DNA of 64,000 nt, taken from Gemmatimonas groenlandica (GTDB lineage: Bacteria > Gemmatimonadota > Gemmatimonadetes > Gemmatimonadales > Gemmatimonadaceae). A model generated the notes under the pieces. The model was not told where the DNA came from, did not search any database, and worked only from the letters and a program-made list of their open reading frames with translations. The stretch spans positions 2,170,001-2,234,000 of the forward strand of contig NZ_CP053085.1 in NCBI RefSeq assembly GCF_013004105.1, written 5' to 3'. Position numbers and translations under genes: made by a program. Within the stretch, counting starts at the first letter, position 1. The number at the start of each line of letters is the position of its first letter. Shown here piece by piece: positions 1-64,000 of this stretch.

Positions 1-186
1 GGCGCCGCAACACTGCAGGCACTTCAGGCACGAGCGGGTGATCAGCTGATCGTGCTGGCGGGCGGCCACGTGCGCGCCGAGAACGTGCATCGCATTCTTG
101 AACTGAGCCACGTGCGTGAGGTTCACGCCCGCGCCACCGACCCCACCATTGTCCGTGACGTCGTGCGCGCACTGGCCACCCGTTAA
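1..186 (+). CDS. cutC: CutC family protein, C-terminal fragment
   Basis: The window opens inside a reading frame that runs from base 1 to a TAA at 184-186 (61 residues visible). The visible part has the pattern LAGGHVRAENVHRIL followed by a short gap and VREVHARA, which matches the C-terminal end of CutC TIM-barrel proteins (GGG/GGH-V-x-x-EN motif, then the conserved E-x-H-x-S/R-A strand). CutC proteins were first linked to copper tolerance; their biochemical activity is uncertain. The stop lies 14 bases before the GH20 start, so the two genes are probably cotranscribed. The family call rests on a short fragment and the 5' part is outside the window. Confidence 0.7.
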   Translation, partial: GAATLQALQARAGDQLIVLAGGHVRAENVHRILELSHVREVHARATDPTIVRDVVRALATR

Positions 187-200
187 GCCGAAGGAACAAC

Positions 201-1835
201 ATGCATCATCTGATCCTGGCCGCGCTGCTCGCGCTTCCCACCGCAGAAGCGGCCACCACCCGCGCGCTGCCGGCCGACAGCAGTACGTACGCCATTATTC
301 CGCGACCGGTCGTACTGACACCGAAGTCGGGCGCGTTCACGCTCACGGCGCGGACGGTGGTGCATGCCGACCCCGCGTTCACCGGCGTCGCGCGCCGCTT
401 TGCGCGGGACGTCGCCAACCCCACGGGCTTTGATCTCACCGTCGTCCGTCGCGCCACGGCAGGCAGCGCTGCGGCCGGTGGCATTGCGCTGATCCGCACA
501 CCGGCGCTCGGCCCCGAAGCCTACACGCTCGATGTGACGCCCACGGGTGTCGTGATCAAAGCCAGCGCACCGGCTGGCGCGTTCTACGGTCTCGAAACGC
601 TCAAGCAGCTGCTGCCCGTCGCGATCTACCGGGAGGCACCGCTCGGCAACACGGTGTGGCGCGCCGCGGCCGTGCACGTGGAAGACGCTCCGCGTTTCAC
701 GTGGCGCGGGTCGCACCTCGATGTCGCGCGGCATTTCGAGTCGAAGGAGTTCGTCAAGAAGTACATCGACCTGCTGGCGCGTCACAAGATGAACCGCTTC
801 CACTGGCATCTCACGGAAGATCAGGGCTGGCGCATCGAGATCAAGAAGTATCCGCTGCTCACCGAGCTCGGATCCTGCCGCGAGCAAACGCTCGTCGGCC
901 CGTACATCACGAATCCCAAGCCAAGCAACTTCGACGGCAAGCGACACTGCGGCTTCTACACGCAGGACGACATACGCGAAGTCGTGGCCTACGCCGCCGA
1001 GCGCATGATCACGGTGGTGCCGGAAATCGAAATGCCCGGGCACTCGCAGGCAGCGATCCATGCGTACCCGCGACTCTCGAGCCGGCCCGACTCGAGCCCC
1101 GGCGTGCTGCAGGTGTGGGGCGTGAGCGATTTCATCCTCAATCCCACCGACAGCACGGTGGCCTTCATGCAGGATGTGCTCACCGAAGTGCTGGCGCTGT
1201 TTCCGGGTCCGTTCATCCACATCGGCGGCGACGAAGCGGGCAAGGCGCAGTGGAAGGCGAATCCCGAAATTCAGGCCCGCATCAAGGCACTCGGGCTCAA
1301 AGACGAGCACGAGATGCAGAGCTGGTTCATCCGGCAGATGGACACGTTCCTCACCGCGCGCGGCCGACGCATGATTGGCTGGGATGAGATTCTCGAGGGC
1401 GGCCTGGCCGAGAACGCGACGGTGATGTCATGGCGCGGCATGGCCGGCGGTATCGCGGCCGCCAAGGCGAACCATGATGTCGTGATGGCGCCGGGCAGTC
1501 ATACGTACTTCGATCACTATCAGTCGCGCGATAAAACCAAGGAGCCGCTGGCGATCGGCGGCTTCACACCGATCGACAGCGTGTACGCTTTCGAACCCGT
1601 GCCGCCGCAACTCACGGCCGACGAGGCGAAGCACATTCTGGGTGCGCAGGCACAGCTCTGGGCGGAGTACATGCCCAACGCCAAGCACGTGGAGTACATG
1701 GCCTACCCGCGCATGGTGGCGCTGTCCGAAGTGCTCTGGAGCGCGAAGGGCCGTCGTGATTTCACAGACTTCAAAGGGCGCCTGCCCACGCACCTCGCGC
1801 GGCTGGACGCCCTTGATGTGAACTACCGAAAGTAG
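201..1835 (+). CDS. Secreted beta-N-acetylhexosaminidase, GH20
   Basis: A 544-residue exported glycoside hydrolase expected to release terminal N-acetylglucosamine or N-acetylgalactosamine from chitin-, glycan- or muropeptide-type oligosaccharides. It has an N-terminal signal peptide (residues 1-17, ending AEA), a GH20b N-terminal domain (about 30-165) and a GH20 TIM barrel (about 168-510). The catalytic Asp-Glu pair of the HIGGDEA motif is D344-E345, and the other family motifs WRGSHLDVARHF, NRFHWHLTEDQGWRIEIKKYP and VPEIEMPGHSQA are intact. Length is normal for the family. It follows the cutC fragment by 14 bases and stops one base before the convergent oxidoreductase gene ends. A second GH20 gene lies at 22024-23703; the two differ clearly in sequence, so they are paralogs rather than a recent duplication. 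Confidence 0.95.
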   Translation: MHHLILAALLALPTAEAATTRALPADSSTYAIIPRPVVLTPKSGAFTLTARTVVHADPAFTGVARRFARDVANPTGFDLTVVRRATAGSAAAGGIALIRTPALGPEAYTLDVTPTGVVIKASAPAGAFYGLETLKQLLPVAIYREAPLGNTVWRAAAVHVEDAPRFTWRGSHLDVARHFESKEFVKKYIDLLARHKMNRFHWHLTEDQGWRIEIKKYPLLTELGSCREQTLVGPYITNPKPSNFDGKRHCGFYTQDDIREVVAYAAERMITVVPEIEMPGHSQAAIHAYPRLSSRPDSSPGVLQVWGVSDFILNPTDSTVAFMQDVLTEVLALFPGPFIHIGGDEAGKAQWKANPEIQARIKALGLKDEHEMQSWFIRQMDTFLTARGRRMIGWDEILEGGLAENATVMSWRGMAGGIAAAKANHDVVMAPGSHTYFDHYQSRDKTKEPLAIGGFTPIDSVYAFEPVPPQLTADEAKHILGAQAQLWAEYMPNAKHVEYMAYPRMVALSEVLWSAKGRRDFTDFKGRLPTHLARLDALDVNYRK

Positions 1836-1836
1836 A

Positions 1837-3075
1837 CTACCGCGGCTTCCACGTCCCCTGCGCCACCTGCGGCACGAACTTGTCGATGTTGCGGGGCGGG
1901 AACTCGATGGTCTTGCCCTGCTCCGCACTCATGTACGCGGTCATGAGCAGCTTCACGACATCGAGCCCGTCGTGCCACGTGAGCGCCGGCTTCTCCTTGC
2001 CGAGGAAAGCGCGCACGAAGTGGCGGTCTTCCGCCTCGTAGCCGTAGGCGATGGCTTCGTTCACGACCACGGGCATCTGTCCAGTCTCCGCCATCTGCTT
2101 CTCGACGATGTCTTCGCCCGTCTTGCCCTTCACGGCGCGCGAGAAGAACAGATCGAGCCCTGACTCGAGCGAGTTCCACTTCATCGAGTACTCGGGGCCG
2201 AGCAATTCTGCGCTGAGACGCAGGCCGGGACCGACAAAGCTCCAACTCGTGGTCGCTTCGCCGATGGCCATACCGCCGTCGGGCGTTTCGAACTCGATCG
2301 TGACGCTGGCAAAGTCTTCCGACGGCTTCTTGAGATAGTCCACACCCATCGTCTTCTTGAGCTGCGCGGCGTACTCCTTGCGCGACCACTTCAGTGACGC
2401 GATGTGACCGGTCACGCGCTTCGGCACCAGCGTGGTGAGCGATTCACCAGGCGGCGTGAGCAGCTGGCGTACGACCAGCACCGAGTGGCACATCATGTCG
2501 TTCAACACGCCACCGCCCTGCTGCTCGCCGCTCCAGAACCAGGGGCCGTGCGGACCGCTGTGCTCTTCGGCCGCGCGTGCGAGATACGGACGACCGGTGT
2601 TCGCGGCGCCACGCTTCCAGATCAGGTTGTGGCCAACGCTCACCTGCGGCGAGAAGTACTGGTTCTCGAGGTAGCCGTGCATGATGCCGGCCTTCTCCAC
2701 CAGCTTGAGAATGTGCTTCGCTTCCGCCACGGTGCGCCCCAAGGGCTTCTCACAGGCGATGCCTTTGAGCGTCGCCTTGCCCGACGTCACGGCGGCACAA
2801 ATCTCTTCGACGTTTTCGATGCGCGCGTGATTCGGTCCGTTCAACCAGATCGCGTCGATCTTGGGGTCGCACACCATCTCCGTGATCGACTTGTACGCCT
2901 TGCATTCGCCGATATCGAGTTCGCGGGCGTACTTCGCGGCGGAGGCGGCGTTCTTCGCGTTGGGACTCCACACGCCGAGCACGTCGGCGTCGCGCACCTG
3001 CCGAAAGCCCTGCATGTGAAAACGCGCGTTGAAGCCGGATCCGATGAAACCGATACCGAGACGAGGAGAAGACAT
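1837..3075 (-). CDS. Gfo/Idh/MocA family oxidoreductase
   Basis: A 412-residue NAD(P)-dependent oxidoreductase of the Gfo/Idh/MocA superfamily, which oxidises or reduces sugars, inositols or related polyols. The N-terminal Rossmann fold starts at GIGFIGSGFNARFH (residues 7-20) and the conserved CEKPLGRT segment places the catalytic lysine at K110. A typical C-terminal substrate domain follows. There is no signal peptide, so it is cytoplasmic. It is the last gene of a minus-strand run that also contains a TIM-barrel isomerase (6205-7083), a pairing common in cyclitol and sugar catabolism, but the substrate cannot be read from sequence. The start sits 24 bases after the acyl-CoA ligase stop. 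Confidence 0.9.
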   Translation of the reverse strand: MSSPRLGIGFIGSGFNARFHMQGFRQVRDADVLGVWSPNAKNAASAAKYARELDIGECKAYKSITEMVCDPKIDAIWLNGPNHARIENVEEICAAVTSGKATLKGIACEKPLGRTVAEAKHILKLVEKAGIMHGYLENQYFSPQVSVGHNLIWKRGAANTGRPYLARAAEEHSGPHGPWFWSGEQQGGGVLNDMMCHSVLVVRQLLTPPGESLTTLVPKRVTGHIASLKWSRKEYAAQLKKTMGVDYLKKPSEDFASVTIEFETPDGGMAIGEATTSWSFVGPGLRLSAELLGPEYSMKWNSLESGLDLFFSRAVKGKTGEDIVEKQMAETGQMPVVVNEAIAYGYEAEDRHFVRAFLGKEKPALTWHDGLDVVKLLMTAYMSAEQGKTIEFPPRNIDKFVPQVAQGTWKPR

Positions 3076-3099
3076 GACGTTGAGCGAGGATGTTGAGAG

Positions 3100-4692
3100 T
3101 TAGGAGGAGGACGAGACGCGCCGTCGTTCCTGCTCGACGAGCACCCGGCGTAGAATCTTACCCGATGGCGACTTGGGAATCGCGTCCACGAACTCGACCT
3201 GGCGCACTTTCTTGTACGACGACACGCGCTCGGCAATGAACGCCATGACCTGATCGGCCGTAAGCGGCGCCCGCAGCACCACGAACGCCTTCGGGATCTC
3301 CCCGGCGTGCGGATCGGGCACCGGAATCACGGCCGCGTCGGCGATGGCCGGATGCCCCAGCAGCAGCGCCTCGAGCTCAGCCGGCGCCACCTGCAGCCCC
3401 TTGTACTTGATAAGCTCCTTCACGCGGTCAACGATTTTGTACCAGCCCAGTTCATCGACGACGGCGACATCACCCGTCTTGAACCAGCCGTCGTCGGTCA
3501 TGCAGGCGGCCGTCGCCTCCGGCTTGTTGAAGTACCCCTTCATCACCTGCGGACCGCGCATCCACAGCTCGCCACGTTCCCCAGGTTCGCAATCCAGGCC
3601 GGTGGCGGGATCCACCAGGCGGCACTCCGTGTTCGGCGCCGACGGTCCCACCGAGTCGAGCACAACGCGGCGGTCGTCCATGGGATGGAAGTGCGTGACG
3701 GGGCTTGTCTCGGTGAGACCGTACCCCTGCCGCACGGTGAGCCCCAGTCGATCCTGGCAAGCCGACGCGAGCTCCGCACCGAGTGGCGCCGCACCGCTGA
3801 ACAGATACTTGAGCTGCGACAAATCGTAGTTCGCCACGATCGGATGCTTCGCCATCGCCAGCAGGATCGGCGGCACGATGTTGGCCATGCGGACCTTGTG
3901 ATCCTGCAGCACGCGCAGCACCTGCTCGAGATCGAAGCGCGGCAGCGACACGATACACGCGCCCTGCCGCAGCGCGCCGCCCATCACCACCACCATCCCG
4001 TAGATGTGAAAGAACGGCAGCACGCCAAGCACGCGGCTGGTACTGTCGAGCACCTCGGTGATGGCCTGCATCTGTTGCAGATTCGCCACGATGTTGCGAT
4101 GCGTGAGCATCACGCCCTTGGGGATACCCGAGGTGCCGCTGGAGTACGGCAACGCCGCCACATCGGTGGCGGGGTCGATGTCCACGTCTGGTGGCGTATC
4201 ACCATGGGCGAACAGCTCGCGGTAGGGCGTCGCGCCGTCGGCCTCGCCGAACACGACGATCTCCCGCACCGTACTGGCGAGGCGCGCGGCGGCCGAGCAC
4301 TTCTCGAACAGCTCAGGGATGGTAAAAATCAGCATCGCTTCGCTGTCCGCGAACTGCGCGCCGATCTCTTCGGCGGTCGCGATCGGATTGACGGTGGAGC
4401 AGATCGCCCCGATCGACACCACCGCGTAGAACACCACGGGAAAGTCAGGGAGGTTTGGGCTGACGACTCCTACGACATCGCCTTTCTTGATGCCGTGCGC
4501 GTGCAAGCCGGCGGCGACATGCCGCACGGCATCAGCCAGCTGCGCGTACGTGTACGACTTTCCCGTGACGCCACAGATGATCGCGGGATGATCGGGGAAC
4601 TCCGACACGCGCCCGAGTACAAAGGGCACGAGCGGCGTATCGGGAATGTCAACGTCCGGATGCGGACTCCGGAGAATCTTGGCTTCACCCAT
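3100..4692 (-). CDS. Acyl-CoA ligase, 4-coumarate:CoA ligase-like (ANL superfamily)
   Basis: A 530-residue AMP-forming ligase that would activate a carboxylic acid to its acyl-CoA through an acyl-adenylate. ANL signatures appear in order: the P-loop SSGTSGIPKG (184-193), the A5 motif GYGLTETSPVTH, the A7/A8 region GWFKTGDVAVVDELGWYKIV followed by DRVKELIKYKGLQVAPAELE, and the C-terminal PKSPSGKILRR carrying the catalytic lysine. The KGLQVAP hinge and overall length are closest to plant-type 4CL and fatty-acid CoA ligases. No signal peptide. Substrate could be an aromatic or medium-chain acid; the window also encodes phenylacetate genes (paaYZ), but they lie about 59 kb away and no direct link is shown. 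Confidence 0.9.
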   Translation of the reverse strand: MGEAKILRSPHPDVDIPDTPLVPFVLGRVSEFPDHPAIICGVTGKSYTYAQLADAVRHVAAGLHAHGIKKGDVVGVVSPNLPDFPVVFYAVVSIGAICSTVNPIATAEEIGAQFADSEAMLIFTIPELFEKCSAAARLASTVREIVVFGEADGATPYRELFAHGDTPPDVDIDPATDVAALPYSSGTSGIPKGVMLTHRNIVANLQQMQAITEVLDSTSRVLGVLPFFHIYGMVVVMGGALRQGACIVSLPRFDLEQVLRVLQDHKVRMANIVPPILLAMAKHPIVANYDLSQLKYLFSGAAPLGAELASACQDRLGLTVRQGYGLTETSPVTHFHPMDDRRVVLDSVGPSAPNTECRLVDPATGLDCEPGERGELWMRGPQVMKGYFNKPEATAACMTDDGWFKTGDVAVVDELGWYKIVDRVKELIKYKGLQVAPAELEALLLGHPAIADAAVIPVPDPHAGEIPKAFVVLRAPLTADQVMAFIAERVSSYKKVRQVEFVDAIPKSPSGKILRRVLVEQERRRVSSSS

Positions 4693-4752
4693 GAACGGCT
4701 CCGGCAGGCGGGGGGACGGAGGTGCGTGTGGCGAAGCTACAGCTTCAGGCTG

Positions 4753-6201
4753 CTACCACAAGCCGACCTTGCCCTTCACCGATTCGATCAGCACCGCCGG
4801 GTCGTAGCCCACGCCCTGACGGAACACGAGCTGCACTTTCCGGATGTCGCTAATCCTGGCCGCGGGATTGCCATCGATGACCACGAGATCGGCCAGCTTG
4901 CCGGCCGCGATCGATCCCGTGAGGGCACCGCGCCCCAGGTACGTCGCGCCGTTCAATGTGCCGATGCGGATCGCCTCGAGCGGCGAGAATCCGGCTTCCA
5001 CCAGCAGCTCGAGCGCGCGCTGATTCGAGTACCCGGCGATCACCCCGCCACCACCCGTCGGATCGGTGCCAACGATGAGGGTGCCGCCGGCCTTGGCGAA
5101 GGCGCGCTCCATCGCCATGCCCTTGGGAAACGCCTTCGCGTAGACCGACTGCGTGTTGCGCTGGGTCGAGGCGTAGCGCTGCGCGAATTGCTCACGCAAC
5201 GGCTCGATGAGTACGTCGGTACCCGGCGGCATCGGCCGGCCCGGTGTGAACGTCTCGAAGATCGTGAGCGTGCTGGTCACGGCGATCTTCTTGTCGATCA
5301 GATATTTGAACAGCGCCTGCACCTCGGCGCCTTCGGGATCGGCCTGCGCCAACATGCTCTGGGCTGCGCCACCACGTCCGCTGCAGGTGTCGAGCTTCTT
5401 CCCCGGCACGAAGTCGTTCATGGCAAAGAAGCCATGCTCGAGATCATCGATGCCGGCATCGGCCGCTTCACGATAGGTCACTGAGCACAGATGGCCGGTG
5501 ATGTTGAGTCCGCGCTTGTGCGCCGCGTCGGCCGCCGCCTTGAGCTCATCGCGCGTGATGTTCATGTACGCCTTGAACGATGTCGCGCCCTGATCAGCCC
5601 AGTACTCCACCAGCTTGCGCGCCTCACTCGAGTCACGCAGGATCGTGACTTGATTGAAGCCCATGCCCGGCCCTTCGAGATACGGCGCCGTAGCGTCGAT
5701 CCATGGTCCCGGCTTCTCTCCGCGCGCGATCGCCTGCGCAATCAGCAGCTCGGCGAAGCCGTTCATGTTGCCACCGGTTCGCATGCTGGTCACACCGCCG
5801 GCGAGATACAGCCGCGAGAAGCTCTCGGTGAGATTGCCGTAGGTGCCCGCACCCACCGGGTAGTACAGGTGCTCGTGCACCATCACGAGCCCCGGTATCA
5901 CGCTCTTGCCAGCAAGATCCATGACCTGTGCGCCGGCCGGTATCGCCGTCGTGCTCGCTGCTCCGACCGCGGCGATGCGGCCATCGCGCACGATGATCGA
6001 CTGCCCGTCGCGTGCAGCCGCGCCGGTGCCGTCGATCACGCGCACGTTGGTCAGCGCGAGCACATTCGTGTCGACCTTCACGTACGAACGCGTGGCCGGA
6101 CCGACGGGAGCCCGCTGCGCCTTCACGGGCGTCATCACGGGCGCCGACAACGCGGCGGCAACGAGCGCAGCGACGCGACGTCGCATCATCGATCGAGACA
6201 T
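4753..6201 (-). CDS. Secreted amidohydrolase family protein
   Basis: A 482-residue metal-dependent hydrolase of the amidohydrolase superfamily (Amidohydro_1 type, imidazolonepropionase/prolidase-like). A signal peptide spans about residues 1-29. The first metal-binding motif is VHEHLYY (H109 and H111); further ligand strands are visible as NITGHLC, DLEHGF and the late GTDPTGGG aspartate. A small composite beta domain precedes and follows the barrel (VRVIDGTG near residue 54; GKLADLVVIDGNP near the end), which is typical. It is expected in the periplasm. The start is three bases after the stop of the isomerase gene, so the two are translationally close. Substrate unknown; related enzymes hydrolyse Xaa-Pro dipeptides or cyclic amides. 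Confidence 0.88.
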   Translation of the reverse strand: MSRSMMRRRVAALVAAALSAPVMTPVKAQRAPVGPATRSYVKVDTNVLALTNVRVIDGTGAAARDGQSIIVRDGRIAAVGAASTTAIPAGAQVMDLAGKSVIPGLVMVHEHLYYPVGAGTYGNLTESFSRLYLAGGVTSMRTGGNMNGFAELLIAQAIARGEKPGPWIDATAPYLEGPGMGFNQVTILRDSSEARKLVEYWADQGATSFKAYMNITRDELKAAADAAHKRGLNITGHLCSVTYREAADAGIDDLEHGFFAMNDFVPGKKLDTCSGRGGAAQSMLAQADPEGAEVQALFKYLIDKKIAVTSTLTIFETFTPGRPMPPGTDVLIEPLREQFAQRYASTQRNTQSVYAKAFPKGMAMERAFAKAGGTLIVGTDPTGGGGVIAGYSNQRALELLVEAGFSPLEAIRIGTLNGATYLGRGALTGSIAAGKLADLVVIDGNPAARISDIRKVQLVFRQGVGYDPAVLIESVKGKVGLW

Positions 6202-6204
6202 GAC

Positions 6205-7083
6205 TCAGTACTTGAGCATGGCCGCAGCGCTCGCCTTGATCGACGCCAGCGCATCGACCGGCTGATCGTGCTCGATGAACCAGTGCTTGAGGCCGAGCTT
6301 GCGGCCCTTGTCGAGCAGCATCTTGAAGTCGATCGTGCCGGCGCCTACATCGAGCATCTTCCGCTCGGGGGCGGCACTGGCATCCTTCACATGACAGCAG
6401 ATCACACGGCCCTTGTGCGCCGTCATGATTTCCAGAGGATCGCGACCGGCCTTCACCGCCCAGTACATGTCGAGCTCGAGCTTCACCAGCGACGCGTCGG
6501 TGTTCGACGTGAGAATTTCGTAGCCGGTCGTATCACCCACCGGCGCAAACTCGAAGTCGTGATTGTGATAGGCGAACTGCAACCCGGCCGTCTTGGCCTT
6601 CTGCGCGCCGGTGTTGAGCCGCTCCGACAACTTGAGCCAGTTGTCGCGCGACCCGCGATACGCGTTGCCCACGAACGGCACGATCACGATCTCATGGCCC
6701 ATCCCCTTCGCGCGATCGAAGATCGCCGGCCAGCCATCATCGGTGGCGGGCAGCGCTTCGTGCGTCGCGGGGGCGGTGAGCTTGTGCTGCTTGAGCAGCG
6801 CAGACCACCACGCCGGCGACTTGTCGTAGTAGCCGGCGAACTCGAGCTCGGTGATCCCAGCAGCGGCCACCGCCGCAATCGTGCCCTCGACGTCCTTCGA
6901 CAGCGCACTGCGCACCGTATACAGCTGCAACCCGATACGGCCGATGCGGCGACGTTCCGCGTCGTCGCCCGACGCCGCATGCGCCAGCGCCGGCAACACC
7001 GCACTGCCGGCAACTCCGGCGGCGAGCAACTGCAGCGCCTCACGACGCGAGAGCGCCGACTGGCTGAAGGAAGACAGGTCCAT
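6205..7083 (-). CDS. Sugar phosphate isomerase/epimerase (TIM barrel), exported
   Basis: A 292-residue AP-endonuclease-2-like TIM-barrel protein of the xylose-isomerase-like group (IolE/IolI/hydroxypyruvate-isomerase relatives). Metal and substrate residues sit in the usual segments: ELEFAGYY, YHNHDFEF, LELDMYWAVKAG, CHVKD and the terminal WFIEHDQP. I chose the ATG at 7083, two bases after the upstream stop; a longer frame to 7146 would run back into the GNAT gene. With this start the protein begins SRREALQLLAAGVAGSAVLPALAHA, a signal of Tat-like shape with a weak RR motif (SRRE). Members with such leaders usually act in the periplasm, often alongside Gfo/Idh/MocA enzymes such as the one at 1837-3075. 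Exact reaction unknown. Confidence 0.87.
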   Translation of the reverse strand: MDLSSFSQSALSRREALQLLAAGVAGSAVLPALAHAASGDDAERRRIGRIGLQLYTVRSALSKDVEGTIAAVAAAGITELEFAGYYDKSPAWWSALLKQHKLTAPATHEALPATDDGWPAIFDRAKGMGHEIVIVPFVGNAYRGSRDNWLKLSERLNTGAQKAKTAGLQFAYHNHDFEFAPVGDTTGYEILTSNTDASLVKLELDMYWAVKAGRDPLEIMTAHKGRVICCHVKDASAAPERKMLDVGAGTIDFKMLLDKGRKLGLKHWFIEHDQPVDALASIKASAAAMLKY

Positions 7084-7085
7084 GA

Positions 7086-7571
7086 TCAGAGTGCTCCGTT
7101 GGCGAGATGCGTCAGGGTGTCTCCCGTAACGCGGTACACGGTCCATTCATCCTGCGGGCGCGCGCCGAGCTTCTCGTAGAAACCGATGGCGTCCACGTTC
7201 CAGTCGAGCACCGACCACTCGAGACGCCCGCAATCGCGCGACACGGCTTGCTGTGCGAGATACTGCAGCAGCGCCTTGCCGATGCCATGACCGCGATACG
7301 CGGGACGCACGAACAGATCCTCGAGATAAATCCCGGGGCGCGCGAGAAAGGTCGAGAAGTTGTGAAAGAACAGTGCGAAGCCTGCCGACGCACCGTCCCA
7401 CTCGGCGATCACCACTTCCGCGTAGGGTCGCACACCGAACAACGCGGCATCGAGTAGCGCGTCGGTGGCAATGCACTCGTGGCGCAATTTCTCGTAGTCG
7501 GCCAAGCCTTCGATGAGCTCCCGGATCACGGGAACGTCTGCCCGCGTGGCGGGGCGCAGAACGAGCGACAT
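7086..7571 (-). CDS. GNAT family N-acetyltransferase (diamine acetyltransferase-like)
   Basis: A 161-residue cytoplasmic acetyl-CoA-dependent acetyltransferase. The acetyl-CoA-binding motif A is clear (LEDLFVRPAYRGHGIGKALL, about residues 85-104), followed by the motif B segment LDWNVDAIGFYEKLGA. The combination LEDLFVRP and EWSVLDWN-x-A-I-x-FYEKLGA is characteristic of the spermidine/spermine or thialysine acetyltransferase (SSAT) branch, so a polyamine or related primary amine is a reasonable substrate guess. It lies 14 bases after the DUF1499 gene and is separated by two bases from the next gene, pointing to one transcript. Confidence 0.9.
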   Translation of the reverse strand: MSLVLRPATRADVPVIRELIEGLADYEKLRHECIATDALLDAALFGVRPYAEVVIAEWDGASAGFALFFHNFSTFLARPGIYLEDLFVRPAYRGHGIGKALLQYLAQQAVSRDCGRLEWSVLDWNVDAIGFYEKLGARPQDEWTVYRVTGDTLTHLANGAL

Positions 7572-7585
7572 GCGGAGCGACTCCG

Positions 7586-8023
7586 TCAGTTCGATGTGGT
7601 CGCCGGAAGCGCCAGACGCGCCGAGAGCCGCGCGATGCGCTTGCGATTCACACCCAGGTCGCTGCGACCGAGCCGCGAAGCCGAGCGAAAGCGATACACG
7701 TGCGCGACTGGATCCACCACGATATCGACATCATCGACAAAGCGGAACACGAGGCTCTTGCACTCGGCGTGCAGATAGCCCTCACGTTCGGCCGTGATCG
7801 TGGTGCGCGGCTCCGCCAGCAGCGCGGCCTTGGCCCGGGCCAGGGCCGCCACCGGCGTGTCGGTGAAGGACACCGTCGGCACGCGCTGCGAGCTTCGCGT
7901 GGCCTCGGTGGAGACGCAATTCGGCGTGTCGGGACAGGGCGGCAGCACGTTGTCGCTGCCAACCTGCAGGGGCGGATGCCAATACAACGTTGCGAGCGAG
8001 GCCATGATCACCGTGCGGGTCAT
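7586..8023 (-). CDS. DUF1499 domain protein
   Basis: A 145-residue protein. I use the ATG at 8023, whose ATGA overlaps the TGA of the upstream gene by four bases; a longer frame to 8578 would lie almost wholly on top of that gene. The motif CPDTPNCVST near residues 30-39 is the hallmark of DUF1499, and the later part (FRFVDDVDIVVDP, then YRFRSASRLGRSDLGVNRKRI) is also typical of the family. DUF1499 proteins are often membrane-anchored or periplasmic; here the first 12 residues are only weakly hydrophobic, so localisation is unclear. Function of the family is unknown. Confidence 0.88.
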   Translation of the reverse strand: MTRTVIMASLATLYWHPPLQVGSDNVLPPCPDTPNCVSTEATRSSQRVPTVSFTDTPVAALARAKAALLAEPRTTITAEREGYLHAECKSLVFRFVDDVDIVVDPVAHVYRFRSASRLGRSDLGVNRKRIARLSARLALPATTSN

Positions 8024-8910
8024 CGTTTCACGAAGGTCCACTTCCTGGTGGAGCGCGTGAGGATCGCGTCGTACTCGCGCGTCCGCACCCGCACCTCCGG
8101 CAACACATCGATCGCCAGTCGCGCCAACATCAACTCTGTCAGCAGCGGAATACGGACCTCGCTGCTCTCGAGCGTATACGTCGAGCCGCCCACCGGAATG
8201 GAAACGACCCGCATCTTCGGCGTGCTCGACGCGTGTCCCAATTCCCGCATGCCGTCGCTCGACATCTGGATCAACGAGTCGCCGCCGACCACCGCGCGCT
8301 CCGGACTGTTTGCCGACGGCACGAACCACACTTCGGTGAAATTCTTCTGCGCGAGCGTGACCGGCACGAACTGGCCAAGCCCATTCCCCGGTGCGGTGGC
8401 GGCGAGGCCTCGCAGCAAGGCGCGGGCGGTGCCACTGGCCAGCACCGTATCCACCGGATCGCGCACCACTATGCCACTGCGCGAGTCGGGTGTGGGACCG
8501 GGATTGCGCAGGGCGAACTGGACCTTCACCTGCATGCCGGGGGGCGTATCGGTGAGCTCCCCGAAGATGCCGCGCCACTCGTTCTTCTGCTTGATGCAGG
8601 TGAGCGACCAGCCGCGCTCCACGCCGCCGAGGGCGCCGGCGCGCAGTGCGTTCACAGTGGCCTCGAGGCAGCGCAGATAGCCGATCACGTCGACGGCGCG
8701 CGACTCGCGTTCGGCGAACAGCCCCTCGAAGGTGGTCGGCACCTTGGTGAAATCCGGCAGCTTTTGCGCGGGCATTTTGGGCGCCGTGGCGGCCTTCGGT
8801 TTCGCACCACCAGTCGAGCCGCCCGTCGCTTGCGCGGGCAGCACGGAGACAGCGGCACAGGCGACGCTCAGGGCAAGCGCTTCAAAAAGTCGACGAGCAG
8901 CGGAAGTCAT
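8020..8910 (-). CDS. Secreted protein of unknown function
   Basis: A 296-residue protein with an N-terminal signal peptide (about residues 1-28, ending AQA) followed by a Gly/Pro/Lys-rich linker and a folded part with one CLE and one CIK cysteine (near residues 82 and 106), which may form a disulfide in the periplasm. I do not recognise the family. It is the first gene of the minus-strand run that continues to 1837, and it is translationally coupled to the DUF1499 gene by a four-base overlap, so those two probably act together. The promoter of the run should lie in 8911-9030. Confidence 0.72.
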   Translation of the reverse strand: MTSAARRLFEALALSVACAAVSVLPAQATGGSTGGAKPKAATAPKMPAQKLPDFTKVPTTFEGLFAERESRAVDVIGYLRCLEATVNALRAGALGGVERGWSLTCIKQKNEWRGIFGELTDTPPGMQVKVQFALRNPGPTPDSRSGIVVRDPVDTVLASGTARALLRGLAATAPGNGLGQFVPVTLAQKNFTEVWFVPSANSPERAVVGGDSLIQMSSDGMRELGHASSTPKMRVVSIPVGGSTYTLESSEVRIPLLTELMLARLAIDVLPEVRVRTREYDAILTRSTRKWTFVKR

Positions 8911-9030
8911 GACGGCAGGCTGGGGAGTCAGAATAACCAGTGGAATCTAGCCACCTTTGCCAATCGTCGTACACTTCCTGACGACTGAAGAAGGTTCCAT
9001 GCCTCCCTCCCCTCCCGCTCCGAGACGCTG
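8911..9030. promoter_or_regulatory. Divergent intergenic region
   Basis: This 120-base gap separates the minus-strand run (starting at 8910) from the plus-strand hydrolase (starting at 9031), so both promoters should be here. A short dyad GTCGT...ACGAC is visible around 8967-8985. I could not assign convincing -35/-10 boxes. Confidence 0.4.
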
Positions 9031-10959
9031 ATGCGCCGTGTATTTCGCCGCGTCCTGACGTGTGCCGCATGGACGTGGCTCGTACCGGCTGCCCAGCTGA
9101 CGGCCCAAGGCGTTGCCGCACCGGTCGCTGACTCTACGTACGCGCGGTCGCATTACGTGAAGCGGGTGATGCTGGCGCCGATGCGCGACGGCGCGCGCTT
9201 GATGACGATCGCCTATGTGCCGCGGGATGCGTCGCCGACGCGTCGCTACCCCATCGTGCTGCAGCGCACACCCTTTAGCGCTGGCCCGTACGATTCCACC
9301 ACTATTGCCTCAACGCTTGCCCCCGACGCCTTCATGCTGCGCGACGGCTACATCTTTGTGGCGCAGGAAGTGCGCGGTCGCTACCGCTCGGACGGGACGT
9401 TCGAAAACATGCGACCGCTGCGACCGCAGCAGGATCGCTCGGCCGTCGACGAGGCCACCGACGCGTACGACACTATCGCGTGGCTGCTCACGCATCTCGA
9501 CGGCAACGACGGGCGCGTGGGGCTGTACGGTGTGAGCTACGGCGGATTCTACGCGGCGGCGGCAGCGCTGTCGCGCCATCCCGCCATTGTGGCCACGGCG
9601 CTGGAAGCACCACTGCTCGACGCGTGGAAAGAGGACTTTCATCACCAAGGCGTACTGACGCAGGCCGTGCTGCACGGATTCCCGGTGTTCGGGACGCCGC
9701 GCCCGACGCCGACCGACAAGAATTGGTGGGTGCCGGCCTTCGCTCGCGTGGCCGAGCATACGCTGACCCGTGACGACTACGCGTCGCAACTCGCGCTCGG
9801 CCCGCTACGCGACGTGGGCGCGCGACTGTTGCCGGACGACGCGTGGTGGCGCGCGACGGTGGCGCATCCGAACTACGATGTCTTCTGGCGCGTCCGCACG
9901 CTCGTACCGCAGCTAGCCGGGATCGCGCATCCCGTACTCGTAGTCGGCGGATGGTACGACTCCGAGAACCTGTATGGCACGCTAGCGGCGTACCGTGCGC
10001 TGCGCCGAGGAGGGAACGCGACCCTCGCGATGGGGCCTTTCGGCCACCGCGGCTGGCTGGCGCGGGACGTGGCGCACACCGTGCACGGCGACCTGTACTT
10101 CGGCGACTCCCTCGAGACCTCACTCCAGCGCGACGTGCAAGCGGTGTTCTTCCGCGCGCATCTGAAAGGCGGTGCACCGCTGGCGGCCGGCGCGCGCATG
10201 TTCGACACCGGACGCAAGCGGTGGATGACCTTCGACCGCTGGCCCGCGCGTTCGGTAGTGCGCCGCGACGTCTGGCTCGGCGCTACGCGGACACTCTCGT
10301 TTGCCGACGCGCGCGGGCGGGCAGCCGCGTCGCGCAGCTTCGTGGAGTTCGCAAGCGATCCCCGTACGCCGGTGCCGTCGCGCTGCGGTGGTCCTACCGC
10401 CGAGGACGGGTCGCCCTTCCTGTACATGAGCGGCGACCAGCGTTGCCTCGAGGGGCGCAACGATGTGGCCGTCTTCGGCTCAGTGCCCCTCGCGGCGGAC
10501 GTCACGGTGGCGGGACCGGTGGTGGCGCATCTGACGGTGAGTACCACGGGCACCGACGCCGACATCGTGGTGAAGCTGGTGGATGTGTACCCACCGGACG
10601 AAGCCGATCATCCCCACCGACGCGATAGCACCGTGCATCTGGCGGGTTACCAGCAACTGGTGCGCGCCGGTGTGCTGCGTGCGCGCTGGCGACGGTCCAC
10701 GGCGTCGCCGGCGCCGATGGTGCCTGGCACGCCGACGGCGGTCACGATCGAGCTGCCCGATGTATTCCACACCTTTCGCTCGGGTCATCGCGTGATGCTG
10801 CAGATCCAAGGAAGCTGGTTCCCACTCTTCGATCGCAATCCGCAGCGGTTCGTGCCCAACATCTACGACGCCACGGCGGCCGACTTCGTGGCGGCTCGGC
10901 ACCGCGTCTGGGTTGGGGGCAGCGCCGGTAGTCGACTCGAGGTGCCGACGCTGCGGTAG
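9031..10959 (+). CDS. CocE/NonD family hydrolase (S15, X-Pro dipeptidyl-peptidase-like)
   Basis: A 642-residue exported serine hydrolase. After a signal peptide (about 1-26) comes an alpha/beta-hydrolase domain with the nucleophile elbow GVSYGG (S169). The preceding QEVRGRYRSDGTFENMRP segment is typical of CocE and X-Pro dipeptidyl-peptidases. The C-terminal half is a jelly-roll XPP_C domain (VAHLTVSTTGTDADIVVKLVDVYPPDE, later FRSGHRVMLQIQGSWFPLFDRNPQ). Such enzymes cleave N-acyl amides, esters such as glutaryl-7-ACA or cocaine, or Xaa-Pro dipeptides; the precise substrate cannot be predicted. It stands alone between divergent and convergent neighbours. Length fits the family. Confidence 0.93.
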   Translation: MRRVFRRVLTCAAWTWLVPAAQLTAQGVAAPVADSTYARSHYVKRVMLAPMRDGARLMTIAYVPRDASPTRRYPIVLQRTPFSAGPYDSTTIASTLAPDAFMLRDGYIFVAQEVRGRYRSDGTFENMRPLRPQQDRSAVDEATDAYDTIAWLLTHLDGNDGRVGLYGVSYGGFYAAAAALSRHPAIVATALEAPLLDAWKEDFHHQGVLTQAVLHGFPVFGTPRPTPTDKNWWVPAFARVAEHTLTRDDYASQLALGPLRDVGARLLPDDAWWRATVAHPNYDVFWRVRTLVPQLAGIAHPVLVVGGWYDSENLYGTLAAYRALRRGGNATLAMGPFGHRGWLARDVAHTVHGDLYFGDSLETSLQRDVQAVFFRAHLKGGAPLAAGARMFDTGRKRWMTFDRWPARSVVRRDVWLGATRTLSFADARGRAAASRSFVEFASDPRTPVPSRCGGPTAEDGSPFLYMSGDQRCLEGRNDVAVFGSVPLAADVTVAGPVVAHLTVSTTGTDADIVVKLVDVYPPDEADHPHRRDSTVHLAGYQQLVRAGVLRARWRRSTASPAPMVPGTPTAVTIELPDVFHTFRSGHRVMLQIQGSWFPLFDRNPQRFVPNIYDATAADFVAARHRVWVGGSAGSRLEVPTLR

Positions 10960-11000
10960 CGGGATGCCAGACGAACCGAGCAGTCGGCAGAAGGACAACG

Positions 11001-12161
11001 TTACTGCCCGAATTGAGCCTTTCGCACGGCGGCATAAATTTCGCGCGGCGTGTCATCGTCGGTCGTGCGGTTGATCACGACTCCGATCGACCCGAGTCCA
11101 CGCTTGGCAAACGCTTGCGCCTCGTAGCCCGGTATTGCGCCGTTGTGGCCGATCCACCCCCCACCGAGTATTACGCCAAGTCCGTACCCAGTGTCATAGC
11201 TTTCACCGGGAATGCGAAAGGCGCTGCCCGCAGCCGCCTGTTGTTGCATGACGAACGCCGAGGCGCTCACGAGGCTTCCCGATGCCACCGCTTCGGCGAA
11301 ATGCGCGATATCGCCGGCGGTACTCACGACCGCGCCGGCGGCGCCAGCCCAGCTCGGATTGAGCAGCGTGCCGACCGCCAGATTTTCATTTGGCCTGGTG
11401 ATATCCGCGTAGCCCTGAGCGAAGGGACTCGGCAGCCCGACCACGAGCGGATAGCTCGTCTCCTTCATGCCGACACGGTCGAAGACCCGTATCTGCAGCT
11501 CACGGCCGAGCGTGCTGCCCGTCACCCTTTCCGCGATCATCCCGAGGACGAGATACGACGTATTTGAGTACGCCCACTTGCCGGGCTCGCCTGGCGTGAA
11601 GTACGGCGTCTGCCGTGCAACCACGCCAAGCAACTCGCTCGGTGTCCACGTTCGCGCAGGGTCCGCAATCAGCGAGGCCGTAAACGCTTCGTCATCGGTG
11701 TAGCTCGCCAGGCCAGCGCTGTGATTGAGCACCTGCCGCACGGTCATCCGGTCTCCGTTTGGCACGACGTTCGGCAAATACTTAGCGACCGTCGAGTCGA
11801 TCGAGAGGCGCCCCTCGTCGTGCAACTGCAAAATGATCGTGGCGACCATTGTTTTGGTAATACTCCCGACACGGAAGTGATCCGTCGGCGTGATCGTGCG
11901 CTTAGTCTCGAGGTCGGCCACGCCGCTGGTGAGCGTATACGATCTTCCGTCGGCCAATCGCACGTTCACCACGACTCCGGGAAGCATCTTTGCGCGTACG
12001 ATGCTGTCCACTGTGGTCTGCAGGCCGCGAGGGATGTCAGCCGACTGCGGTGCGGTCGCCGAGTCAGAACACGCGCTCGCCGTCGCCAGAATGGCAACGA
12101 ATCGGCTCGCGCGAAGGAAGCGCCGTAAGGAGGAGTAGGATCTTTCAATGTGCAGTAGCAT
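11001..12161 (-). CDS. Serine hydrolase lipoprotein, beta-lactamase/class C (D-aminopeptidase-like)
   Basis: A 386-residue predicted lipoprotein with a beta-lactamase-family fold. I chose the ATG at 12161: it gives a lipoprotein signal with lipobox ASAC (C31), whereas the longer frame to 12350 overlaps the neighbouring acyltransferase gene. The catalytic S-x-x-K is SITK (S100, K103), in the context HFRVGSITKTM, and the Y-x-N motif is YSN (Y198-N200). The third motif is probably the HNGAIPGY segment (HxG type), as in penicillin-binding esterases and DD-peptidases of class C. Likely role is hydrolysis of a D-amino-acid peptide or ester at the cell envelope. Resistance to beta-lactams should not be assumed. 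Confidence 0.9.
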   Translation of the reverse strand: MLLHIERSYSSLRRFLRASRFVAILATASACSDSATAPQSADIPRGLQTTVDSIVRAKMLPGVVVNVRLADGRSYTLTSGVADLETKRTITPTDHFRVGSITKTMVATIILQLHDEGRLSIDSTVAKYLPNVVPNGDRMTVRQVLNHSAGLASYTDDEAFTASLIADPARTWTPSELLGVVARQTPYFTPGEPGKWAYSNTSYLVLGMIAERVTGSTLGRELQIRVFDRVGMKETSYPLVVGLPSPFAQGYADITRPNENLAVGTLLNPSWAGAAGAVVSTAGDIAHFAEAVASGSLVSASAFVMQQQAAAGSAFRIPGESYDTGYGLGVILGGGWIGHNGAIPGYEAQAFAKRGLGSIGVVINRTTDDDTPREIYAAVRKAQFGQ

Positions 12162-12267
12162 CGAGAGCTCGAGTGTTGTAAGAGGAAAGCGTTGTCGTTC
12201 ACCGTTTGGACACGGTGGAACGCAATAACCCCCCAACGCATCGCACCGGAATTCACGCGCCGACGCG

Positions 12268-13383
12268 CTACAGCACGTGTTGCGCCCCAGGCATTCGTCG
12301 CATAACGCCGGCGATCGCGAACGACGACACGACAGCGATCGTCGAGACAAGCAGGAACTTGAGGAATGTGGGAAGAGCGAGGGCGTGTGCGCTCATCGAC
12401 ACACCGACGACCACCGCCGGATGGATGATGTAGGCCGCATAGGCGCGCGATGCCCAACGGTCCCACCGTGCACTCGGGGCATTGCAGCGCACGCGGAACT
12501 GCCAGAGCAGCACGGCGATGATGCCCCATGCCACGAGCGGGTCCCAGAACGCGTATACGATGTCGGCCGCAGACTGACCGCCGGCCAGAGCACTTCCAGC
12601 GCCGGAGAACACGCCCGTGGAGATGGCGACGATCGGTAGCACGGGAACAACGGCCAGCGACAGCCACCCCCACGGTCGCGCGTGCTTGCGTTCAATGCGT
12701 TCGAGCCAGCGGTGGTCCCAGGCGATGCAACCGAACACGAACAGAAAAACATAGGATGAGAAGTAGCCGAGATTCATGCCGGCCACGTCGCGTCCCAACG
12801 GAAACCACGCACGAATGACGAGGGCCCCCACTCCGACCAGCACCGCCCACACTACCCACCGCCGCGGCGAGGGCACTTGGGCCGGTCGTTCGTCGCGCTC
12901 GCGTCCACTGAATACGAGAGACCACACCGTGAAGCCGGCAGTGAACACCAGCAACGCTTCGGCAAACCAGAGTGGACCGACATTGAACACACCACGCCGA
13001 ATCATTCCCAGCCAAAGCGAGAAGAACTCTGGTCCAAGCGAGGATCGCACCATCGCGCTAGTTGCCGTACCGACAACAAAACCATAGAACAGCAACGGGA
13101 TCCCAAGTCGAAGGAGCCGATCGATGACGAAGGCCCGCACACCTTTGCGCGCCAGCGACGGCGGGCTGAAGTAGCCGGCCAACAGGAAGAAGAATCCCAT
13201 GAAGAACGACTGGCAGACGGCGCAGAACACCGTGAGCACCAGACTCAGCGGGCGCGCGAGGTCATCGACCTCTCGCCAGTACCATCCGCCCGCCGCCCCA
13301 TACACAATCGCCGTGTGGAAGACGATGACGAGCGCGGAGAGTACGACCCGGAGACGGTCAATGAAGAAGGTGCGTGCGTTCAT
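12268..13383 (-). CDS. Membrane acyltransferase, acyltransferase-3 family
   Basis: A 371-residue integral membrane protein with about ten hydrophobic segments and the N-terminal signature FIDRLRVVLSALVIVFHTAIVYG of the acyltransferase-3/OpgC/OafA family, including the conserved histidine after the first helix. The LLAGYFSPPSLARKG segment and the RLLRLGIPLL helix are also typical. Members O-acylate sugars, lipid A, peptidoglycan or glucans, using acyl groups moved across the inner membrane. Its start overlaps the TPR gene stop by four bases (ATGA, 13380-13383), so the two are coupled. The gene ends 106 bases before the serine hydrolase start, and the three may form one envelope-modification unit. 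Confidence 0.9.
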   Translation of the reverse strand: MNARTFFIDRLRVVLSALVIVFHTAIVYGAAGGWYWREVDDLARPLSLVLTVFCAVCQSFFMGFFFLLAGYFSPPSLARKGVRAFVIDRLLRLGIPLLFYGFVVGTATSAMVRSSLGPEFFSLWLGMIRRGVFNVGPLWFAEALLVFTAGFTVWSLVFSGRERDERPAQVPSPRRWVVWAVLVGVGALVIRAWFPLGRDVAGMNLGYFSSYVFLFVFGCIAWDHRWLERIERKHARPWGWLSLAVVPVLPIVAISTGVFSGAGSALAGGQSAADIVYAFWDPLVAWGIIAVLLWQFRVRCNAPSARWDRWASRAYAAYIIHPAVVVGVSMSAHALALPTFLKFLLVSTIAVVSSFAIAGVMRRMPGAQHVL

Positions 13384-14399
13384 CGCGCACCTCGACGAAG
13401 CTCGACCAGCATCGCACGAGCGTGTGTGGCATGATCGCCAGACGGTCGATAGACGAGGAACTGTTCGAGGGCGACAATCGCCTTGTCCGAACGCCCGAGC
13501 GCGGCGTAGGCGAGGCCCAGGCGGTAGTGCGCGCCACCCATCGCGTCGAGCGCCACCGCTTTCTCCAAGGCGATGATGGCCTGTGGAAGCGCTCCTCGTT
13601 CCAGCATCACACGACCCAAGCCAAGCTGAAAAGACGCGTCGTTGGGGGATCGTGCCGAGACGCGCTCGAAGAGGACTTGCGCGCGGCGCAACTCATGCGC
13701 GCGAATCATGGCGGTGCCAAGCGCGTAGTGCGCCTGCGCGAGGAGACGGGCAAGGTCTGCATCGCCGTCGGTTACCACGCGATTCAGCTCGTCGAGCGCC
13801 TGTTCCCACTCCTTGGCATACGCATGGATGTCGGCGCGAAGGATTGCTCCTCGTGCGGACGAAACGGCCCGCAGTTCCTCAGCGAGGGCGACGGCCTGGT
13901 CGGTGCTGCCACCGACCAATCTTGGCGCTTGCAGATAGAACTGGACGAGATCTCGGCGCATCTCGAAATTCGAGGGCTCCAGCACGAGCGCCTTGGTGAA
14001 AGACTCCTTGATTCGTGAGGCGTATCGGAGGCCGCTCGTGAGACCGTCCGATGTCACGATTGCCGCGTACAGCAGACCGAGTGCGTGGTGGCATCGTGGT
14101 GATCGCGGGAGGTCACGTGTGCACTGTTGTACGCGCGGGATCAACGCGTCCCGCTTCTGCGGATCATCGGCCGTCGTCCTCGCGAGGTACCACCACGCGA
14201 CGTCGTCTCGTGGATCGCGCCCAACGCGCTCCCGTGCGACAGCCTCCAGCCGCAGGAAATCACGTCGCGCTTCAATGCTCGCGAGGGAATCCTGCGGCGT
14301 CGGCTGTCGCGAGGCGCCCGCGTTCAGCGCAGTGGCTATCACTACGACGTAGGTCAGCGCGTGGAGCGACCGAGTGTGCTGCCAGAATGGCCAGAGCAT
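13380..14399 (-). CDS. TPR repeat protein, membrane-anchored or secreted
   Basis: A 339-residue protein using the ATG at 14399; this places a hydrophobic segment (HALTYVVVIATALNAG, about residues 12-29) near the N terminus as signal or anchor. A longer frame from 14471 is possible. The rest is helical with tetratricopeptide-like repeats, best seen as ASFQLGLGRVMLERGALPQAI, AHYRLGLAYAALGRSDKAIVALEQF and AEARRDFLRLEAVARERVGRDP-type units; cysteines CTRDLPRSPRC may pair. TPR proteins are usually protein-interaction scaffolds. Coupling to the acyltransferase by a four-base overlap suggests they work together. Confidence 0.8.
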   Translation of the reverse strand: MLWPFWQHTRSLHALTYVVVIATALNAGASRQPTPQDSLASIEARRDFLRLEAVARERVGRDPRDDVAWWYLARTTADDPQKRDALIPRVQQCTRDLPRSPRCHHALGLLYAAIVTSDGLTSGLRYASRIKESFTKALVLEPSNFEMRRDLVQFYLQAPRLVGGSTDQAVALAEELRAVSSARGAILRADIHAYAKEWEQALDELNRVVTDGDADLARLLAQAHYALGTAMIRAHELRRAQVLFERVSARSPNDASFQLGLGRVMLERGALPQAIIALEKAVALDAMGGAHYRLGLAYAALGRSDKAIVALEQFLVYRPSGDHATHARAMLVELRRGAR

Positions 14400-14664
14400 G
14401 AGGGTGCGGTGAAAGGAATGGGCCGAACGGGAGACGCAGTCGCGGTCCGCGCGGTCCATCGACGGATGCACAGTGCGCTCGTTCCGCTGGCCGATCGAGC
14501 GTTGTGGTCCGAGCGGGATTCACGGAGGCCCGGACGGACTGGAATCCCACTCAGCCCCGGATAAGGCCCGCTCACCGTCAACGGCGGCGGGCTGCTCGTG
14601 CGCGGTGATACTTTGTGCGTCGAACTGACCGGCTCCACCCTTCTCGCCTTCTTCGTCTCTGCTC

Positions 14665-15771
14665 ATGGACCTCGCCCCCGCCGCTCCGCTCGCCCTACGC
14701 CGCATCGTGACGGTTGGTGTGGTAGTGATGGCGGTACGCGCCACCCTATTGGTGGCGGGGGCTATCCCACTGTTCGCTGGCGGGGCCCGCAACGGACTGA
14801 TCGCGACCGAGGTGGCGCGTCGTGGGGCGGAGATCATCGCCGCACTGCCCTTCATCGTCCTTACCGGATGGCTCGCCCTGCGCGACCCGCAGGTCCATCA
14901 TCGGTCGTGGCGCTGGTTCGCCGAGCGCATCGGTTGGGGATTGCTCATCTCGACGGTCCATCCGCTGGCCGTCTACTTCGTGATGAATGAGATGGCTCTT
15001 CGCTTCGGCGTTGGCACCGTATCACGACTGACTGCCCTCCAGCACGTGGCCATGGCGCTGCCCGATGCGTTCATGGTGTACGCGGCCGTGGTGCTGCTTA
15101 TCGATTGGATGCAGACGCAACAACGGCTGACAATGACGGCTCGACGCGCCGCAGATCTCCAGCGGGCAGCATCGACCGCGCAGATGCAAGCCCTTCGCGG
15201 ACGCCTCGAGCCGCACTTTCTGTACAATGCGCTCAACGCGATCGGCGACGCCGCGTACGAGAGCGCCGACAAGGCCAACATCCTGTTACGGCGTCTGGCG
15301 GGGCTGCTCAGAGCATCGTTGGCGGACCGAGAGACCCGCGACGTACCGCTCTCCCGCGAGCTCGATATTTTGCACGACTACGTCGAGCTGCAGCGCGAGC
15401 GATTCGGCGATCGCTTTTCGGTGACCGTCGAGGCCACGGAGGACGTGATGTCGTACCGCGTACCACCATTTCTCCTGCTACCGTTGGTGGAGAACGCGGT
15501 CCGTCACGGTGGGGCGGGCAGTCAGTCGGCGCATCCGGTCATCGTGCGCGCCGTGCATTGGCACGGCGCGCTCCACTTGATGGTCGAAGATCAGGGGAGC
15601 GCTGCGGAGTCCTCCCCGCGAGCGCCCGGCTTCGGCGTTGGGCTGGCCAGCACACGCGAGCGCCTGCAGCTGCTGTATGGATCGGCTGCGTCGGTGGAAG
15701 CAGGGCACGACGCCAACGGCGGATTTCGCGTTGACATCGCCATTCCTCTCACGGGGACCAACAATGATTAG
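14665..15771 (+). CDS. Sensor histidine kinase, LytS/YehU type
   Basis: A 368-residue membrane kinase. About four transmembrane helices fill residues 14-147, with no obvious periplasmic sensor domain, followed by a short coiled linker and a His_kinase domain (PF06580 type) with the phosphoacceptor in LEPHFLYNAL (H184). The HATPase region shows the N-box LVENAVRHG and the glycine-rich FGVGLASTRERLQLLYG. The stop overlaps the response regulator by eight bases, so the pair is translationally coupled and is almost certainly a cognate two-component system. The signal is unknown; relatives respond to membrane potential, pyruvate or envelope state. Confidence 0.93.
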   Translation: MDLAPAAPLALRRIVTVGVVVMAVRATLLVAGAIPLFAGGARNGLIATEVARRGAEIIAALPFIVLTGWLALRDPQVHHRSWRWFAERIGWGLLISTVHPLAVYFVMNEMALRFGVGTVSRLTALQHVAMALPDAFMVYAAVVLLIDWMQTQQRLTMTARRAADLQRAASTAQMQALRGRLEPHFLYNALNAIGDAAYESADKANILLRRLAGLLRASLADRETRDVPLSRELDILHDYVELQRERFGDRFSVTVEATEDVMSYRVPPFLLLPLVENAVRHGGAGSQSAHPVIVRAVHWHGALHLMVEDQGSAAESSPRAPGFGVGLASTRERLQLLYGSAASVEAGHDANGGFRVDIAIPLTGTNND

Positions 15772-16516
15772 TGCGTTAATTATCGATGACGAACCACCCG
15801 CCCGTCGCCAGCTTCGTCGTTTGCTGGCCGCGTGGTCAGACATTCAGGTCATCGGCGAAGCCGATTCGGCGGCGACGGCTGTGCAGCGCATCCGCGCGAG
15901 CCCGCCGGATCTGGTATTTCTCGACATCGCACTGCCGGATGGAACGGGCATCGACGTGGTCGAATCGGTCGGCCCGCTGCAAATGCCGCTCACTGTGTTT
16001 GTGACCGCCTATGATGTCCACGCCGTACAGGCCTTCGCGTTGTCGGCGCTGGACTACCTGCTCAAGCCCGTCGAGCCTGAGCGACTCCACGTCGCCCTGG
16101 AGCGGGCACGTGATCGTCTACGCGCGTCAGCACCGAATACACCCTCGGCCGAGACACTCTCGCAGCTCTCGGCGGTGCTTGGTGTCGCACCAACACGCTT
16201 TCGGCGGCGCTGGTTGGTGGATGACGGTCGACGACAGCTATTCGTGCGGACCGATACGATCGACTGGATCGAGGCCATTCGTCACGGTGTTGCCCTGTAC
16301 ATCGGCGCTGAACGGTACGAACTCCGACTCACATTGTCCCATGTGAAAGGGCAGTTGGATCCGGAGGACTTCGTACAGGTCAATCGCTCGCAGATCGTCA
16401 ATTTGCGCTCAGTGAAAGAGGTGCAGCCCTGGTCCCATGGCGACGCGCACCTGGTGCTGCAGAACGGGCGTCGCCTCAGCTGGTCGCGGCGGTTCCGTCG
16501 CGCGAGCGAACAGTAG
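15764..16516 (+). CDS. LytTR-family response regulator
   Basis: A 250-residue DNA-binding regulator that starts at the ATG 15764 inside the end of the kinase gene. Residues 1-115 are a CheY-like receiver with acidic pocket D8-D9-E10, phosphoacceptor D54 (LVFLDIALPDG) and conserved K101 (LLKPVEPERL). Residues about 145-247 are a LytTR domain (DTIDWIEAIRHGVALYI, later FVQVNRSQIVNLRSVKEV and the C-terminal LVLQNGRRLSWSRRFR). It should bind direct-repeat sites upstream of target genes. The ECF sigma gene starts 61 bases downstream on the same strand and is a possible target or read-through partner. Confidence 0.94.
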   Translation: MISALIIDDEPPARRQLRRLLAAWSDIQVIGEADSAATAVQRIRASPPDLVFLDIALPDGTGIDVVESVGPLQMPLTVFVTAYDVHAVQAFALSALDYLLKPVEPERLHVALERARDRLRASAPNTPSAETLSQLSAVLGVAPTRFRRRWLVDDGRRQLFVRTDTIDWIEAIRHGVALYIGAERYELRLTLSHVKGQLDPEDFVQVNRSQIVNLRSVKEVQPWSHGDAHLVLQNGRRLSWSRRFRRASEQ

Positions 16517-16577
16517 GCATGTCGTACTCATTGCTCCCGCTCGAAACCGGAATCTACCCGCCGCGTATTTGGGAGTC

Positions 16578-17135
16578 ATGACCGATTCTGGGCTCGAGCC
16601 GGACCTCGTGGTGCGCCTGCGAAGCGGAGACAGCGCTGCGTTCGAACGCTGTTTCCGTACGATGCACGCGCCGCTGGTCGCATTCGTCGCGCGGTACGTC
16701 GGCGACGTGGCACGCGCCGAAGACGTGGTACAGGAGCTCTTCTTTGCACTATGGCGGGATCGGGCAAAGCTGGAGATTACGGGCAGCTTGCGCGCCTATC
16801 TGTTTTCCGGAGCGCGGAATCGCGCGCTGAATGTGCGTCGCCGCGATCTGGTGGAGCGCGACTGGGAAGCAGACGAAGCGCATGCTGACGTGCGGGCCTT
16901 CCATCCGGCTCCCGAGACACCGGATGCCACGCTCGAAGCTGCAGAGCTGACGGCGCAGGTGGCGTCGGCCTTCGCGACCTTGCCCGAACGATGTCGCTTG
17001 GCGATGCACCTCCGGTGGCGCGAGGGATTGTCCTACGCCGAAATCGCTCAGGTATTGGGCATCGGGGTGAAAGGCGTCGAAAATCAGCTGGCACGCGGCC
17101 TCAAGGCACTCCGAGCGCGTCTCGCCGGCCCCTGA
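16578..17135 (+). CDS. ECF-family RNA polymerase sigma factor (FecI-like)
   Basis: A 185-residue sigma-70 family factor with only regions 2 and 4. Region 2 covers about residues 20-88 (DVARAEDVVQELFFALWRDR), and region 4 about 120-180 (LPERCRLAMHLRWREGLSYAEIA, then the recognition helix in KGVENQLARGLKALR). I use the ATG at 16578, preceded by GGGAG; a frame open back to 16437 overlaps the LytTR gene and lacks sigma features. It is followed by a FecR-type anti-sigma, an STN-TonB receptor and a DUF4249 lipoprotein, so it most likely responds to ligand binding at that receptor and directs transcription of the uptake genes. Confidence 0.94.
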   Translation: MTDSGLEPDLVVRLRSGDSAAFERCFRTMHAPLVAFVARYVGDVARAEDVVQELFFALWRDRAKLEITGSLRAYLFSGARNRALNVRRRDLVERDWEADEAHADVRAFHPAPETPDATLEAAELTAQVASAFATLPERCRLAMHLRWREGLSYAEIAQVLGIGVKGVENQLARGLKALRARLAGP

Positions 17136-17224
17136 TTGGCTCAAGACACCTCGGGATGAGGGGATTTCGCGATCTCCCGTGTCATGCTCCTGACCCCATC
17201 TGCACCCGCACGTCGCGATCCCCC

Positions 17225-18163
17225 ATGACTATCGACTCCACCTCGTCTACCTCCCCCGATGCCGATCTCCCCTCAGGGGCGTTCGGAGAGGCGGTGCGCG
17301 CCGCCGCCAGCGGATCGCCCACGGTGAGTGCGCTCGAGACGGAGCAGGCGTGGCATCGGCTGCGCGAGCGCATCGACCGTGAAATGCCAGTCGTAGTTGG
17401 CAGCATCTCATCGGCGACCAGTACTTCGCGTCGTCGCACAGAGTGGTGGCGCTTTGCGGCCGCGGCGCTGCTCGCCTTCGGCGCGGCCGGTGCATGGCGG
17501 CGTCTCGCCCCCACGCGCGATGCGGTGAGCGCCCCGCTGGGACAACGGGTCGCCGTCACGTTGCCAGACGGGAGTTCGATCACGCTGGCCGCGGGGAGTT
17601 CGGCATCGTGGATACGCGGCTTTCGCGGCGCGCAACGCGAGGTGACACTCGACGGCGAGGCGTATTTCGAGGTAGTGCACGACGGCATGAAGCCATTTCT
17701 CGTGCGCTCGCGGGATGGCATCGCACAGGATGTCGGCACGCGTTTCATCGTTCGTGCCTGGCCTGAGCTGCCGCAGGTGGAAGTGTTGGTGCAGGAAGGC
17801 GTCGTCGCGTTCACCGACAGTACCTCTGCCCGCACGACCGCTGTCGAACGGCGCGTGCAACTTCATGCGGGGCAGCGCGGGCAACTGGACCGGGATGGCC
17901 TTGTCACCGTCATGACCGCTGACAGCGCCGCATTCAGTTGGCTGACCGGCACGTTGGCGTTCGCCGATATGCCCGCACATGAGGCACTGGCCGTCATTGG
18001 CCGATGGTACGGCGTCGCCATTACAGTGCATCCTGCGCTCGCGCAGCGTCGGCTCACGGCCCGCTTTGTTAGTCAACCTTTACCGCAATTGCTGGATGCG
18101 CTCGCACTCGCGTTGGGCGCTTCCGTCGAACGTCGCGGAACGCAGATCACGCTGACTCCCTGA
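17225..18163 (+). CDS. FecR-type anti-sigma/sigma-regulator membrane protein
   Basis: A 312-residue inner-membrane protein. The N-terminal cytoplasmic part (1-70) would hold the ECF sigma factor, one transmembrane helix lies at about 72-92 (WWRFAAAALLAFGAAGAW), and the periplasmic part carries the FecR domain (LPDGSSITLAAGSSASW, EVTLDGEAYFEVVHDGMKPF, VGTRFIVRAW) plus a C-terminal STN-like DUF4974 segment (FADMPAHEALAVIGRWYGV). The ATG at 17225 was chosen because upstream extension overlaps the sigma gene. The gene stops three bases before the receptor gene. It transmits the state of the receptor to the sigma factor. Confidence 0.93.
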   Translation: MTIDSTSSTSPDADLPSGAFGEAVRAAASGSPTVSALETEQAWHRLRERIDREMPVVVGSISSATSTSRRRTEWWRFAAAALLAFGAAGAWRRLAPTRDAVSAPLGQRVAVTLPDGSSITLAAGSSASWIRGFRGAQREVTLDGEAYFEVVHDGMKPFLVRSRDGIAQDVGTRFIVRAWPELPQVEVLVQEGVVAFTDSTSARTTAVERRVQLHAGQRGQLDRDGLVTVMTADSAAFSWLTGTLAFADMPAHEALAVIGRWYGVAITVHPALAQRRLTARFVSQPLPQLLDALALALGASVERRGTQITLTP

Positions 18164-18166
18164 CCC

Positions 18167-20917
18167 ATGACATTTCGAATGGCCCTCACCCTCTGGCTAC
18201 TCGCCACAGGGAGCCCGCTGGCTGCGCAATCGCCATTGCCATCGCGAGCAGTCATACCGAGCACGCCAAGCGCATTCGTTGCACTCGACAGTGGCAGCAC
18301 GGCCCGTGGTGCTCTAATCACGCCGGTCACCGTAAACGTGCAGGATCGTCCGCTCGCACAGGTACTCGATGACATCACACGGCAAGCCCGGGTGTCGTAT
18401 GTCGCTGACCGTGCGCTGCCGGGCCTTGATCGCCGCGTGACGCTCGCGGTGACACAATTGTCCGCTCGCGAGGCACTCTTACACGTGGTGGCGGGTTCAC
18501 CGCTGCAGATCCTGGTTGGACCGACCGGTCAGCTTGTGCTGGCGCGCCGCACAAAGCCCTCGACGGCGCCAGACACTCCGGCACGTCGTGAAACACTGCG
18601 GCTATCGGGATTCATCCGCAGCGTGAGCTCCAACGAAGTCATACGCCACGCGGTCCTGCTGGTCGATGATGAAGCGACACGGCGAGAGAGTAATGAAGAG
18701 GGGTTCTATGTCCTGCTCCTCGAAGGTGGACTGCATCGTGTGCGGGTACGCGCCATCGGGTTTGCCCCGATGGACACGACGATCAATTTGATCAGCGCCA
18801 CCACGACCGATCTCGTGCTACGACCGCGTACGGTGGTGCTTTCCGCCATGCGCGTGCAAGCCACCAAAGCCGAGCGTGGCGATCTCGATTCCAGGCTCCC
18901 GGATATGAGCGTGACGCGGCTCGATCTGGCGATCGCGAAGCGCATACCTCCATTGCTGGGAGAAGTCGATCCCCTGCGCACCCTCACGCTACTGCCTGGA
19001 GTCGCCACCACCAGCGACGCGTCCACCGCGTTCAGTGTGCGCGGCGGCAGCGTCGACCAGAATCTCATCCTGCTGGACGAATCCACGATCTACAATCCGT
19101 CGCACATCCTTGGCTTTCTGTCCACCTTCAATGCCGATGCCGTCGACGATGTGACGCTGTACAAGGGCGCTATTCCTGCGAAGTATGGTGGCCGCCTGTC
19201 GAGTGTGGTGGACGTGAGACAGCGCGAAGGCAACGCACGGGAGTTCGCGGGCAACGCTTCGATTGGACTGCTCGCGAGCCGCGCCATCGTTGAAGGACCG
19301 CTCCCTTTCCACCGTGGCAGTTACATGGTGGCGGGCCGAAGGTCCTATGCAGATGCGTTTCTCCGCCTCGCCAACGACTCGACTATCAAAGATAACGCCG
19401 CCTACTTCTACGACGTGAATGCCAAGGTCAATATACGAATTGGTATGACCGGCTCCGTCATGCTGTCGACATACACGGGACGGGACAAGTTCACTCAGCC
19501 AAGCGAGAGCTTTGCGGTGGGGTGGGGGAACCGGTCTACGACGCTGCGCTGGAATCAGGCCTTCGGTCGACTTTTTTCGAAGATCGCCAGCACCAGAAGC
19601 GACTACGATTACCGTCTCGAATTCCGGCTTGCCCCCAGTGACTCGGCCCGATGGATCGCCGGTATTCATAGCAGCAATCTCAAGATTGACGAGACGCTCC
19701 GCCTCACGGATCACCAGACCCTCGAGTTCGGCGGTGAGATCATCGACCACGTGTTCCGACCGGGGGATGTGACACCGCGTGGCGACACCACGTTGATTCG
19801 GCGGCGCACGATCGAGCCGCGCTACGCGCTTGCCAGCGCGCTGTACCTCGGCCATGAGATCGAACACGGCACGCGCATCGGTATTCGGTACGGTGTGCGC
19901 TATGCCGCGTTCAGTCGTAACGGACCCATGACGCGCTATCGCTATACGAATAATGCGCCTGTGACCTACAACGGCGCACTCGGGCGCTACGAACCGGGGA
20001 CGTTGCTGGACAGCGTACGCATTACCGGTAGCCGCTCCCAATTTCGATACGACGGCTTTGAGCCGCGTGCCTCGATACGATTCACGCTCACCGAGGGCAG
20101 CAGTCTGAAGGCGAGCTACGCGCGTACGCAGCAGTTCCTCCAGCTGGTGTCGAACACGAACTCTCCGACACCGCTCGATGTGTGGGAGCCGGCCGGCGAG
20201 TTCATTCAACCGCAACAGGGGAATCAGTACGCGCTCGGCTACAGCAGCCGACGCGGCGCGTACGAGTTCACGGCTGAGACGTACTACAAAACGGCAGCGC
20301 ACGTCGTCGACTACATCGACGGTGCGGATGTCGTCTTGAACCCGCGACTCGAGACGCTGTTGGTGCAGGGTGAAGGGCGCGCGTACGGACTCGAGCTCTT
20401 TCTTCGGCGAAGCAGCGGTCGCGTGAGCGGCTGGGCCAGTTACACGCTCGCGCGCGCCGAGCAGCGCTTTCCCGTGCCACCGCGCGCCGGCGCCACGAGC
20501 GGCGGCGGTGTGAACGGTGGCGAGTGGTACGTCTCACCATTCGACAAGACCCACAATCTTTCGCTGGTCGGTGTGTATGCATGGAGGCCGAAGTGGACCG
20601 TGGGGTCGACCTTCATCTTCGCGACTGGACTTCCCACGACCCTACCGCAATCGCGGTATGTGATCGACGGCTTCCTGATTGCCGAGTATGGGTCTCGCAA
20701 CGGCGAGCGCCTACCGAATTACCATCGCCTGGACGTGAGCCTCACACGATCGCTGCGCCGCGGCGAGCTGCAGTTTGGCCTACTCAACGTGTACAACCGA
20801 TTCAATGCGCAGTCGTTGCGCGTGCGCCAGCAGGAGAAGAATGCCATGGTGGCCGAAGCGGTGCAGACATCGATCTTCGGCATCGTGCCGAGCATCAATT
20901 ACGTCTTCAAATTCTGA
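18167..20917 (+). CDS. TonB-dependent transducer receptor with STN domain
   Basis: A 916-residue outer-membrane receptor. Signal peptide about 1-21; STN/secretin-like signalling domain about 53-126 (NVQDRPLAQVLDDITRQA, VTQLSAREALLHVVAGSPL); carboxypeptidase-regulatory-like domain about 143-225; plug about 255-370 (LPGVATTSDASTAFSVRGGS, DQNLILLDESTIYNPSH, YGGRLSSVVDV); then the beta-barrel ending in the aromatic NYVFKF. The STN domain identifies it as a transducer that signals to the FecR protein upstream. The layout matches FecA-like surface signalling, although the regulatory and plug sequences look more like Bacteroidetes receptors. Ligand unknown: iron chelate, peptide and glycan are all possible. 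Confidence 0.94.
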   Translation: MTFRMALTLWLLATGSPLAAQSPLPSRAVIPSTPSAFVALDSGSTARGALITPVTVNVQDRPLAQVLDDITRQARVSYVADRALPGLDRRVTLAVTQLSAREALLHVVAGSPLQILVGPTGQLVLARRTKPSTAPDTPARRETLRLSGFIRSVSSNEVIRHAVLLVDDEATRRESNEEGFYVLLLEGGLHRVRVRAIGFAPMDTTINLISATTTDLVLRPRTVVLSAMRVQATKAERGDLDSRLPDMSVTRLDLAIAKRIPPLLGEVDPLRTLTLLPGVATTSDASTAFSVRGGSVDQNLILLDESTIYNPSHILGFLSTFNADAVDDVTLYKGAIPAKYGGRLSSVVDVRQREGNAREFAGNASIGLLASRAIVEGPLPFHRGSYMVAGRRSYADAFLRLANDSTIKDNAAYFYDVNAKVNIRIGMTGSVMLSTYTGRDKFTQPSESFAVGWGNRSTTLRWNQAFGRLFSKIASTRSDYDYRLEFRLAPSDSARWIAGIHSSNLKIDETLRLTDHQTLEFGGEIIDHVFRPGDVTPRGDTTLIRRRTIEPRYALASALYLGHEIEHGTRIGIRYGVRYAAFSRNGPMTRYRYTNNAPVTYNGALGRYEPGTLLDSVRITGSRSQFRYDGFEPRASIRFTLTEGSSLKASYARTQQFLQLVSNTNSPTPLDVWEPAGEFIQPQQGNQYALGYSSRRGAYEFTAETYYKTAAHVVDYIDGADVVLNPRLETLLVQGEGRAYGLELFLRRSSGRVSGWASYTLARAEQRFPVPPRAGATSGGGVNGGEWYVSPFDKTHNLSLVGVYAWRPKWTVGSTFIFATGLPTTLPQSRYVIDGFLIAEYGSRNGERLPNYHRLDVSLTRSLRRGELQFGLLNVYNRFNAQSLRVRQQEKNAMVAEAVQTSIFGIVPSINYVFKF

Positions 20918-20919
20918 TT

Positions 20920-21804
20920 ATGCCTGTCAACTCAACGCTGCGTGCGATGCGTGGGCTCTCCAGCGTACTCGTGCTCGCCACCCTAGGCGCCTGTGAGAAG
21001 GTCGTAGAGCTCGATGTGGCCGATGGTCCGGTTCGCCTCGTGGTGGAGGGGCGACTCGAGTCTCCTCTCGAACCCGCGAGCGTCACCCTGCTCGGCCGTC
21101 AATCGCTGCGCCTGACTACGACCTCGCCGTACTTCAGTAACAGCCCGCAGCCGCCCGCGCGTGGAGCGGTCGTGACGGTCCGCGATGATCTTGGTCGCGT
21201 GGTCGCGTTTCCGGAGTCGAGCACGCCAGGAACGTATCGAACCGACAGTCTGGTGGCGCGCGCTGGCCGCACGTACACATTGCGCATCGAGTGGCAAGGC
21301 GACCGTTACGAGGCCGTAGAGAGCTTGAGCAGTGTCGCGCCGATCGACTCGCTGTATTTCATGCCGCGCCCAAAGAAGGATCCGGCCATCGACGGGCTGC
21401 GCGCCACGATCGATTTGCGCGACCCGCCGGTCACGCGCAACTACTACTTATGGGATCAGTATGTGGACGGCGAGCGCCTCGTCTCCCCAGACACCGTGAT
21501 TCGCTATCGCGTGGTGACCAATGACGAATTCTATGAGGGACGACGCGTTCGAGCCTATCAGCCCTTCGATGGACGCGCGGTACGACGCCGGCAGGAGGTG
21601 CTCGTTCGACAGTACTCCATCTCCGAGGCGGTGTGGCGCTACTACGACGCGCTCAACCGTCAGGTGGACGGCGATGGGTCCCCGTTCGGCGTGCCGCCGT
21701 CGAGTGTGCGTGGGAACGTCGCCAATCTCACGTCACCGTCGAAGCCGGCGTTGGGATACTTCGTCGCGAGCGAGGTGTCGGAGCGACGTGCACGCGTGCC
21801 CTGA
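20920..21804 (+). CDS. DUF4249 family outer-membrane lipoprotein
   Basis: A 294-residue predicted lipoprotein with lipobox LGAC (C25), starting at the ATG 20920, two bases after the receptor stop. The sequence CEKVVELD followed by LVVEGRLESPLEPASVTLLG, then GAVVTVRDDLGRVVAF and GRTYTLRIEWQGDRYEAVE, is characteristic of DUF4249. Such proteins are encoded next to TonB receptors, mainly in Bacteroidetes, and probably cap the receptor or bind substrate, by analogy with SusD. It is the last gene of the sigma/anti-sigma/receptor unit. The frame stays open further upstream, but that extension overlaps the receptor gene in another frame and is not used. Confidence 0.88.
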   Translation: MPVNSTLRAMRGLSSVLVLATLGACEKVVELDVADGPVRLVVEGRLESPLEPASVTLLGRQSLRLTTTSPYFSNSPQPPARGAVVTVRDDLGRVVAFPESSTPGTYRTDSLVARAGRTYTLRIEWQGDRYEAVESLSSVAPIDSLYFMPRPKKDPAIDGLRATIDLRDPPVTRNYYLWDQYVDGERLVSPDTVIRYRVVTNDEFYEGRRVRAYQPFDGRAVRRRQEVLVRQYSISEAVWRYYDALNRQVDGDGSPFGVPPSSVRGNVANLTSPSKPALGYFVASEVSERRARVP

Positions 21805-22023
21805 GCGATCACAGTGCCAGTGTCGGAGTTGCCCCCCAACGCCCACAAGCCCGCACGGACCTGCTCGACGGCCAACAACCCGCCCTATACCGAGCCGGCG
21901 CACGCCGGCCAGCCGCGGGCGATCGGTGTTCGTTGGGCAACTGCTGTCAATTCTGAAACGTTTCGTAGGCGCTCGCGCGGACGATTCGCGCCTGCAGCCG
22001 ACCGGCCAAGGGAAGATCTCGCG
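21805..22023. terminator. Convergent intergenic region with GCCGGC hairpin
   Basis: The 219-base gap lies between two convergent genes. It holds a perfect hairpin GCCGGC-GCAC-GCCGGC at 21894-21909 without a T run, which could slow or stop transcription from either side. No gene-like frame was seen. Confidence 0.4.
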
Positions 22024-23703
22024 TTACGGCGCCCACTCCACCTGCGGCGACGCATAAAAGTTGATCCCCAGCAGCCGCCACCGCGCGGCGTGCGTGGCGA
22101 TTCGCGTGCGAAACCCCTCCCAGCTGCGCGCCGCTTGCGCACTCCACGCCACCTCGGCCAGCGCCGGCAGGCGCGGCACCAATAGGTACTGTGCGCTGTT
22201 CAGATTCCTGACGGTTTCGCTCCACAACGGCGCTTCCACGCCGAGTATGGCCTGCTCACTGAGACCGGCCGAGTATGTGGCCGGATCCCAGTCGTACGCA
22301 GTGCGCAGCTCGATATACCCCGCCCAGCGTAGCCCCACTTCGGTGGCGGGCGTGTACTTCATGTCGAGATACGTGCGCGGTCCCGGTGACATGATGAGCT
22401 GGTTGCCCTGTTTGACCGCCAGCAGCGCGGTATCGCTACGCCACAACTGTGCAATGCTACCTTGGCGCAGGGTCGCCTTCCCCACTTCCTCCCACCCCAC
22501 CATCGTCTTGCCGTGCTTGTGCACGATGGCCTGGACACGTTCCACGAAGCGGGCGTACTGCGTGTGGTTCAGCACCTCCACTTCGTCGCCGCCGATGTGG
22601 AAGTACGGCCCCGGTGTTATGGAAGCGATCTCGCGCACCACATCGTTCACGAAGCGCCACGTGAGCGCCTTATCTGGGCACAGGGCGCTCCACCCCACCC
22701 GGATGCCGGTGTATACACCAGCTGACTGCGTACCCTCGCCATAAATATTCGGCGTGGGGCGACTGCATCCCAGCTGCGGATAGGCCGCGATAGCCGCATT
22801 GCTGTGCCCGGGCATATCGATTTCGGGTACGACCATGATGTGCCGTGCCGCCGCATAGCGCACAATCTCCGCGTAGTCGGCCTTGGTGTAGAAGCCGCCA
22901 GACGCGCCGCCCACTTCGCTGCTCCCACCCACCTGCGTCAACTTAGGCCAGCTCGCGATGGCGATACGCCACCCCTGATCGTCGGCGAGGTGCAGGTGCA
23001 AGCGATTGAATTTGTACAGCGCCATGAGGTCGATGTGCTGCTTCACTTCGTCCACCGTGAAGAAGTGCCGGGCGACGTCGAGCATCGAGCCGCGCCACGC
23101 GAAGCGCGGACTGTCGACGATCCGACCAGGCGGCACCGATACGGTGGGTGCGAGCCGCAGGGCACTCTGTTCCGCCTCAATGCCCCACGGCAGCAGTTGG
23201 CGCAGGGTCGCCACCCCGAAGAACACGCCAGCCGGCGTACGGGCCACGAGGCGGATGGTGTCCGCAGCGATGTCGAGCGTGTAGCCCTCGTCGCGTGCCG
23301 TCGGCGCGGTACCGACGGACGCGACGGCGCTCGTGTCTACGCGCAACAGCACAACATTCCCCGCACTCGGGGAGCCTCGCTTGAAACCCGACACCGGAAG
23401 CCGCAGCGCCGTCGACTTGCGCAGGATGCGCGCGAGGTACTCGCCGGTTCGGGTCAGTTCAGCGGGGCCGTCAGTGACCAGCTTCGTGTTCGCGGAGAAC
23501 ACGAACGGTTCACCGGCCGCCACGGTGACGTTGGCCGGCACCGGCACCACGCGGTGCGCGTCGAGTGTGGCGAGCGGCGGCGACGGCACCGGCTGCGATA
23601 CAGCTGGCGATTGTGCCGGCGCCTGCGCGGAAAGCGGTGCCGCAGTGGCGGCCAGAAGCAGCACGATAGCCGGCGCGACTATACCACGTCGTAAGTTGGA
23701 CAT
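22024..23703 (-). CDS. Secreted beta-N-acetylhexosaminidase, GH20 (second copy)
   Basis: A 559-residue exported GH20 enzyme, again expected to remove terminal HexNAc residues from oligosaccharides outside the cytoplasm. Signal peptide about 1-27 (ending LSAQ); a Pro/Ala linker; GH20b domain about 50-190; catalytic barrel about 198-540. Family motifs are intact: WRGSMLDVARHFF, NRLHLHLADDQGWRIAI, VPEIDMPGHSNA and the catalytic pair D373-E374 in FHIGGDEVE. It is a distant paralog of the enzyme at 201-1835 and carries the longer GEGTQSAG insertion typical of some chitobiase-like members. It stands alone, divergent from the sigma-54 regulator. Confidence 0.95.
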   Translation of the reverse strand: MSNLRRGIVAPAIVLLLAATAAPLSAQAPAQSPAVSQPVPSPPLATLDAHRVVPVPANVTVAAGEPFVFSANTKLVTDGPAELTRTGEYLARILRKSTALRLPVSGFKRGSPSAGNVVLLRVDTSAVASVGTAPTARDEGYTLDIAADTIRLVARTPAGVFFGVATLRQLLPWGIEAEQSALRLAPTVSVPPGRIVDSPRFAWRGSMLDVARHFFTVDEVKQHIDLMALYKFNRLHLHLADDQGWRIAIASWPKLTQVGGSSEVGGASGGFYTKADYAEIVRYAAARHIMVVPEIDMPGHSNAAIAAYPQLGCSRPTPNIYGEGTQSAGVYTGIRVGWSALCPDKALTWRFVNDVVREIASITPGPYFHIGGDEVEVLNHTQYARFVERVQAIVHKHGKTMVGWEEVGKATLRQGSIAQLWRSDTALLAVKQGNQLIMSPGPRTYLDMKYTPATEVGLRWAGYIELRTAYDWDPATYSAGLSEQAILGVEAPLWSETVRNLNSAQYLLVPRLPALAEVAWSAQAARSWEGFRTRIATHAARWRLLGINFYASPQVEWAP

Positions 23704-24110
23704 GGCGAAAATGTACCGCCTCGCAACATGACGCGCTTCGCGCCGCCATCACCTCACCGACGCCGCACGCTGCCCTCATCACGCGCGTGCGGGACATGAA
23801 AAACGAATAAGTGGGGCGACGCTGAGACTTCACGGCGTCACAAGTGATGCCGCTCACATTGTATCGTGTGGTACGATGGAGCTTCTCGATGCACATCGTC
23901 ACGAGCATGCCACGCATTTGTATCTCGCGCATGACTCGGGTGTCGACGCGGGCGTAATGCGGCAGCGTTGCGAGCCCGACCGCAACGCACGGCCGACACT
24001 GCTTGCCGTCGCCACGCGCTCCGCAGATAATAGCGGTGCTGCAACGGGCCGGCTGTCGTGCCACCGCTGCGTGTCGCTTGACCGGAGTCATCGTGATCGG
24101 AGTGATGGAA
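23704..24110. other. 407-base gap without a supported gene
   Basis: This region separates the divergent GH20 and sigma-54 activator genes and must hold both promoters. Short frames exist (for example 23876-24142) but have no codon pattern or homology that I recognise. A near-perfect -24 element TGGCACG is present on the minus strand around 24050, but its -12 partner is wrong (CCGGC), so I do not call a promoter. Just before the activator start, GGAG at 24099-24102 is a good ribosome-binding site. Confidence 0.5.
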
Positions 24111-25514
24111 ATGAGACCATTCACGTGTGCGATTTATTATGAGCTTGGTGATACCGCTTCGCCGCGACACCTTCACGCGCATCAGGCATTGTGCAATGCC
24201 GGCATCGACATGCTACCGCCGCGTGCCGATACGGCCTCCACGTCTGTCCGCCTGCTTGGCTTCGATGAAGTAAATGACGAAGTGCTCTCGCGCCTCTCGC
24301 GTCTTGCCGCACCGGGCACGTGGCGAGTACTCGCGATCGCCTTCGCGCCGTTTGCCCATCCTCGCACGGCGTGGCAGTTGCTGGAACATGGCGCCGCCGA
24401 TGTGGTGGTGTGGCGCAACGACAGCGACGGCGCGCGGGAGGTCGCGGCGCGTCTCGCCCGCTGGACCGACGTCGATGCCATCGTGACGTCGGACGTGGTG
24501 AAGCGCAATCTCGTGGGACGCAGCCCCGCATGGCTCCGCACCATCCGCGAAGTCGCCGAGATCGCGGCCTACACCGATGTGCCACTACTGCTCGGCGGAG
24601 AAACGGGCACGGGGAAGGAGCTCATCGCGCGCCTCGTACACACGCTCGACCGCCGCCCCACCAAGCGCGACCTGGTGCTGGTGGACTGCACGACGCTCAT
24701 GCCCGAGTTGTCGGGGAGCGAGCTGTTCGGCCACGAGCGCGGCGCCTTTACCGGTGCAGTCGCATCGCGCGACGGGGCGTGCGCGCTGGCCAACGGCGGC
24801 ACGCTCTTCCTCGATGAAATCGGCGAATTGCCGCTGGCTCTGCAGGCCGAACTGTTGCGCGTCGTGCAGGAAGGCACCTACAAGCGGGTCGGATCGAACA
24901 GCTGGCAGCAGGTGAAGTTCCGCCTTGTGTGCGCTACGCATCGCGACCTCACAGCCGAGGTGCAGCGCGGCACCTTCCGCCGTGACCTGTTCTATCGCAT
25001 CGCTGGCATCACCTGCACGCTTCCCACGCTCGCGGAACGCACGGACGACATCATCCCGCTGGCGGAGCACTTCATCCGGCAGGTGCGCCCCGACCTCGAC
25101 ACCGACCGCGTGGAGATGGACGATGCGGTGCGCGACTATCTGGTGGGCCGCGCATATCCCGGGAATGTGCGCGATCTGCGGCAGCTCGTGACCCGCATGA
25201 TCGCTCGCCACCCGGGGGCGGGCCATCTTTCCGTGGGTGACATTCCCATCGACGAGCGTCCGGTGGCGAGTGACACCGTGGGTGACTGGCGCGGCGATGC
25301 GTTCGCGCGTGGCATCCGGCTCGCGCTCGCCGCAGGCGCGAGTCTGCGCGAGATCAGCAGTGAGGCAAGTAGTATGGCGATTCGTATTGCCATGGACGAA
25401 TCGGCATCCCTTCGCAGTGCAGCGCGCCGACTCGGCGTCTCAGCGCGTGCGCTTCAGCTCCGGCGCGCGAGTGAGCAAACGAGTACTCCCCCGAGCATGC
25501 GTCCGCGCCGCTGA
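24111..25514 (+). CDS. Sigma-54-dependent transcriptional activator
   Basis: A 467-residue enhancer-binding protein. Residues 1-130 look like a degenerate receiver domain (RVLAIAFAPF, WQLLEHGAADVVVWRND) without a clear phosphoacceptor pocket. The AAA+ domain follows: Walker A GGETGTGKE, the sigma-54 contact loop GAFTGA, Walker B GGTLFLDEIGELP, and R-finger region FRRDLFYRI. The C terminus has a Fis-type helix-turn-helix (ASLRSAARRLGVSARALQLRR). The ATG at 24111 has GGAG eight bases upstream; ATG 24105 and a longer frame to 24003 are weaker. It converges on, and overlaps by 75 bases, the last gene of an operon whose first gene has a -24/-12 promoter, which makes it the likely activator of that operon. 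Confidence 0.93.
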   Translation: MRPFTCAIYYELGDTASPRHLHAHQALCNAGIDMLPPRADTASTSVRLLGFDEVNDEVLSRLSRLAAPGTWRVLAIAFAPFAHPRTAWQLLEHGAADVVVWRNDSDGAREVAARLARWTDVDAIVTSDVVKRNLVGRSPAWLRTIREVAEIAAYTDVPLLLGGETGTGKELIARLVHTLDRRPTKRDLVLVDCTTLMPELSGSELFGHERGAFTGAVASRDGACALANGGTLFLDEIGELPLALQAELLRVVQEGTYKRVGSNSWQQVKFRLVCATHRDLTAEVQRGTFRRDLFYRIAGITCTLPTLAERTDDIIPLAEHFIRQVRPDLDTDRVEMDDAVRDYLVGRAYPGNVRDLRQLVTRMIARHPGAGHLSVGDIPIDERPVASDTVGDWRGDAFARGIRLALAAGASLREISSEASSMAIRIAMDESASLRSAARRLGVSARALQLRRASEQTSTPPSMRPRR

Positions 25515-26294
25515 ATCGTGGCCGATCGCGATGGTCTGCCGTCGTGCGCGGAGCAGCCGCAGCAGGTTGCCCCCCAGTACCAGCTGCTTATCCTGCGGTG
25601 AAAGCGGCAGGGCGAGCACCTTGGCGAGTTCTACCGCCGGATGCAACCATGGCCCGTCGCTCCCGAAGAGCACCTTATGTGCTCCGGCTTCACGAACGGC
25701 CTGCAGCAAGAGGTCGAAGCGCCGCACCCCCGAGGTATCGGTGTAGACATTCGTGTGCCGCGACAGAAAGCCGAGAAAGGCGACCTGGGCGCGCCAGTCG
25801 TCGGCGAACGATCCGAGATGCGGAATGATGAAGTTCACCGTGGGATACTCGGTGGCGAACAGTTCGATCTGTGCCACCTCGCCAGTGACATCGTAGAGCA
25901 CCGGCAGGCGCAGTTCGCGCGCCACGTCGCACACTTCGCGCGTGATGGGCGCATCGTGCCGGTGCACCTTGATGCCGCGGAAGCGCTCGCGCTCCACGAA
26001 GTGCCGCACCATGGGCAACACGCGTCCGCGGTCACGCGCTGGATGCACAAACACGAAACCCGTGAGTCGATCGGGCGCCTGACGCACGAGGTCGGCCACC
26101 TGCGCATTCGCCGCGGCGTAATCGCTGTTGAAGGCGGCGAAGATGACGGTGTGCACGATACCACAGGCCTTGGCCCGCGCCTGGTGTTCCACGATCGGCG
26201 CCGTCGTATCCCACGGACCGGTGAGGCCGTCGCCGGTGCCGGCGTGACAGTGGCAGTCGATGATGGGCCCCGAAACCTCCGTGAGCGGGCGCAT
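25440..26294 (-). CDS. Amidohydrolase-2 family metal hydrolase
   Basis: A 284-residue cytoplasmic TIM-barrel hydrolase of the Amidohydro_2 group. The first metal motif is IIDCHCHAG (H-x-H), a mid-barrel histidine sits in NFIIPHLGSF, and the final aspartate in VLFGSDGPWLHP. Related enzymes are decarboxylases or lactone/amide hydrolases. I use the ATG at 26294, whose A overlaps the previous TGA (TGATG); two GTG codons just upstream (26297, 26300) are alternatives. It is the last of six tightly spaced genes. Its 3' end overlaps the convergent sigma-54 activator by 75 bases. The basic tail after the barrel (RTHARGSTRLLTRAPELKRTR) lies in that overlap and may be a late extension. Confidence 0.85.
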   Translation of the reverse strand: MRPLTEVSGPIIDCHCHAGTGDGLTGPWDTTAPIVEHQARAKACGIVHTVIFAAFNSDYAAANAQVADLVRQAPDRLTGFVFVHPARDRGRVLPMVRHFVERERFRGIKVHRHDAPITREVCDVARELRLPVLYDVTGEVAQIELFATEYPTVNFIIPHLGSFADDWRAQVAFLGFLSRHTNVYTDTSGVRRFDLLLQAVREAGAHKVLFGSDGPWLHPAVELAKVLALPLSPQDKQLVLGGNLLRLLRARRQTIAIGHDSAARTHARGSTRLLTRAPELKRTR

Positions 26295-27064
26295 CACCAC
26301 TCTCGAAAACTCTTTCCGACTACCCCTTGGCGCGTGCGCATGCCGCCGCGTGGCCCCACCTGCGTGAGTGTCGCGCCTTTCTTGCCGACCGTGAACGGTT
26401 TGATCGACGAACGATTGGTGAGCTTCACCGGACTGGTGGTGATGAGCGCCGCTTCCACATCACGTCGCACGGATGCGCTTCCGGCCGACCGTGTCTCCGT
26501 GCCGGTCTTGTTGATGGTACCCACGCGTACCTTGTACGGCGACGGATCGATCGCCAACTGCGTTAGTGTCTCGAGCCGCCCGAGCCACCGGCGTTGCACG
26601 TTCGACGACTGCCCCACGTAGAGTGGCCGTCCAGCGCGCAGCACCATGTACACGCCGGGAGTACTCGGCAGCTGGCTCGCGTTGGCAAGAGGGATGGGCT
26701 GGCTCCACGCCACCTGGGCGTGAAACGTGCGCTGCACCTCCTCGAGCATTTCGTACAGTTCGTCGGAGGTTCGCGCGACGATCTCGTCCTGCGGATGCTC
26801 CTCGGCACCGTCCGGCGTAGGCGGAGGCGCATCATCGTACGCACCGTCAGGCGCGTCACGGCGCGCGCTGTCACCGCCGCCGTACACACACGGACAGGCG
26901 TTGTCGCCCCAGATGATATTCTGCACGTAGGTGCGACGCCGACGCTTCGGGCGGGGGGGACGAACCGGGCGAAAGCGCCCGCGTCGCGCACGGCCGAATT
27001 CGTCTTCGTGCTGCGGCGCGAGGCCGGTCGCGGCCAAATGCTGCGGAGTGAGAATCGTCGTCAC
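26294..27064 (-). CDS. GIY-YIG nuclease-like protein
   Basis: A 256-residue protein. The first 100 residues are low-complexity and basic, then acidic (PRPKRRRR near 38-44). The C-terminal half holds a GIY-YIG-type domain: GVY at 137-139, YVG at 149-151, the following R158 in NVQRRW, and a downstream glutamate E204 in RDVEAALI, the four expected active-site positions. Domain length is close to the UvrC/endonuclease-type core. It starts with GTG at 27064, overlapping the previous stop by four bases (GTGA). A nuclease next to PLP and protease-like genes is unusual; the domain may act on DNA or serve another role. The activity is inferred from motifs only. Confidence 0.8.
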   Translation of the reverse strand: MTTILTPQHLAATGLAPQHEDEFGRARRGRFRPVRPPRPKRRRRTYVQNIIWGDNACPCVYGGGDSARRDAPDGAYDDAPPPTPDGAEEHPQDEIVARTSDELYEMLEEVQRTFHAQVAWSQPIPLANASQLPSTPGVYMVLRAGRPLYVGQSSNVQRRWLGRLETLTQLAIDPSPYKVRVGTINKTGTETRSAGSASVRRDVEAALITTSPVKLTNRSSIKPFTVGKKGATLTQVGPRGGMRTRQGVVGKSFREW

Positions 27065-28164
27065 AAGTGACTCCCAGCGGGCTTCATCCCGCGAGTGAAA
27101 AGACGGTGCGCCGTACCCACACGGCGCGCGGCACGCACCAGCGCCGCCGGGCGGTGCGAGGTGGAAATGAGAAACGTGAGCTGCACGCCGTCGCCGCAGC
27201 GCGAGCGCTGGCGCACCACATGGATGTCATGCGCCGCTAGATAGGCATGCACGTGCGACGCCTGTCCAGCATCCATCACCGGTGTGGACTGCACAGGAAA
27301 AAGCGTGGGGGTCTGCAGGGGCACGCCAGCGCTGCGCATGGCCGTGCGGAAGGTGGTGACGTTCGTCGCAAGACGCGCGCGCAGTTCGTCTCCCTGCGTG
27401 GTATTGACGGCCAGCGCCGCCTTGGCCGCCAGCACGCTCGCTATCGCTGGCGGACTGCAGTGCACACGCGTCTCGCTCTGCTGCCGGAACGCCTGAACCA
27501 CCTGGCGCTCGCCGCTCAGCGACGCCACCGGTACGCCGAACGCTTTCGCGAGTGACGTGATGAGTACCACCCCAGCCCTGGCGTCCAGCGAGCTCCGTTG
27601 CAGGATGCCCCCACCGCCTCGGCCATACGGCGCCGCCGCATCGGGTGTGTGCCCCAGCACACCCAGCGCCTGCGTATCGTCGATCACCAGCAGCGCACCG
27701 TACGACCGTGCGATCTGTTGGTAGGGGTCTAACGGCAGCACGCGCCCGCAACCCGTGCAGTACCCGTCGAGCACCACCACCGCCTGTTGCGCGCGTGGTC
27801 CGAGCTGCCGCAGCATGCGCGCGAGGGCGTCCGGCTCGAAGTGAGGCGCCGTGTGCACCGTGGCGCCTTTCGCTCGCGCATAGTCGGCCGCCCACTGGGC
27901 GATAGCGTATGCGCCGGCGTCGAGGATCAGTGCGCGACCATCGCCCGCCAAGCCGCCAAGCAGGTCCCACATGAGATGCAGCGTGGAGGGCGCCAGCACA
28001 CCGTCTGCACACCCCTGCAGCTGCGCGAGACTCGACGCGACCGTGCCGACGACGGGGGCCTCCGCCAGCGCGGCCGGCACCCCCGTCGTAAGACTCTCCC
28101 ATCCGGTCAGCAGCCCGGCCGGATGGCGAAAGCCGAGGTACAGTGCCGACGTGAGGTCGAGCAC
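27061..28164 (-). CDS. PLP-dependent AONS-like (alpha-oxoamine synthase/aminotransferase fold I) enzyme
   Basis: A 367-residue fold-type-I PLP enzyme, closest in shape to 8-amino-7-oxononanoate synthase and 2-amino-3-ketobutyrate ligase, which condense an amino acid with an acyl-CoA. The cofactor aspartate is in LLVIDDTQALGVLG (D162/D163) and the Schiff-base lysine is K207 in TSLAKAFG. The N terminus MLDLTSALYLGFRHP lacks the usual longer AONS leader, and no biotin genes are nearby, so a role in biotin synthesis is unlikely. It begins 12 bases after the 525-residue orphan and overlaps the GIY-YIG gene by four bases. Substrate unknown; a modifying role within this operon is an inference. Confidence 0.85.
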   Translation of the reverse strand: MLDLTSALYLGFRHPAGLLTGWESLTTGVPAALAEAPVVGTVASSLAQLQGCADGVLAPSTLHLMWDLLGGLAGDGRALILDAGAYAIAQWAADYARAKGATVHTAPHFEPDALARMLRQLGPRAQQAVVVLDGYCTGCGRVLPLDPYQQIARSYGALLVIDDTQALGVLGHTPDAAAPYGRGGGGILQRSSLDARAGVVLITSLAKAFGVPVASLSGERQVVQAFRQQSETRVHCSPPAIASVLAAKAALAVNTTQGDELRARLATNVTTFRTAMRSAGVPLQTPTLFPVQSTPVMDAGQASHVHAYLAAHDIHVVRQRSRCGDGVQLTFLISTSHRPAALVRAARRVGTAHRLFTRGMKPAGSHL

Positions 28165-28176
28165 GACGCACTCCTT

Positions 28177-29754
28177 TCACGTTCGCTCCCGCCGCCCACG
28201 CAGCCGCACCGTCGTCATGGCGCTCGTCGCCGCGGACAACGCACCAACGGTCTCACCATTACCGCCCATGCCGTTGCCCATGCTGTAGCGGCGCTGCTCA
28301 GCCAACCGGCGCTGCAGCAGTTCGCTCGGCATGGTGGCGTCGGCATAGTCGAGCCCTGCGAGATCGACTCCCGTAACCACCCGGTACGCATGCAGGTAGC
28401 TCTGCACCTCCGGCCGCCAGAAGCGCGCCCACGTGCGCGCCACCTGTTGGTTGTTGGTGTTCATCCAGGCGTAGTAACGGATGGACAGCAGCAGCCGTTC
28501 ACCGTACGTGCCGAGATCGCGGAAGTGCAACACGCTGGTGTCGCTCCACCCCTGCACGCGCTTCATCGCGTCCACGCCGCCCATCCAGGGTTCGGGATAC
28601 GGCATCATCCAACGCCCACGCAGGAAGTCGCGCATCTCCGGCCGCGCCAGCAGCCACTGTTCCATCAGCATCTCGGCACGCGCCGTCCACGGCAGATCCC
28701 GGAACTGATTGTGTGCGCCCTCGGCGAGCACGAGATGTACTTCCTTGAGCGCCTGCAGAATGGGGAACGCATCGGCCGTCACCGTGGCATCGTCATCCTG
28801 CAGGTAGAACTGCGCACAGCGACGCAACAGCTCATGGAACGCTTCGATGAAGCGACTGCGCGAGTCGGCCGGCGAGAGCCCTTCGGTGGCCTTGCCCACC
28901 AGCGACAGCCCGTAGTGATGCTGGTACTCGTACGCCCGGCGCCGTACCGACAAACGCTGCTGCTCATCATTCACGTAGCCCCACAGCAACGTGCTGAGCG
29001 GACGCAATGGGGCGAGCTCCAGCTCCGCCAGCGGATCGTTCGCGCCACCAGGGCGCCGCACGTTCTGGAAGCGACGCGCGATGGCGTTGAGCGTCTGCGA
29101 AAGCATCCCCTCTTCGTGCCAGTACGACCAGATCAGTTCGAGGAGACACGGCAGCGATGCGTCCGTCGCGGCGATGAACTGGCAAGGACCGCCACCTTGT
29201 GCGCTCGAGCTGGCGCCCAGATGCGGCAGAATGGCGTCGAGATAACTGGTGTGATGGCTACTCAGATACCGCTGCAGCGAATTGAGACCGAGATCATCGG
29301 CGCCGATACCGTATCCACGCGCTTCGGCCTCCTCTGTCGCGCCTTCGGTGAGCCCGACGCCGGACTCCTTCAGACCGCCGAGCCACTTGTTGCGCTCGAG
29401 CATCGTCGCGAGCGCCCCGTTCGACATATCCTGGCCGTCCCACGTACCCACGTTGGTGAGCAGGAACGCTTCGGTCGCGGTTTTGAGCAGCTCGTACGGA
29501 TCGAGACCGCTCTGCACCTGAATGCCGGTGATTCTCGCCGACTCGTCGTCTGCGTTGCACAGCACGCGATTGATGAACCGGTTGTAGCTGTCAAACGAGA
29601 GCGTCTCCGACTGGGTCAGTGTATGCACCCACAGCACCGCGGCATCGACATCCTCGAGTTCCGTTCGCGCGAGGCGCACGGTATACAGCGGTTGAATGCC
29701 GTTGCCGGCAGGCGCCTTCTTTGCATCGGCTAGCCCTTTCTTGGGATCGGTCAT
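28177..29754 (-). CDS. Large protein of unknown function in sigma-54 operon
   Basis: A 525-residue, probably cytoplasmic protein, mostly helical and without signal peptide or membrane segment. I use the ATG at 29754, which overlaps the TGA of the metalloprotease-like gene by four bases (ATGA); the longer frame to 29868 lies inside that gene. Notable conserved-looking stretches are LIWSYWHEEGMLSQTLNAIARRFQN, rich in aromatic residues, FRDLPWTARAEMLMEQWLLARPEM, and a C-terminal Gly/Met/Asn segment (SMGNGMGGNG). I do not recognise a domain. Position in the middle of the operon suggests it is a core component. Confidence 0.8.
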   Translation of the reverse strand: MTDPKKGLADAKKAPAGNGIQPLYTVRLARTELEDVDAAVLWVHTLTQSETLSFDSYNRFINRVLCNADDESARITGIQVQSGLDPYELLKTATEAFLLTNVGTWDGQDMSNGALATMLERNKWLGGLKESGVGLTEGATEEAEARGYGIGADDLGLNSLQRYLSSHHTSYLDAILPHLGASSSAQGGGPCQFIAATDASLPCLLELIWSYWHEEGMLSQTLNAIARRFQNVRRPGGANDPLAELELAPLRPLSTLLWGYVNDEQQRLSVRRRAYEYQHHYGLSLVGKATEGLSPADSRSRFIEAFHELLRRCAQFYLQDDDATVTADAFPILQALKEVHLVLAEGAHNQFRDLPWTARAEMLMEQWLLARPEMRDFLRGRWMMPYPEPWMGGVDAMKRVQGWSDTSVLHFRDLGTYGERLLLSIRYYAWMNTNNQQVARTWARFWRPEVQSYLHAYRVVTGVDLAGLDYADATMPSELLQRRLAEQRRYSMGNGMGGNGETVGALSAATSAMTTVRLRGRRERT

Positions 29755-31100
29755 GCTGTCAGCCTCCTTCGTATGGTTGAAGTGCGATCTGCCGTCTTGG
29801 GCTGCAGCCGGTTCGGCATGCGCGCGGAGCAGATGTCGGTCATGTCGATGGCCCCGCGCAGTGCCCAATTGGTGAGCAAATGCGCGACGACGCGGCTTTC
29901 CACTTCGGGCGTGATCGCGCCATCTGCGCGCGCCTGGCCCAGCGCCGCGAACACCAGCGACGGCGTGGTCTTCCGCATCTCGAGTGGTGCGGACCCGAAT
30001 CGCTGATAGAGCTTTTCGAGTTGCGCCGGTGCGCGGTCTGGTGTGGCCAACGCCGCGCCAATGCTGCGCCCACCCAACGACGGTGGACGATGCTCGACGA
30101 ACGCCTTGGCAGCGTCGGGCAGTGTGCGCACCAGCGTCTGGAGCAGCGCGGCGTACTCGTCCGGGTGATCAGCGGGCGGATAGAGCGCGCGCCACGTATC
30201 GGCAATCGCGCTCCACTGTGGGTGCGGATACAGCTGCGCCCCCATCGCGGCTGAGAGCAGCACGCGTATCCACGGAATGGGGTGTGGCTCGTCGATTTCC
30301 TTGCGAAACACGAACGGCCGCGGAAGCGATACCACGCCCATCAGCCCCAGCGGTGCGGCAATGCCCACTCGCGCCACACTCCACAGATCCGCCACGATTT
30401 CCGAGCACCAGCGATCCCACGCCTGCCACGCCACTGCGTCGGGGCCCGCGTTCACCGCGCGCGCCTGCAGTGCGGGGCGTAACGATTCCACCAATTCAAG
30501 CAGCGCGGCGCCCTGATGCCCGACTTCGTGTACCAACGAACTCGCGATACCGGCACCCACCATGCGCTCGCGAGGCACCTTGATGATGGCCACGGGATTT
30601 TCCCCGCCACCCGGCAATCGCGTACGCGCCCGGCGAATCGCGGCGCCCTGCCCTCGCTGCAGGTAGCACACCACGGGTGGTGCTTCGTACGGCATACCGG
30701 GCACCTGCAACGCGTCCTTGGCGAACACGTCGAGCCCGCCGAGAAAGACACCCGTTTCGTGCTCCGATCGCTGCGTGACCACTTCGGAGAAGAGATCGAA
30801 CTGCGTGAGCACGGCGTTGAATCGCAAGCGCAGAAACACGAACCGCTGCTGCGCCTGTGCCGGTGTTGCGGCGCGTCCCTCGGCGCCGAGCAGCCACGCG
30901 AGGAACTCGCTCACCTTGCGGCGCACTTCGTGTCGGCCCGCCGACATGTGTCGCTCGATCGCCGCCTGCGCTTCCACGGAGAACGACGCCGCGACCACCA
31001 TGGTCTCGGTGAGCGCGAACGGCCGCACGCGATGCGCGCGTGTGAGCAACGCGCGCGCTTCGAGCTCGATCAGCTGCTTGGGCGCGAGAAACGCCGACAC
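29751..31100 (-). CDS. HEVGH-motif metalloprotease-like protein
   Basis: A 449-residue protein with a zincin signature: HEVGH at residues 191-195 (context ASSLVHEVGHQGAALLEL) and, 39 residues later, E234 in WCSEIVADLW, an ExxxD arrangement that can supply the third zinc ligand as in gluzincins. No signal peptide was seen, so it would act in the cytoplasm unless exported by another route. The C-terminal third is helical (YPPADHPDEYAALLQTLVRTLP). It starts four bases after the stop of the glycine-zipper protein gene, so it may process or handle that protein. The peptidase family is not recognised, and the activity is inferred from the motif. Confidence 0.8.
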   Translation of the reverse strand: MSAFLAPKQLIELEARALLTRAHRVRPFALTETMVVAASFSVEAQAAIERHMSAGRHEVRRKVSEFLAWLLGAEGRAATPAQAQQRFVFLRLRFNAVLTQFDLFSEVVTQRSEHETGVFLGGLDVFAKDALQVPGMPYEAPPVVCYLQRGQGAAIRRARTRLPGGGENPVAIIKVPRERMVGAGIASSLVHEVGHQGAALLELVESLRPALQARAVNAGPDAVAWQAWDRWCSEIVADLWSVARVGIAAPLGLMGVVSLPRPFVFRKEIDEPHPIPWIRVLLSAAMGAQLYPHPQWSAIADTWRALYPPADHPDEYAALLQTLVRTLPDAAKAFVEHRPPSLGGRSIGAALATPDRAPAQLEKLYQRFGSAPLEMRKTTPSLVFAALGQARADGAITPEVESRVVAHLLTNWALRGAIDMTDICSARMPNRLQPKTADRTSTIRRRLTA

Positions 31101-31104
31101 GGGA

Positions 31105-31866
31105 TCAAATACCCGTCAGGATGATGCGGCGCCCACGACGGTACCACGTGCCGCGTTGCGGGCGGGCACCGTGGCCGACGGACGCACCATTCCCCGCGGT
31201 GCCGATCACCGACGGCGCACGCCCGCTCATCTGCGCGGCAAGTCCCGGAGCGTGCATGCGGGCCGCTTGCGAGAGTGCCGCCTGCACCGCACGCTGTGGC
31301 GACGCGTTCTGCGGCGCGGCAACGGCACCCTGCGTGGCCGCACCGGCGAGACGCACGTAACGACGCGCGACTTCGAACTCCTGATCTTCGTGGCTCAGCC
31401 CTTCGAGCTCGAGCCCGAACGCGCTGCCCGCCGCCGACGCGAGCTTGCCACCGATCACACCACCAATGCCCGGCACGATGAGATTCCCGAGGGCCGCACC
31501 CGCCATCGGCAGCGCGGTCTTGGCGACTTTCTTGAGTGCACTGCCCAGGGCTTGTCCGATCGGGCCGCGCACGACCTTGCCAAGTGAGCGCCCGGCGCTC
31601 TTGATCAACTTGCCGAGGAACTGATTCAGCTCGGCTTCGTTGGTGATCTCCAGTAGTTCGGCCGCGAGTTCGGCCTCCATCTCTTCGGAGAAGACACTTT
31701 CGTACTCACCCTCACCTTCGAACTCGAAGCTCTCCATTTCCTGCGCGCCGTACTCGCCGAACGTTTCGCCGCTGTACTCGTTGGAGTATTCGGTTTCGTA
31801 GCCCGTGCTTTCAAGCGCGTCGATGCCACGCGCGATCTGCTGCTGCATGCGATCCATGTCGTGCAT
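31105..31866 (-). CDS. Acidic/aromatic and glycine-zipper protein, first gene of sigma-54 operon
   Basis: A 253-residue protein with a striking layout. Residues 21-72 are very rich in Glu with Tyr/Phe (YETEYSNEYSGETFGEYG, FEFEGEGEYE). Residues 83-152 form an alternating small/hydrophobic, Gly-rich stretch (FLGKLIKSAGRSLGKVV, LGSALKKVAKTALPMAGAAL, GIGGVIGGKLASAAGSAFG) like a glycine zipper or membrane-inserting helix pair. Then come GLELEGLSHEDQEFEVARRYVRLAG and a basic C-terminal end (WYRRGRRIIL). No signal peptide. The start ATG 31866 is preceded by AGGGGG at 31872-31877. An excreted or membrane-active effector, or a scaffold, would fit. I recall similar E/Y-rich zipper proteins in other phyla but no assigned function. 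Confidence 0.83.
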   Translation of the reverse strand: MHDMDRMQQQIARGIDALESTGYETEYSNEYSGETFGEYGAQEMESFEFEGEGEYESVFSEEMEAELAAELLEITNEAELNQFLGKLIKSAGRSLGKVVRGPIGQALGSALKKVAKTALPMAGAALGNLIVPGIGGVIGGKLASAAGSAFGLELEGLSHEDQEFEVARRYVRLAGAATQGAVAAPQNASPQRAVQAALSQAARMHAPGLAAQMSGRAPSVIGTAGNGASVGHGARPQRGTWYRRGRRIILTGI

Positions 31867-31871
31867 GAGGT

Positions 31872-31877
31872 CCCCCT
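31872..31877 (-). promoter_or_regulatory. Ribosome-binding site for the glycine-zipper gene
   Basis: On the minus strand the sequence AGGGGG precedes the ATG at 31866 by five bases. It supports that start and suggests strong translation of the first gene of the operon. Confidence 0.65.
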
Positions 31878-31920
31878 GACAGGTGAAGGTCGATGGCTCG
31901 TGTCGGCCACGCCGGGGACT

Positions 31921-31938
31921 AAAGCACGAGTGGTGCCA
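31921..31938 (-). promoter_or_regulatory. Sigma-54 (-24/-12) promoter of the six-gene operon
   Basis: Read on the minus strand, the sequence is TGGCACC-ACTC-GTGCT, matching the RpoN consensus TGGCACG-N4-TTGCW at all fixed positions but two, with the essential GG (31937/31936) and GC (31925/31924) exactly 12 bases apart. Transcription would start near 31912, giving a leader of about 46 bases before the ATG at 31866. An RpoN activator is encoded at the other end of the same operon. Confidence 0.78.
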
Positions 31939-31980
31939 AAGGCTAAGTCATTTCATGGCAACGCATTCAGGTTTTGCGGG

Positions 31981-32039
31981 GCGAAGCGGGCTTCGCGGGC
32001 GACGCGAGCTTCGCGGGGGGAGTGCGAAGGAGATTTCGC
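31981..32039. promoter_or_regulatory. Three tandem dyads GCGAA-N6-TTCGC (candidate activator-binding sites)
   Basis: Copies lie at 31981-31996 (GCGAA-N6-TTCGC), 31999-32014 (GCGAC-N6-TTCGC, one mismatch) and 32024-32039 (GCGAA-N6-TTCGC). Their centres are 18 and 25 bases apart and fall about 76, 94 and 119 bases upstream of the predicted sigma-54 start site, the usual distance for enhancer-binding proteins. They could instead be a GC-rich hairpin repeat or contribute to ending the convergent-side transcript of the oxidoreductase gene. Confidence 0.65.
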
Positions 32040-32099
32040 TGCCGCCCACCATCGTTTCGGCCGCGCCGCGATGATATTCGGGGGCGCGGCGCCACCGGC

Positions 32100-33269
32100 T
32101 CAGGACAGTGACGGTGCGGTCACTGTTGGTAAGTCCGGCGACCAATGCTCGCCGAGCAGCAAGCGCACGCCGGCCGGCTCCCCATCCAGCGCCGCGGACA
32201 CGACGGCACGCGCCGCCAGCGCGCCGATCACGTTTCCCGTGCCTGAGTAGCCACCGAGCGCCCACACGTTGCCGCGCACTTGCTCGATGACCGGCAACCC
32301 GCTCTCCGTGTAGCCCGCACACGCCGCCCAGCGGTGCGTGATCGGCGCCGTCACGCCGAGGTGCGTGCGCACGAACGATTCCAGTAGGTGTTGCACTGGA
32401 GCCGTCGGCCGCGCGTCCAAGCTCCACTCACTGGGTCCGCCTTGGTCGCGAAACCCGCCGATCGTGAGCGAGCCGTCGGGCAACTGTTGCCAGTACTCGT
32501 AGCCCTCGCGGTAATACATCGGGCACGGTACCGTGATCTCGGTGGTGGGTGCGGTGGCCAGCATTTGCAGTCGCGCCGTCCGTACGCGACCCGTGAGTTC
32601 GGGCAGCAGCACTTCGAGCCGGCCATCAATTGCCACGATCACCCGCCGGCAATGCACGGTCCCCTCGGCGGTGTCCACGCGCGTACCCTGCACCGCGGTT
32701 ACGGGCGATCGCGAGAACAGCTGCGCACCCGCCTGCGCCGCAGTGCGCGCCAGGATGCGACAGCGCGCCAGCGGATTGAACGACGCATCGGAAGGGAACG
32801 TGAGTCCCACGCCATCGGCCGCCTCGTACCATTCGCACGCCAAGCCATCGGCCAGCATCGCGTCCATCTGCGCCCGACAGTCTTCGATCTCCCAGGCATC
32901 GGCGGCGATGCGGCGCGAGCCCACGAACCGCACCGTCTCCGGCGCGGCCTCGGCAAGGCGCTGCATCTCCACGAGAGTGGCCTGATAAATCGCGAACGCC
33001 CGATCGCGACCGTGCTTGCGCACCGCGTCGTGATAGAAGTCGTACGCGCCGGCCAACAGGAAGCCGCCGTTTCGTCCGGCCGCACCGGCCGCCACGTCGC
33101 TCGCGTCGAGTCCGACCACCGCCTCACCGCGCGCGAGCAGTTCGTCGATCACGGTGAGACCGGAACCGCCCAGTCCGATTACGCAGGTGCCCGTCGTGAT
33201 CGCGCCCTGCAACGACGGGAATGCTGTCCACGTGCCGTCATCCCAGACGGGCTGGTTATCGGTTGTCAT
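32100..33269 (-). CDS. FAD-dependent oxidoreductase (DAO/PuuB-like)
   Basis: A 389-residue flavin amine or amino-acid oxidase/dehydrogenase of the DAO family. The FAD-binding Rossmann motif is VIGLGGSGL followed by the ribose-binding acid in VVGLDASDVAAGAAGRNGGFLLAG, the pattern seen in gamma-glutamylputrescine oxidase-like enzymes. The C terminus has the expected RWAACAGYTESGLPVIEQV and ALGGYSGTGNVIGALAAR motifs. Probably cytoplasmic. I use the ATG at 33269; an ATG at 33281 is possible. The start overlaps the S41 peptidase stop by 14 bases, so both belong to one transcript. Natural substrate unknown: a secondary amine or modified amino acid is likely. Confidence 0.9.
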   Translation of the reverse strand: MTTDNQPVWDDGTWTAFPSLQGAITTGTCVIGLGGSGLTVIDELLARGEAVVGLDASDVAAGAAGRNGGFLLAGAYDFYHDAVRKHGRDRAFAIYQATLVEMQRLAEAAPETVRFVGSRRIAADAWEIEDCRAQMDAMLADGLACEWYEAADGVGLTFPSDASFNPLARCRILARTAAQAGAQLFSRSPVTAVQGTRVDTAEGTVHCRRVIVAIDGRLEVLLPELTGRVRTARLQMLATAPTTEITVPCPMYYREGYEYWQQLPDGSLTIGGFRDQGGPSEWSLDARPTAPVQHLLESFVRTHLGVTAPITHRWAACAGYTESGLPVIEQVRGNVWALGGYSGTGNVIGALAARAVVSAALDGEPAGVRLLLGEHWSPDLPTVTAPSLS

Positions 33270-34371
33270 CGCGCGCCTCATGCGCGGACGCGGGAGCGAT
33301 ACGGTACACGCCGTTGCGCTCGCCCAGCAATCCCACCGCGGCGTCGATCAGCGGATCACGCGCGCTGTCGTAATTGGCCGGATCCCACGTCATGGCCAGA
33401 TGCGGCGCCACGCCGCGTCCCTCGATGGGCCGTTTGTCCGGACCGAACTCGAGCCAACGCGGCACGGTGAAACGCCATCCGTTGCCGAGGGGGAAGGTGG
33501 CCGGATTGCCCGACGCCCCACCGGTGGTGTCGCCCACCACCGTGACCTGCGGCAAGGTGCGCATCGCGGCCACGAAGCTTTCCGTGGCGCTGAATCCACC
33601 GCGTCCCGACAGCACGACCACGGGCCGTGTGTATTGCCAGCTCCCACGCGGTCCGATCGTGCGCGCCAGCGGCATCTCGATGTCCTTCACCAGCGAATCC
33701 ATCCGGATCTCGACATACGACGCCGTGAAGGCGCGTGTCGTGAAACGACTGGCGAAGGCGAGCGCGGTCTGATCGGTACCACCGGCATTGTTGCGCACAT
33801 CGATGATGAGGCCCGGGGCTTCACGCATGCGCGACAGAGCGAGATCGAGCGCCTCCTGATTGATGGGCTCTTTCCACGAGCCGATGTAGAGGTACGCGTA
33901 CCCGCCGACGGTGCCTTCGCCGAAATCACGATTGTGGGCGAGGTAGCTCGCGTCACGCATCGCCGACTCCCATCGCGCCCGCTCGAAGTTGGCGAGCGCG
34001 GCAGGCCGGAAGGTGGGCACCACCTGCCCTCGCGGGTCGACCAGCCACACGTGCAAATCGCGCAGCGGTGTGAGCATGTCGACGAGCACGGCAATGAGCT
34101 CGTCCTGCGAACGGGCCCGCTGTGCGCGGGCGCGGTACGTGGCGCGCTGGGCACGCCAGTCGACCTGTTTGTAGGCGAATGACGGATACACCTCGTCGAA
34201 TCGCGTCCACAGCGTGTCGAACTGCGCCACGTACGAGCGGGACTGTGCCGTGGGCGCACTCGACGCCGCGTTCGCGCCAAGCGAGGGGACAACACACGCC
34301 GCACTCGACGCGGCAGCGCCCAGCGCGAGCCACACTTTCCAGTGCCCTGCGCGTCTCATACTCTGTAACAT
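33256..34371 (-). CDS. S41 family peptidase, lipoprotein
   Basis: A 371-residue predicted lipoprotein (lipobox SAAC, C26) of the C-terminal processing/tricorn-core S41 family. The helical N-terminal cap (FDTLWTRFDEVYPSFAYKQVDW) and the core strands GLIIDVRNNAGGTDQ, VVVLSGRGGFSATESFVAAM (nucleophile serine in FSATE) and VVGDTTGGASG are typical. There is no obvious PDZ domain. It would cleave peptides in the periplasm. I use the ATG at 34371; a start at 34410 would only lengthen the N terminus before the signal. Its stop lies within the start of the FAD oxidoreductase gene. Confidence 0.9.
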   Translation of the reverse strand: MLQSMRRAGHWKVWLALGAAASSAACVVPSLGANAASSAPTAQSRSYVAQFDTLWTRFDEVYPSFAYKQVDWRAQRATYRARAQRARSQDELIAVLVDMLTPLRDLHVWLVDPRGQVVPTFRPAALANFERARWESAMRDASYLAHNRDFGEGTVGGYAYLYIGSWKEPINQEALDLALSRMREAPGLIIDVRNNAGGTDQTALAFASRFTTRAFTASYVEIRMDSLVKDIEMPLARTIGPRGSWQYTRPVVVLSGRGGFSATESFVAAMRTLPQVTVVGDTTGGASGNPATFPLGNGWRFTVPRWLEFGPDKRPIEGRGVAPHLAMTWDPANYDSARDPLIDAAVGLLGERNGVYRIAPASAHEARDDNR

Positions 34372-34442
34372 CGAGTCCAGACCCACAGAGGTAAAGTGCG
34401 CCAGCGCCATTCGTCCCTGAAATCGGAATGACGCCGGCGCTC

Positions 34443-34901
34443 TCAGAGCCCGGCGATTCCCTTGGCCACCTGTCGCACCAGCACGGCCAGCTCCGGCGAA
34501 CTCTGAATCGACTGGAGAAAGAGCCGCTGGAAGGCGTCACCGTCGGCATCGGCCTTGAGCAGCGCGAGCGCCTGCTCGAACAAGGCGTTGGCTTCGACGC
34601 TGCCGAGCGGCTGCTTCTTGTCGGAAGTCCGCTCGTCGATCAGGAGCACCATCTGGCCCATCGGCCGCAGCCAATCGAACCAAGGATCGTTGATCACGAG
34701 CTGCAGAAAGGCGCTGTTATTCGCGATCCGCCCATGCTGCTTCTCGTACCGGTTCCGCTCGGCCTCCAGCAGGCCGCGGTGCACTCTTAGCAGGTCGTTT
34801 CGCACCGTATCGAGACGACGAAGGTCGGTGGCCGTGGCCTCCGGGACCTCGATATGCGAGGGCGGCAGGTCGGGCGCGAAGTCAGCGGTCGAGTCGGTCA
34901 A
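34443..34901 (-). CDS. Small conserved protein of unknown function, probable TTG start
   Basis: A 152-residue cytoplasmic protein rich in charged helices (ATDLRRLDTVRNDLLRVHRG, then AERNRYEKQHGRIANNSAFLQ and WFDWLRPMGQMVLLIDER). I have seen similar sequences in other phyla annotated only as conserved hypothetical. No ATG gives a plausible start: the frame stays open to 35039, inside the divergent gene. A TTG at 34899-34901 has a strong GGAGG at 34907-34911 with a five-base spacer, and I use that. Function not recognised. Confidence 0.75.
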   Translation of the reverse strand: MTDSTADFAPDLPPSHIEVPEATATDLRRLDTVRNDLLRVHRGLLEAERNRYEKQHGRIANNSAFLQLVINDPWFDWLRPMGQMVLLIDERTSDKKQPLGSVEANALFEQALALLKADADGDAFQRLFLQSIQSSPELAVLVRQVAKGIAGL

Positions 34902-34906
34902 GCAAG

Positions 34907-34911
34907 CCTCC
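34907..34911 (-). promoter_or_regulatory. Ribosome-binding site that fixes a TTG start
   Basis: The minus-strand sequence GGAGG lies five bases before the TTG at 34901. It is the best ribosome-binding site available to this gene and the main reason to prefer TTG over upstream in-frame starts. Confidence 0.6.
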
Positions 34912-35006
34912 GAACGCGCCCGAGGGCGCGAGTGATTCTGTGAGAGATTGGTGAAAGATATCGCGACACGATCGCGATGGTCGGCGTAGCAGTCGATACT
35001 TCCCGA

Positions 35007-35798
35007 ATGCGCAATCATCCCGCCCCACCACGCTCGCACGCCCGGGTCTTCCTACTGCTGGCCTCGCTGTCCGCGCTCTCACCGACCGTCGGTCGGTCGC
35101 AGTCGCCGACCCCGTGGCGCACGGTACGGCAGGAGCATCTGTGGCTGGCCACCTTCATCGATCAGCCGATCACCACGCGCTGGGCGTTTCTCGGTGACGT
35201 GCAGTGGCGGCGCACTGACGGCGGCCAAAAGCCGCAACAGCTCCTCACGCGCGGATCGATCACGTATCGCGTGACGCCGGGCTTCCGCCTCGGTGCCGGC
35301 CTCAACTATGTGGCGACGGCGCCGTACGGTGAGCTGCCGTCAGCCCGGCCACTCCGCGATCGCCAGATCTTCTACATCGCGCAGATCAACCAGAAGCTGG
35401 GCGGCGTCGACGTGATGCATCGCTATCGGTTCGAGAACCGGTGGCTCGCCGACGTGCTGGCCAACGCGACCGGCGACGATTCGCTCAGTGACTCGCGCTT
35501 CGCGCAACGCGCCCGGTACATGCTGCGGGGATCGCGGCCCCTTGGCGGGCTGACGCTCCGAAAGCAGCCGGTGATCGGCATCGTGCAGAATGAGCTGTTC
35601 GTGGGGCTCTCGCGCGCCGATCGCGGCGTGGCGGTCGACCAGAATCGCTTTTCCTTCGGCGCGGGCCTGCCGCTATCGACCACGAAGCGGCTCGACGTGC
35701 TCTGGCTGCAGCAGTGGATCCCCGTGTCGCGGGCCCGCGCCAGCGAGAACAACCGGACGCTCTGGATCGTGCTGAACCACACGGGCAAGGCACGCTAG
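35007..35798 (+). CDS. DUF2490 family outer-membrane protein
   Basis: A 263-residue exported protein. I start at the ATG 35007 (MRNHPAPP), since the longer frame from 34977 adds nothing useful. After the signal peptide (ending GRSQS), the sequence alternates short polar and amphipathic strands typical of a small beta-barrel: LWLATFIDQPITTRWAFLGDVQ, YRVTPGFRLGAGLNYVAT, MHRYRFENRW, FAQRARYMLRGS and a C-terminal strand RTLWIVLNHTGKAR. This is the DUF2490 pattern. Function of the family is unknown; a porin-like or structural role in the outer membrane is a guess. Confidence 0.85.
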   Translation: MRNHPAPPRSHARVFLLLASLSALSPTVGRSQSPTPWRTVRQEHLWLATFIDQPITTRWAFLGDVQWRRTDGGQKPQQLLTRGSITYRVTPGFRLGAGLNYVATAPYGELPSARPLRDRQIFYIAQINQKLGGVDVMHRYRFENRWLADVLANATGDDSLSDSRFAQRARYMLRGSRPLGGLTLRKQPVIGIVQNELFVGLSRADRGVAVDQNRFSFGAGLPLSTTKRLDVLWLQQWIPVSRARASENNRTLWIVLNHTGKAR

Positions 35799-35953
35799 GC
35801 GCGCGCTCGGGGCGCTCGTCCCACGGTCGAGCGTTTCGACGGTGCGTTGCGTTACGGATAGGGGTCGCGTAGCATCGGCGGGGGTGTCGCCCCGGTCAAT
35901 GCGAAGGCGACCCACTGATTGACATCCGACCGCCCACCCGAGGCAGCTCACCG

Positions 35954-38653
35954 ATGCGCGTACCCTCCGTTTCTGCGCGACGCACCGCGTTCTTCGCTCG
36001 AACCCTGACGGCCGGGATGCTCCTGCCGCTCGCCGCGGTCTCCGCGCAAAACCGCGGACCGAAATCGGCCGACGCCAAGCCCGCGGAGCCGAACCCGCTG
36101 GCGGATGAAGGCTACGTGGCGCCGCCGCCGTCGATCGCACGTCTGGTGGCCGCGCCGCGCGAGCAGAACGTGAACTTCACGGCACCGAATCCCGGGAGCC
36201 GTCAGTACTTCCTGCGCACGATGAGCGACGGACTGCCGTCGCTGCAGAACGTTGGCAAGGAGCACCACAATCTGGGTGGCTTCCAGGTCGACTATCGGGG
36301 CAACCGCGATCGCGCGCTCACCATGCGCAGCAGCGCCGGCTTCGAGATCACCGAGTGGGCCAGTGGCCGCAAGATTCCGGTGAGCATTCCGGCCGGCGCC
36401 CGCGTGAGCACGCCGGTATGGTCGCCCGACGGCACGCAGTTCGCCTTTCTCGCGCTGTTCGAAGACGGCACGCAGATCTACGTGGCCGACGCCGCGACCG
36501 GAAAGTCGCGCGCCGTGACCACCCGCTCCACCTTGTCGACCGGCGTGACCGCCCCCGAATGGACCGCCGACGGCACGACGATCGTGACGGTGCTAGTGCC
36601 CGACGCGCGTGGACCTGAGCCCAAGGAGCCGAAGCTGGCGACGGGTCCGATGGTGCGTCTGAATGAGAACAACAAGCTCAAGACACGCACCTATCCCGAC
36701 TTGCTGTCGTCGCCCTACGAGAAGGCGCTGCTGGAGTACCACACGACGGGCCAGCTGGCGGTGGTGAATGTGAAGACGCGCGCGGTGAAGAAGGTCGGCG
36801 CGCCGGGGCTGATTCGCAGCATCGATCCGTCGCCCGATGGCCAGTATTTCCGCGTGACGTACGTGGAGAAGCCGTTCTCGTATCTGCTGCCCGTCGCGAG
36901 CTACGGCACGCGCGATGTCGTGATCGACGGCGCCGGCACGGTGCTGCGTGAACTGGTGAAGCGCCCGTTGCGCGAAGGGGAAGAGCCGGCCGACCCCACC
37001 GATCCGCAGCCGCGCACGGCCGCCGCGGCGGGTGCAGGTGCGGCTGGTCGGGCAGCGCCCGTGGATACGGGCAAGCGCAACATCGCGTGGCATCCGTTTG
37101 CCGGTGGGTTGTTGTATTCGCAGATCGCGCCGGCCAATGGTACGGCTGGTGCGGCACGTGGCGACTCGACGGCCACGGCCGCCGCAGCCGCCCGTCGCGC
37201 CGATCGCCTCATGCACTGGAAGGCGCCGTTCGATTCCGCCGGTGGCACGAAGTTGTATGAAACCGCCAATCGCATTGCGAGCGTGCAGTTCAGCGACAAC
37301 GGCAAGATCATGTTCGTGAGCGAGACGGGCACCGGCGGCACGTTCGAACAGGCGATTTTCGTCGACGAGAACAACACCAAGTTCACCGTGATCGCGCCGC
37401 GTGCGCGTGGCCGCGGTACCGATAGCACCGCACGGCCCGCCACCGCGCCTGCCGGTGGCCCCGGCGGTCGCGGCGCGCGCACGTCGGAGCTCGTCACGCG
37501 CCCGGGACGTCGTGGGGTGCCGGTGGTCGTGGTCTCCACCGACGGTAAGTACGTGTTCACGCAGGGTACCACGCCCGACAGCGCCGGCAAGACGCCGCGC
37601 GCGTTCGTGGAGAAGATCGAGATCCGCACGGGCACGCGCAGCCGCATCTACGAGAGCGCGGCCGACGTGTTCGAAACGATCAACGCACCCCTCGATGATG
37701 ATTTCACCAAGGCCGTAATCCAGCGCGAGTCGCCCACGGTCGTGCCGCAGTCGTACGTGCTCACGTTGGCGTCACGCGACGTGAAGCAGCTCACGACCAA
37801 CGTCGACCTCATGCCCGAGATCACGAAGGCGGTGCGCAAGACGATCGTGGCGCGTCGTGCCGACGGCTATTCGTTCAACGTGAAGGTCACGCTTCCCGCC
37901 GACTACAAGGACGGCACGCGCCTGCCCGCGATGTTCTGGTTCTATCCGCGCGAGTACGACAATCAGGAAGCGTACAACCGCAGTCTCACGCAGGGCGCCG
38001 GCGCGGCCAATCGCTTCCCGACGTATGGACCGCGCTCGCTCGCGTTCATCGTGACGCAGGGCTACGCGCTGATCGAGCCCGACGCCCCGATCTTCGCCAG
38101 CGAAGGGCAGCTGCCGAACGACAACTACGTGGTCGATCTGCGCAATAATCTCGCGGCCGTCATCGACGCACTCGACACGCTGGCCATCGTCGACCGCCAG
38201 CGCCTGGGGATCGGTGGCCACAGCTATGGTGCGTTCAGCACGGTGAACGCCATGGTGCACACGCCGTTCTTCAAGGCCGGCATCGCCGGCGACGGTGCCT
38301 ACAACCGCACGCTCACGCCGAACGGCTTCCAGAGCGAACGCCGCGACCTGTGGCAGGGCCGTCAGACGTATCTCGAGATGTCGCCGTTCCTGTACGCCGA
38401 CCAGCTCAACGGCGCGCTGCTCATGTATCACAGCACCGAAGACCAGAACGTGGGTACCGATCCGATCAACTCGATCAAGATGTTCCACGCCCTGCAGGGA
38501 CTCGGCAAGACGGCATCGCTGTACATGTACCCCTACGAAGACCACGGCCCCGTGGCCCGTGAAACCGTGCTCGATCAGTGGGCGCGCTGGGTGGCGTGGC
38601 TGGACAAGTACGTGAAGAACGCGGGTGCCAAGCCGAAAGTCACGACGATGTAG
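35954..38653 (+). CDS. S9 family peptidase (prolyl oligopeptidase, glutamyl endopeptidase-like)
   Basis: An 899-residue exported serine peptidase. Signal peptide about 1-32 (ending VSAQ). The central part is a beta-propeller with WSPDGTQFAFLALFEDGTQIY-type repeats, and the C-terminal third is the alpha/beta-hydrolase domain with catalytic S757 (GIGGHSYGAF), D830 (STEDQNVGTDP) and H864 (YEDHGPV). The GGHSYGAF motif and large size are those of chloroplast-glutamyl-endopeptidase-like S9D enzymes. An Ala/Gly-rich insertion at about 350-410 has low complexity. It probably degrades oligopeptides in the periplasm or outside the cell. Confidence 0.95.
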   Translation: MRVPSVSARRTAFFARTLTAGMLLPLAAVSAQNRGPKSADAKPAEPNPLADEGYVAPPPSIARLVAAPREQNVNFTAPNPGSRQYFLRTMSDGLPSLQNVGKEHHNLGGFQVDYRGNRDRALTMRSSAGFEITEWASGRKIPVSIPAGARVSTPVWSPDGTQFAFLALFEDGTQIYVADAATGKSRAVTTRSTLSTGVTAPEWTADGTTIVTVLVPDARGPEPKEPKLATGPMVRLNENNKLKTRTYPDLLSSPYEKALLEYHTTGQLAVVNVKTRAVKKVGAPGLIRSIDPSPDGQYFRVTYVEKPFSYLLPVASYGTRDVVIDGAGTVLRELVKRPLREGEEPADPTDPQPRTAAAAGAGAAGRAAPVDTGKRNIAWHPFAGGLLYSQIAPANGTAGAARGDSTATAAAAARRADRLMHWKAPFDSAGGTKLYETANRIASVQFSDNGKIMFVSETGTGGTFEQAIFVDENNTKFTVIAPRARGRGTDSTARPATAPAGGPGGRGARTSELVTRPGRRGVPVVVVSTDGKYVFTQGTTPDSAGKTPRAFVEKIEIRTGTRSRIYESAADVFETINAPLDDDFTKAVIQRESPTVVPQSYVLTLASRDVKQLTTNVDLMPEITKAVRKTIVARRADGYSFNVKVTLPADYKDGTRLPAMFWFYPREYDNQEAYNRSLTQGAGAANRFPTYGPRSLAFIVTQGYALIEPDAPIFASEGQLPNDNYVVDLRNNLAAVIDALDTLAIVDRQRLGIGGHSYGAFSTVNAMVHTPFFKAGIAGDGAYNRTLTPNGFQSERRDLWQGRQTYLEMSPFLYADQLNGALLMYHSTEDQNVGTDPINSIKMFHALQGLGKTASLYMYPYEDHGPVARETVLDQWARWVAWLDKYVKNAGAKPKVTTM

Positions 38654-38685
38654 GCTCGTCGCATTTGGCGAGCACTCTAAAAAAT

Positions 38686-38780
38686 TCACGCAGAGAAGCA
38701 GAGAGCGCAGGGCACGCAGAGAAAAGCAAATACAAAGCTTTTTACTCTGCGCCTCTGCGCTCTCTGCGTACTCCGCGTGA
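38686..38780. repeat. Long imperfect inverted repeat (TCACGCAGAG type), likely terminator
   Basis: The left arm 38686-38721 (TCACGCAGAG...GCAGAG) and right arm 38745-38780 (CTCTGCG...CGTGA) are each 36 bases and pair with few mismatches and one bulge; 13 bases (GCAGAGAGCGCAG) match exactly. The loop is AT-rich (AAAAGCAAATACAAAGCTTTTTA). It lies between two convergent genes and can serve as a bidirectional terminator. The CTCTGCG/CGCAGAG motif recurs as a dispersed repeat in several environmental phyla, so it may be a mobile repeat unit. Confidence 0.8.
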
Positions 38781-38813
38781 TCTTTTCGCCGTCACCGGAT
38801 CAACGCACCGAGC

Positions 38814-41207
38814 CTAGAACGTCCAATCGATCCCGATGCTTGGTAGCACGCCGATGGAGGTCTGGCGCTCGGGTGCTCGCAACCGGGCATTCCACGCCAC
38901 CGCGCTCACGTTCTGACGCGCGGTGGCGTTCTGTACGTCGAGGTACGTAATGAGCTGGGACTTCCCGACCTGCCAGCGGCGGTCGACGCGTGCGTCGAGT
39001 GAAAAGAACTGCGGCAGCCGCCCGCCGGCGTTGTACTGCGTGAAATCCAGCGTGCCCTCACGCACACCCGCATTCACGAACGGCGTGGTGAGCAATCCCG
39101 TGGCCGTGCGCAGGCGGGTCGATAGCTCCCACTTGGCGTTGGGGCGCCAGCCGAGCAGCACGTTGGCGACCACCGGGGCATCGAAGGCACCGGGACGTTC
39201 CACGCCGTCGATCGCGGTGAAGCGCGTGCGGTTGGCGCTGACGGTGAGCAGTGCATACACGGGCACCTGCGACAGCTTCTTCTGCAGCAACAATTCGGCG
39301 CCGATCACCGTACCACGACCGACGTTCGCCAGCGGCTCGAGACCGAAGGGAATGTCGTTGGTGGCGTCGTCGAATCCCGATGGTTGCAGCACCGCCTGCG
39401 GGCGGAAGCGGCGCGCCGGATACTGCCGGTAGCGCTTGCCGTAGACTTCGACCTGCAGCTTCACATCATCGCGCAGCGTACGCGACACGCCGGCAATCGC
39501 CTGATCGGCCGCGAACGGCTTGAGTGAAGCATTGGAGGTGTCGCCCACCAGCCAGATGAGTTGCGGCGGCTGCCAGTAGCGACCCACCGACACCGAAGCC
39601 GTCGTACGCGCATCATGCTGCCATACGGCACTCGCCCGCGGCGCCGCGCGCACCGCGTTGCTCAGATAGCGGTACCAGTCGCCCCGCACACCGAGAGTGA
39701 CGCGGAGCCGATCGCCGACGCGCGTGGTCGCCTGCGAATACAGGGCGCCGCGTGTGGCGGTGAACGAGGTGTCGCGCCGGAGCGGTTGCTCCACGTAGGC
39801 CGCATCGCGTCGGAATGCGCCCGGAACCGTGAGGTCGTAGCGCAGATCGGAGCCGTATTTCGCCACGACGCCAGTTTCCACGTCGACGCGCGGCGCGAGC
39901 TGCCACTGCAGGTCGGTGCGCAGCGACTGTTCCCCTTCGGTGGTGTTGGCGGCGAACACCACACTGGGCTCGCGGCCGGGGCCTCCGGAATCGTTCTGCG
40001 TGGTGGTGTATCGCGTGAACGTGCGGCCGAGCGTGGCGGTGAGCAGTCCCTTCGACAGCGTGCGCTGCCAGATCAGTCCGGAGAAGTATTGATCTTGCTG
40101 CGGAGCCACCACGCGCGAGTTCTCGAAACGGTTCTCGTCGGTGTCGTTGTTGAACGTCACCGTGCCCTGCGCGCCGATCAGCACCGCTGAGAGCTGATCG
40201 CGCGAAGACGGCCTCCACACCGCCTTGCCCGTGAGATCGCGGTAGCTCGGAATGAAACCGAAGCCGGCGGCCTTGAAGATGAAATCGAGATAGCTGCGTC
40301 GCACACCGAGCAGGAACGATCCCCGTGCCCCCAGCGGCCCTTCCACGTATGCACCCCCGCCGGTGGCCGAGATGTTCACGGAGCCACTGATGCGATCGCG
40401 CGAGCCCTCGCGCAGGCGGATCGCCGTCACGCTCGCCGTGCGGTCGCTGTAGCGCACGCCGAATCCGCCAGCGGACAGTGCGACGTCTTCCACGAATGCC
40501 ACGTTGATGAGCGACAGCGGACCACCGGTGGAGCCCTGCGTGCCGAAGTGGTTGATGTTCGGCACTTCGATACCATCGACCGTGAACAGATTCTCGAATG
40601 GCGCACCACCGCGGACCACCAAATCGTTGCGTCCGGCGGTGGTCACGCCCACCCCGGGCAGCACGCTCACGGCGCGCACCACGTCTTCCTGCACGCCGGG
40701 CGCACGTCGCACTTCTTCGGCACCGAACCGCTGCGTCGACACGGGAAACGACGCGGGTGGCAGTGGCGGGAAGTACGTCGGTGCCACCGTCACGGCGGCG
40801 AGCTCGGTGGCCACCGGGGTCAGCTCCACGAGCAGCTCCGCGCTGCGCGCCGTGCTGACCACGATATCACTGCGCACGATCGGGGCGAAGCCGATGCGTC
40901 GCAATTCGAGTCGCGTTACCCCGACGGGCACATTTCGAAGCACGAAGCCGCCGACCGAATCGGAGAGCGCGGTGAGCGCATTCGCAGACGCGGTGGCCGG
41001 GACACGAATCACCACCCCGGGGATCGCTTCTCGGGTGGCGGCGCTGACCACGCGGCCGAGGATCGTTCCGGTGGACTGTGCCGCGAGCAGCGACGGCGAG
41101 GCGCACCCCATCGCAACGAGCGCGAGCAGGAGGATCCGCGTTCGAGACGCGGCGGTAGGCCATGTAATCATGGTGGTAAAGTACCGTGACGTTTGAAACG
41201 ATCCCAT
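38814..41207 (-). CDS. TonB-dependent receptor with carboxypeptidase-regulatory domain
   Basis: A 797-residue outer-membrane receptor. After a signal region (hydrophobic part ILLLALVAMGCASPSLLAAQ, about 26-44) comes a carboxypeptidase-regulatory domain (TILGRVVSAATREAIPGVVIRV), a plug (PGVQEDVVRAVSVLPGV, DLVVRGGAPFENLFTVDGIE, LSAGGFGVRYSDRTASV) and a barrel that ends in IDWTF. No STN domain, so it is a transporter without direct sigma signalling. I keep the start at 41207, which has GGAAG at 41214-41218 with a six-base spacer; the ATG at 41171 would give a more compact signal peptide. Ligand unknown. Confidence 0.93.
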   Translation of the reverse strand: MGSFQTSRYFTTMITWPTAASRTRILLLALVAMGCASPSLLAAQSTGTILGRVVSAATREAIPGVVIRVPATASANALTALSDSVGGFVLRNVPVGVTRLELRRIGFAPIVRSDIVVSTARSAELLVELTPVATELAAVTVAPTYFPPLPPASFPVSTQRFGAEEVRRAPGVQEDVVRAVSVLPGVGVTTAGRNDLVVRGGAPFENLFTVDGIEVPNINHFGTQGSTGGPLSLINVAFVEDVALSAGGFGVRYSDRTASVTAIRLREGSRDRISGSVNISATGGGAYVEGPLGARGSFLLGVRRSYLDFIFKAAGFGFIPSYRDLTGKAVWRPSSRDQLSAVLIGAQGTVTFNNDTDENRFENSRVVAPQQDQYFSGLIWQRTLSKGLLTATLGRTFTRYTTTQNDSGGPGREPSVVFAANTTEGEQSLRTDLQWQLAPRVDVETGVVAKYGSDLRYDLTVPGAFRRDAAYVEQPLRRDTSFTATRGALYSQATTRVGDRLRVTLGVRGDWYRYLSNAVRAAPRASAVWQHDARTTASVSVGRYWQPPQLIWLVGDTSNASLKPFAADQAIAGVSRTLRDDVKLQVEVYGKRYRQYPARRFRPQAVLQPSGFDDATNDIPFGLEPLANVGRGTVIGAELLLQKKLSQVPVYALLTVSANRTRFTAIDGVERPGAFDAPVVANVLLGWRPNAKWELSTRLRTATGLLTTPFVNAGVREGTLDFTQYNAGGRLPQFFSLDARVDRRWQVGKSQLITYLDVQNATARQNVSAVAWNARLRAPERQTSIGVLPSIGIDWTF

Positions 41208-41288
41208 ACGGACCTTCCCTCGCTACGGCGCACGGTATGATCATTCCAACGTCTACGGTACCGCCGCCTTCTCTTGGAGCTGCTGAGG

Positions 41289-41960
41289 ATGTCGTTTCCT
41301 GTTTGTCGCGCCCTCTCGGGCGCAGCGCTCGTCGCGTTGCTACCCGTGCTTGTGCCATCAACGGCCAGGGCGCAGGGCGCCCCCCAACGTCCGCATGTCA
41401 GCGTGATGCTCAGCGATGCGGTCGACACGCGCACGGCGTCGCATAACGAGACCATCGACGGCGCATTCCGCACGTTGGCCGTGCAAGTCTCGCGTCCGCT
41501 GTTTTCGGTCGGCGGCATGCACGTGGCGTGGCTGGGCGAGATTATGCCGGTGATGCTGGTCACCGCGGGGGCGCCGCCCAACCGTATTCCGACGCCTATC
41601 ACGAATCCCACCGAGGCTAATGATCCGCGGCGACTGGCCCGCTATGCGGTGCGCGATGCGTATGGAGTGGGTTTCGCGCCCCTCGGCGCGGAGGCGGCCT
41701 ACTCGCTCGGCGCGAAGACCCACTTCCTGTTCAACGTGACGTCGGGCGTGGCGTGGTTCTCGCGCGTGGTGCCGTACGGCAAGGCTACGCAGGCCAACTT
41801 TACGGTGGCGCCGGGGCTGTTCCTCGAGCGGCGTATCGGGAGCCGACAGGCGCTGGCGCTGGGGTATCAGCTGCACCACTTGTCGAACGCCAGCATGGGC
41901 GGCGCGAATCCCGGCATGAACTCGCACATTTTTTCGGTGCGGGTATCGAAGCTGCGATGA
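41289..41960 (+). CDS. Acyloxyacyl hydrolase, PagL-like lipid A 3-O-deacylase
   Basis: A 223-residue exported protein. The ATG at 41289 has GGAG nine bases upstream (41276-41279). A signal peptide of about 30 residues (ending ARAQG) is followed by a small beta-barrel. The C-terminal part ALGYQLHHLSNASMGGANPG, with an aromatic last strand (SHIFSVRVSKLR), matches the PagL motif that carries the catalytic His and Ser (H-x-SN-x-x-x-x-x-NPG). Such enzymes remove the 3-O-linked acyl chain of lipid A in the outer membrane. Family call is from the motif and fold pattern; overall similarity is low, as usual for PagL. Confidence 0.83.
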   Translation: MSFPVCRALSGAALVALLPVLVPSTARAQGAPQRPHVSVMLSDAVDTRTASHNETIDGAFRTLAVQVSRPLFSVGGMHVAWLGEIMPVMLVTAGAPPNRIPTPITNPTEANDPRRLARYAVRDAYGVGFAPLGAEAAYSLGAKTHFLFNVTSGVAWFSRVVPYGKATQANFTVAPGLFLERRIGSRQALALGYQLHHLSNASMGGANPGMNSHIFSVRVSKLR

Positions 41961-41961
41961 A

Positions 41962-41997
41962 ACAACAGGGCCCTGAGAAATCTCCGGGCCCTGTTGT
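41962..41997. terminator. Bidirectional hairpin terminator
   Basis: The arms ACAACAGGGCCC (41962-41973) and GGGCCCTGTTGT (41986-41997) form a perfect 12-base stem with a 12-base loop. It sits between the convergent PagL-like and M28 genes. The flank is T-rich on either strand only in part (GTTT / TTTCATC). Confidence 0.82.
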
Positions 41998-41999
41998 GT

Positions 42000-43811
42000 T
42001 TACGGAACGATCACCTTCGGCTTGGCCGGCTTCGATCCATTCAACCGCGGACGCGGACCGTTGCCGACTTCCACCACGAGATCCTTGATGTAGTTCGCGA
42101 TCTTCGCGTAGTGCGGATAGTCAATGAACTCGGGTTCGTCGCTGCGCTGGTGATAGTCGCCGTGCAGACCGGTGAAGAAGAACGCAATCGGCACGCCCTG
42201 CTGCGCGTAGTTGTAATGATCGCTGCGGCCGTAAATGTTGTTGTAGCCGCTCCACTCGATCGGCTCGTCGAACTTGTAGTCGAAGGTCAGCGGCTTGCTC
42301 TGCTTACCGTTCACCGCCTTCACGGTCTCGCCCAGATCCTTGGAGTCGAAGAACGAGCCTACCACGCCCACGTAGTCAGGGCCACCACCGGGCAGATCCT
42401 CGGCGCGACCGCGACCGATCATGTCCACGTTGAGCTGCGCCACGACCGAGTCGATGGGTACGGTGGGATTACGCGTGAAGAACGCCGATCCCACCAAGCC
42501 ACCTTCTTCGCCGGTGTGCCAGATGAACAGCGTGGAACGCTTGGGCTTCACCGGCATCGCCATCATCGCTTCGGCGATCTCCAGTACGCCCATCGAGCCC
42601 GAGCCGTCGTCGTCGGCACCGTTGTTGATGGAATCGAGACGCGCCTTCGGATGCACCTTGCGGATGCTGTCCATGTTCACGCGAATCGTGGTCAGAATAT
42701 CGGGGCCAAGCCCCTGCATGTTGTTCGCCAGCAGGAGCTTGTTCTTTTGGATGTTGAAGGCACGGATCGAGTCCTTATCCACCGGCGTCGTGATGCCCAC
42801 GTGATCGTTGTGGGCGCCGATCGCGACGTACTGGTGCTTGAGCAGCGGATCACTGCCCGGCACCACCGCCACCACGTTGCGCGCCCAGTCGGTGGGCGTC
42901 TCCACGAAATCCAGCGACGCGGTCACCGTGCCGCCCTTGAGGCCGGCCGAGAGCCCGTCGATGTTCGTGCGCTTGAAGAGGCGCGCCGCGGCATCGCGCG
43001 TGAGGCGGATCGTCGCCTGCGGCTGCAGCGTGGCGATCTGCGCTTTCAGCAGCGCAATGGAGTCCACGGGACCGCGGGCGCCACCGGCTGGCGCACCGCG
43101 TCCCGGCGCGCTCGACGTAGCCACGATCGGCTCGTTGACGGCCACGCGCTGTGCCGGCGTCAGGGCGTCGAGATCGATCGTCGCGACGGCCACGGCATCG
43201 TCGAAGCGCGAGCGGGCCGGCGCGCCTCCGCCGCGCACGGCGAAGCCCTGTCCTTGTCCGCCGCGCGGGCCGTTCGGATTGGGCAGCAACACCACGAACT
43301 TGCCGGCGGCATCGGCGGCCGAGATCTGCGTGGTGGAGTCGCCCTGCGTGCCACCAAACACCACGTCCGCGCCGGTAATCGGGCGCGGCGCACGCTGGCC
43401 CGGCACCGCCACGAATTCCGTGTTCCACTCGATGGGATTGCCGTCGACGGTCATCCGCGAGTGGTCAGTGAACTTCCGCAGATGGTACGGCAGCGTCTGG
43501 AAGTACGTGCCGTTGTCACCGGCCGGCAGCAGCCCCAGGCGCTTCACCTCGGCGGCGATCATATCGGTGCCCTTCTTGTTGCCGACGCGGCCGACCTGAC
43601 GGCCAAGCATGGAGTCATCGGCAAACTGGTAGAGTCGGATCTGCAAGTCACGCACGTCGATGGCGGCCTTGGTCGGCGCTGGCTTGAGCGTGGCGGGATT
43701 GCCGTACTGGTTGGTTTTGGCGGTACCCTGCGCGGAGAGCAGCGCGGGAAGGGTGACCAGGCCGCACACGGACGCAGCGAGGGACAAGCGGGCGAGCCCG
43801 AAGGATCGCAT
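42000..43811 (-). CDS. M28 family metallopeptidase with PA domain
   Basis: A 603-residue exported zinc aminopeptidase. The start is the ATG at 43811, with GGAG at 43817-43820; the frame is open to 44309 but that part overlaps the divergent gene. Signal peptide about 1-28 (ending LLSAQG). A PA domain with a long Gly/Pro/Arg-rich insertion (about 160-260) precedes and interrupts the catalytic part. Zinc motifs are AHNDHVG (H334, D336), NGADDDGSGSMG (about 400), WHTGEEGGLVGS (Glu pair about 435) and LNVDMIGRG; the last histidine is in LHGDYHQRSDEPE. It should release N-terminal residues from peptides in the periplasm or outside. Confidence 0.94.
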   Translation of the reverse strand: MRSFGLARLSLAASVCGLVTLPALLSAQGTAKTNQYGNPATLKPAPTKAAIDVRDLQIRLYQFADDSMLGRQVGRVGNKKGTDMIAAEVKRLGLLPAGDNGTYFQTLPYHLRKFTDHSRMTVDGNPIEWNTEFVAVPGQRAPRPITGADVVFGGTQGDSTTQISAADAAGKFVVLLPNPNGPRGGQGQGFAVRGGGAPARSRFDDAVAVATIDLDALTPAQRVAVNEPIVATSSAPGRGAPAGGARGPVDSIALLKAQIATLQPQATIRLTRDAAARLFKRTNIDGLSAGLKGGTVTASLDFVETPTDWARNVVAVVPGSDPLLKHQYVAIGAHNDHVGITTPVDKDSIRAFNIQKNKLLLANNMQGLGPDILTTIRVNMDSIRKVHPKARLDSINNGADDDGSGSMGVLEIAEAMMAMPVKPKRSTLFIWHTGEEGGLVGSAFFTRNPTVPIDSVVAQLNVDMIGRGRAEDLPGGGPDYVGVVGSFFDSKDLGETVKAVNGKQSKPLTFDYKFDEPIEWSGYNNIYGRSDHYNYAQQGVPIAFFFTGLHGDYHQRSDEPEFIDYPHYAKIANYIKDLVVEVGNGPRPRLNGSKPAKPKVIVP

Positions 43812-43950
43812 GGTTGCTCCAGGGGAGATTTTGGGGAGGGCGGGACGTCCTGAACAATACGTAGGGCGACCACGCAGTGTTCGCTGATTCCGGGAGATGA
43901 GGCGGAGGGGCTGACGGCGGGCCATATTGGGCGTCGACTCCTTCCCGGAC

Positions 43951-45900
43951 ATGTGCATGCGGCTCTTGGTCCCGATTCTCTTGCTCGCGGCAGGCTCGCA
44001 GCTGCGTGCGCAGGCGCCCCTTTCGCCCACCACGTACGAACTGCTGCGGGCCGAGCACCTGCGCGGCACGGATATGCGCAGTATCGACGCCGCCCTATTG
44101 AGTGGGGACTCCGTCCGGCAGCGCCTTGCCGTGCGAGCGATCGGCCGGTTCGAGCAGTATCCGCTCGAGGTCAAAGTCATTCCGCTGCTCACCGCGCGCG
44201 CTGCGTCGGTGCGTCGTGAAGCGGTGAATGCACTGGGGCAGCTGCGTTCGCGATACGATCTCGCCGCGTTGCTCGCCAGCGAACGTGACCCTTCGGTGCG
44301 CGCGGTCATCTATGAAACCATGGGACGCGTACCGAAGGAGCTCGGCGTGCCTGCTGAGGCCGTGGCGGCGACGCATGCGGCCACCGCGCAGAAACTGACC
44401 GACGGTTTGCGTGAATCGGACGCCGTGGTGCGCGCGGGCGCCGCCCGCGGCATCGAAGCGTTGTTCCGGCGGACGGCGCGAGCGCATGCACCGAGCGCCG
44501 CCGTCCGGGGAGTGATCCACGACGTGATTCGCACCGACAACACATCGGACACACGTCAACTGCTCTTGCTGGCGCTCACGGCCGCCAACGATCGCGATGC
44601 CGCCAGTGTTGCCATCGCACTGCGCGACACAAGCCCGGAAGTGCGCCGCCTCGCGGTGGCGTTGGGTCGCCAGTGGGTGGACGACCCGGCGCCGATGGTA
44701 CGCTGGCAGGCGCTTCGCGTGGCCGGCACCTGTGCGCGCGCGGCGTCACTCGTGCGTGACGGCAGCGAGCATGTCGCGCTACTCGCGATCGACCAGTTGG
44801 GTGACCTCAAATGCACGGACGCCGCGTCGCTGCCCGCGCTCGCTGCCGAGAGCGACGCGAAACGCCCGTGGCGTTATCAGGCCCACGCGGCGGTGGCGAT
44901 GGCCAAAGTGGCACCGGCGCGCGCACCCACCCTGGTGCAACGATTATCCGCGTCGAGCACGTGGCAGGCGCGCGTATACGCGGCCGACGCCGCCAAGCTG
45001 CTGAAAGACAGTGCCGTGCTGCGCACGTTGGCCCTCGACGCGGAACCCAACGTCGTGATCGCCGCCATGACCACGCCGCAGCAGGCGTTGCGCGCGCTGT
45101 CCAGCACACACGCGGGCCTGGTGCTCGCGGCGGCCAGACAGCTGAAGGGGTACGCGGGCCTGAAGAGTGCGTTGCCCCAACTACTCGCCGCCTTCGATCG
45201 TTTCACGGCGATGCAGCGAGCCACCATGCGCGATCCGCGCGTGGCACTGCTGGAGCGCATCGCCGAGGTCGCCGACGGATCGACCGTGGTGTGGATGCGC
45301 GAGCGTTTGCGCGACGTGGATCCTGCCATCGCGGGTAGCGCCGCGCGCGCTCTCTCGACATTAGTGCCGGAGCCAGTGAAGTCGATCACACAAGAGTACG
45401 TGCCGCCGGCCTTTCCAGGTGCCGAGGAGCTGCGTGGCCTCGAGGGCGCCACCGCCACGATGCGACTCCGAGGCCTCGGCGATGTGGAACTCGCGCTGCG
45501 CTTTGATGACGCGCCGATGGCGGTGCACACGTTCGTAACCCTGGCGAGCGCCGGAAAGTTCAACGGACTGACCTTCCACCGTATCGTGCCCAACTTCGTG
45601 ATTCAGGGCGGTAGCCCCGGCGCCGACGAAGTGGACCCGATCACGGACACGTTCATGCGCGACGAAGTCGGCCTGGCCCGCAACGCGCGCGGCAGCTTCG
45701 GCATCAGCACCCGCGGCCGCGACACCGGCGACGGGCAGATCTACGTGAACCTCGTGAACAACTTCCGCCTCGATCACGATTACACCGTGTTCGCCAACGT
45801 CACGCGTGGCCTCGACCTCATCGACCGCGTGCAGGAAGGCGACGTGATCGAGTCGATTACCGTGCGCCGTGCCTCCACCTCCGCCCCTCGTCGTCCGTGA
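43951..45900 (+). CDS. HEAT-repeat protein fused to cyclophilin-type prolyl isomerase
   Basis: A 649-residue exported protein, starting at ATG 43951 (a second ATG follows at 43957). After a signal peptide (ending LRAQ), residues about 30-490 are HEAT-like helical repeats (for example VIPLLTARAASVRREAVNALGQL and DAVVRAGAARGIEALFRR). Residues about 505-640 are a cyclophilin-type peptidyl-prolyl cis-trans isomerase: VELALRFDDAPMAVHTFVTLA, GLTFHRIVPNFVIQGG, GSFGISTRGRDTGDGQIYVN and DYTVFANVTRGLDLIDRVQEGD. It is likely a periplasmic folding factor with a scaffold. The stop overlaps the next gene by four bases. Confidence 0.93.
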   Translation: MCMRLLVPILLLAAGSQLRAQAPLSPTTYELLRAEHLRGTDMRSIDAALLSGDSVRQRLAVRAIGRFEQYPLEVKVIPLLTARAASVRREAVNALGQLRSRYDLAALLASERDPSVRAVIYETMGRVPKELGVPAEAVAATHAATAQKLTDGLRESDAVVRAGAARGIEALFRRTARAHAPSAAVRGVIHDVIRTDNTSDTRQLLLLALTAANDRDAASVAIALRDTSPEVRRLAVALGRQWVDDPAPMVRWQALRVAGTCARAASLVRDGSEHVALLAIDQLGDLKCTDAASLPALAAESDAKRPWRYQAHAAVAMAKVAPARAPTLVQRLSASSTWQARVYAADAAKLLKDSAVLRTLALDAEPNVVIAAMTTPQQALRALSSTHAGLVLAAARQLKGYAGLKSALPQLLAAFDRFTAMQRATMRDPRVALLERIAEVADGSTVVWMRERLRDVDPAIAGSAARALSTLVPEPVKSITQEYVPPAFPGAEELRGLEGATATMRLRGLGDVELALRFDDAPMAVHTFVTLASAGKFNGLTFHRIVPNFVIQGGSPGADEVDPITDTFMRDEVGLARNARGSFGISTRGRDTGDGQIYVNLVNNFRLDHDYTVFANVTRGLDLIDRVQEGDVIESITVRRASTSAPRRP

Positions 45901-48869
45901 TCACCATGTCTGTGCTCTCTCCGTTGCTTCTGGCGGCCACGCTTGCCGCACACGATGGTGTGCAGCCTGACACGGCGGCGCTGCGCGGTGCGCGGCAACC
46001 GGCCACCTCAGTGAACGGCGCGGTGGTCTTCGCGCACGACGGGCAGTTGTACCTGCAGCGCAGCATCGGCACCGAGGCCGTCCGCATTACCAGCGGCTCG
46101 GCGTGGCATCGCGATCCCACATTCACGACCGACGGCAGGGCGATCGTGTTCGCCTCCGACTCTCTGGGCAACTACGACCTGTGGCAAATGCCAGTGAACA
46201 CCACCGCCGCCGGCAGCGCGAGTGTGCAGATCGGCGCGATCACGCGGCTCACCAGCAGCGCTGCGCATGAGACGTCGCCGAGCGTGGGTCCGGATGCGCG
46301 CGTGGCCTTCGTGCGGGGCAGCGGTGGGGCCACGCGCGTGTGGATGCGCAACGCCGATGGCACGGAGCGGCGTCTCTCCGCCACCGAGCAAACGGAGCGA
46401 GCGCCGCGTTTGTCTCCCGACGGCAAGCGCATCGCCTTCATCGTGATCAACGAAGCGGGCCGACGCGTGCTCGTCCGGTCCGTGGAGAACGGCACCTCCC
46501 CCACGGTGAATACGACGGCCAGCAGCGACGCAACGGTGGAATCGCTGGATTGGTCGCCCGATGGGCGGCTCGCAGTGTCGACGCGCAGCGGTGTGTATGC
46601 GCTGGCGACGGATGGGTCGTTCAGCGCGCTGGTGTCGAAGACACACGGTGATGTGGACTGGTCGGCCGACGGCCTGTTCATCATGATCGCCGAGTACTCC
46701 GAGGTCGTCGTGGGCTACAACGGCGATCCCGATCGCGGTCTCGATCGCACCGCCGTCGAACGGTTCAGTGGTGCTACCGCCGCCAGTACGAAAGGCGATG
46801 CGATGGTTCGCGTGCTCGCCCCGGCGGCGCCGGATGCCGGGCGCACGGCCGCGGTGACGTCGTTGCCCGACGGCCGCGCGGTGCGCAACGCGGCCGCGTT
46901 CGATCGGCTATGGGAGCGACTCGCGCGCACGTACTTCAGCGGGGCCGACGCCGCTGCACGCCGCGCGCAGTGGGACGCGGTGCGCACAACGCAACGCCCG
47001 CGCGCACTGGCCGCCGCGAACGACAGCGCGCTGCAGCAGGTGCTGTACGACACGCAGCAGGCGCGCCCGCCGCTGCGCGCCGACGCGACGGGGCGCGCTG
47101 CCGTCTCGAGCGCGCATCCGGTGGCGACCGAGGCCGGCCTCGAAGTCATGCGTCGTGGCGGCAACGTGATCGACGCCGCCGTGGCCGTGAGCTTCGCCCT
47201 CGGCGTGGTGGAGCCCGATGCCAGCGGTATTGCCGGCTACGGCGAGATGGTGATCGCGCTCAAGGGGCGCGCCACGCCCACGGTGATCGAGTTCATGAGC
47301 CGCGTGCCGGAAGAAGGCGGCTTGAACAACACGTCGCTGCTGGTGAATGGTCGTTACCCGAGCGACGGTCCGGTGCTGGTGAACGTGCCGGGCACCGTCG
47401 CCGGCATGTATACCGCTTGGCAGAAGTACGGCAGCAAGAAGGTGCCGTGGGCCGACTTGCTCGCGCCGGCCATCCGTGCGGCGCGCAACGGCTACGAAGT
47501 GAGTCAGGGACTCGCCACCACGCTCGCCACGGAACGCGAACACTACGCGAAGTACGAGGGCAGTCGCGCACTGTTCTTCCGCAACGGACAGCCTATGGTG
47601 GCCGGCGACACGCTCAAGAATCCCGATTTGGCCTGGGTACTCGAGCAAATTGCGGCCAAGGGCGCCGACGGCTTTTACAAGGGCGAGGTGGCCACCAAGT
47701 GGGTGGCCGATCTGCGCGGCAAGGGCAACGCCATGAAGCTGTCCGACCTCGCGCGCTATTTCGCGCCCGAGCGTGAGTCGATCAGCGGCACCTATCGCAA
47801 CTACACGATCTACTCCAGCGCACCACCGGTGAGTGGCGGCGCAGAACTGGTGGCGCGGCTCAATTTGCTCGAGCAGTCCCCTGCCCCGTCGCGCACGGGC
47901 AAGCGGTACACCGACGATCCGGCGTCGCTGCACGCGGCGCTGTCGGCATGGTTCCTGGTGCCGTCGTCGCGCAATCGTATTGCCGATCCCGCCATGTGGC
48001 CCATCGATGTGGCGCCCATCGTCGACAAGGATACGGCGCGATTGCGCTGGCGCTGCTTCGATGCCAACAAGGCGCTCACGCCGGCGTCGGTGCGCGGCGA
48101 TACCCTGCCGTGCCTGCCGAAGGCGACGCCCGCCGCCGTACCGACCAAGCCGGCCGACGCAACGGATGTCGCCGCAGCGAATGCGACCGCAGCAGAGTCG
48201 CCGTGCGGCGACGAGCACGCCGCCGAGATGACCGTGTGCCATGCGGCCGGCACGACCTCGTTTGCCGTGGCGGATAACGAGGGCAATGCGGTGTCCGTCA
48301 CGCAGACCCTCGGGACATGGGGAGGCAACTTCTACGTCACGCCCGGACTCGGTTTCTTGAGTAACGACAAGCTCACGAGCTACGGCACCGACCCCACGCA
48401 GTACGGATCACGACTGCCCTTCGCACGGCATGGAAGCACGCTGGCGCCCACGATCGCCTACAAAAACGGCAAGCCGTTCTTCGCGGTGGGCGCCGCCGGG
48501 AATGCGTGGATCACGTCGGCCGTGTATCAAACGCTGCTTGGCGCGCTCGACTACAACTTGGGGCCGCAAGCAGCGCTCGAGCTGCCGCGCTATCTGCCCG
48601 GCGGTGGGTTCGGCGGCGCACCGGGAGCCGCCGCGGGAACGCCCGTTCCGTACACGCTGCAACTAGAGGACGGCTTCTCACCCACGGTGATCGCTCGCCT
48701 TCGCGCATTGGGCTACGACATCAACTTCGTGTCGCTTCCGGGCGAACTGCGCGAAGGCTACGGGGCGGCGGTACGCATCGATGGCAAGGTGGTCACCGCC
48801 GGCGCCGATCCACGACGGACCGGCGCGGCGGGCGCGATCACGGGCGCCATCACGGGAACCAAGAAGTAA
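45897..48869 (+). CDS. TolB-like beta-propeller fused to gamma-glutamyltransferase
   Basis: A 990-residue exported protein. Residues about 35-300 are PD40/TolB-like propeller blades (SAWHRDPTFTTDGRAIVFAS, APRLSPDGKRIAFIV, LDWSPDGRLAVST), a linker of about 310-390 resembles the start of tricorn-type S41 domains (FDRLWERLARTYFSGAD), and from about residue 400 to the end lies a gamma-glutamyltranspeptidase (AVSSAHPVATEAGLEVMRRGGN, VPGTVAGMYTAWQKYG). The autoprocessing/catalytic threonine is T786 in GTTSFAVADNEGNAVSVTQ. Four cysteines lie just before it. It starts with GTG at 45897, overlapping the previous stop (GTGA); ATG 45906 is an alternative. Likely acts on glutathione or gamma-glutamyl peptides outside the cytoplasm. 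Confidence 0.9.
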   Translation: MITMSVLSPLLLAATLAAHDGVQPDTAALRGARQPATSVNGAVVFAHDGQLYLQRSIGTEAVRITSGSAWHRDPTFTTDGRAIVFASDSLGNYDLWQMPVNTTAAGSASVQIGAITRLTSSAAHETSPSVGPDARVAFVRGSGGATRVWMRNADGTERRLSATEQTERAPRLSPDGKRIAFIVINEAGRRVLVRSVENGTSPTVNTTASSDATVESLDWSPDGRLAVSTRSGVYALATDGSFSALVSKTHGDVDWSADGLFIMIAEYSEVVVGYNGDPDRGLDRTAVERFSGATAASTKGDAMVRVLAPAAPDAGRTAAVTSLPDGRAVRNAAAFDRLWERLARTYFSGADAAARRAQWDAVRTTQRPRALAAANDSALQQVLYDTQQARPPLRADATGRAAVSSAHPVATEAGLEVMRRGGNVIDAAVAVSFALGVVEPDASGIAGYGEMVIALKGRATPTVIEFMSRVPEEGGLNNTSLLVNGRYPSDGPVLVNVPGTVAGMYTAWQKYGSKKVPWADLLAPAIRAARNGYEVSQGLATTLATEREHYAKYEGSRALFFRNGQPMVAGDTLKNPDLAWVLEQIAAKGADGFYKGEVATKWVADLRGKGNAMKLSDLARYFAPERESISGTYRNYTIYSSAPPVSGGAELVARLNLLEQSPAPSRTGKRYTDDPASLHAALSAWFLVPSSRNRIADPAMWPIDVAPIVDKDTARLRWRCFDANKALTPASVRGDTLPCLPKATPAAVPTKPADATDVAAANATAAESPCGDEHAAEMTVCHAAGTTSFAVADNEGNAVSVTQTLGTWGGNFYVTPGLGFLSNDKLTSYGTDPTQYGSRLPFARHGSTLAPTIAYKNGKPFFAVGAAGNAWITSAVYQTLLGALDYNLGPQAALELPRYLPGGGFGGAPGAAAGTPVPYTLQLEDGFSPTVIARLRALGYDINFVSLPGELREGYGAAVRIDGKVVTAGADPRRTGAAGAITGAITGTKK

Positions 48870-48878
48870 CCAACGCCG

Positions 48879-51212
48879 CTACTGTTTCATGCTCGGCGCC
48901 TTTTCCTTGTTCCACTCGAACCGCTTGAGGAATACGCCCATGCGGTCGAAGGTGTCGATCCAGTTCGCGTGCAGCATCGACTCGTGCAGGTCATCCGGCA
49001 CCACGATCAGTTCGTGATACACATCGCGGGCCCGGAGCAACTGCACGAGTCCGACCGTTTGTGCGAAGTCCACGTTGCGATCGTCGTCGCCGTGCACCAG
49101 GAACACCGGTGATTTCCAACCGTCGATGGCACCGACCGCGCTCGACTTGAAGGCGAGGTTGGCGGTATCGATCACGTTGCCGTACATGTGCACACCAGCC
49201 AGGTCGGCACCGGCGACGAAGATGTCGGAGTTGCGCGCCAGCGCCTGCGACGTGAGCAGGCCGCCGTACGACAATCCCCAGATACCCACGCGCGTGGGAT
49301 CGACATCGGCGCGGCCCTGCAGATACTTGGCGCCGGCCACCACGTCCTGATACTCGGAGTTGCCGCGTCCCTGCGTATTCGGCGCATTCGCGAAACTCTT
49401 GCCGTAGCCCACACCACTGCGATAGTTGATCGACAGCACCACGTAGCCCTGATCAGCCAGCCACTGATTCACGGCATATGCCCAGTGGTAGAACTGCATG
49501 TAGTGGTAGCCCGGCATCATCTGCCGACGCGGTCCGCCGTGCACAAAGATCAGCGCAGGCCGCTTCTCACCGGGCTTCATGTCCTTCGGCATGAACAGCG
49601 TATTGCTGATCTCGAGCCCGTCGGCCGCTTTTGTTTTTACGATCTCCGGCACCACGTGTGCGGCGCTCGGGAAGCTCGCAGCCAGCGTGGGAAAGACGCG
49701 ATTTGGCGCCCCGCCCGCGGTAGGGACGATCGCAATCGACGCCGGTGTCTTCGCATCGAAGTAGATCACGGCCAGCGACTTGCCACTGGCCAGCGGCTGC
49801 GGATACGTCTCGATGCCCTCACCGCTCGAGACACGACGCGGTGTGCCGCCCGACGTGGGCACGGCCCAGATGTGCCGGCGTTCGATATCGGTGGCATTCG
49901 TGCAGTAGTACAGCGTGCTACCGCCATCCTTCGACAACGCGACCGAGGTGGCGTCTTCGATCATGCCGTCGGTCGTGGTGAGCAGCGTGGGCTCGCCCCC
50001 GCTCACCGGAATAGAGTACCAGCGCTCCCACTCATCCTTCGGCACATTCACCGGAAAGATCACGCTGTTGCCGGCCCACGCCATGTTGTTGAGCGACGTG
50101 AACACACTGTCGCGCGGCGCATTGCGCCACACCCGCTTCGCGTCGCCCGTGGTGACATCGGCGATCATCAGCTCGAGCGTGTGGCCCGCAGCGAAGGTGG
50201 CACTGTAGAAGCCGGGCGAGCGACGCAGTCCGGCGCGCGCGCTATCCTGACGCGTTTCGGCGCCGGCGCGCGCCGCACCGCCACCACCGCCGCCAGGTCC
50301 CGCGGCGCACCCACCAGAGGGATTTCCGACCACTGGGGCAGCATTGAGGTTCGCCGCAGGCCCCGCCGGATTCCCGATACCGCCGGTTCCGCGCTGCTGC
50401 TGATTGCCGAACGGCGTGCCCGGCCGGCGATAGAACGCCAATCGCTTGCTGTCGGGTGACCAGGTCGCGCCGCCGTCACAGTCCACGCTAGGCGCGATGT
50501 ACTTCACCGTGCGCGTGGCCACGTCGTAGACGGCGATGAACGCGTGATTCTCACGGTCGCTCACGAACGCGATGCGCTTCCCGTCGGGTGACCACTTGGG
50601 TGCGCCATTTCGGCCCCACGCCTGAATGAATGGCACTCCGCCCGTATCCATGGCGGTGACCGGTGCACCGCGCATGACGCGCGCGTGGTAGATCTGCCCA
50701 TCGCGCGTAAACAGCACCGTACGGCCGTCCGGTGACAACTCCGGCGCCGCGCCGACGGCCACGCGCCACGCCGGTCCGCCGGTGGATCGCACCGCCCAAA
50801 TCGCGCGCTCGGCGCCCGCAGGGTCATGCGACGGATTGGCGACCCAGCCATATCGATTCGGCGCCGAGCCGCGCACGAACACGATGATGCTGCCATCGTC
50901 CGACAACTCGACGTCGCTCAGATCGGTGCCGTCGTCCTTCAGAAAGTTCGTCACACGCACGGCGCGAAAGCTTGGCGCCGCGGCAGTGTACACGTTCCGG
51001 AGTCCGCGGTCGTACACCATCCACGCAATGCGGTCCGCCTTGCGTGCGGAGGCGAGCGTGAGCGGCGACGCCGGCGACATGAACTGCTCGATGGTCGCTT
51101 TGGCGGCCGACTGTGCAAACGCTCGGGTTGGCAACGCGATTATGGGACTCGCCAGCGCGCCGACGGTGAGCGCACCACGCAGCGTGCGAACGTGCAAACT
51201 CGCGAATGTCAT
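48879..51212 (-). CDS. S9 family peptidase (dipeptidyl aminopeptidase/acylaminoacyl-peptidase-like)
   Basis: A 777-residue exported serine peptidase. Signal peptide about 1-34 (ending AFAQ). A WD40/PD40 propeller with VELSDDGSIIVFVRGS, APELSPDGRTVLFT and APKWSPDGKRIAFVSD repeats covers about 60-500, with a Gly/Pro-rich insertion at about 270-320. The peptidase domain has S648 (GIWGLSYGG), the acid in HGDDDRNV (D709-D711) and H743 (PDDLHE). It likely cleaves oligopeptides taken up by the SusCD pair upstream on the same strand (51242-57057). The gene lies ten bases from the convergent transferase gene. Confidence 0.95.
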   Translation of the reverse strand: MTFASLHVRTLRGALTVGALASPIIALPTRAFAQSAAKATIEQFMSPASPLTLASARKADRIAWMVYDRGLRNVYTAAAPSFRAVRVTNFLKDDGTDLSDVELSDDGSIIVFVRGSAPNRYGWVANPSHDPAGAERAIWAVRSTGGPAWRVAVGAAPELSPDGRTVLFTRDGQIYHARVMRGAPVTAMDTGGVPFIQAWGRNGAPKWSPDGKRIAFVSDRENHAFIAVYDVATRTVKYIAPSVDCDGGATWSPDSKRLAFYRRPGTPFGNQQQRGTGGIGNPAGPAANLNAAPVVGNPSGGCAAGPGGGGGGAARAGAETRQDSARAGLRRSPGFYSATFAAGHTLELMIADVTTGDAKRVWRNAPRDSVFTSLNNMAWAGNSVIFPVNVPKDEWERWYSIPVSGGEPTLLTTTDGMIEDATSVALSKDGGSTLYYCTNATDIERRHIWAVPTSGGTPRRVSSGEGIETYPQPLASGKSLAVIYFDAKTPASIAIVPTAGGAPNRVFPTLAASFPSAAHVVPEIVKTKAADGLEISNTLFMPKDMKPGEKRPALIFVHGGPRRQMMPGYHYMQFYHWAYAVNQWLADQGYVVLSINYRSGVGYGKSFANAPNTQGRGNSEYQDVVAGAKYLQGRADVDPTRVGIWGLSYGGLLTSQALARNSDIFVAGADLAGVHMYGNVIDTANLAFKSSAVGAIDGWKSPVFLVHGDDDRNVDFAQTVGLVQLLRARDVYHELIVVPDDLHESMLHANWIDTFDRMGVFLKRFEWNKEKAPSMKQ

Positions 51213-51241
51213 GGACGGGTGGGTAAGAGGTCTACCCGAAA

Positions 51242-52276
51242 CTACGTCCCGCCGCTGCGCCTCGCTGACGTCCGACCCACCGACAGCACGATCGACTGCT
51301 CGGCCTTCTGCACGCGCGGCACCACCTGCACGCGCACCCGCAGCGTTACGCGTCCACTGTCGGGCGACGTGAACGACGCATCGGGAATTGCTTCGCGTAC
51401 GGTCGGCGGAGTCGCGGCGGGCGACGCCTCGTCAAAGGAGAGCTGTACCGTCCCCTCGCCTTGCAACGCGCGGGCCCGTACCGCGTCGCCACGCTGCACC
51501 GGAACACGGAGCTTCTGATCGATCCGAGCCAGCATGGGCAGCAGCACAGTGGCCTGTGGACAGGCGTCGCTCAGCAAGAGCGGCTGATCTGGGAAGTCGC
51601 GAACAAGGGGCATCGCCATCGCACGCGCCGAGTCGGCGGCCGGCAGCGCGCTCAGATCCCGGTTTATTGGGCTGACCCCGAGTCGCATGCTGCGCATCGC
51701 GCTATCGAGCATGTACGGGTTGGGCGTGACCGCCGCCTCGATGAGCGAATCAGCCGCACCCGCCGGAATCGGACGCGTCGGGTCTGAGGTCACGGGCCAC
51801 CGCACGCTGATGCGCCGTGACCCCTCCTGGCTCACCCCTTCGAACAGGTAGTATCCCTGCGCACCAGGCACGAGATAGCGCAGCCCCGTCACACGATCCC
51901 CTTCGACCAAACGGATGGCAAGCGGCGGCATCGTGGTGTCGATCGGCAAGCCGAAGGGAATCGCTGACGCCGCAACGCTACGCGTCACCACGTGACCGCA
52001 CAGACGCGCCGTCATGCGATCGTCGCGGCGGGGCGTCACGAGCACGCGGACGGCGCTGTCGCCGGCCACTCGGGCTTCCCAGCGCGCATCGGTGGCGACG
52101 ACGGTGAGCGCCAGCGCTGACGGCATTTCCGGTGCCGACGACCGCTGCGCCTCAGCCCGTGCGGCGGCCGGCGCGCTGTCCCGACAGCCCGTGAACGCTG
52201 CTGCGCACGCTGCCGCGCACGCGAGCGCCACAGCCAACCGCATGGGATGAGATCGACGACCGAGTGTCATGCGCAT
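51242..52276 (-). CDS. Predicted lipoprotein of unknown function
   Basis: A 344-residue predicted lipoprotein (lipobox FTGC, C31 from the ATG at 52276; ATGs at 52270 and 52243 are also possible and keep the lipobox). No domain is recognised. The protein is rich in Ala, Arg and Pro with beta-type segments (RLCGHVVTRSVAAS, LVPGAQGYYLFEGVSQEGSRRISVRWPV) and two mature cysteines. It lies 29 bases before the S9 peptidase and downstream of SusD, so a role at the outer membrane in the same uptake locus is plausible. A hairpin at 52306-52337 separates it from SusD. Confidence 0.7.
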   Translation of the reverse strand: MRMTLGRRSHPMRLAVALACAAACAAAFTGCRDSAPAAARAEAQRSSAPEMPSALALTVVATDARWEARVAGDSAVRVLVTPRRDDRMTARLCGHVVTRSVAASAIPFGLPIDTTMPPLAIRLVEGDRVTGLRYLVPGAQGYYLFEGVSQEGSRRISVRWPVTSDPTRPIPAGAADSLIEAAVTPNPYMLDSAMRSMRLGVSPINRDLSALPAADSARAMAMPLVRDFPDQPLLLSDACPQATVLLPMLARIDQKLRVPVQRGDAVRARALQGEGTVQLSFDEASPAATPPTVREAIPDASFTSPDSGRVTLRVRVQVVPRVQKAEQSIVLSVGRTSARRSGGT

Positions 52277-52305
52277 AAGAAACCAAGAAGGGACCGGAAT
52301 AACCA

Positions 52306-52337
52306 GAGAGGCCGAACGCATGTGCGCTCGGCCTCTC
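52306..52337. terminator. Hairpin terminator or attenuator after SusD
   Basis: The arms GAGAGGCCGA (52306-52315) and TCGGCCTCTC (52328-52337) form a perfect ten-base stem, with a further partial pairing CGCA/TGCG inside the loop. On the minus strand it follows SusD and precedes the lipoprotein gene, so it could lower transcription downstream of susCD. No strong T run follows. Confidence 0.75.
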
Positions 52338-52378
52338 GGTACTCACGACGTGATCATCTGCTGATCACACACCATGCA

Positions 52379-53947
52379 TCACGGCGGGGTCGGGCTGTTG
52401 GCGATACCCGTACCACCGAACGTGTAGAACGCTTGGTTCTTCACGGCGAGCTCCTTGGCCGGCACCGGCATTTCGCGCGGTGTGCCAACCAGCAGACCAC
52501 CAGTGACCCTGCGGCGCTGGTAGTATGGCGCCGCTCCCAGACCGAGCAGTTCAACTTCCTGCTCGTAGATCAGCTTCGTGAGCAGAGACGCCTGACCTTC
52601 GCCCGCGGTGGCGGCCGAGAGTCCACCACGATCGACGCGCGTGTTGTTGATCAGGTTCGCGGCCGTGGTCAGGTTGCCACCCGACCGACGCAGTTCGGCC
52701 TCGGCCCAGAGCAGATCGTTCTGGTTGCGGCTGATGACCGGTGCGACACCGAAGCCGCCGTAAATCGCGTTCGGCGACTGCTCACCAGACCGGTCGTAGC
52801 GGATGTGGCCGATGTTCGACTGATGGTACATGCCGCGATCGGGACGGAAGATTTCCTCGGTGGAGTACACGAAGTCCGTGCCGCCACGCGCCGTCTTGGG
52901 CACGACACCGAAGTAGCCGGCGAAATCCGGATCGTCCGGACCGAACGAGCCGTCGCCAAGTCGCTTGTCAGCCGAATTCGGACGCGAGTTTCCGCCGTTG
53001 GGGTACGGCGTGCGCTGGCTGGCCGGATCGAGGAGGTTCGCCACGCGCGTGTGCACGCGACCGCCGTCGAAGGCGTTGAACCAGTACAGGATTTCGTGGC
53101 ACCACGAGCTGCAGCCGTCGCCCGTGAAATTGAAATCGAACTTCGCGCCGGAGGAAATGCCGCCGGCCGCGAGGGCCGACACCGCGGCCCAATCGACCGC
53201 CGCGTTCTCTTCCGGCGTGCGCGGATAGTAGGCCAGCGTCATGGCCGCCATCGTCTTCGCCAACTGCGCGATCTGGACGTTGGTGTATGACGTGCCGTTG
53301 GTCCAGCCCGTCGGCGTGGTGAACGCGTTGGCCGAGGCCAGCGTGGCCGCCTCCGCCAACGACGCGACAGCAGCATCGCGTACCTGCTTCCGCGTCTTGT
53401 ACTCGAGCGTCGTGAGGTCCGTGGTCTCGTCGATCACGTAGCCCTTGTCGTAATTCAACGCGATGCCCATGAGCGAGGCACCACGCATCAACTGCGCGAT
53501 CGTTTCCGCTCGCTTGGTGTTGGCGGCGTTGGTGATCACGAGGTTGTTCTTCCGGATGGCCGTGAGTACGTCCACCGCCGACGACAGCGTGGTGTAGTAC
53601 CCCTGCCAGTACGCAATGATGGTCGTGCGGCCAGCCGACGCCAGATCGTTCTGATAGGCGCGCGTATTGCGCGTGCCGTCTCCGTCGATCGACGAGTAGA
53701 AGTTCATGTTGAAGTTGTTCCACGAGGCAGCGTACGTCTGCGCCATCGTGACGAGCGGGCCGCCGCCTTCCATGCCGTCGTAGGTATTGAACCACGACCG
53801 CATAGTGCCACCGGCGACAGCTTCAATCGCGGCGGGATCCGCGAGCGCGCGCTTCGAATCGGGCGCGTTCGGGTTCTCGACGTCGAGCGTGTTGCAGCCG
53901 GCGAGGATCAGGGCCCCCATGCCGACCGCGAGTGTGCGATTTCGCAT
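52379..53947 (-). CDS. SusD/RagB family outer-membrane lipoprotein
   Basis: A 522-residue nutrient-binding lipoprotein starting at ATG 53947 (the frame extends ten codons further). Lipobox ILAGC gives C18, followed by the typical NTLDVENPNAPDSKRALADPAAIEAVAGG. It is helical and TPR-like, with conserved late SusD motifs: SRNQNDLLWAEAELRRSG, AANLINNTRVDRGGL and the C-terminal LLTKLIYEQEVELLGLG. It caps the SusC barrel at the cell surface and captures oligosaccharides or peptides. The SusC stop lies 26 bases upstream. The nearby peptidase suggests peptides rather than glycans, as an inference. Confidence 0.94.
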   Translation of the reverse strand: MRNRTLAVGMGALILAGCNTLDVENPNAPDSKRALADPAAIEAVAGGTMRSWFNTYDGMEGGGPLVTMAQTYAASWNNFNMNFYSSIDGDGTRNTRAYQNDLASAGRTTIIAYWQGYYTTLSSAVDVLTAIRKNNLVITNAANTKRAETIAQLMRGASLMGIALNYDKGYVIDETTDLTTLEYKTRKQVRDAAVASLAEAATLASANAFTTPTGWTNGTSYTNVQIAQLAKTMAAMTLAYYPRTPEENAAVDWAAVSALAAGGISSGAKFDFNFTGDGCSSWCHEILYWFNAFDGGRVHTRVANLLDPASQRTPYPNGGNSRPNSADKRLGDGSFGPDDPDFAGYFGVVPKTARGGTDFVYSTEEIFRPDRGMYHQSNIGHIRYDRSGEQSPNAIYGGFGVAPVISRNQNDLLWAEAELRRSGGNLTTAANLINNTRVDRGGLSAATAGEGQASLLTKLIYEQEVELLGLGAAPYYQRRRVTGGLLVGTPREMPVPAKELAVKNQAFYTFGGTGIANSPTPP

Positions 53948-53973
53948 GAATTCAAAACTCCGGTTGGAGGCGC

Positions 53974-56900
53974 TCACAGTCCGAGCTCCAGCATGAACGT
54001 GAACGTCTTGAAGATCGGATACGTGAAGTAGTCGACGCGATACGCGAACGGGTTGGAACCGCCACCCGAGACGTCTGGATCGTAGCCGGAATACTTGGTG
54101 GAGGTGAACAGGTTACGACCGACGATGCCAAGGCGCGCCGTGCGTCCATCACCCATGCCCACACGCTTCACGAGAGACGCCGGCAGTTCGTAGTTCACGG
54201 CGAGTTCGCGCAGGCGCACGTAGCTGCCGCTTTCCACGAAGTAGTCGTTGGCGTCGAAATTGTTGTAGAACGTCGCGTAGTACGTGGTCGGCTTCTTCTC
54301 GACTTCCGGCTTGCCGCGCTGGTCGAACGCGGGATCGCGCTGGTCGAAGAACGGCCACTGACGCGTGTAGTTGTAGATGTCGCCGCCCTGCACCCAGTTC
54401 ACCACCGCCGTGACCGAGAACTTCTTCCAGTTCATCTGGGTGTTGAAGTTCAGATTGAAGTCGGGGTTCACGTCGCCGATCTGGAACAGCGTGTTGCCGG
54501 TGGCGTCGGCGAACTTGAGCGGACGCTCGTTGCCGGTGCGGTAGGCGGTCTTGGCGACGTAGTAGCCTTCTTCGTTCTGCACGTAGTCGGCGGCCGTGCC
54601 GGACAGACGCTTCGACGCGATCATTTCGTTGACCTGATCGGCGCTGCGGAGCCACTTGCTGCCGTACACGATGCCGAAGGGCTGACCCGAGGCGAGACGG
54701 AAGATGGTGGTGTTCGCCACCGGTCCGACGAGGTACGGCGGCACGTCGAGGCTGCGCACGACCTGGCGGGTGCGGTCACCCGCGATGTTCACGCGCCACA
54801 GGAAATCCTTCTTGCTGGCCAGCACCGCGCCGAGCAGCACCTCGTGCGTCTTGCCGCCGAGCGAGCCGGCATTGAGCCACTGCGACTGGAAGCCCGTCGC
54901 GGCCGATACCGGCACGTTCAGGATCTGGTCGTCGGTGATCTTGCTGGAGTAGCTGTACTCGAACGTGAAGTTCTTGAGGAAGTTCACGTTGAGGCCGGCT
55001 TCGATTTCACGAGAGAACGCCGGACGCAGATCCGGGTTGCCGAGCGTGATCTTGACCGGGCTGCCACCCTGAATGGCGAACTGCTCGTACTGCGCGTCGA
55101 ACACCGGGCGGAGTCCCGCCTCGCCGTACGACATGCGGAGCTTGAATTCGTCGACACCGGGGAGCTTGATATCTTCCGAAACGCGATAGGCACCCGAGAG
55201 ACGCTTGAACAGCTTCGAGCGCTGGTCGGCGCCGAACAGCGAGGACTCGTCGCGACGAATGAGACCGTCGACGATGAACTTGTCCTTGATGTCGAACGTC
55301 GTGATCGCGAAGAAGTTCTGGTTACGGATGGGCTGCGTGTACGAGCCCGGGATGATGGGGCTCTCGGGATCGCGCGAGGCGGCCGAGAACTCGGTCACGC
55401 GCGGCACCGTGAGCGACGACGCGAAGATGCTGGTGCCGGTGTTGTTCTGGTCTTCGTATACCCACGCCAGCTTGGTGGTGTTCGTGAACCAGGACATCGC
55501 CTTGGTGGCCGTCAGCGTGCTGCCGAGGTTGTAGGCCTTCGTCTGATCGACGTTGCTGGAGATGTTGCCCTTACTGACCGTACCCGTGGAGCCGATGTAG
55601 CCGAGCGGCGTGTACGAGCGCAACTCACGCGAGCCGCGGTCGAAGTTCGTGTTGGCTTCGTACGTGAGCCACTGGAACGGGCGGTAGCGCACCTTGAGCG
55701 TGCCCGTGAAGCGGTTGCGGTCATTCAGGTTCTGAATGTTCGACCAGTTGTACAGCGGATTCGTCACGTTACCCGATGCCGGCGTCTGGCGGATGGCGGC
55801 CTTGTACGGCGTGCCGTTCGGGTTGTTCTCCAACAGGTTGATGTTCGGTTCGAGGAAGCGGAGTCCGAAGAACGCATCGCCCGAGCTGTCGTCAGCGGCA
55901 TCGGCCTTCGACTGGCCGAAGAAGGCACCCGTCTGCAGGTCGAGCTTCGGGTGCAGTTCGAGATCGAGGTTCATGCGGAAGTTCTGGCGGTTGTAGCCGC
56001 TCAGCAGATTCGCGATGCCCTGATCCTTCGAGTTCTGAAAGGAGGCGTTGAAGTTCGACTTCTCGTTGCGCTGGCCGACCGAGATGTAGTTCGTCATGAA
56101 CTGGCCCGAGCGGAACACTTCGCCCAGCTGGTCGTAGACCACCGGGTACGAGTTGTCGGAGATCCGGTCGTCTTCCTGAACGCGGTTGCCGTTGGCATCG
56201 CGCGCGAACTCGCCCGTGGCCGTGACCTTGTACGGGTGCGAGAAGTTGTTCGGGATCGTCTTGCGGAGGTCGTTGCTGCCGATCTCGTTGCGCACCGTCA
56301 CGCTGGTCTGACCGGACGCGAGTGCAGCACCGCGCTTCGTGAAGATCTGCACGACACCGTTGGCGGCGTCAGAACCATACAGCGAGCTCGCGGCCGCGCC
56401 CTTGATGACTTCGATGCGCTCGATGTCTTCCGAGTTGATGTCGGCGAGCGAGAGGCGCGAGATCGTGCCATCGACGATGATGAGCGGATCCTGACTACCC
56501 GTGAGCGACGTCGGACCGCGGAGACGGATGCGCGGCGCGGAGCCGGGCTCGCCGTTCACGGCCGTCACACTGGCACCGGCCACGCGTCCGCTGAGTGCGC
56601 CAAGCGGAGAGGAGGCCGGCGCTTCCTTGATCTGCGCATTGTCGACCGCCGCCACCGCGAACGTGGTTTTCTTCTGCGACGTCGCTTCTGACACGCCGGT
56701 CGTGACGACGGCATCGAGGTTGAGCACGTCCTTTTCGAGCTCGAAGTTCTGCTCGCTCCGACCAGCCGCCAGCGTGATCGATCGACGGATCGGACGATAG
56801 CCGATGGTGCGAGCGAGCAGGCTGACCGGTCGACTGGCGCGCGCGGGGTCGACGGTGAAGGAGAAGCGCCCTTGCTGGTCGGTGACGGCGCCGGCCGACA

Positions 56901-57057
56901 GCTCCGTAATGCCGACCTGGGTGCCACCCAACGGCTGGCCGTTCGAGGTGACGCGACCGGTGATGGTCATCGTCGCCTGCGCTTGCGCGGCGTCGGGTTT
57001 CAGTAAGAAGATCAATGAGGCGGCGGCGGCGAGAATCCGCCGCGAGACGTGATGCAT
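53974..57057 (-). CDS. SusC/RagA family TonB-linked outer-membrane protein
   Basis: A 1027-residue receptor. The start ATG 57057 has AGGAG five bases upstream; the frame up to 57129 would add 24 residues before the signal. Signal peptide ends AQAQ; a carboxypeptidase-regulatory domain follows (MTITGRVTSNGQPLGGTQVGI), then the SusC-type plug (VAGASVTAVNGEPGSAPRIRLR, DPLIIVDGTISRLSLADIN, DIERIEVIKGAAASSLYGSDAANGVVQI) and a long barrel ending FKTFTFMLELGL. It imports its ligand with the SusD lipoprotein encoded just downstream. No STN domain. Confidence 0.95.
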   Translation of the reverse strand: MHHVSRRILAAAASLIFLLKPDAAQAQATMTITGRVTSNGQPLGGTQVGITELSAGAVTDQQGRFSFTVDPARASRPVSLLARTIGYRPIRRSITLAAGRSEQNFELEKDVLNLDAVVTTGVSEATSQKKTTFAVAAVDNAQIKEAPASSPLGALSGRVAGASVTAVNGEPGSAPRIRLRGPTSLTGSQDPLIIVDGTISRLSLADINSEDIERIEVIKGAAASSLYGSDAANGVVQIFTKRGAALASGQTSVTVRNEIGSNDLRKTIPNNFSHPYKVTATGEFARDANGNRVQEDDRISDNSYPVVYDQLGEVFRSGQFMTNYISVGQRNEKSNFNASFQNSKDQGIANLLSGYNRQNFRMNLDLELHPKLDLQTGAFFGQSKADAADDSSGDAFFGLRFLEPNINLLENNPNGTPYKAAIRQTPASGNVTNPLYNWSNIQNLNDRNRFTGTLKVRYRPFQWLTYEANTNFDRGSRELRSYTPLGYIGSTGTVSKGNISSNVDQTKAYNLGSTLTATKAMSWFTNTTKLAWVYEDQNNTGTSIFASSLTVPRVTEFSAASRDPESPIIPGSYTQPIRNQNFFAITTFDIKDKFIVDGLIRRDESSLFGADQRSKLFKRLSGAYRVSEDIKLPGVDEFKLRMSYGEAGLRPVFDAQYEQFAIQGGSPVKITLGNPDLRPAFSREIEAGLNVNFLKNFTFEYSYSSKITDDQILNVPVSAATGFQSQWLNAGSLGGKTHEVLLGAVLASKKDFLWRVNIAGDRTRQVVRSLDVPPYLVGPVANTTIFRLASGQPFGIVYGSKWLRSADQVNEMIASKRLSGTAADYVQNEEGYYVAKTAYRTGNERPLKFADATGNTLFQIGDVNPDFNLNFNTQMNWKKFSVTAVVNWVQGGDIYNYTRQWPFFDQRDPAFDQRGKPEVEKKPTTYYATFYNNFDANDYFVESGSYVRLRELAVNYELPASLVKRVGMGDGRTARLGIVGRNLFTSTKYSGYDPDVSGGGSNPFAYRVDYFTYPIFKTFTFMLELGL

Positions 57058-57233
57058 TCGTGCTCCTGGCCTTGGGAGTTCGTCCCGGTGGAGTGCGGCT
57101 TGTCGCAGGTACAAGCCGTCTGGAACCATGGTGCTATGTTAACCACGAACGTCACACTCTCGTCACTGTTTGTCGACCCTTTTGTGGGACCAAGTGTATA
57201 AACGTGGTTCGACTCCCCAATCTGGGACCAACT
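57058..57233. promoter_or_regulatory. Divergent promoter region with 9-base direct repeat
   Basis: This 176-base gap separates the divergent SusC and plug-domain genes. It contains a TATAAA at 57197-57202 facing the plug-domain gene, with only a poorly spaced TTGTCG (57170-57175) as possible -35, and a direct repeat TGGGACCAA at 57185-57193 and 57223-57231. No hairpin stands out. Confidence 0.45.
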
Positions 57234-58064
57234 ATGTCGGCTTTACGACCTGCATCTGACGGCGAAGATTTACGGCAGAGTTCGCCGCGCCTCGGGTGGG
57301 TAATCACGTGCTGCGCGGTGTTCGCCCTCTTGGCGCAGCCGGTCGTCGCGCAGAGCGGCAGTCAGGCGGCGACCCTCCGTGGCCGGATCCTCGACGCCGT
57401 CTCCGGCGCACCGCTGGTTGGTGCGACCGTGGCGGCGACCACGACCGGCGCGAGCGTGCAGACGGACTCAGCCGGTCGCTACCGCATCGAGGGCCTCAAG
57501 GTCGGCATTCATCGCTTTCTCGTCAGCGCCGCGGGCTACAATCGGGGCTCGGTCACCTTGGCCTTCGCTCAGCGGGAGGTGATGGAGCGCGATCTCGAGC
57601 TCGATCCCGTTGGGCGTGCGCTCTCTGCCGAGGACAGCGCCAAGGCGCAGGTGCTGCCTACGGTGCCCGTCACGGCGCCAATGTCGGCCGGACGGCGGTT
57701 CGACGACTTCGAGCGGCGACGTACTACCGGTCGCGGGCAGTACCTCACCCGCACGCAGCTCGAAGAGGGACACTTCAGCACGCTGCAGGATGCTATGCGC
57801 CCGCTGCGTGGCGTGCGGTATTCCTGTGCCGGATCGACCTGCTTGGTGTCGATGGCGCGCGCGCCGCTGGGGTGCTCGCCTGATTACGTGGTGGACGAGC
57901 GCGTGGACAACATGTTCGGCCCACTGGTGCCGGTGCGCGACATTCAAGCCATCGAGGTCTACACCGGCGCGAGCGATGTGCCGGGCGAGTTTGCCGGTAC
58001 CAACGCCGGTTGCGGCGTGATCGTCATCTGGACCACCAACGGGCGTGCGCCGAAACGGAAGTAG
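57234..58064 (+). CDS. Carboxypeptidase-regulatory plus TonB plug-like protein without barrel
   Basis: A 276-residue exported protein starting at ATG 57234. After a hydrophobic signal segment (ITCCAVFALLAQPVVAQ), residues about 47-120 are a carboxypeptidase-regulatory-like domain (LRGRILDAVSGAPLVGATVAA, RYRIEGLKVGIHRFLVSAAGY). The remainder resembles a TonB plug (RGQYLTRTQLEEGHFSTLQDA, then PDYVVDERVDN, IQAIEVYTGASDVPGEFAG) and ends in CGVIVIWTTNGRAPKRK with paired cysteines. There is no beta-barrel: this is a complete short family, not a truncated receptor, as the CGVIVIW ending recurs in this bacterial group. Its role may be ligand binding at the outer membrane. Confidence 0.85.
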   Translation: MSALRPASDGEDLRQSSPRLGWVITCCAVFALLAQPVVAQSGSQAATLRGRILDAVSGAPLVGATVAATTTGASVQTDSAGRYRIEGLKVGIHRFLVSAAGYNRGSVTLAFAQREVMERDLELDPVGRALSAEDSAKAQVLPTVPVTAPMSAGRRFDDFERRRTTGRGQYLTRTQLEEGHFSTLQDAMRPLRGVRYSCAGSTCLVSMARAPLGCSPDYVVDERVDNMFGPLVPVRDIQAIEVYTGASDVPGEFAGTNAGCGVIVIWTTNGRAPKRK

Positions 58065-58065
58065 C

Positions 58066-59217
58066 GTGCGGCGCCGGGCAACGGCGCTCGTTGCCGCACT
58101 GATCACGGGGAGCATCGCCGCCGTCGCTCCCGTGTCGGCGCAGCGTACCGCACCGGCGCCGGCGAGCCCTGCTGCCGCCCCCGACAGCCTCGGCATCGAT
58201 CAGTTTGCCGCCCTCGTGCGTCGGCTCTCCGACAGCGGTGGCTATTTCGACACCGACAACCTGATCTCGAACGAGTCGAGCTATCTGCACCCGCTCACCA
58301 CACTCGAGCGTCTGGGCGTGCGCGGTGGCGCCTACATCGGCGTGGGTCCAGATCAGAACTTCAGTGTGATCGCGCGCGTGAATCCGTCGATCGTATTCAT
58401 TACCGACATCCGACGCGACAACCTGCTGCACCACCTGCTGTACAAGGCGCTCTTCGAGCAGGCGCGCAACCGCACGGAATACGTGGCCCGCTGGCTCGGG
58501 CGCTCGGTACCGGCCAACATCGACCAACTGCGCGACCAACCCATCGACTCCATTGTCGCATGGACGGCGCGCACGCCAGCCACGCCGGCCAGCGCCGATG
58601 CCGCCGTGCGTGATGTCCGCACGCGCGTGATGCGATACGGCCTCGCCCTGTCGAGCGGAGAGCTGGCCACGATCGAACGGTTTCATCGCACGTTCATCGC
58701 GCAGGGGCCGGCGTTGCGCTTCACCAGCACCGGACGCGCACCGCGCGACTACTATCCCACGCTCGGGCAATTGATGACCGAGCGGGATCTGACGGGACGA
58801 CAAGCGAGCTATCTGGCGAGCGATCGACAGTTCCAGATCGTGAAGTCCCTCGAGCGTCGCAACCTGATCATTCCGGTGGTGGGCGATCTGTCCGGCCCGA
58901 ACACGTTGCCGCGCATCGGCGCCGTGCTGCGCGAGCGCGCGGAATCACTTTCGGTGCTGTACGCCTCGAACGTCGAGGACTACCTCATTCGCGACGGTCG
59001 CTTCGCCGCCTACGCCGCGTACCTCGGGCGCCTGCCGCGTCGCGCCAACAGCGTGATCATCCGCAGCTGGTTCGGCGGTCCCGGATCACATCCAGCGTCG
59101 GTGCCCGGCTACTACACGACGCAGCTCGTGCAAACCGTTGCCTCGTTCGCGGCCGACAGCACGGTGCCCCGTGTACGGAGCTATCGCGAACTCGTGCAGC
59201 GAACGTGGGAGCGGTAG
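58066..59217 (+). CDS. LIC_10091-like exported protein of unknown function
   Basis: A 383-residue protein. I use the GTG at 58066, just after the previous stop and with GGAAG at 58057-58061; a GTG at 58045 would overlap. Signal peptide about 1-25 (ending VSAQ). The segment ISNESSYLHPLTTLERLGVRGGAYIGVGPDQNFSVIARV, in two parts here (ISNESSYLHPL; LGVRGGAYIGVGPDQNF), with NPSIVFITDIRRDNLLHHLL after it, is strongly conserved in a family I know as LIC_10091-like. The fold resembles a class I methyltransferase but function is not known. A SWFGGPGSHP motif lies near the C terminus. Confidence 0.82.
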   Translation: MRRRATALVAALITGSIAAVAPVSAQRTAPAPASPAAAPDSLGIDQFAALVRRLSDSGGYFDTDNLISNESSYLHPLTTLERLGVRGGAYIGVGPDQNFSVIARVNPSIVFITDIRRDNLLHHLLYKALFEQARNRTEYVARWLGRSVPANIDQLRDQPIDSIVAWTARTPATPASADAAVRDVRTRVMRYGLALSSGELATIERFHRTFIAQGPALRFTSTGRAPRDYYPTLGQLMTERDLTGRQASYLASDRQFQIVKSLERRNLIIPVVGDLSGPNTLPRIGAVLRERAESLSVLYASNVEDYLIRDGRFAAYAAYLGRLPRRANSVIIRSWFGGPGSHPASVPGYYTTQLVQTVASFAADSTVPRVRSYRELVQRTWER

Positions 59218-59405
59218 GACCGCACGTGTCGTACGCTGCATGATTTTACCTTCACAGCATCCCGAAGAGTCCGTTACATGTTGCCGATCTCAGCGTTGAG
59301 CCAGGCGAGCATCGTATACCCCAATCTTGCGATTCCGAATATTTCACGTAGCGTCTAAAGCTTCGCTCCCTCAGTTCGCCCACCTGTGGATGCAGAGGAG
59401 AATTT
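59218..59405. promoter_or_regulatory. Intergenic region upstream of the lipoprotein gene
   Basis: A 188-base, locally AT-richer gap that must contain the promoter of the next gene. An AGGAG at 59396-59400 with a five-base spacer is a strong ribosome-binding site for ATG 59406. No clear -35/-10 pair was assigned. Confidence 0.45.
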
Positions 59406-60056
59406 ATGACGACCCGCACTCGATCCGCGGCGCACTGGTTTTTCTTGGTAGGCGCCGCACTCTCGTTCACCGCGTCGTGTTCACCGGCGGATCCGGCGGC
59501 GCCGAGCGTGGATGACGCCGCATCGGCCACCGACGTTGCGCCGGCTGCTTCGCGCCTCGGTGCCGACGTGTCCAAGTCGCTTGCATCACTACGTAGCGCC
59601 ACGGCGGCCTTTCACGACGTGAACGCAGCCATCGCGGCTGGATACGCAAGCCCCTCAGGAATTCCCTGCGTAGAGAGTCCAGAAGGCACGATGGGCGTGC
59701 ATGTCGTGAAGGCATCGCTACTGGATCAGGCAGTGAGACCGAACGAACCGGAACTCCTGCTCTACCTACCGAAAGCCAACGGTGGCTTCAAGCTCGTCGG
59801 CGTCGAATATCTGGTGCCAGTGCTCGTGCGCAACCTTACGACCGGGGCCGTGTCTCCCTGGTTTGAAATGACTCCGTGGGGCGCCAGCTACGCGGTGGTT
59901 ACACCGCGGCCATCAGTCTTCGGCGAGGCGTTCGAGGGTCCCATGCCAGGCCATGAACCTGGGATGCCGTGGCACTACGACAAGCATGTGTGGCTCTGGA
60001 ACACGAATCCCAGTGGGATGTTCAGCCAGTGGAATCCATCGATTGCCTGCCCCTGA
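59406..60056 (+). CDS. Predicted lipoprotein of unknown function
   Basis: A 216-residue predicted lipoprotein (lipobox TASC, C25). After an Ala/Asp-rich linker, the folded part holds a pattern I have seen in other uncharacterised exported proteins: FHDVNAAIAAGYASPSGIPCV, GTMGVHVVKASLLD, NEPELLLYLPKANGGFKLVGVEY and a histidine-rich C-terminal end PGHEPGMPWHYDKHVWLWNTNPSG. The histidines and the two late cysteines could bind metal, but this is a guess. The start is fixed by AGGAG at 59396-59400. It stands alone, ending before a strong hairpin. Confidence 0.78.
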   Translation: MTTRTRSAAHWFFLVGAALSFTASCSPADPAAPSVDDAASATDVAPAASRLGADVSKSLASLRSATAAFHDVNAAIAAGYASPSGIPCVESPEGTMGVHVVKASLLDQAVRPNEPELLLYLPKANGGFKLVGVEYLVPVLVRNLTTGAVSPWFEMTPWGASYAVVTPRPSVFGEAFEGPMPGHEPGMPWHYDKHVWLWNTNPSGMFSQWNPSIACP

Positions 60057-60116
60057 CGCACGATGTCTTTTAATCGCGACGTGAGCGCGGCAACGTCTTC
60101 ACGCACGCAGGAACAG

Positions 60117-60147
60117 CGGTCGTCGTGAGCAGGACTCACGGCGACCG
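60117..60147. terminator. Strong hairpin terminator between convergent genes
   Basis: The arms CGGTCGTCGTGAG (60117-60129) and CTCACGGCGACCG (60135-60147) form a 13-base stem with one wobble pair and a five-base loop (CAGGA). It lies between the lipoprotein gene and the convergent MATE gene. No T run follows on either side. Confidence 0.78.
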
Positions 60148-60183
60148 TTGAGCCTTCGTCGAGCACTCTACAAACACATCAAG

Positions 60184-61614
60184 TCACCGAAGGCTCGAGG
60201 TTGTGTTCGTCACCTCGATCGTCTTCCACTTCCCCTGCTCGAAGCGCCATACACTGAGCGCACAGCGGAGCGCGTGGCCCAGCACGATCGCCAACCAGAT
60301 GTCGCGGGGCTGCAGCGGTCGCGTGGCCTGCAGCGCTGTGAGCATGCCGATCGGCAGCGCGAACTGCGACACCAGCGTGATGAACAGCGGACTGCGTGTA
60401 TCGCCCGTGCCCTGTAGTCCACCGGTAAAGGTGAGCGCCACGGTGATGAACAAGCCAGACACACTCAGATAGGCCAGCAGCTCGGTGCCGATGCGCACGG
60501 TGTCGGGCTGCGTGAGGCCGAACAGTCCGAGCAGCATGCCCGGAATCGCGAGAAACAGGCTGCCCACCACCACCGCGATACCGAGTCCCATGCGCGCCGC
60601 TTGCCACACCGCCTGCCGGCTGCGCTCCGGTTGTCGTGCACCGAGATTCTGCCCCGCAATGGCCGCGGCAGCGCCCATGAGGCCTACCGAGGTCCAGGTG
60701 ACCAGGGAGAACAACTGTGAGTATCCGACGGCGTACGACGCCTGCGCTTCGGCACTCATGCTCGTGGCGCCGATAAAACGCAGCAGCATCACGCCGGCGA
60801 CGTTCATCGCGATGCCCTGCAATCCCGTCGGCAATCCAAAGCGAAACAGCGCGCGGATGATCTCCCAATCGGGCTTCCAGCTCACGTGGCGGAAGTCGAT
60901 CACCCAGCTGCCGTTGAACAACTTGTAGATGGCGAAGGCGCCCACGATGCCACTCGACAACACCGTGCCCATCGCGGCCCCGCGTGTGCCAAACGCCGGT
61001 ACGGGCCCGAAGCCGCGAATGAAGAGCACATTGAACACGATATTGCCGATGGTGACGGCGAGACCAAGCTTAAGCGGCGTGCGCGAGTCACCGGCGGAGC
61101 GCAGTGCCCCACCCAGCATGAAGAACAGCATCATGCCAAAGCCGAACACGAACATGATGCGCAGGAACGGCAGCGACTCCTTGAGCACCGCCGGCGTGGC
61201 GTTCACGAGCCCGAGCAACCAGGGCGCGGCGAAGTAGCCGATGGGCGCCAATACGCCGACGGACAGCACCACGGCCAGCAAGAAGGCCTGCGACGCGGCG
61301 CGGTTCACACCGGCTTCGTCACCGGCGCCAGCGAAGCGCGCGATGAGCACACCCATACCGCTGAACAACGACGCTAGAAAGACCATCACCACGAGAAAGA
61401 TCTGCAGACCTACCCCAATACCCGCGTTTCCAGCGAAGCCCACAAAGTGACCGACCATGGCATGGTCGATCATCCCCTGCAGCCCGCCGATCATATTCTG
61501 CAACACGGTCGGCCAGGCCATTCGCCACATAGCCGGGCCGATCGGTCCATCAATGATGGACCGATCCAGCTTTCGTGCGGACGCGGTGGGATTAGCCAAC
61601 GAGCGCCGGCTCAC
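60184..61614 (-). CDS. MATE family efflux transporter
   Basis: A 476-residue inner-membrane protein with about 12 transmembrane helices in two homologous halves. The first MATE motif is visible at PTVLQNMIGGLQGMIDHAMVGHFVG and later IGVGLQIFLVVMVFLASLF, and the second half begins near FRFGLPTGLQGIAMNVAGVMLLRFIG. MATE proteins export cationic drugs, metabolites or dyes using a Na+ or H+ gradient. The start overlaps the paaZ stop by 23 bases, so it is coupled to the phenylacetate genes and may export a pathway by-product. Substrate unknown. Confidence 0.92.
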   Translation of the reverse strand: MSRRSLANPTASARKLDRSIIDGPIGPAMWRMAWPTVLQNMIGGLQGMIDHAMVGHFVGFAGNAGIGVGLQIFLVVMVFLASLFSGMGVLIARFAGAGDEAGVNRAASQAFLLAVVLSVGVLAPIGYFAAPWLLGLVNATPAVLKESLPFLRIMFVFGFGMMLFFMLGGALRSAGDSRTPLKLGLAVTIGNIVFNVLFIRGFGPVPAFGTRGAAMGTVLSSGIVGAFAIYKLFNGSWVIDFRHVSWKPDWEIIRALFRFGLPTGLQGIAMNVAGVMLLRFIGATSMSAEAQASYAVGYSQLFSLVTWTSVGLMGAAAAIAGQNLGARQPERSRQAVWQAARMGLGIAVVVGSLFLAIPGMLLGLFGLTQPDTVRIGTELLAYLSVSGLFITVALTFTGGLQGTGDTRSPLFITLVSQFALPIGMLTALQATRPLQPRDIWLAIVLGHALRCALSVWRFEQGKWKTIEVTNTTSSLR

Positions 61615-63652
61615 TCCGGCGCACCAGCGTGAGAATCGAGTACACCGCGACCGCCTCGTTGTCCTGATTCATGACTTCCACGTCCCACTCCACGACGCCT
61701 TGCGGAATGGTGCCTTCCGGCGTGTCCTTCGCGGTCTTCTGCTTGACCGTGAGACGCACATGAATGGTGTCGCCCGGATACACCGGCTTGGTGAAGCGCA
61801 GCTTCTCCATCCCGTAGTTCGCAAGCACGGGGCCCAACGACGGCTCCACGAACAATCCGGCCGCCGCCGACACGATGAAGTAGCCGTGCGCGACCCGGCC
61901 TTCGAACACGCCGTTGCTGCGCGCGTCATCGTCGTTCATGTGCGCGTAGAACGTATCGCCGCTGAGATCGGCGAACGCTTCGATATCACCCAGCGTGATC
62001 GTACGTGACTTCGTGATCAGCGTGTCACCGATCTCGAGCTCGTCGAACGTCTTGCGGAACGGATGCACGGCGTCGGTGTGCTCCTCGGCGCCCTTCGTCC
62101 ATTCGCGCGTGATCGCCGTGATCATGCTCGGGCTGCCCTGCAACGCCACACGCTGCATGTAGTGCGTCACGCCACGCGCGCCGCCCATTTCTTCGCCGCC
62201 GCCCGCGCGGCCAGGCCCGCCGTGGACCAGCTGCGGCAGTGGCGATCCATGGCCCGTGCTCTCCTTCGCACTCGTGCGATCGAGCACGAGCATGCGGCCG
62301 TGAAAGGCCGCCGTTCCGAGAATGACATCGCGCGCCACCTTCGGATCGGCCGTGACCAGCGAGCCGACCAGCGAGCCCTTGCCCAGCCGCGCCAACTGCA
62401 CCGCCTCTTCGATCGAGTGATACGGCATGACCGTGTTCACTGGACCGAACGCTTCGATATCGTGCGCTTCGAGGCGCGTGAGTGGATTGTCGCACACCAT
62501 CAGCATCGGCGCGAAGAACGCGCCTTTCTCGCGATCGGCACCGACTACGTCGAAGTCGCCACCACCGAACACCAGTTCCGCGCCGTGGCGGATCATCTCG
62601 GCGGCTGATCGCACCGCGTTCACCTGCGCGCGACTGGCCAGCGGTCCCATGCGAACGCCTTCCGCCGTCGGGGCGCCGATGGTCGTGGAGGCGAGGCGCT
62701 TCGAGAGCGCCTTGATCACGTCTTCTTCGAGACCGGCGGGCACGATCGAGCGACGGATGGCGGTGCACTTCTGCCCCGCCTTCGTGGTCATCTCGCGCGT
62801 GACTTCCTTGATGAACAGATCGAACTCTTCGGTACCCGGCACGGCATCAGGGCCGAGAATGGAGCAGTTGAGCGAGTCGGCTTCCATGTTGAAGCGCACG
62901 GAATTCTTCACCACCGCCGCGCCACTCTTGAGCTTTTGGCCAGTAGCCGCCGACCCGGTAAACGCCACGACGTCCTGCTCTTCGAGATGATCGAGCATGT
63001 CGCCGGCACTGCCGCACACCAGCTGAATCGCGCCATCGGGAAGAATGCCCGTGTCGACGATCGTGCGGAACACCGCCTCGGCGAGATGACTGCCGGCCGT
63101 GGCCGGCTTCACGATGCACGGCACACCAGCCAACAGCGCAGGGGCGAGCTTCTCGAGCATGCCCCACACCGGGAAGTTGAACGCGTTGATGTGCACGGCC
63201 ACGCCCTCGATGGGCACCAGAATGTGCCGGCCCACGAACGTGCCGTTCTTCGACAGCGGCTCGGTGGGGCCTTCCACGTGGAAGCACTCGTTGGGAAACT
63301 CGCGACGTCCGCGGCTGGAATACGCGAAGAAGGTGCCAATGCCACCCTCGATGTCCACCCACGAATCGGTCTTCGTGGCGCCGGTGAGATACGACAGCGC
63401 GTAGAAGTCATCCTTGCGCTCCATCAGCACCTTGGCGATCGCCTTCAGCATCGCCGCGCGCTGATGGAACGTGAGCGCACGCATCTTCGGGCCGCCCACC
63501 GAGCGGGCATAGTGCATCATCGCCTTGAAGTCGAGGCCGTCGCTGGACGTCTCACCGATCTTCTCACCGGTCACCGCGTCGAAGAGGTCGGCCTTGCGGC
63601 CGGTGCCTTCGACCCACTGACCCATCGCATAGTTCTTGAGCATGTACATCAC
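61592..63652 (-). CDS. paaZ: Bifunctional oxepin-CoA hydrolase/3-oxo-5,6-dehydrosuberyl-CoA semialdehyde dehydrogenase PaaZ
   Basis: A 686-residue fusion closely resembling E. coli PaaZ throughout. Residues 1-520 are an aldehyde dehydrogenase domain with E257 (NMEADSLN) and nucleophile C296 (GQKCTAIRR), and NADP-site motifs such as [20 protein letters not shown]. Residues 525-686 are a MaoC-like hydratase with SGDTFYAHM (D566, H571) and [17 protein letters not shown]. It opens the ring of oxepin-CoA and oxidises the resulting semialdehyde in phenylacetate breakdown. The start is GTG at 63652, overlapping the paaY stop (GTGA); ATGs at 63649 and 63643 are alternatives. No paaABCDE, paaK or paaG is in the window. 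Confidence 0.95.
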
Positions 63653-64000
63653 GTGGTTCCTCCCTCGCGGGTGTCCTTCCAGTTCTTCAACACGCTCGAT
63701 TGCGTGGGGCGATCAACGGGGATTTCGCGCAGCGGCTCGACTTCGCGCCAAGTCGCGCGCATGGCCGCCGGCAACTGCTGATACAATTGCGTGCCTGACG
63801 TTTTCCAGTCCAGCATATCATCGGTCACGTCCTTCACGATCTTGGCGGGATTCCCCACCACGACTTTGCGCGGCGGAATCTCCATACCGGTGGGAACGAA
63901 GCAGAGCGCACCGACCACGCACCCCGCGCCGACCACCGCGTTGTCCATAATGACGGCGTTCATGCCGATGAGCGCGTTGGCCCCGATGCGCGCGCCGTGC
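63649..64000 (-). CDS. paaY: PaaY-like hexapeptide-repeat protein, 5' end cut by window
   Basis: The reading frame extends to the window edge. About 116 codons are visible, with the start beyond base 64000. It shows left-handed beta-helix repeats (ARIGANALIGMNAVIMDNA, then VVGAGCVVGALCFVPTG) and the tail VVVGNPAKIVKDVTDDMLDWK typical of PaaY and related gamma-carbonic-anhydrase-like acyltransferases. In phenylacetate catabolism PaaY is a thioesterase that removes dead-end CoA esters. It overlaps paaZ by four bases, and the pairing supports the name. The C-terminal end (residues after KNWKD) is rich in polar residues. Confidence 0.88.
   Translation of the reverse strand, partial: HGARIGANALIGMNAVIMDNAVVGAGCVVGALCFVPTGMEIPPRKVVVGNPAKIVKDVTDDMLDWKTSGTQLYQQLPAAMRATWREVEPLREIPVDRPTQSSVLKNWKDTREGGTT

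Follow-up and report, generated by a model that had tools for sequence, protein, structure and literature searches.

A probable FecIR-type signalling operon with a TonB-dependent receptor and a DUF4249 lipoprotein in Gemmatimonas groenlandica

For FoxA/FoxR signalling, one study describes contact between STN-like domains, self-cleavage at a Gly-Thr (GT) pair, regulated proteolysis and sigma factor release (PMC11637429). Among TonB-dependent transporters with lipoprotein partners, two further studies report that BtuG acts as a lid (PMC10404256) and propose DUF4249 as the partner of the transporter BT2172 (PMC11003636). The pairing with BT2172 was the only setting in which our literature search met DUF4249. 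The same search found nothing joining Gemmatimonas, TonB-dependent and sigma factor, and the literature on FecR in Gemmatimonads appeared to be off-topic.

We analysed a 64,000-nucleotide stretch of the G. groenlandica genome (the window) containing four consecutive genes (Table 1) that likely form a FecI-FecR-FecA-like cell-surface-signalling operon, in which an outer-membrane receptor works with a DUF4249-family lipoprotein. The unit probably senses a nutrient at the surface and turns on its own uptake receptor. Open reading frames and profile matches agreed with the first-pass annotation, which had placed an ECF sigma factor, FecR, an STN/TonB receptor and a DUF4249 protein in that order. 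The joins of 2-3 bases that it gave downstream of the FecR gene are exact: the open reading frames are separated by 89 bases between the ECF and FecR genes, 3 between FecR and the receptor, and 2 between the receptor and the DUF4249 lipoprotein gene that directly follows it.

Table 1. Features of the four-gene unit, in positions of the window
Feature	Position	Strand	Evidence
FecI-type ECF sigma factor, 185 aa	16578-17135	+	TIGR02985, Sigma70_r2, r4_2
FecR-type anti-sigma factor, 312 aa	17225-18163	+	FecR PF04773, FecR_C PF16344
TonB-dependent receptor/transducer, 916 aa	18167-20917	+	Pfam domains, relatives
STN stretch of receptor (piece modelled)	18263-18586	+	AlphaFold2, Foldseek, sub-threshold Pfam STN
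DUF4249 lipoprotein, 294 aa, lipobox Cys25	20920-21804	+	PF14054, Cys25 invariance, model

Curated Pfam or NCBIfam cut-offs were passed by the sigma factor, FecR, FecR_C, plug, barrel and DUF4249 matches; STN fell below. The sigma factor scored 131.2 bits against TIGR02985 (cut-off 126.4), which classes it as FecI-type, and the putative anti-sigma factor scored 47.6 bits for the FecR domain and 37.9 bits for FecR_C, both above cut-off. Its Gly171-Thr172 belongs to a GT pair conserved in all 80 aligned FecR sequences; by analogy with FoxR, which lies outside the alignment, this pair would be the self-cleavage site. The candidate membrane segment of FecR (about residues 77-95) is only weakly hydrophobic, with a hydropathy of 1.18 and a slightly higher value, 1.23, in a periplasmic stretch.

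The receptor carries, in order, a signal peptide (assigned by eye), an STN stretch, a CarboxypepD_reg-like domain (28.2 bits, under the cut-off of 32.3), a plug (34.5 bits) and a barrel (48.5 bits), the last two above their Pfam cut-offs. The STN assignment was the part of the first-pass annotation that proved weaker than implied, as the Pfam model gave 19.8 bits with the whole receptor and 24.8-25.3 bits with the N-terminus alone (cut-off 28.4); the predicted fold spoke for it, as did a profile seeded with the window's own STN sequence. An AlphaFold2 model of 108 residues, built from 15 sequences, reached a pLDDT of 82.3, and its Foldseek matches included the signalling domain of PupB (TMt 0.72), the C-terminal domain of PupR (TMt 0.78), FpvA, FoxA, secretin N0 domains and an anti-sigma factor from Parabacteroides, as well as phage baseplate and DotD proteins. 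A single match had E <= 0.001, with PupB, FpvA and FoxA at about 0.005-0.015. From its predicted fold we take the stretch to be a true STN signalling domain. No solved structure was related to the receptor by sequence. A single in-frame TAG splits three receptor relatives (L032, 6523-6525; L047, 10121-10123; L142, 7585-7587), which could reflect decay, assembly error or recoding.

The lipoprotein scored 114.3 bits against DUF4249 (cut-off 28.5), its sole Pfam match at E <= 0.001, so that no SusD_RagB match was found at that threshold. The lipobox cysteine, Cys25, was invariant across 36 sequences, and a model built from these (pLDDT 86.6) placed mainly beta strands behind the lipobox. No solved relative was found by sequence, and structural comparison returned generic two-domain Ig/FnIII-like proteins at low Foldseek TM-scores (best Z 5.6); matches of this modelled fold are uninformative on the ligand.

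We compared the unit with relatives in both phyla. A scan with the receptor alignment gave 53 loci. The nearest (<=68% identity) bore the names Gemmatimonas or Gemmatimonadaceae, or simply 'bacterium'; Bacteroidota, among them Flavobacterium and Chitinophagales, followed at 30-44% identity and Ignavibacteriota at 28-30%. A receptor relative at E <= 1e-50 was present in 184 of 296 Bacteroidota genomes (best identity 44%), and nearly all Bacteroidota matches listed start near residue 141, past the STN domain. After removal of sequences with identical C-terminal 400 residues and of cores under 600 residues, 175 receptor matches gave a set of 151. In this set the ordered ECF-FecR-receptor-DUF4249 unit occurred at 18 distinct Gemmatimonadota loci including the window, with L098 and L045, which duplicate a single contig, taken as one locus. 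The first-pass annotation's call to look for the unit elsewhere in the phylum was thus answered by 17 further receptor loci, and because the ordered unit recurs there, the arrangement is more than chance. Among these 17, the L118 receptor spans two overlapping frames and L069 comes from a more distant receptor subfamily; two additional loci hold altered units, with FecR preceding the ECF gene (L094) or a TAG-interrupted receptor (L032).

Receptor and DUF4249 genes are paired well beyond these units. The DUF4249 gene followed 101 of the 107 receptors found through receptor searches, and two of the six misses lie at contig ends (L098, L120); 43 of the 151 rows entered through DUF4249 itself and are therefore uninformative on pairing. 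A receptor relative was present at all 59 fetched DUF4249 loci. DUF4249 started -20 to 60 bases from the receptor end in 139 of 144 DUF4249 rows, and a simple pattern found a lipobox in 114 of the 144. DUF4249 matches occurred in 84 of 298 sampled Gemmatimonadota genomes (80 over the curated cut-off) and in 30 of 119 genera; matches to the window's FecR at E <= 1e-12 occurred in 133 of the 298 genomes. SusD_RagB matches were found in 54 of 61 relatives, with 8 in the window's own genome; judged by such matches, SusD-type lipoproteins are common in Gemmatimonadota too. In the Bacteroidota sample, 63 of 69 receptor relatives stood in receptor-DUF4249 pairs without adjacent FecIR; this sample was drawn from the best receptor matches and by design took in the few that extended into the STN stretch, and its FecIR share is therefore no frequency.

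Presence of the STN domain, scored with the window-derived profile, followed the presence of FecIR closely within Gemmatimonadota. Every one of the 20 rows with adjacent FecIR carried STN (the L098/L045 unit supplies two of these), against 0 of the 57 rows scored as lacking FecIR. Three rows with too little upstream DNA were omitted from this table and two were assigned by hand: L129, whose ECF match is a long frame lacking FecR, to the rows without FecIR, and L094 to those with it. Independent pairs drawn across well-supported FastTree branches were concordant in five of five cases (sign test p 0.0625, the lowest value that five pairs allow). For both phyla together, STN was concordant in 7.2 of nine pairs on average (median p 0.039, range 0.008-0.29). 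The Pfam STN model at E <= 0.01 matched 13 of 27 FecIR-side N-termini; where FecIR was absent, it matched 0 of 27 among close Gemmatimonadota and 8 of 62 among Bacteroidota. Two receptors, L055 and L096, fall inside the FecIR-bearing receptor clade and lack STN, with no FecIR match in the DNA read; by eye, their signal peptides lie directly before the CarboxypepD_reg-like stretch. As L096 shares a MAG with a full unit, L093, it is a second copy there. In Bacteroidota the same profile found STN in 10 of 63 receptors without adjacent FecIR and left it undetected in 2 of 6 with FecIR. The coupling is thus clean in Gemmatimonadota and looser in Bacteroidota.

Seven DUF4249-paired Bacteroidota receptors (L175, L217, L218, L219, L221, L223 and L226) have STN and no FecIR match in the DNA read; their anti-sigma partner may therefore be located elsewhere. 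At two other loci FecR lies about 1.8 kb upstream (L176), or FecR and ECF genes lie downstream of DUF4249 (L177).

Gene trees were used to follow the descent of each component. All 49 close Gemmatimonadota receptors formed one clade in a FastTree tree of the 151 rows, as did the 24 sampled (100/100) in a more careful tree of 50 rows hand-chosen from the 151. Inside this clade, sequences from the window's family stood largely apart from those of other families in the class or order, and more distant Gemmatimonadota receptors with DUF4249 fell outside it in both trees. In a DUF4249 tree of 49 rows the same 24 Gemmatimonadota grouped together (95/84), beside the Bacteroidota group seen in the FastTree receptor tree (95/84); the window's receptor clade was split within Gemmatimonadaceae at weak support (85/38). 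The FecR tree, reduced from 96 to 80 rows, placed the window in a group of 16 (100/98) whose sister is the FecR of two other Gemmatimonadaceae receptors (92/91), and 41 Gemmatimonadota rows grouped together (91/82) with one, L246, just outside. The ECF tree was similar, except that three Bacteroidota rows lay among 38 of Gemmatimonadota.

The first-pass annotation had suggested lateral transfer from Bacteroidetes or a design shared by ancestry. For the array as a whole, transfer would mean that the window's lineage gained all four genes together, and some observations lean that way: the close Gemmatimonadota receptors nest among Bacteroidota rows, four-gene units exist in Bacteroidota too (L174, L178 and L214-L216), and GC falls to its lowest in the window over the receptor stretch (0.610-0.614 at 18001-21000; other 2-kb segments 0.619-0.686). 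A DUF4249 relative also occurred on 4 of 72,556 plasmid records, all from Bacteroidota, following a receptor-sized gene in the two that were read. Yet the receptor, DUF4249, FecR and ECF trees all hold the window within Gemmatimonadota, among many relatives, which is the outcome that the first-pass annotation had named as counting against its idea, and recent uptake of the array from Bacteroidetes is therefore rejected. The best Gemmatimonadota FecR outside any DUF4249 unit is closer to the window's FecR (151.7 bits, 44% identity) than the best from 198 Bacteroidota genomes (116.2 bits, 37%), and neither the receptor tree nor the FecR tree groups the Gemmatimonadota units with those of Bacteroidota. 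The dip in GC is slight and leaves transfer undecided. We regard whole-array transfer as very improbable.

An older event is another matter. In the receptor tree the Gemmatimonadota clade is placed among Bacteroidota, and a single clade of the 20 Bacteroidota rows was rejected (AU p 0.006), so that old transfer of the receptor-DUF4249 pair is plausible from the sequences. The pair could instead be an ancestral inheritance of the FCB group, shaped by ancient duplications with only some paralogues kept. Bacteroidota belong to this group and Gemmatimonadota have been placed in it; more distant receptor-DUF4249 pairs occur in Gemmatimonadota and Ignavibacteriota, and DUF4249 alone does not reject a single Bacteroidota clade (p 0.19). 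The receptor tree does reject one, however, and several supported branches part the Bacteroidota groups below the Gemmatimonadota clade in the careful tree; inheritance of this kind is a serious possibility that we hold tentatively, at somewhat under an even chance. On the tree evidence the FecIR module lies outside any such old pair transfer, because its nearest relatives are other Gemmatimonadota FecIR. Of the suggested transfer, what stands is thus a plausible old movement of the pair, with the signalling module excluded. The gene trees suggest that pair and module differ in history and that the array was most likely assembled within Gemmatimonadota, and they make the four-gene set an ordinary inherited component of its bacterial family.

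How often the module was joined to the pair is a separate question. A single clade of FecIR-bearing Gemmatimonadota receptors (12 of the 50 rows) was rejected (AU p 0.0014); therefore there were losses or several gains, either being possible. We lean slightly towards at least two captures within Gemmatimonadaceae, one in the clade that includes the window and one in the clade of L101, L109 and L045, over one capture followed by losses. FecR and ECF of the latter three each fall into a clade of their own, distinct from that of the window (99/99 and 100/98), and the sister of the window's FecIR is the FecIR of other receptors (L243, L244). Against this, one FecR clade uniting both groups of Gemmatimonadota units (19 rows, without L069) was not rejected (AU p 0.092).

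In the window's genome, a single contig of 5,179,092 bases, DUF4249 was matched once and FecR_C twice; a search with the FecR of the window gave three matches. A second FecR (L050, 6304-8092; contig C1 about 5174300-5176100) lies beside an ECF sigma gene on the other strand, with no receptor match within the 11 kb read, and L245, L247 and L255 are near relatives of L050 with the same divergent layout. A scan for sigma-70-like promoters found none; such a scan is uninformative for ECF promoters. Downstream, a GH20 beta-hexosaminidase gene (22024-23703) converges with the DUF4249 gene and, being on the opposite strand, was not used as a clue to the substrate.

Upstream, a histidine kinase (PF06580) and a LytTR response regulator are encoded at 14665-16516. 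Their plus-strand orientation and the short gap of 61 bp to the sigma gene would fit a two-component system in the same operon that regulates the unit. We consider this unlikely: of 30 genomes of the genus, the window's own was the only one with a kinase relative at E <= 1e-40; histidine kinase and response regulator profiles, applied to the DNA read for the relatives, found no such pair preceding the unit; and L109 carries one downstream instead. As a conserved neighbour of the unit, the two-component pair was rejected on the kinase count.

Direct support for a signalling operon comes from the gene order, the domains, the predicted STN fold, the lipobox, the receptor-DUF4249 pairing and the STN-FecIR coupling in Gemmatimonadota. 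Its working would follow known families, by analogy with which we assign surface location, a lid function, proteolysis, sigma release and autoinduction. The DUF4249 lipoprotein would most likely sit on the receptor as a ligand-binding lid, which is only a proposal, and ligand would pass through the TonB-powered barrel. Binding would alter the state of STN in the periplasm; membrane-anchored FecR would then be proteolysed, and the freed ECF sigma factor would transcribe the receptor and lipoprotein genes, giving substrate-induced uptake. As to origin, the receptor-DUF4249 pair would predate the sampled families of the class, and a FecIR module from within Gemmatimonadota would have joined it in Gemmatimonadaceae. 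We give little credence to a combined alternative in which closure of the DUF4249 lid on the loaded receptor signals to FecR through STN, so that surface capture rather than import triggers transcription, and in which FecIR and STN form a cassette, gained or lost as one, on a receptor-lid pair that would otherwise be constitutive.

The four-gene unit is real and ordinary within its family, and its value is modest: receptor-DUF4249 pairs spread beyond Bacteroidota, and STN-FecIR coupling is clean within Gemmatimonadota. TonB transporters of the lid type, which were once described as seemingly confined to Bacteroidetes, may be common in Gemmatimonadota; if DUF4249 is a lid, this kind of transport would be widespread in another phylum. 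Close receptors that either have both STN and FecIR or lack both offer a natural experiment in how signalling is added to a plain transporter.

Five Bacteroidota units (L174, L178, L214, L215 and L216) share the identical four genes in identical order, although they occupy separate branches in the receptor, FecR and ECF trees. PMC11003636 describes a receptor and a DUF4249 gene in a conserved operon, BT2172-BT2173 of Bacteroides thetaiotaomicron; the window, in another phylum, resembles this description and adds FecIR and STN. As in SusCD and BtuB-BtuG of Bacteroides, a TonB receptor has a lipoprotein partner that could be a lid (for BtuBG, PMC10404256). However, BtuG is a beta-propeller, and unlike SusCD the window has a DUF4249 protein with predicted beta-sandwich domains like Ig/FnIII pairs and no SusD match. 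Compared with FecIRA, FoxIRA and PupIRA of Pseudomonadota, the window differs in the CarboxypepD_reg-like stretch between STN and plug, in the DUF4249 lipoprotein gene that comes next, and in a FecR whose score of 64.6 lies below the FecR equivalog cut-off (385). Like those systems, it brings together a sigma factor, a FecR-type anti-sigma factor and an STN transducer, with the GT pair in FecR and the predicted STN fold in the receptor.

What the first reader, a model, noticed from the sequence alone, without database searches (positions are those of the whole stretch)
31921..31938. Sigma-54 promoter directly upstream of the glycine-zipper gene
Minus strand TGGCACC-ACTC-GTGCT has GG and GC exactly 12 bases apart and mismatches the consensus TGGCACG-N4-TTGCW at two fixed positions. 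It lies about 58 bases before the ATG with a good ribosome-binding site between. The only sigma-54 activator gene in the window is at the other end of the operon.
Basis: partly seen in the sequence, partly recalled or inferred. Interest (0 to 1): 0.78.

Follow-up and report, generated by a model that had tools for sequence, protein, structure and literature searches.

The report
Sigma-54 switch for uncharacterised effector-like operon
The short sequence is very probably a real sigma-54 promoter, run by an activator gene at the far end of the same operon through two matching palindromes upstream, and the same on-switch sits in front of the same uncharacterised, effector-like operon in bacteria of about twelve phyla.

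Summary
TGGCACCACTCGTGCT (minus strand, 31938-31923) is the best sigma-54 matrix match in the 64-kb window (rank 1 of 127,970 positions). The genome has rpoN and about 14 strong activator (bEBP) genes, one of them in the window.

Alone, such a site is not significant: about 140 of equal score are expected by chance in this 5.18-Mb genome. Comparison decides. Seven Gemmatimonadota orthologues of the operon carry a -24/-12 element at the same place. Of 75 loci with enough upstream DNA, from about 12 phyla, 63 have TGGCA(C/T)-N5-NTGC downstream of a palindrome pair. Dinucleotide shuffles gave 0.5 on average, the opposite strand none.

Two palindromes, CGAA-N6-TTCG, mostly 40-43 bp apart, lie upstream of the site in 72 of 75 loci; window positions are 31981-31996 and 32024-32039. 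The pair occurs once in the window's genome, in all 8 sampled Gemmatimonadota genomes with the operon, and in 10 of 387 without it.

The activator is conserved wherever the sequence reaches past the operon. The controlled operon is uncharacterised and looks like a polymorphic-effector cassette. The promoter is ordinary in mechanism; the unit it controls is the notable part.

The parts
31923..31938 (-). -24/-12 sigma-54 promoter element TGGCAC-CACTC-GTGCT
   Evidence: conserved in orthologues
31912..31912 (-). predicted transcription start (12 bp downstream of the C of GC)
   Evidence: inference from -24/-12 geometry; not mapped
31981..31996 (.). proximal palindrome GCGAAGCCCGCTTCGC, candidate activator site (centre about -76)
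32024..32039 (.). distal palindrome GCGAAATCTCCTTCGC, candidate activator site (centre about -119), 43 bp from the proximal one
31999..32014 (.). third, imperfect palindrome GCGAAGCTCGCGTCGC (one mismatch) between the two; no equivalent identified in the relatives
31871..31876 (-). ribosome-binding site GGGGGA
   Evidence: sequence
31105..31866 (-). first operon gene: acidic/aromatic leader + glycine zipper + C-terminal tag GTWYRRGRRIILTG (P0001)
   Evidence: orthologues
29751..31100 (-). P0002, predicted zinc metallopeptidase of gluzincin type (HEVGH ... SEIVAD invariant)
   Evidence: 80 relatives; no Pfam match
28177..29754 (-). P0003, conserved protein of unknown family; ATG at 29754 overlaps the P0002 stop
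   Evidence: no Pfam match
27061..28164 (-). PLP enzyme, 8-amino-7-oxononanoate synthase-like
26294..27064 (-). P0004, accessory-slot gene: R/P-rich leader + weak GIY-YIG nuclease-like domain
   Evidence: sub-threshold Pfam
25440..26300 (-). amidohydrolase (PF04909), last operon gene
24111..25514 (+). dedicated sigma-54 activator (bEBP): unassigned N-terminal domain, AAA+ with GAFTGA loop, C-terminal Fis-like helix-turn-helix; convergent, overlapping the amidohydrolase 3' end by 75 bp

Best explanation
31938-31923 is the -24/-12 element of a sigma-54 promoter that drives the operon 31866->25440. In the proposed mechanism the convergent activator gene at 24111-25514 makes a bEBP whose N-terminal domain senses an unknown signal. 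The bEBP binds the two palindromes centred at about -76 and -119, oligomerises, loops to the closed complex of RNA polymerase and sigma-54 at the -24/-12 element, and opens it by ATP hydrolysis through the GAFTGA loop. Without the signal the operon is silent. Shown by comparison: the -24/-12 element, the palindrome pair, the syntenic activator, rpoN. Inferred: that this activator binds these palindromes, the start site, and the signal.
For: Top sigma-54 matrix score of the window. rpoN present. Eight of eight Gemmatimonadota loci keep (T/C)GGCA(C/T)-N5-NTGC and two CGAA-N6-TTCG palindromes. Across about 12 phyla 72 of 75 loci have the pair, 69 of them spaced 40-43 bp, against 1 pair in 1.35 Mb of control sequence, itself near a second glycine-zipper gene. 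63 of 75 have the promoter downstream of the pair; in 69 testable regions 60 do, against 0.49 in dinucleotide shuffles and 0 on the reverse strand. The pair occurs once in the own genome, in 8 of 8 genomes with the operon and 10 of 387 without. The activator is found in every locus whose sequence reaches past the amidohydrolase, convergent in all but one, 50-52% identical within the phylum with conserved HTH and AAA+, and its divergence tracks that of P0002 (Mantel r 0.82, 0 of 999 permutations). No sigma-70-like site in the upstream region.
Against: No transcript start, no binding data. The site alone is not rare genome-wide, and its first -12 base is G, not T; known sigma-54 promoters such as glmZ of Salmonella share this (PMC3844500). 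In four relatives of another family the first base is C instead of T and matrix scores are low. Twelve of 75 loci lack a promoter match under the rule used. The genome has about 13 other bEBPs that could act on the site.
Confidence: 0.93

Rival explanations
1. The -24/-12 match is a chance resemblance and the operon has another promoter.
For: About 108 sites with at most one mismatch to TGGCAC-N5-TTGCW exist in this genome, fewer than its reversed control; several of the best lie inside genes.
Against: Positional conservation upstream of orthologous operons with a conserved activator and palindrome pair; no sigma-70-like site upstream.
Confidence: 0.04
2. The promoter is sigma-54 dependent, but another of the genome's bEBPs drives it, and the palindromes bind a different regulator such as a repressor.
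For: About 14 strong bEBP genes in the genome; bEBP-UAS pairing was not measured.
Against: This activator is linked to the operon and co-diverges with it across phyla, and the pair tracks the operon.
Confidence: 0.07
3. The palindromes are RNA hairpins (terminator or attenuator for the upstream oxidoreductase gene) rather than protein sites.
For: GCGAAG-CCCG-CTTCGC can form a 6-bp hairpin, about 100 bp past the oxidoreductase stop.
Against: No intrinsic terminator found; the arms CGAA/TTCG stay fixed in sequence while the centre varies, with 40-43-bp spacing in most loci, which fits DNA recognition.
Confidence: 0.02

Closest known systems
sigma-54 (-24/-12) promoters with paired enhancer sites and a dedicated bEBP (NtrC/PspF/NorR type)
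   Same: GG-N10-GC core, AAA+ activator with GAFTGA and Fis-like HTH, inverted repeats within the usual 70-150 bp upstream (range from PMC3844500)
   Different: Palindrome GCGAA-N6-TTCGC, usually in pairs 42 bp apart; activator N-terminal domain matches no Pfam family; controls an operon without a described function
RtcR (CARF-AAA-HTH activator)
   Same: Best PADLOC/NCBIfam profiles over AAA+ and HTH
   Different: Match does not cover a CARF domain; score far below the NCBIfam RtcR cut-off (283 against 650 bits)
Polymorphic toxin / effector cassettes
   Same: Constant core with a slot of exchangeable enzymes (peptidoglycan-binding amidase, M23, M74, glucosaminidase, trypsin, M35, GIY-YIG, HNH, PT-VENN)
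   Different: No secretion apparatus or immunity gene looked for or identified here; core of metallopeptidase, PLP enzyme, amidohydrolase and glycine-zipper proteins not found described in the papers searched

Membership tests
sigma-54-dependent promoter | GG and GC dinucleotides 10 bp apart in a TGGCAC-N5-TTGCW context | tested here: met
   rank 1 in the window; core kept in orthologues
sigma-54-dependent promoter | rpoN in the genome | tested here: met
sigma-54-dependent promoter | Enhancer (UAS) inverted repeats about 70-150 bp upstream | tested here: met
   palindromes centred about -76 and -119; protein binding not tested
sigma-54-dependent promoter | Transcript 5' end about 12 bp downstream of GC; RpoN binding | not testable with these tools
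   needs RNA and protein experiments
sigma-54-dependent promoter | IHF site between UAS and promoter (optional) | tested here: inconclusive
   WATCAA-N4-TTR is perfect in six of seven Gemmatimonadota relatives and degenerate in the window (read); weakly enriched overall (16 of 63 with one mismatch against 4.8 in shuffles)
bacterial enhancer-binding protein | AAA+ PF00158 domain, Walker A, GAFTGA loop, C-terminal HTH | tested here: met
   HTH Pfam matches are weak, helix pattern read from the alignment
RtcR | N-terminal CARF domain | tested here: not met
   no CARF match; PADLOC and NCBIfam matches begin at residue 162-170 of P0005
polymorphic effector/toxin system | constant part with exchangeable catalytic domains | tested here: met
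   accessory slot survey
polymorphic effector/toxin system | cognate immunity genes and export route | not tested
   no search made

The most novel reading that the evidence does not exclude
The promoter is the on-switch of an unrecognised cross-phylum effector or export system. In this reading glycine-zipper proteins and exchangeable peptidoglycan- or nucleic-acid-attacking enzymes share an acidic-aromatic leader and/or a C-terminal tag (GRWxRRGxxIxLxG) that routes them through a core of metallopeptidase, unknown protein P0003 and PLP enzyme, expressed only when the dedicated bEBP senses a signal.
Probability: 0.4. Interest if true: 0.82.

Novelty: new member of a known kind. Interest (0 to 1): 0.6.

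Why it matters
The promoter mechanism is classical, but the comparison shows one regulatory unit (paired palindrome, -24/-12 element, dedicated activator) kept in front of the same uncharacterised operon from Gemmatimonadota to Nitrosomonas, Janthinobacterium, Bradyrhizobium, Chloroflexota, Planctomycetota, Nitrospira and Myxococcota. The palindrome pair is a DNA signature for finding the operon. The activator and promoter give a practical handle: switch the operon on in a laboratory strain and ask what it makes. Cultivated carriers include Janthinobacterium and Nitrosomonas.

Tried and rejected
Searching the genome collection with the glycine-zipper protein alone found nothing; the metallopeptidase alignment found 80 loci. 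AlphaFold models of P0002 (mean pLDDT 55) and P0003 (37), built from only 8 and 6 sequences, were too poor for a fold search. Phage origin: no P0002 match in phage records; only a weak tape-measure match for P0001. RtcR membership rejected. Recent horizontal transfer: the P0002 tree needs 14 changes of phylum label, the least possible being 11, so phyla are mostly clustered and transfer is not demonstrated; distribution is patchy (11 of 395 phylum genomes matched, 8 of them strongly). Autoregulation of the activator by the same palindromes: none found upstream of its gene in the window. Literature searches returned no paper on this operon; only open-licence papers were searchable.

Full report
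What is there. The minus strand carries TGGCACCACTCGTGCT at 31938-31923, in ...GACTTAGCCTTTGGCACCACTCGTGCTTTAGTCC.... The expected start is 31912. A GGGGGA ribosome-binding site and ATG 31866 follow.

The site alone. The degenerate consensus gives fewer hits in the window than shuffled sequence, and the genome holds 108 sites within one mismatch of TGGCAC-N5-TTGCW; of ten better matches looked at, several lie inside long reading frames. With a matrix from 24 promoters listed for Salmonella (PMC3844500) the site is the best of 127,970 window positions, 12.6 bits against 10.5 for the next, but about 140 equally good sites are expected by chance in the genome. Position matters: 0.003 are expected in 200 bp upstream of one gene. 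The GTGC variant of the -12 half also occurs in the glmZ promoter of that list.

Requirements. The genome has one sigma-54 gene (E 7.5e-63) with the RpoN box ARRTVAKYR. It has 14 strong sigma-54 activator domains, one in the window. The window activator (24111-25514, plus strand) has an AAA+ domain, the GAFTGA loop and a C-terminal HTH. Its first 130 or so residues match no Pfam family. It is convergent with the operon and overlaps its last gene by 75 bp.

The operon. Six genes follow with gaps of at most 12 bp or short overlaps: glycine-zipper protein; P0002, with invariant HEVGH...SEIVAD, read as a gluzincin-type metallopeptidase from motif alone; P0003, no family; a PLP enzyme like 8-amino-7-oxononanoate synthase; P0004, weakly GIY-YIG-like; an amidohydrolase.

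Relatives in the phylum. Among 148 genomes of the family, three of another genus carry the glycine-zipper gene at 51-59% identity, with P0002, P0003, PLP enzyme, amidohydrolase and a convergent activator in the same order. Two of them are the same contigs as records titled Gemmatimonadetes and Gemmatimonadaceae, which places the window in that phylum. Four more genomes of another family carry P0002 at about 60%. All eight loci have (T/C)GGCA(C/T)-N5-NTGC upstream of the first gene, most preceded by ACTTA, and two palindromes CGAA-N6-TTCG about 42 bp apart. In the window these are GCGAAGCCCGCTTCGC (31981-31996) and GCGAAATCTCCTTCGC (32024-32039), centred at about -76 and -119, with a third imperfect copy between. 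Six of the seven relatives have a perfect IHF-type sequence between palindromes and promoter; the window's copy is degenerate.

Across phyla. An alignment of P0002 found 80 loci in the genome collection, in 12 phylum-level groups by record title. Gene order is the same, and an activator is present in every locus whose sequence reaches past the amidohydrolase; in one (L068) it lies elsewhere. Of 75 loci with at least 250 bp upstream, 72 have the palindrome pair (69 spaced 40-43 bp, three 31-32). The rest of the same loci, 1.35 Mb, hold one pair, itself near a second glycine-zipper gene. 63 of 75 have the promoter downstream; in 69 testable regions 60 do, against a mean of 0.49 in dinucleotide shuffles and none on the reverse strand. 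The site logo is TGGCA(C/T)G-N4-TTGC. Distances from the proximal palindrome to the promoter cluster at 44-48, 55-59, 67-69 and 110-128 bp. The steps of about 11 bp among the short spacers suggest helical phasing, but the loci are related and that was not corrected for; the window (57) fits the second class. The motif rule was set after seeing the first eight loci. Two of the 75 (L043, L044) repeat loci of those eight; the others were not used to set it, but they are related to one another and are not independent trials.

Genome-scale specificity. The pair pattern was searched in 395 genomes of the phylum. All eight genomes with a strong P0002 match have it; 10 of the other 387 do, at a background level; the window's genome has exactly one.

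What the operon may do. Between PLP enzyme and amidohydrolase lies a slot of variable genes. Of 68 scanned, 22 have peptidoglycan-binding domains; others are amidase, M23, M74, glucosaminidase, trypsin, M35, M20, OmpA, GIY-YIG, HNH and PT-VENN. Many begin with an acidic-aromatic leader followed by an Arg/Pro-rich stretch, as P0004 does in part. A C-terminal tag, GRWxRRGxxIxLxG, ends 120 of 131 glycine-zipper frames and 18 of 95 accessory frames, while only 145 of 1,614 long plus-strand frames in all loci carry it. ORFs were picked mechanically, so some accessory frames are not genes. This resembles polymorphic effector cassettes. Export route, targets and immunity were not examined; function is an inference, at about 0.4.

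Verdict. Mechanism is classical sigma-54 control; new here are the enhancer pair, its tie to this activator and operon, and the breadth of conservation. Not shown: transcript start, RpoN or activator binding, signal, and that no other bEBP acts here.

Noticed in passing
window 31105-31866 and glycine-zipper/accessory genes of L041-L120: Shared C-terminal tag GRWxRRGxxIxLxG on most glycine-zipper proteins and some accessory enzymes of the operon; a candidate sorting or processing signal.
   Followed up: partly
slot between PLP enzyme and amidohydrolase, L043-L118; window 26294-27064: Exchangeable cargo genes with peptidoglycan-, protein- and nucleic-acid-attacking domains behind an acidic-aromatic, Arg/Pro-rich leader.
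   Followed up: partly
L047 9094-9136: A second palindrome pair between the first two glycine-zipper genes, possibly a second promoter of the same kind.
   Followed up: no
upstream regions of Gemmatimonadota relatives (L017, L019, L021, L037, L038, L039): Perfect IHF-type WATCAA-N4-TTR between palindromes and promoter; degenerate in the window.
   Followed up: partly
L068 3651-4943: The activator gene lies upstream of the operon instead of convergent at its end, the only such case among 55.
   Followed up: no
window 14665-21804: Histidine kinase, then ECF sigma factor, FecR, TonB-dependent receptor and DUF4249 protein in a row.
   Followed up: no

Follow-up and report, generated by a model that had tools for sequence, protein, structure and literature searches.

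The locus and its genes

We analysed a 64 kb stretch of Gemmatimonas groenlandica DNA (the window), in which an operon on the minus strand runs from 31866 to 25440 in the order H-M-B-A-(variable)-amidohydrolase, its end adjoining the convergent gene of a sigma-54 activator (24111-25514, plus strand). The first gene of the operon, H (31105-31866), encodes a protein with an acidic N-terminus and a glycine/alanine-rich core, whose homologs share 49-58% identity. It is followed by M (29751-31100), a metallopeptidase-like protein with an invariant H191-E192-x-x-H195 motif and E234/D238, and by B (28177-29868), a conserved protein of the cluster whose gene overlaps M and whose start codon is uncertain. 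The product of A (27061-28164) is a PLP-dependent enzyme of the BioF/alpha-oxoamine synthase type (Aminotran_1_2, E = 1.1e-16; bioF model, 1.4e-20, below the cut-off). The variable slot holds, in the window, a GIY-YIG-like protein (26294-27064) with weak matches to excinuclease-type models and with homologs in the loci L018 and L023. The last conserved gene of the operon (25440-26300) encodes an amidohydrolase (Amidohydro_2, E = 1.2e-18) that shows 61-71% identity in the relatives. All of these genes lie on the minus strand.

H, M and B matched no Pfam family. For M, there was no sequence match in the PDB, and a Foldseek search with its helical model returned no PDB fold match; M, which is strongly conserved, is a candidate for a new metallopeptidase family. 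Apart from the shared AAA+ domain and a tape-measure-like match of H, itself weak (E = 4e-4), nothing was assigned to defence or phage functions by PADLOC and PHROGs.

The protein encoded by 24111-25514 presents a degenerate receiver, an AAA+ domain (PF00158, Sigma54_activat, E = 1.7e-56) in which the GAFTGA loop is found in the alignment, and a C-terminal Fis-type helix-turn-helix. Its AlphaFold model (pLDDT 90) exhibits a receiver-like fold at the N-terminus and, at the C-terminus, a helix-turn-helix made of helices 434-441 and 445-457. The Foldseek matches were NtrX, NtrC1, FleQ and VpsR. The phosphoacceptor column of the receiver (column 52) is an Asp in only 13 of 41 sequences, and neither the acidic pair nor the beta-5 Lys is conserved, so that the protein does not belong with the phosphorylated response regulators (NtrC proper). 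Its N-terminus is probably a pseudo-receiver and, since the phosphoacceptor Asp is not conserved, its control is probably not exerted by ordinary phosphorylation.

In having a receiver-like N-terminus devoid of the phosphorylation residues, an AAA+ core and a Fis-type helix-turn-helix, the activator resembles FleQ and VpsR, from which it differs by its single target operon per genome and by its recognition helix. Among the NCBIfam and PADLOC models, the best were those of RtcR, the CARF-AAA-HTH activator of RNA repair, which match the AAA+ domain and the helix-turn-helix. The N-terminus of the activator is, however, left unmatched by the CARF part of these models (the matches begin at residues 126-134), the NCBIfam score reaches 283.5 of a cut-off of 650, and neither rtcA nor rtcB was found in the cluster; the protein is not identified as RtcR.

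Promoter and dyads upstream of the operon

The operon is headed by a sigma-54 promoter, TGGCAC-CACTC-GTGC (31938-31924, minus strand), with a start predicted at about 31912. It conforms to the -24/-12 type, which has GG and GC elements ten bases apart in a TGGCAY-N5-TTGCW context. The genome encodes one rpoN gene (Sigma54_DBD, E = 7.5e-63).

A scan of the window for GCGAA-N6-TTCGC retrieved two perfect copies and no others, GCGAAGCGGGCTTCGC at 31981-31996 and GCGAAGGAGATTTCGC at 32024-32039. The copy lying between them, GCGACGCGAGCTTCGC (31999-32014; GCGAAGCTCGCGTCGC on the minus strand), carries one mismatch. Taking 31924 as the -12 C, the centres of the three copies fall at -76.5, -94.5 and -119.5 relative to the predicted start. 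The preliminary description had reported two perfect dyads and one with a single mismatch, at 31981, 31999 and 32024, with centres some 76 to 119 bases ahead of the start, and both the scan and the recalculated distances agree with it. Its view of the three copies as enhancer sites is supported by the comparison of homologous loci (see below) as far as the enhancer itself is concerned; the number of sites has to be revised, as the conserved sites are two, about 42 bp apart, and the mismatched middle copy is without counterpart in nearly all relatives. Likewise, GCGAA-N6-TTCGC describes the copies of the window, while the core that is conserved across loci is CGAA-N6-TTCG. Copies with up to two mismatches are uninformative, because their number in the window (87) barely exceeds that expected by chance (shuffle mean of 68).

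The canonical enhancer is, as predicted from sequence, the outer pair, i.e. the proximal dyad at 31981-31996 (centre -76.5) and the distal dyad at 32024-32039 (centre -119.5), 43 bp apart and both perfect. The middle copy fails the CGAA-N6-TTCG core: read on the minus strand, the sequence here is GCGAAGCTCGCGTCGCCC GCGAAGCCCGCTTCGCCC, and one arm of the middle copy is without TTCG. It probably arose from the proximal dyad by a local tandem duplication of 18 bp and then decayed, and it probably stands outside the conserved enhancer, with some residual binding being possible there. A third core site was found in one other locus of the 76 compared (L020), at a different position.

Between the proximal dyad and the promoter, an IHF-consensus-like remnant, ATGAAATGACTTA (31944-31956, minus strand), is degenerate, with three mismatches. 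A perfect IHF-consensus-like element, WATCAANNNNTTR, is present beside the promoter in six of seven relatives from the same phylum (L017-L022, at about -42 to -30), and in several Nitrosomonas-type loci an element one mismatch from perfect is found at about -72. In L017-L022 and in the Nitrosomonas loci, the element sits between enhancer and promoter. We treat it as a lead, because it is degenerate in the window, and do not claim a general requirement for IHF, since outside the Gemmatimonadota and Nitrosomonas groups the consensus is not strong.

Conservation of the dyad pair across phyla

A search with the M alignment yielded 80 loci from about a dozen phyla, an earlier search with the H protein alone having returned no loci. 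According to the record titles, these loci come from Chloroflexi, Verrucomicrobia, Planctomycetes, Acidobacteria, Nitrospira, Methylomirabilis, Rokubacteria, Calditrichia, Geobacter and other Deltaproteobacteria, Corallococcus and many Pseudomonadota. Promoters were picked by a -24/-12 score of our own and by their position before H, prior to any inspection of the dyads. The promoter GG and TG are fixed in all 76 regions obtained in this way, and TGGCAY-N5-TTGC is found in most of the distant loci.

CGAA-N6-TTCG was present in 76/76 promoter regions, in 148 copies and exactly twice in 70 of them. These counts are not independent, since the loci share ancestry and transfer has probably moved some of them. 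Among 256 arms combined with 13 spacers, this pattern ranked first; the runner-up (38/76) is this dyad displaced by a single base, and CGAA with other spacers occurs in at most 5 regions. Random 200-bp windows taken from the same loci contained CGAA-N6-TTCG in 41 of 1520 cases. The dyads are 41-43 bp apart nearly everywhere, which corresponds to four helical turns, and 31-32 bp apart, or three turns, in three loci (L081, L082 and L104). A clear second site is missing in L033, L050 and L065. Five further loci, in which no promoter was scored, also contain the pair, two of them (L086 and L101) showing no clear promoter.

When the regions were aligned on the proximal dyad, the columns outside the dyads held a mean of 0.12 bits. 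The arms of the distal dyad reached 1.0 to 1.6 bits, although they had not been used for the alignment and despite one-base shifts in the spacing. The proximal site tends to be placed at -64.5, -76 (the class of the window) or -87.5 relative to the predicted start; Nitrosomonas and similar loci have it farther out, at about -142 to -147. A helical periodicity of these distances is suggestive only.

Plasmid loci, found later by a separate route, show the full arrangement in Ensifer (TGGCACGGAGCTTGC, 43 bp) and Rhizobium (TGGCACGGAGATTGC, 41 bp). The Paraburkholderia plasmid locus contains one perfect dyad, a degenerate one seen by eye about three turns upstream, and the promoter-like sequence TGGTATGACTCGTGC. 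In a Chloracidobacterium locus (L030:7992-9270), two full enhancer pairs are observed, and each of them is followed by a separate sigma-54 promoter and a separate H gene.

Occurrence of the pair in genomes

The G. groenlandica genome (5.18 Mb) contains 21 perfect GCGAA-N6-TTCGC copies, compared to 7 for the backward control, and pairs within 60 bp are expected by calculation about 0.005 times per genome. There is a single CGAA-N6-TTCG pair with a spacer of 22-32 in the genome, against none for the control pattern.

Searching 395 genomes of the phylum for H gave hits in 9, one of which (G158) is a weak match without the operon. The operon was sought in 29 congeners and was absent from all of them, so that close congeners cannot serve as controls. 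This patchy occurrence suggests horizontal transfer or repeated loss. In a first check of the phylum relatives, the same cluster (M, B, A, amidohydrolase and activator) was found; all seven relatives have an equivalent -24/-12 promoter, located 60 to 80 bases upstream of H, with dyads centred near -106 and -64.5. The pair is present in 17 of the 395 genomes, i.e. in all 8 operon carriers and in 9 others. Outside this phylum search, it is present in 25/25 other carriers, and exactly once in 23 of them.

The preliminary description had called for a search for the dyad upstream of homologous operons and for further copies in the genome, and had held that a similar density in unrelated regions would speak against the enhancer reading. 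The dyad is found in all the homologous promoter regions and in the later plasmid loci, it does not reach a similar density in the random windows, and the genome contains no second pair.

A probable two-site enhancer for a dedicated activator

Taken together, the outer dyads very probably constitute a two-site upstream activating sequence, through which a dedicated sigma-54 activator (24111-25514) would drive the operon. As in upstream activating sequences, the dyads are placed upstream of the promoter, their spacing is phased and they are conserved in homologous operons.

The genome encodes 14 to 15 sigma-54 activators, and for this reason the assignment of the dyads to the one of 24111-25514, which the preliminary description had already named, rests on linkage and on the recognition helix. 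An ortholog of the activator is linked to the operon, and convergent with it, in 52 of the 56 long loci, i.e. those with enough sequence. In the recognition helix of the family, R446 and Q449 do not vary at all, and T444, D445 and R451 hardly do. The activator of the window departs from the family by S444 and A445, and its dyads keep the core. With the helix-turn-helix profile of the family, it scores 60 bits, compared to at most 20 for 13 other activators of the same genome. The activator is presumed to bind the dyads.

Another activator, or a repressor, might bind the dyads in place of the linked protein, a reading that draws on the number of sigma-54 activators in the genome. We regard it as unlikely: the linked activator accompanies the operon in these 52/56 loci across phyla, its recognition helix is nearly invariant, as is the half-site, with no other activator of the genome resembling it there, and the single pair per genome is in keeping with a dedicated regulator. 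The dyads could also act as RNA hairpins, either as terminators of the upstream oxidoreductase gene or as a processing element. The oxidoreductase gene stops at 32100 on the same strand, and the copies could fold into short GC-rich hairpins; their inner columns are slightly enriched in complementary bases. Conservation is nevertheless confined to the four-base arms, with weak pairing inside the dyads, and tracks the distance to the promoter and between the sites, whatever the upstream gene; in several relatives, another inverted repeat, longer and distinct from the dyads, lies upstream of them. As, in addition, no terminator with a T run was found, the hairpin reading was set aside as very improbable. 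Finally, the dyads might be repeats that arose by chance in GC-rich DNA, or members of a mobile family. Single dyads do arise by chance, as seen from the five CGAA-N6-TTCG dyads of the window and from the excess of perfect copies over the control in the genome. This reading can practically be dismissed, as the genome contains the pair only once, the pair goes with one operon across phyla, and the DNA between and around the sites is not conserved.

From the sites, spacing, promoter, linkage and conservation, all read from the sequence, we infer binding, oligomerisation, looping, activation and a signal for the dedicated activator as follows. A dimer of the 24111-25514 protein would occupy each CGAA-N6-TTCG site by means of its Fis-type helix-turn-helix. 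The sites being about four turns apart and on one face of the DNA, the bound dimers could nucleate an AAA+ hexamer, which would reach the sigma-54 polymerase at 31938-31924 by DNA looping. ATP-driven opening of the promoter would then lead to transcription of the H-M-B-A-(variable)-amidohydrolase operon. The two-site layout fits the mechanism of reviewed activators, which bind upstream, oligomerise and loop to the promoter, often with the help of IHF (PMC7057263).

The arrangement resembles the upstream activating sequences of the NtrC family (glnA, nifH and norV type), in which tandem dyads lie about 60 to 190 bp upstream of the -24/-12 promoter and whole turns apart, with one dimer expected per dyad. 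It differs from them by its CGAA-N6-TTCG core and its fixed spacing of 42 bp, which are not known to match any other site. The system is of a known kind, a sigma-54 enhancer with its dedicated activator, attached to an operon for which, as for the dyad, no description was found; the literature search on the cluster and the dyad covered subscription journals thinly. The paired CGAA-N6-TTCG sites, 42 bp apart, together with the -24/-12 promoter, provide a DNA address by which the operon and its activator can be found in about a dozen phyla, and which makes the binding specificity and the inducing signal testable in cultured carriers, e.g. Janthinobacterium and Nitrosomonas. The system also illustrates with unusual clarity how an enhancer can be kept at a fixed helical phase while the flanking DNA has completely diverged.

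Possible role of the operon

Across loci, the slot between A and the amidohydrolase gene contains Amidase_2, M23, M74, glucosaminidase/DUF2272, OmpA and trypsin-like proteins, with weak HNH and M35 matches. These contents, variable and peptidoglycan-acting, suggest, as a hypothesis only, an envelope-directed or effector-like system. It is conceivable, and we put it forward tentatively, that the operon represents an undescribed system subject to wide exchange. Its H-domain proteins, either on their own or joined to cargo, would handle a variable set of enzymes together with the metallopeptidase-like protein M and with B and A; these enzymes would comprise peptidoglycan-acting ones (amidase, M23, M74 and glucosaminidase) and nuclease- and protease-like ones. 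Such a system would resemble a polymorphic effector or envelope-remodelling system placed under a single-target sigma-54 switch. The cargo of the slot often carries the peptidoglycan-binding domain PG_binding_1 and is sometimes fused to an H-like domain. Examples of cargo genes are located at L041:14630-17011, L079:10139-12946, L067:15152-16795 and L086:14140-15753, among others.
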